A stretch of 6,953 nucleotides of DNA from Clostridia bacterium. Lineage in GTDB: Bacteria > Bacillota_A > Clostridia > UMGS1883 > HGM11501. Made by a program: the position numbers and the translations under genes. Position 1 is the first letter of the stretch. Every line of letters begins with the position of its first letter. The notes under the pieces are model-generated. The model searched no databases. It was not told where the DNA came from and was given only the letters and a program-made list of their open reading frames with translations. The DNA lies in contig JAFXHP010000022.1 of the NCBI GenBank assembly GCA_017536285.1, forward strand, positions 1-6,953, in the 5' to 3' direction. Positions 1 to 6,953 of the stretch are shown here, piece after piece.

Positions 1-281
1 GTAATGTCATATTCGGGGACATAAATTCTGTGTCCCGATAAGATTTCGCCTGACGGAAAGTTTTTTCGGGGCTCATAGTCCGTTGTAAGGGGTAAAAATA
101 AATCATCACCCACCCGGCGTCCGTTTATGTAGCAATGGAAAAAGCCAAGTCCTAAAACGCGTAAAGTCGCCTTTTTCACCTCTGAAACAGAAAATTTTCC
201 TCGGAGTATGTAAAAGGCATCGGTATTATCATCGTTGCTTCCAAGCCACAGGGCGGAAGCGAAAACTTCATTTTGTTTCAT
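1..281 (-). CDS. Alpha-L-rhamnosidase-like protein (GH78), N-terminal part, cut by the window edge
   Basis: The frame opens at ATG 281-279 and runs off the window, giving 93 residues. The start is supported by an AAGGAG site 7 nt upstream. The sequence fits the N-terminal beta-sandwich domain of bacterial alpha-L-rhamnosidases: a 'GKFSVSEVKKATLRVLGLG' strand, then 'YINGRRVGDD', then 'LPLTTDYEPRKNF'. This is the usual order of xxYINGxRVGD and xTDYxxR in that domain. Such enzymes remove terminal L-rhamnose from plant or bacterial glycans; the catalytic (alpha/alpha)6 barrel would lie outside the window, so catalysis cannot be judged. No signal peptide is visible (MKQNEVFASALWLG), which suggests a cytoplasmic enzyme. 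It lies 11 bp behind the membrane gene 293-733 and is probably co-transcribed with it. It is likely the chromosomal gene bordering the cassette array rather than part of it. Another sugar hydrolase with the same accessory domain remains possible. Confidence 0.72.
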   Translation of the reverse strand, partial: MKQNEVFASALWLGSNDDNTDAFYILRGKFSVSEVKKATLRVLGLGFFHCYINGRRVGDDLFLPLTTDYEPRKNFPSGEILSGHRIYVPEYDI

Positions 282-288
282 GATAATT

Positions 289-294
289 CTCCTT
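289..294 (-). promoter_or_regulatory. Ribosome binding site of the rhamnosidase-like gene, overlapping the upstream stop codon
   Basis: AAGGAG on the minus strand, 7 nt before ATG 281. It shares bases with the TAA stop (295-293) of the preceding membrane gene, reading TAAGGAG, so translation of the two genes is likely coupled. Confidence 0.7.
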
Positions 295-733
295 AAACTA
301 TTTTGGCTTTCTTTTTATCAAGATGCCGTCCAAAAAGTACACCTGAGGCTAAAAAGAAAATTTCCAAAATAAATGCTAAAGCGGAACATAAAATTTCTGC
401 ACCTGTCGGCAGAAAATAGTTTATTTGAGAAAATAAAATATATCCGCCTGCAACTGGGCCTAAAATGGGAGAATTAAAAAATGAAGCAAACACAAGAACT
501 GTAACAGTCCATAAAAAATACCACAGGGATATTTTCGGGATACTTGCTTTGTGATTTTTAAATCCTGCAAGAAAGTATAAAACAGCTGCGGCTAGTATTC
601 CTGCTGCAGCACCTACAATAAGCCCTGTTTTTGAAGTTATTTTTAAAATATATACGGCAAAGGTCGCTGCCGCACATTCTACCGCGAAACCGATTGGAAG
701 TATCAGTAATCTCCATATAATAAGCTTTTTCAC
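293..733 (-). CDS. Four-helix membrane protein, single unit; putative immunity partner of the cassette 3 tail
   Basis: A 146-residue integral membrane protein of no family I recognise. Hydrophobic segments lie at about residues 5-30, 37-57, 68-88 and 112-135. The end is basic (RHLDKKKAKIV), which suggests a cytoplasmic C-terminus. The start is GTG 733, with AGAGGG 6 nt upstream; the overlapping ATG at 735 is followed at once by TGA, so it is not the start. The product begins MKKL like the 306-residue neighbour. Two features recur in the neighbouring membrane proteins: a GGY turn between helices 3 and 4 (AGGYILFSQINYFLP, about 95-109) and a terminal SGVLFGRHLDKKKA (130-143). The gene starts 24 bp after the tail gene 758-1102. 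By analogy with colicin-type immunity proteins it could protect against that tail, but this is inferred from position only. A transporter or secretion role is not excluded. Confidence 0.8.
   Translation of the reverse strand: MKKLIIWRLLILPIGFAVECAAATFAVYILKITSKTGLIVGAAAGILAAAVLYFLAGFKNHKASIPKISLWYFLWTVTVLVFASFFNSPILGPVAGGYILFSQINYFLPTGAEILCSALAFILEIFFLASGVLFGRHLDKKKAKIV
306..346 (-). repeat. 41-bp repeat at the end of a membrane gene, copy A
   Basis: This segment encodes SGVLFGRHLDKKKA. It matches 1653-1693 at 40 of 41 bases by my alignment; the single difference changes Leu to Phe. The flanking coding sequence is much more diverged, so the block looks like a recent exchange point or a strongly constrained end. 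Confidence 0.75.
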
Positions 734-757
734 ATCTATCCCTCTTTTTAATTAATA

Positions 758-1102
758 CTAATTATTATAATCATTCATAGTGCCGTTTTTCCATAAATCC
801 TCTTCTTGTAAAGGATCTTCTGCCACCTCTGTTCCGGGGTTCATACCGCTGACGGCATCTTCGCCAAGTAAAAGTGATAGCAAATATAAAGGTAAGTTTA
901 GCAGCCATGCCCAAGGAGAATAGTTTTCTTCCTCTTCCGATGCCTTTTTAGCTTCCTCTTTTTCTCTCTTTAGCCTTTCCTGTTCTCGCTTATAGTCCTC
1001 CATATTAAATGGCGGAGAATATGGAGCGAGCCAGGGTGTTGCGTTTTCACCTTTTCTGGAAACGGAATAATCATCGGAAAAGCCCATCTCGGCTTTGGTC
1101 AC
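758..1102 (-). CDS. Cassette 3: shared linker plus variable tail 3 (orphan C-terminal module)
   Basis: The frame gives 114 residues from GTG 1102, or 109 from ATG 1087. Neither start has a convincing ribosome binding site, so translation is uncertain. Residues 6-49 (from MGFSDDYSVSRK through the charged helix MEDYKREQERLKREKEE) are nearly identical to the matching parts of 2554-2904 and 3860-4216. After KKASEEEEN the sequence is unique: an aromatic and hydrophobic stretch (SPWAWLLNLPLYLLSLLLGE), then an acidic end finishing in NDYNN. The hydrophobic stretch could form one membrane helix. Upstream, the same frame reads LPVTGVLDDVTKAEM, the end of a peptidoglycan-binding domain, and is then cut by a stop at 1141-1139. 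A GCG codon in cassette 1 is GTG here, which creates the apparent start by chance. The membrane gene 293-733 follows at 24 bp. Most likely this is a displaced 3' module of a larger protein, expressed poorly or only after recombination. Confidence 0.55.
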   Translation of the reverse strand: MTKAEMGFSDDYSVSRKGENATPWLAPYSPPFNMEDYKREQERLKREKEEAKKASEEEENYSPWAWLLNLPLYLLSLLLGEDAVSGMNPGTEVAEDPLQEEDLWKNGTMNDYNN

Positions 1103-1130
1103 ATCGTCAAGAACACCTGTTACCGGAAGC
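951..1130 (-). repeat. Constant cassette segment, copy 3 (180 bp)
   Basis: Direct repeat of 4080-4259, with 5 mismatches in 180 bases by my alignment and no gaps, and of 2771-2947. It covers LPVTGVLDD...MGFSDDYSVSRK...SPPF...KREKEEA. Identity stops abruptly at both ends. Synonymous positions are almost unchanged, which points to recent duplication or gene conversion rather than protein-level constraint alone. Confidence 0.93.
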
Positions 1131-1156
1131 CAAGAGTATTATTGGATTTTCTTTAC
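1103..1156 (-). pseudogene. Remnant of a peptidoglycan-binding domain upstream of tail 3, broken by a stop
   Basis: In frame with tail 3, this stretch reads VKKIQ-stop-YSWLPVTGVLDDV. It aligns without gaps to IKKFHEKKGLPVTGVLDDE in cassette 2 and IKEFQEERELPVTGVLDDA in cassette 1. The stop is TAA 1141-1139. Only the last part of the domain remains, and it overlaps the last codons of the membrane gene 1153-1593 in another frame. The match 5' of LPVTG is short, so that part is less certain. Confidence 0.6.
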
Positions 1157-1593
1157 ATAGCAGAAGTTTCACTTTTTGTTGCGAGAAGCTTTTTTAACAA
1201 GTAACCGACTAAAATTAAAATGCCGGGGGATAAATAACCCAAAATTCTGATGAACCACGCCCAAAAAGCGTGACCTGTATAAAGCAGGTCAACTGTTGCT
1301 AAAGTAAAAGCATAGGCTCCGCCATAGGGGATAACAGTAAGGTCTGATATAATTTTATGTGAGAACATAATACTGCCAAGAATAATCTGTATTAATCTTG
1401 ATAAAAAGGGAAGAAGGGATGTAATCGGTGCAGCTGCAAGGGCTGTTTTTTTAGTACTGAAAACTCCCGCAATAAAATATAAAATGCTGAATAAGACGCA
1501 AAGCACCCATCTTGCGGGATTTGGTACTAAAAGATAATTTATTATCACAGATATTATTCCGAGTCCTAAGTGTAAAGAAAGTATTTTTAACAT
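1153..1593 (-). CDS. Four-helix membrane protein, single unit, second membrane gene of cassette 2
   Basis: A 146-residue protein with hydrophobic segments at about 3-23, 28-46, 55-77 and 112-136. The start ATG 1593 has GGAG 6 nt upstream. It lies 19 bp behind the 306-residue gene, so the two are probably one operon. It is the most diverged single-unit relative but keeps family landmarks: LYFIAG after helix 2 (38-43; compare VLYFLAG and LWYFFAG in the neighbours), a GGAY turn (91-94), and a final helix ending GILILVGYLLKKLLATK. Its stop (TAA 1155-1153) lies inside the remnant peptidoglycan-binding sequence of cassette 3, so the final residues are read from that remnant in a different frame. 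No tail gene lies directly before it, which makes it either an extra partner in cassette 2 or an orphan whose tail was lost. Function is unknown; immunity is inferred from context. Confidence 0.78.
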   Translation of the reverse strand: MLKILSLHLGLGIISVIINYLLVPNPARWVLCVLFSILYFIAGVFSTKKTALAAAPITSLLPFLSRLIQIILGSIMFSHKIISDLTVIPYGGAYAFTLATVDLLYTGHAFWAWFIRILGYLSPGILILVGYLLKKLLATKSETSAM

Positions 1594-1612
1594 ATTTATC
1601 TCCGGTTATAAA

Positions 1613-2533
1613 TTATTCTGATGCTTTTTCTTCATCATTTTTGAAGGACGGTGCTTTCTTTTTATCAAAATGCCGTCCAAAAAGTACACCTGATGAAATT
1701 AAGGCGAGTTCTACTGCAAAAGCTGATAGATAAATTATGGGCTTTGAGTCGGTAAACACTGATACAGTGCTCAAAATGGATATATAGCCTCCGCTGAGAT
1801 AAAGGGGGATAAAGGAGGTGCTTACAAATCTTAATATTACAGCAAGTACGTTCCATAGAGAAATGGCTGAAAGGGTTTTCAATAAATTGCCCTTTGAGGT
1901 TTTTATTCCGGCAAAAAAGTACCAAAGGCAACAAAGAGCACCTGAAATTATACGTCCTGATTCAAGTGCGATGTTTTGTTTAAGTACTGTATAGGGGATT
2001 TTTAAGAAAATAAGAGTTATTGAGTAGAAAAAGAGCATAGAGAGAATCCACAATAACAGAGAAGATATTTTATAATAAGTGAAAAATGGACGATTGCTGT
2101 ATTTGTTGGAAAGTCTGCCGTATATTATTCCGCTCATAAGGATAATCATCTCAAAAGCAAATCCAAGTATAAGACACAGTGCAGGAGATGTCACTGGAAA
2201 CATCACCGGGATGAAGTTGGTATAACAATAAAGAGCACCGCTTAGTAATAGGAGCAGAGGTTGACGGGTAAGAAGCACTGCAGAAGATATTATTATTGAC
2301 CAGATAGAAAAAATAAGTAAAAGCTTTTTGAGATTTACATCATAATACTTTTTCCCCATAAAAAAATATAATACAGAAACTAAGGCTATTGACAGACGAA
2401 CTGTAAGAGAATAGAAAGCTTCTGTGTCTAACCAATACTTCTGATCGAATAGTGTCAGTAATAGTAGTGTGAGGATTACGGGTATAAGCCATACAACATA
2501 GATTATAAAACGTGCAAATACTAATTTTTTCAT
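1613..2533 (-). CDS. Two-unit (about eight-helix) membrane protein; putative immunity partner of tail 2
   Basis: A 306-residue protein made of two tandem copies of the four-helix unit. Unit A is about 1-145 and ends MSGIIYGRLSNKY; unit B is about 150-292 and ends SSGVLFGRHFDKKKA. Further internal matches are VLYFFMGKKYYDVNLKKLLLIFSIWSI (55-80) against LWYFFAGIKTSKGNLLKTLSAISLWNV (203-229), and LSGALYCYTNFIPV against LSGGYISILSTVSV between helices 3 and 4 of each unit. The start ATG 2533 has an AAGGA site about 11 nt upstream, and the product begins MKKL like 293-733. It begins 20 bp after tail gene 2554-2904 and is followed at 19 bp by 1153-1593. The final 14 residues (NDEEKASE region) are charged and probably cytoplasmic. 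It is not a transporter family I recognise. I infer an immunity-like role from the fixed pairing with a variable hydrophobic tail. Confidence 0.82.
   Translation of the reverse strand: MKKLVFARFIIYVVWLIPVILTLLLLTLFDQKYWLDTEAFYSLTVRLSIALVSVLYFFMGKKYYDVNLKKLLLIFSIWSIIISSAVLLTRQPLLLLLSGALYCYTNFIPVMFPVTSPALCLILGFAFEMIILMSGIIYGRLSNKYSNRPFFTYYKISSLLLWILSMLFFYSITLIFLKIPYTVLKQNIALESGRIISGALCCLWYFFAGIKTSKGNLLKTLSAISLWNVLAVILRFVSTSFIPLYLSGGYISILSTVSVFTDSKPIIYLSAFAVELALISSGVLFGRHFDKKKAPSFKNDEEKASE
1653..1693 (-). repeat. 41-bp repeat at the end of a membrane gene, copy B
   Basis: This is the partner of 306-346, with 40 of 41 bases shared. It encodes SGVLFGRHFDKKKA at the end of unit B of the 306-residue membrane protein. 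Confidence 0.75.
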
Positions 2534-2553
2534 TTCTAATTACATCCTTCTTA

Positions 2554-2904
2554 TTAATTATAACCGTCAACAGGATAAGGATAGTTGGCATTATCGATAG
2601 CATTACCGCCTTGCAATAGATAATCGGATTGGGTTTCGGGAGTTTTATTTTCTTCGGCTAAATCAGCTCCGGATGGTGCGGCGTCTTTAAGGCTTCCAAA
2701 ACCTGTGAATAGCCAACCTAAAAATTTAGCTACCGCTTCTTTGTTTTTGTAATCTTCGTAATATTTTTTAGCCTCTTTTTCTCTCTTTAGCCTTTCCTGT
2801 TCTCGCTTATAGTCCTCCATATTAAATGGCGGAGAATATGGAGCGTGCCAGGGTGTTGCGTTTTCATCTTTTCTGGAAACGGAATAATCGTCGGAAAAAC
2901 CCAT
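2554..2904 (-). CDS. Cassette 2: shared linker plus variable tail 2 (orphan C-terminal module)
   Basis: There are 116 residues from ATG 2904, the only ATG, GTG or TTG available in frame after the upstream stop; no clear ribosome binding site precedes it. Residues 1-43 (MGFSDDYSVSRK...SPPFNMEDYKREQERLKR) match the other two cassettes almost exactly, with one residue fewer in the charged helix (KREKEAKK against KREKEEAKK). The tail is unique: YYEDYKNKEAVAKF, then a hydrophobic, Gly-rich stretch (FLGWLFTGFGSL), then an acidic, Asn-rich end (ENKTPETQSD...NANYPYPVDGYN). The hydrophobic part is short for a full membrane helix and could be an amphipathic insertion segment. Upstream in frame is half of a peptidoglycan-binding domain with no start. 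The two-unit membrane gene follows at 20 bp. The sequence does not decide between a small secreted or membrane-active domain and a silent donor module. Confidence 0.6.
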   Translation of the reverse strand: MGFSDDYSVSRKDENATPWHAPYSPPFNMEDYKREQERLKREKEAKKYYEDYKNKEAVAKFLGWLFTGFGSLKDAAPSGADLAEENKTPETQSDYLLQGGNAIDNANYPYPVDGYN

Positions 2905-2947
2905 GGCTTTCTTTGTTTCATCATCAAGAACGCCCGTTACCGGAAGC
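2771..2947 (-). repeat. Constant cassette segment, copy 2 (177 bp)
   Basis: Direct repeat of 951-1130 and 4080-4259, one codon shorter. The part coding for the linker and charged helix is almost identical to the other copies. The part coding for the end of the peptidoglycan-binding domain has diverged more (VLDDETKKAM against VLDDATKAEM), so the breakpoints or age differ along the segment. Confidence 0.9.
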
Positions 2948-3000
2948 CCTTTTTTCTCATGGAATTTCTTTATGCCTGCTTCTGTTTTTGTACTAAAAAT
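2905..3000 (-). pseudogene. Half of a peptidoglycan-binding domain upstream of tail 2, without a start
   Basis: In frame with tail 2 the sequence reads IFSTKTEAGIKKF, HEKKGLPVTGVL and DDETKKA. This aligns without gaps to the cassette 1 domain (TFDASTEAAIKEF, QEERELPVTGVL, DDATKAE). The first half of the domain (xxLQxxLxxLGY) is absent, and no ATG, GTG or TTG occurs in frame back to the upstream stop. Positions 2970-3000 overlap the end of the membrane gene 2970-3827 in another frame. Confidence 0.72.
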
Positions 3001-3827
3001 ATAATAAGATAGGTTATTGCAAACAGAATAGTACGGACAAGGGCAACTCCAATGATAATGGTAAGGAAATAGTAAAAGTTATGTTCTGCAAATAAAAGCA
3101 GAAGTAATATAAACTCCATAGAAAATAATGCAGAAACAGATAATATCCTTGTTTGCTTTTTGCCGATTACAGAACGGTTTAAAATCGGAATATATACAGG
3201 TTGAATTAAAAGCGTAAAAATAATAAGGTTAGCAGCAAACAAACAAAGATTATATGCGGTGTGACTTTCTTCAAAAAACGGCTCTGTAAAGATGAGTATC
3301 AGCCAAGATGATATAAACAGAAAAAGGGGAAGAAAGGTTAAGACAATTCTTGACACATTGCTCAAAGGCTTATAATTTTTTTCTTCAAGATGTCGTAAGT
3401 ACTTTTCTTTGTTTACCTTTTTGCCCAAAGTTACTCCGAGCAATATGAGAAGCCAGGGCGTAAATAAAAAGATATTGTTAATAATTCTTAAGAGAATATA
3501 ATTATCGGAATAAAAAAGGGGCATTGAAGAAAGCGAGTATATGTGCACACCGCCATATAATAATCTCTGAAATATTCCTAAAACATCATATTTCAGCAAG
3601 TAAATAAGAAAATAGGAATCGATGATATAAGCCAGGATTGAAAGGGCCGGCAGCAATAACAGATGCCTTTTTCTGACTTTATAGAAGAAAAAGCCCTCTG
3701 TAATAAAAAACAATGAGATAAGGATAGAAATTATTGTTATGGTAGTTGCAGACGCACCGGATGTATTCAACAAATAACCTACTAGGCCGAGTAATGCATT
3801 TGAAACAAGGATTATAAGTAACTGCAT
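2970..3827 (-). CDS. Two-unit membrane protein; putative immunity partner of tail 1
   Basis: A 285-residue integral membrane protein with hydrophobic segments at about 3-22, 28-49, 56-78, 112-134, 158-180, 190-213, 228-247 and 252-278. The start ATG 3827 has a strong AAAGGAGG site 9 nt upstream, the best in the window. The first half carries the family landmarks: a YGGVHIYSL turn (91-99) between helices 3 and 4, and a helix ending PWLLILLGVTLGKKVNKEK, comparable to SGVLFGRHLDKKKA in the neighbours. The second half is more diverged and lacks the GG turn. Its last residues (IFLVQKQKQA) are encoded by cassette 2 peptidoglycan-binding sequence in a different frame, and its stop lies there too. 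It begins 32 bp after tail gene 3860-4216. Immunity is inferred from the pairing; no enzyme or transporter motif is visible. Confidence 0.82.
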   Translation of the reverse strand: MQLLIILVSNALLGLVGYLLNTSGASATTITIISILISLFFITEGFFFYKVRKRHLLLLPALSILAYIIDSYFLIYLLKYDVLGIFQRLLYGGVHIYSLSSMPLFYSDNYILLRIINNIFLFTPWLLILLGVTLGKKVNKEKYLRHLEEKNYKPLSNVSRIVLTFLPLFLFISSWLILIFTEPFFEESHTAYNLCLFAANLIIFTLLIQPVYIPILNRSVIGKKQTRILSVSALFSMEFILLLLLFAEHNFYYFLTIIIGVALVRTILFAITYLIIFLVQKQKQA

Positions 3828-3836
3828 TTTGATATT

Positions 3837-3844
3837 CCTCCTTT
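3837..3844 (-). promoter_or_regulatory. Strong ribosome binding site of the 285-residue membrane gene
   Basis: AAAGGAGG, 9 nt before ATG 3827. The preceding tail modules have no comparable site, so the membrane genes appear better equipped for translation than the tails. Confidence 0.75.
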
Positions 3845-3859
3845 ACGGATTTTGAGATT

Positions 3860-4216
3860 TTATACCCCCATATAATTGTGAATTATTTGTTCGCCATGTC
3901 GTTCGGATAATTCGTTCAAATCATTTTCTATATTTTTTTGATATTCATCGTAAATTATATCTGACTCTTGAGAAAAGGGTTGTGCCCCTCCATGGTTATA
4001 AAGAAAACCGGCAATGAGAGTTGCTAAAAAAGAGAAAGGGTAACTCTCGTTTTCTTCCTCATCTTTTTTTGCTTTTAAGGCTTCTTCTTTTTCTCTCTTT
4101 AGCCTTTCCTGTTCTCGCTTATAGTCCTCCATATTAAATGGCGGAGAATATGGCGCGTGCCAGGGTGTTGCGTTTTTACCTTTTCTGGAAACGGAATAAT
4201 CATCGGAAAAGCCCAT
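3860..4216 (-). CDS. Cassette 1: shared linker plus variable tail 1 (orphan C-terminal module)
   Basis: There are 118 residues from ATG 4216, but the open frame continues upstream through a complete peptidoglycan-binding domain (4217-4501) with no start codon, so this ATG is probably internal and has no clear ribosome binding site. Residues 1-49 are the shared part (MGFSDDYSVSRKGKNATPW, SPPF, MEDYKREQERLKREKEE). The tail is unique: acidic EEENES, a hydrophobic stretch (YPFSFLATLIAGFLYN) long enough for a short membrane helix, then a polar, Glu- and Asn-rich helix-like end (DEYQKNIENDLNELSERHG) finishing NYMGV. The membrane gene 2970-3827 follows at 32 bp. The general plan (wall-binding domain, Pro-rich linker, charged helix, variable end) fits the C-terminus of a polymorphic secreted protein. 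The toxin role is inferred; a wall-anchored structural protein is the main alternative. Confidence 0.62.
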   Translation of the reverse strand: MGFSDDYSVSRKGKNATPWHAPYSPPFNMEDYKREQERLKREKEEALKAKKDEEENESYPFSFLATLIAGFLYNHGGAQPFSQESDIIYDEYQKNIENDLNELSERHGEQIIHNYMGV

Positions 4217-4259
4217 CTCGGCTTTGGTCGCATCGTCAAGAACACCTGTTACCGGAAGC
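4080..4259 (-). repeat. Constant cassette segment, copy 1 (180 bp)
   Basis: Direct repeat of 951-1130 (175 of 180 bases) and of 2771-2947. Here it sits inside the longest version of the frame, so this copy best shows the ancestral context: peptidoglycan-binding domain, linker, charged helix, variable tail. Confidence 0.93.
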
Positions 4260-4501
4260 TCTCGCTCTTCCTGAAACTCCTTTATAGCAGCTTCGGTACT
4301 TGCGTCAAAGGTTCCTGTGATGTCAACATCTGTGTAGCCGAGTTCATTAAGCCTTAATTGAATTCCGCCTACAACATTTTCGTCGGAATAGCCGCAGGGG
4401 ACGTAAGTTTTGTCAGTTTCAATGTTGGATGACGAAGCTTGTTTCGCATTACAGGAAGGTTCAAAATTGCTATAATTTGTTATAGCACCTGTTTTCTTAA
4501 A
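4217..4501 (-). pseudogene. Peptidoglycan-binding domain (PG_binding_1 type) in frame with tail 1, 5' end missing
   Basis: Translation continuous with tail 1 reads KKTGAITNYSNFEPSCNAKQ, then a Ser/Thr-rich spacer, CGYSDENVVGG, and a full peptidoglycan-binding repeat: IQLRLNELGY, ITGTFDASTEAAIKEFQ, LPVTGVLDDATKAEM. These are the usual xLQxxLxxLGY...TGxFDxxTxxAIKxFQ...L.VTGxxDxxT landmarks. The frame opens after TAG (4504-4502), which lies inside the last codons of the ABC-F gene, and contains no ATG, GTG or TTG before 4216. No signal peptide is present. It looks like the 5'-truncated end of a larger gene joined onto the ABC-F stop. Use of a non-standard start (ATA or ATT) is possible but nothing supports it. 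Confidence 0.75.
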
Positions 4502-6050
4502 CTATCTTTGTGCTCCAGGAGGAAACGTCCCAAACCTCGTCCACGATACCCTGATAAAAATCCGCTTCGTGGCATACAAGTAAAACTGTTCCCTTAAATT
4601 CTTTTATAGCCTTTGAAAGCTCTTCCTTTGCCATAATGTCAAGGTGGTTTGTCGGCTCGTCCAATACTAAAATATTTGCAGGGCTCTGCATAATTTTACA
4701 AAGGCGTACCTTGGCGTTTTCACCGCCCGACAACACCTTCATCTGGCTTGTGATATGGTCGGTGGTAAGACCGCACTTTGCAAGGGCGGCTCTCGCCTCG
4801 GCGTTGGTAAGGGAGGGGAAGGTGTCCCAGAATTCGGCAAGGGCGGTTTTGTCGGAGGCAATTTCCTCCTGCTCAAAATAGCCCACGTTTATAAACTGGT
4901 CGTGCTGAATATCACCCTCGATGGGAGGGATAAGCTTAAGTAATGTTCTTAAAAGTGTGGATTTTCCGAGACCGTTAACGCCTTTTATGGCGATTTTTTT
5001 GTTTCGCTCAATCTCAATGTCAATCTTTTTGGAAAGGGGAGAGTCATAGCCTATGACAAGATCCTTTGCGGAAATTACCACCTTGCCGGGTGTACGGTCA
5101 GTCTTAAAGGAGAAGGTGGGGCGAATCTTTTCGGGAGCAATGGTAATTTTCTCCATCTTGTCAAGCTCTCTCTGCCTTGAACGTGCCAATGTTGCGGTTG
5201 CGGCTCGTGCCTTGTTTCTTGCAACAAAGTCCTCAAGGTCGGCAATTTTCTTCTGCTGTTTCTTAAATGCCTGCTCAACCTGCTGCTTCTTCAAGTCGTA
5301 CATTCTTAAAAAGTCATCGTATGTGCCCTTGTATCTTGTCAAAACCGTGTTTTCAAGGTGATAGATTACGTTTGTAACCTTAGTCAGGAAGGGCATATCG
5401 TGGGACACTAAGATAAATGCGTTTTCGTAGTTCTGCAAAAAGTCTGTAAGCCAATTTATATGATTTTCATCAAGGAAGTTTGTGGGCTCGTCCAAAATTA
5501 AAATCATGGGGTTTTCAAGAAGCACCTTGGCAAGCAAAACCTTTGCACGCTGTCCGCCGGAAAGCTCCGTTACATCCTTGTCGAGGCCTATTTCCGACAA
5601 GCCGAGGCCGTTGGCGTACTCGACGATTTTTGTGTCAATGGTGTAATAGCCGGAGGAGTCCAGGATTTCCTGAATTGTGCCGACCTCCTCCATAAGATTT
5701 GCCATTTCATCGTCGGAAACGTCCGCCATTTTGTCATATATGGCAATCATTTCAGCTTCCAGGTCGGAAAGGTGGGAAAAGGCACCCCGGAGTATGTCCA
5801 TAATGGTTTTGCCCTTCTCCAGTGTGGAATACTGGTCTAAATAGCCGTAGGTTATGTGACGGCACCACTCAACCTTACCCTCCTCGGGGGTAAGCTCGCC
5901 TGTTATTATTTTAAGAAAGGTGGACTTTCCTTCGCCGTTGGCACCGATTAGTCCGATATGTTCGCCCTTAAGCAGGCGGAAGCTTGCATCCTCTAAAATC
6001 TGCCTTCCGCCAAAGCTGTGGCTTATGTTTTCTGCGTTTAATATACTCAT
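4497..6050 (-). CDS. ABC-F family ATPase (ribosome-associated, YdiF/YbiT-like)
   Basis: A complete 517-residue protein with two ATP-binding domains and no membrane segment. Domain 1 has Walker A GANGEGKS (36-43), signature LSGGQ (163-167), Walker B ending DE (187-188) and switch His in SHD (216-218). Domain 2 has Walker A GVNGLGKS (357-364), signature LSGGE (440-444), Walker B ending DE (464-465) and a variant switch, CHEADF, in place of the common SHDRxF. The charged linker (about 237-305: YDLKKQQVEQAFKKQQ, FVARNKARAATATLARSR) corresponds to the segment that reaches the ribosomal P-site tRNA in ABC-F proteins. Members act on stalled ribosomes; some protect against ribosome-targeting antibiotics, but which type this is cannot be read here. 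The start ATG 6050 has AAGGAG 5 nt upstream. The C-terminus (VWDVSSWSTKIV) looks natural, so the cassette array joined behind an intact gene. The upstream spacer holds hairpins that could act as an attenuator. Confidence 0.93.
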   Translation of the reverse strand: MSILNAENISHSFGGRQILEDASFRLLKGEHIGLIGANGEGKSTFLKIITGELTPEEGKVEWCRHITYGYLDQYSTLEKGKTIMDILRGAFSHLSDLEAEMIAIYDKMADVSDDEMANLMEEVGTIQEILDSSGYYTIDTKIVEYANGLGLSEIGLDKDVTELSGGQRAKVLLAKVLLENPMILILDEPTNFLDENHINWLTDFLQNYENAFILVSHDMPFLTKVTNVIYHLENTVLTRYKGTYDDFLRMYDLKKQQVEQAFKKQQKKIADLEDFVARNKARAATATLARSRQRELDKMEKITIAPEKIRPTFSFKTDRTPGKVVISAKDLVIGYDSPLSKKIDIEIERNKKIAIKGVNGLGKSTLLRTLLKLIPPIEGDIQHDQFINVGYFEQEEIASDKTALAEFWDTFPSLTNAEARAALAKCGLTTDHITSQMKVLSGGENAKVRLCKIMQSPANILVLDEPTNHLDIMAKEELSKAIKEFKGTVLLVCHEADFYQGIVDEVWDVSSWSTKIV

Positions 6051-6198
6051 AATTACTCCTTAGGCCGATGGGAGTCAAACCCTATAAGCCTTAAACTTGT
6101 TAAATTTTTATTCTTAAAATTTGTCGGCCTCGTAAGGCGCCGGCCTGACTTCGCCCTCCGCATTTCAATTATATAAAATTTTCCTGCGTTTATGCGAT

Positions 6199-6256
6199 AA
6201 AAATTCCCGTAGAGTATAGGCGTTTTTGCAAAACGCCGACACTCGTAGGAATTTTT
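6199..6256. repeat. Long imperfect palindrome
   Basis: A 58-bp inverted repeat with a 3-nt loop at 6227-6229. The inner arm GGCGTTTT/AAAACGCC and the outer arm AAAAATTCC/GGAATTTTT pair perfectly; a few mismatches or wobble pairs lie between them. Confidence 0.85.
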
Positions 6257-6296
6257 GAGCAAAAATCTTACCCTCGATGGGTATAGATTTTTACTC
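6257..6296. repeat. Second palindrome, abutting the first
   Basis: The arms are GAGCAAAAATCTTACCC and, reversed and complemented, GAGTAAAAATCTATACCC, around a short TCGAT loop. It starts at the base after the first palindrome, so the two could form a double-hairpin structure. Confidence 0.8.
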
Positions 6297-6337
6297 ATAG
6301 GTCGAAGAGCTTAAAACTCTTAAATTTTGATGGAAGT

Positions 6338-6396
6338 CAAAGAAAATACAAAAATAATACTGGCGTATATTTGCAGTATTTTCTGCAGTATTACGC
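6338..6396 (-). terminator. Candidate terminator of the beta-lactamase-family gene
   Basis: In the minus-strand RNA, GCGTA/TACGC and TGCAG/CTGCA can form a two-part stem (6363-6396). A T-rich run (TATTATTTTTGTATTTTC) follows about 29-80 nt after the beta-lactamase-family stop codon. The stem has an internal loop and the T-run is interrupted. AATACTG can also pair with either of two CAGTATT copies, so the true fold is uncertain. Confidence 0.4.
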
Positions 6397-6424
6397 AAAA
6401 TTTATGTTTTTAAGCCTTATTGGG

Positions 6425-6953
6425 TTAGGCTCCCGTCGGCCTAAATGAATCAAATACTGCCTGTTCAAATCTGACCGCCGATTTATTGCCCGCTCCGCCG
6501 TCAAACTGGGAGTTTTTCATAAATACGGCACATACTTCGTTTTCAGGGTCAATCCAGAAGTGGGGGCCGTATGCACCCGACCATCCGAAAGTACCCACGG
6601 GAAGAATCTGGTAATCAGGATTTGTAATTACACGGACACCAAGGCCCCAGCTGTACGCGTTTTGCGGCATAACATCACGGGGAACCAACGGCGTTTTCAT
6701 AAGGCGTAAGGTTTCCTTTGAAACAAGGGCCTTTCCGTCTTCAGTCTCACCTTCTGCCAAAAGCATTTTTGCAAAGGCTGAATAGTCGTGCAGGGATGAG
6801 AAAAGTCCCGCGCCGCCAAGAGGATGTGTCCAGGGATAGTCTCCGAAAATGCATCCCGGGTAAGTTTTGCCGACAGCATTTTTCTCGTCAATTTTAACAT
6901 GCATTGTAATTATACGGCTTTCCTGCTCCGATGTGGGGATAAAGGCGGTGTCA
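6425..6953 (-). CDS. Beta-lactamase-family serine hydrolase (class C/esterase-like), C-terminal part
   Basis: The last 175 residues of a protein whose start lies beyond the window; the frame stays open to base 6953, so the internal ATG 6904 is not the start. The sequence begins DTAFIPTSEQESRI, then has GGAGLFSSLHDYSAFAKMLL, the usual GGAGLxSTxxDxxxFxxMLL block of the beta-lactamase/penicillin-binding-protein-like family (PF00144). It ends with GTFGWSGAYGPHFWIDPENE. The WSGAYG segment sits where this family has its third active-site motif (the KTG/HxG position). The SxxK and YxN motifs would be upstream and are not visible. Such proteins are often esterases or peptidases rather than antibiotic-degrading enzymes, and the substrate here cannot be told. 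It ends 374 bp before the ABC-F gene, with hairpins between, so it is probably a separate transcript. Confidence 0.85.
   Translation of the reverse strand, partial: DTAFIPTSEQESRIITMHVKIDEKNAVGKTYPGCIFGDYPWTHPLGGAGLFSSLHDYSAFAKMLLAEGETEDGKALVSKETLRLMKTPLVPRDVMPQNAYSWGLGVRVITNPDYQILPVGTFGWSGAYGPHFWIDPENEVCAVFMKNSQFDGGAGNKSAVRFEQAVFDSFRPTGA

Follow-up and report, generated by a model that had tools for sequence, protein, structure and literature searches.

The gene array described here is probably a set of orphan tail/immunity cassettes; they would belong to a polymorphic-toxin-like system, restricted to one genus, whose small tails act on membranes, a reading drawn from comparative sequence analysis. 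The array lies in a 6,953-nucleotide stretch of gut Clostridia bacterium contig JAFXHP010000022.1, analysed whole and termed the window. Each cassette comprises a startless fragment of a shared head, a tail (A, B or C) and a gene for a multi-pass membrane protein (mem), as follows:

3..281, minus strand: start of an alpha-L-rhamnosidase gene (PF08531, E=2e-9), one fixed flank
293..733, minus strand: mem146, a single 4-TM unit, partner of tail C and next to it in 3/3 loci
758..1138, minus strand: copy 3, with the end residues of PG_binding_1, linker and tail C (761-925), placed by the direct repeat
926..1130, minus strand: constant repeat, copy 3
1153..1593, minus strand: mem146', a single 4-TM unit (4 hydrophobic segments) with no tail in front, an orphan partner
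1613..2533, minus strand: mem306, a doubled 4-TM unit by half-by-half identity to mem321 and mem307, partner of tail B
2554..2998, minus strand: copy 2, with the second half of PG_binding_1 (PF01471, E=1.4e-5), linker and tail B (2557-2745)
2743..2947, minus strand: constant repeat, copy 2
2970..3827, minus strand: mem285, a multi-pass membrane protein of two diverged halves (8 hydrophobic segments), partner of tail A
3860..4501, minus strand: copy 1, an open frame with a head (N-domain lost, no start), PG_binding_1 (PF01471, about 4214-4366), linker and tail A (3863-4048)
4055..4259, minus strand: constant repeat, copy 1
4497..6050, minus strand: intact ABC-F ATPase gene (NF000355, 391.2 bits, cut-off 380), at whose 3' end the truncated head begins

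The repeats are three copies of one 205-nt direct-repeat family, with ungapped pair identities of 190/205, 170/205 and 166/205 (81-93%), far beyond chance. In all three pairs identity, taken in 15-nt bins, declines to the background level some 180-210 nt along the segment; each copy enters a different tail frame (A, 62 residues; B, 63; C, 55), and an intact multi-pass membrane gene starts 32 bp (3860 to 3827), 20 bp (2554 to 2533) or 24 bp (758 to 733) beyond the tail stop. These results bear out an earlier note on this DNA, which claimed three direct repeats, each switching into its own tail, and spacings of 20-32 bp to the membrane gene. Its three repeat sites stand, but the segment, put at about 180 bp, measures 205 nt, and copies 1 and 2 extend further upstream; the constant part that it called DNA-identical is merely similar among copies. 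Its estimate of about 60-70 residues suits tails A and B but not C, and its three membrane partners are all present, but the fourth, tail-less membrane gene had gone unlisted. In the constant part it read the end of a peptidoglycan-binding domain; PG_binding_1 scores E=4e-16 in copy 1.

The heads are mosaic. Copy 1 runs upstream into the stop codon of the ABC-F gene (4497-4499), copy 2, reaching about 2998, shares DNA with the 3' end of mem285 (stop at 2970), and copy 3, for which Pfam gives no PG_binding_1 match, retains only the final domain residues. The three head-tail frames are still open over 213, 143 and 126 codons, and none (0/3) has a start or an SD-like sequence at its front; ATG codons occur in frame inside the heads, likewise without an SD-like sequence, and copy 1 has no start before 4216. 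Each of the four membrane genes is an open frame that has both a start and a Shine-Dalgarno-like sequence (for example AAAGGAGGAAT ahead of the ATG of mem285, GGAG for mem146', and AGAGGG ahead of the GTG start of mem146).

By their sequence identities the membrane partners belong to a single family built of 4-TM units, present once or twice. The mem146' product is 22% identical to the N half of mem285 (E=4e-9); mem306 is 46% (N half) and 95% (C half) identical to mem321 of one relative, G002, and 94% identical in each half to mem307 of another, G001. Membrane-gene dN/dS is 0.19-0.56, the upper end of which is also compatible with weak constraint. A match to mem285 is absent from four related genomes, and the loci of G001 and G002 lack the mem146' region. 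The 4-TM profile matches 3/196 genomes: G001, G002 and G025, the last (E=9.5e-4) taken as chance.

Three loci offer DNA context, those of the window, G001 and G002. The rhamnosidase flank is common to all three and the ABC-F flank to the window and G002, where the junction of ABC-F gene and head is identical (120/120 from 4520 down). NF000355 denotes a ribosomal protection-like ABC-F, and dN/dS of the window gene against that of G002 is 0.03. At this shared site the DNA of the three genomes shows displacement, the cassettes being A-B-C in the window, D-(C fragment) in G002 and C-(B remnant) in G001. In G002 tail C is cut and frameshifted; in G001 it sits on a longer head, the contig starting inside the head, and mem146 is cut to 140 codons, while mem307 is kept and tail B is down to 15 codons. 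Pairing follows the tails in these few loci, as the earlier note had expected of membrane neighbours: tail C adjoins mem146 in 3/3 loci (window, L032, L034), tail B or its last codons precede mem306/mem307 in 2/2, one a remnant, and D and A have their membrane genes in 1/1 each, tail A and mem285 both being absent from the other two loci. Orphan membrane genes are seen in the window (mem146') and in G001 (mem307).

Full-length versions are found in relatives, where the same head occurs in proteins of 349-381 residues made of a helical N-domain, PG_binding_1, the linker and one of several tails. Genes with a start include those for P0003, P0005, P0008, P0010 and P0013; the earlier note had proposed to look in this genome for such a gene with an export signal. 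An export signal is not evident in these proteins, and the N-domain was not found in G001 or in G002 (97% complete). Because it is undetected in G002, a full-length recipient gene has not been seen in an array-holding genome. Copy 1 differs from P0003 at 1/109 residues and then the two continue into unrelated tails, A and D. The motif MGFxxDYS occurs in 15 proteins (two from the window, one from G001) with tail types A to F, and P0028 (tail B-like) and P0012 (tail G) have the N-terminal domain alone in common; 22 of the 38 proteins of one search were read.

What follows the constant segment is varied, though less completely than the many unrelated tails envisaged earlier. Tails A, B, C and F are mutually not alignable, but B and D have their last 41-45 residues in common and differ before, and A/G and B/E are weakly similar, so they do not all belong to one domain, nor is every tail independent of the rest. 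Under a criterion set after the tails had been seen, 17/18 tails pass from a hydrophobic stretch to an acidic one, against 0/24 control C-termini and 23/743 control windows (IMG/VR locus L037 was a source of control ORFs); the exception is tail D of G002/P0006. There is one hydrophobic stretch per tail, near-TM in some, and the tail model reaches a pLDDT of only about 30. The tails have no toxin match in Pfam, NCBIfam or PHROG, and no TelE-like glycine zipper was seen by eye in tails A-C.

The constant segment matches 2/391 relatives, both in one genus. The head matches 57/99 relatives at E<=0.001, strongly only in G001 (E 3.5e-134) and G002 (6.5e-66), the next best match (1e-10) lying over the PG-binding part. 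We rejected a wide distribution of the head: of five weaker loci opened, three were by eye ordinary PG-binding enzymes or hydrolases, and in two the match was not seen in the printed frames. An N-domain profile match in one further genome (G359; 1/391), at two places in an apparent mobilisation (relaxase) gene, was taken as false. Prophage or plasmid origin was likewise set aside: window positions 761-4500 are unmatched in phages and P0003 in phages and plasmids, and IMG/VR yields one weak PG-domain locus, L037.

Polymorphic toxins combine a conserved N-terminal part, exchangeable toxic C-termini, a downstream immunity partner and a trafficking or secretion module (PMC3482391). Here one head bears tail types A to G, a partner gene lies directly downstream of the C-terminus in the few loci available, and startless C-terminal fragments stand beside start-bearing partner genes, as in orphan cdiA-CT/cdiI modules. 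For trafficking, PG_binding_1 is present and the N-domain matches no known family. PG-binding domains alone exceed the Pfam cut-off in the window proteins, P0003, P0005 and P0007-P0010, with no CDI, Rhs, LXG or MafB domain; an LXG or WXG N-terminal domain was found in none of six proteins scanned. Four relatives (assemblies 65-97% complete) gave EssC over cut-off in 0/4, LXG in 0/4 and WXG100 in 0/4, with a sub-threshold FtsK-type match to the EssC search in 4/4, and a contractile-sheath (eCIS/PVC) gene in 0/4 (control 3/14).

The architecture of orphan cassettes with membrane partners, as described earlier, is thus supported by the sequences, while the toxin role is inferred, and a mechanism can be proposed. 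The full-length protein, seen in relatives, joins a soluble helical N-domain to a peptidoglycan-binding domain; a Pro-rich linker that includes a charged helix comes next, then a swappable tail of about 55-65 residues. If a toxin, this tail most likely acts by entering or disturbing the membrane of the target, and matched immunity most likely comes from the 4-TM product of the gene that follows. Tail-partner pairs would be imported, and older ones displaced, by recombination within the shared head and at membrane-gene 3' ends, leaving startless tails, which may serve as donors, and intact membrane genes. Counting against this reading are the missing toxin matches, the lack of an evident export signal and, in four relatives, of T7SS and contractile-sheath markers, the undetected N-domain of G002, the sample of three loci, the exceptional tail D of G002/P0006, tails much shorter than CDI ionophore domains, and membrane-gene dN/dS of up to 0.56.

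Other explanations account for parts of this. The array might vary an antigen or phage receptor, a wall-bound surface protein drawing its tail from silent cassettes while the membrane protein anchors or displays it; the PG-binding domain, startless copies and mosaic heads agree with this, but every tail moves together with a membrane gene of its own, mem146' and mem307 persist tail-less although an anchor would not need this, the full-length proteins lack an evident export signal, and most tails cannot be aligned, unlike variants of a single exposed domain. We consider it unlikely. A regulatory or structural pair, in which the hydrophobic tail helix binds the 4-TM protein within one cell (for example as part of the spore coat/cortex or a sensor in the envelope), with duplication and drift behind the array, would suit the near-TM stretches and the score of the P0005 PG domain against spore cortex-lytic SleB (TIGR02869, E=5e-12, far below cut-off). 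Abrupt unrelated tails with co-varying partners, tail-less partners that are kept, and occurrence in 2/391 relatives of one genus are unexpected of a housekeeping pair, and make it improbable.

Recombination debris of a gene family, silent and without present function, would explain the truncated heads and the damage to tail C in G002 and to mem146 in G001. We give this little credence too, since the four window membrane genes are open with starts, SD-like sequences and dN/dS below 1, the three head-tail frames remain open, and the persistence of tail with partner is left unexplained.

Beyond the favoured reading of orphan tail/immunity cassettes, we tentatively entertain, while thinking it rather doubtful, a colicin-like class without a secretion machine: release without a signal, PG-binding to the target wall, a swappable membrane-acting tail and matched 4-TM immunity, with doubled units perhaps covering two toxins and the array storing displaced pairs. 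If so, tails of about 60 residues would be among the smallest polymorphic toxin tips. Uncultured gut Clostridia, apparently without the usual secretion machines, would then hold a compact polymorphic weapon, with novel tail and 4-TM immunity-protein families and a simple system for co-evolution of a hydrophobic tip and its membrane partner. As tails B and D, and likewise mem306 and mem321, have one half in common and the other differing, specificity could be directly mappable.

Our literature search found no system of such build, though one may exist in print; the nearest known systems are compared here. In orphan cdiA-CT/cdiI and rhs-CT/rhsI modules, constant-part fragments lead into unrelated C-termini, and each C-terminus has a gene of its own downstream; the cdiA-CT fragments lack translation starts, cdiI genes keep theirs, and from strain to strain the modules at one locus are reshuffled (Poole et al. 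2011, PMC3150448). All these features recur here: head fragments, unrelated startless tails, start-bearing partners and one-locus shuffling. The differences are an N-domain plus PG_binding_1 head, the scanned proteins being free of CdiA, VENN and Rhs features, tails of about 60 residues, 4-TM partners and a Clostridia host.

In CDI ionophores the C-termini are polymorphic and membrane-active, and their matched immunity proteins diverge fast; CdiA delivers these toxins, in which a bundle of five helices lies behind an entry domain (Halvorsen et al. 2024, PMC11630599). Membrane activity and matched immunity would be shared, but our tails have one hydrophobic stretch and no recognised entry domain. 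CDI ionophore domains are also much longer. Firmicute T7SS membrane toxins (TelE/TipE, PMC10434224; TspA/TsaI, PMC9484751; EsxX, PMC12744356) would resemble the array in Gram-positive membrane-acting C-termini and recombining immunity-paralogue arrays, but here LXG/WXG domains and, in four relatives, T7SS markers are lacking. In Vibrio T6SS arrays new effector/immunity pairs displace old effectors and immunity genes are kept (Kirchberger et al. 2017, PMC5361080). Displaced pairs with retained partner genes are common to both, but the bacteria and secretion system differ, and comparable effector fragments do not figure in that account. Pore-forming colicins have no export signal, a membrane-acting C-terminus and a multi-TM immunity protein. 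No sequence relation to them was found, and the proteins here have a peptidoglycan-binding targeting part and far smaller tails; they would nevertheless share with colicins the missing export signal, a C-terminus that may act on membranes and a multi-TM partner.

Every gene under discussion lies on the minus strand of the window, in an array bounded by an ABC-F gene on one side and an alpha-L-rhamnosidase gene on the other. Three copies of a constant repeat (pairwise identities 190/205, 170/205 and 166/205) lose similarity ∼180–210 nt into the 205-nt segment, where three distinct tails start, followed by membrane-protein genes at 32 bp (tail A to mem285), 20 bp (B to mem306) and 24 bp (C to mem146). 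The Pfam domain PG_binding_1, part of the constant head, is found in copy 1 (E=4e-16); in copy 2 the match covers the domain's second half (1.4e-5).

926–1130, 2743–2947, 4055–4259, minus: constant repeat, 205 nt, three copies, direct-repeat family
Copy 1, minus: tail A, 62 residues
Copy 2, minus: tail B, 63 residues
Copy 3, minus: tail C, 55 residues
2970–3827, minus: mem285, membrane-protein gene after tail A
1613–2533, minus: mem306, membrane-protein gene after tail B
293–733, minus: mem146, membrane-protein gene after tail C
1153–1593, minus: mem146', fourth membrane gene, after mem306, without a tail
6056–6448: inverted repeat, 36-nt arms 86% complementary, 313 nt between arms
6425–6952: beta-lactamase-family gene (PF00144), incomplete at the window edge

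Copy 1 has a head that starts at 4501, within the ABC-F gene end, with an in-frame stop immediately before it and no start codon ahead of 4216; copies 2 and 3 are likewise headless, with fronts at 2998 and about 1130. The first in-frame ATG/GTG falls inside the head (4216 in copy 1, 2904 in copy 2, 1102 and 1087 in copy 3), in no copy with a Shine-Dalgarno-like sequence. Each of the four membrane genes has a start codon, preceded by AGGAGG-like, AAGG, GGAG or AGAGGG. Judged from these signals the tails are predicted to be silent and their membrane partners not; a short product may arise from the copies' internal ATG codons. The same start asymmetry between orphan cdiA-CT and cdiI is reported by Poole et al. 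(PMC3150448).

Two related Clostridia MAGs carry the same site, with flanks 94–97% identical to the window. In G002 (goat colon, contig JAFQQJ010000019.1), ABC-F is followed by a head truncated as in the window and carrying tail D; then come mem321, a tail C that is cut, mem146 and rhamnosidase. In G001 (contig JAUNRD010000223.1), a longer head joined to tail C stands at the contig edge, and after it lie mem146 (140 codons), the final 15 codons of tail B, mem307 and rhamnosidase. These gene contents thus pair tail C with mem146 at 3/3 loci and tail B with mem306/307 at 2/2. Neither site has a counterpart of tail A plus mem285 (4049–2998) or of the mem146' region (1626–1129); tail A had no match within either locus, and mem285 none in four related genomes. 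The constant segment occurs in 2 of 391 relatives, both from one genus.

Window and G002 agree at 120/120 bases from 4520 to 4401, then at 19–29 of 30 per bin; downstream of 4401 the window head matches that of P0003, a protein-search match, at 108/109 residues. Despite the near-identical head, tail D follows it in P0003 and tail A in the window. This identity switch with differing tails is the signature of exchange among copies of the head, and short common blocks at the 3′ ends of membrane genes (39–41 nt, 95–97%) mark where the exchanged segments have their other end. The end of mem285 is a gene end assembled through recombination; its last codons (2970–2998) overlap DNA coding the PG-binding domain of copy 2 in another frame.

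The 6056–6448 stretch looks like a dispersed, MITE-like repeat, judging by its partial matches at six places in G001, eight in G002, five in G004 and none in G003; it had no match at the equivalent place in G002. The beta-lactamase-family gene DNA (6425–6952) is 96.5% identical in G002, and the ABC-F ATPase (4497–6050) scores just over the cut-off of an NCBIfam ribosomal protection-like ABC-F model (391.2 versus 380 bits).

Eighteen tail sequences sort into seven types, A to G. Tails B and D have their last 41–45 residues in common (hhalign 98%) and differ in the first 20; types A, B, C and F do not align with one another. Weak C-terminal similarities between P0007 (A) and P0012 (G; E=0.001) and between P0028 (B) and P0009 (E; E=2e-5) were not supported by profile comparison (8% and 13%). 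In 17 of 18 tails an acidic part comes after a hydrophobic 18-mer whose charge is near zero, tail D of P0006/G002 failing; this criterion, fixed after the tails had been seen, was passed by 0/24 control C-termini and 23/743 control windows, from ORFs that include some overlapping or spurious ones.

The partners are built of related 4-TM units (mem146, both halves of mem306, mem321 and mem307; 25–34% between units), with mem285 and mem146' as distant family members (22–25%, E to 4e-9). Between mem306 and mem321 the C half is 95% and the N half 46% identical, a pattern that parallels tails B and D, whose C-terminal part is common and preceding part different. The four window membrane proteins matched no Pfam/NCBIfam family above cut-off and nothing in PHROGs or PADLOC at E<=0.1.

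Searches covering 5.8 billion proteins gave 11 matches (572 candidates) with the G001 protein as query, 3 (117) with the P0003 N-domain and 38 (7999) with a 12-row alignment. Among matched proteins whose sequences were examined, 15 carry the motif MGFxxDYS, including two window translations (P0014, P0017) and the G001 protein (P0001). Five are complete (P0003, P0005, P0008, P0010, P0013; 349–381 residues), in the order conserved N-domain, PG_binding_1, ATPW..P.SPPFN linker, charged helix and tail; the first 84 residues of the N-domain are modelled as helices with good confidence. P0012 and P0028 have the same N-domain without the PG domain, and in P0028 it is fused to a tail B-like sequence; tails therefore move between heads. 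In P0007 a tail A relative lies behind a second, PG_binding_3-like domain that replaces the charged helix.

The array is probably, as the earlier note proposed, an orphan tail/immunity array, here of a polymorphic-toxin-like, wall-binding protein whose short tail acts on the membrane, with the 4-TM proteins as matched immunity. Delivery route and recipient gene are the weakest points of this toxin reading, since G001–G004 (65–97% complete; relatives, not the window's genome) yielded no EssC over cut-off (a single FtsK-sized match below threshold in each) and 0/4 for each of the LXG, WXG100 and phage-sheath models, and a search for the N-domain found it in neither G001 nor G002. Of 14 control genomes, 8, 1, 2 and 3 had matches to EssC, LXG, WXG100 and sheath (1, 1, 1 and 3 over cut-off). 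The five complete proteins show no hydrophobic segment near the N-terminus, hence no evident signal peptide. An intracellular sensor or spore pair is an improbable account, and surface variation, given marginally more credence, is unlikely too. Between orthologues dN/dS is 0.19–0.56 for membrane genes and 0.19–0.20 for heads, and the ABC-F ATPase is strongly constrained (0.03); for tail C and its cut counterpart in G002 the value is 0.93, from 40 codons with only 4 differences. That the array is debris we rate as low as the sensor or spore pair.

In the orphan-array reading, recombination in the head would let new tail–partner pairs enter, and older pairs would be displaced toward the rhamnosidase gene, retaining only the working partner. 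This displacement logic agrees with published accounts of T6SS immunity arrays in Vibrio (PMC5361080) and of CDI orphans (PMC3150448). Judged by the domains tested, the array does not belong to the CDI, Rhs or LXG families. As far as the databases searched show, head, tails and partner family are new; their mode of working is like that of known orphan arrays.
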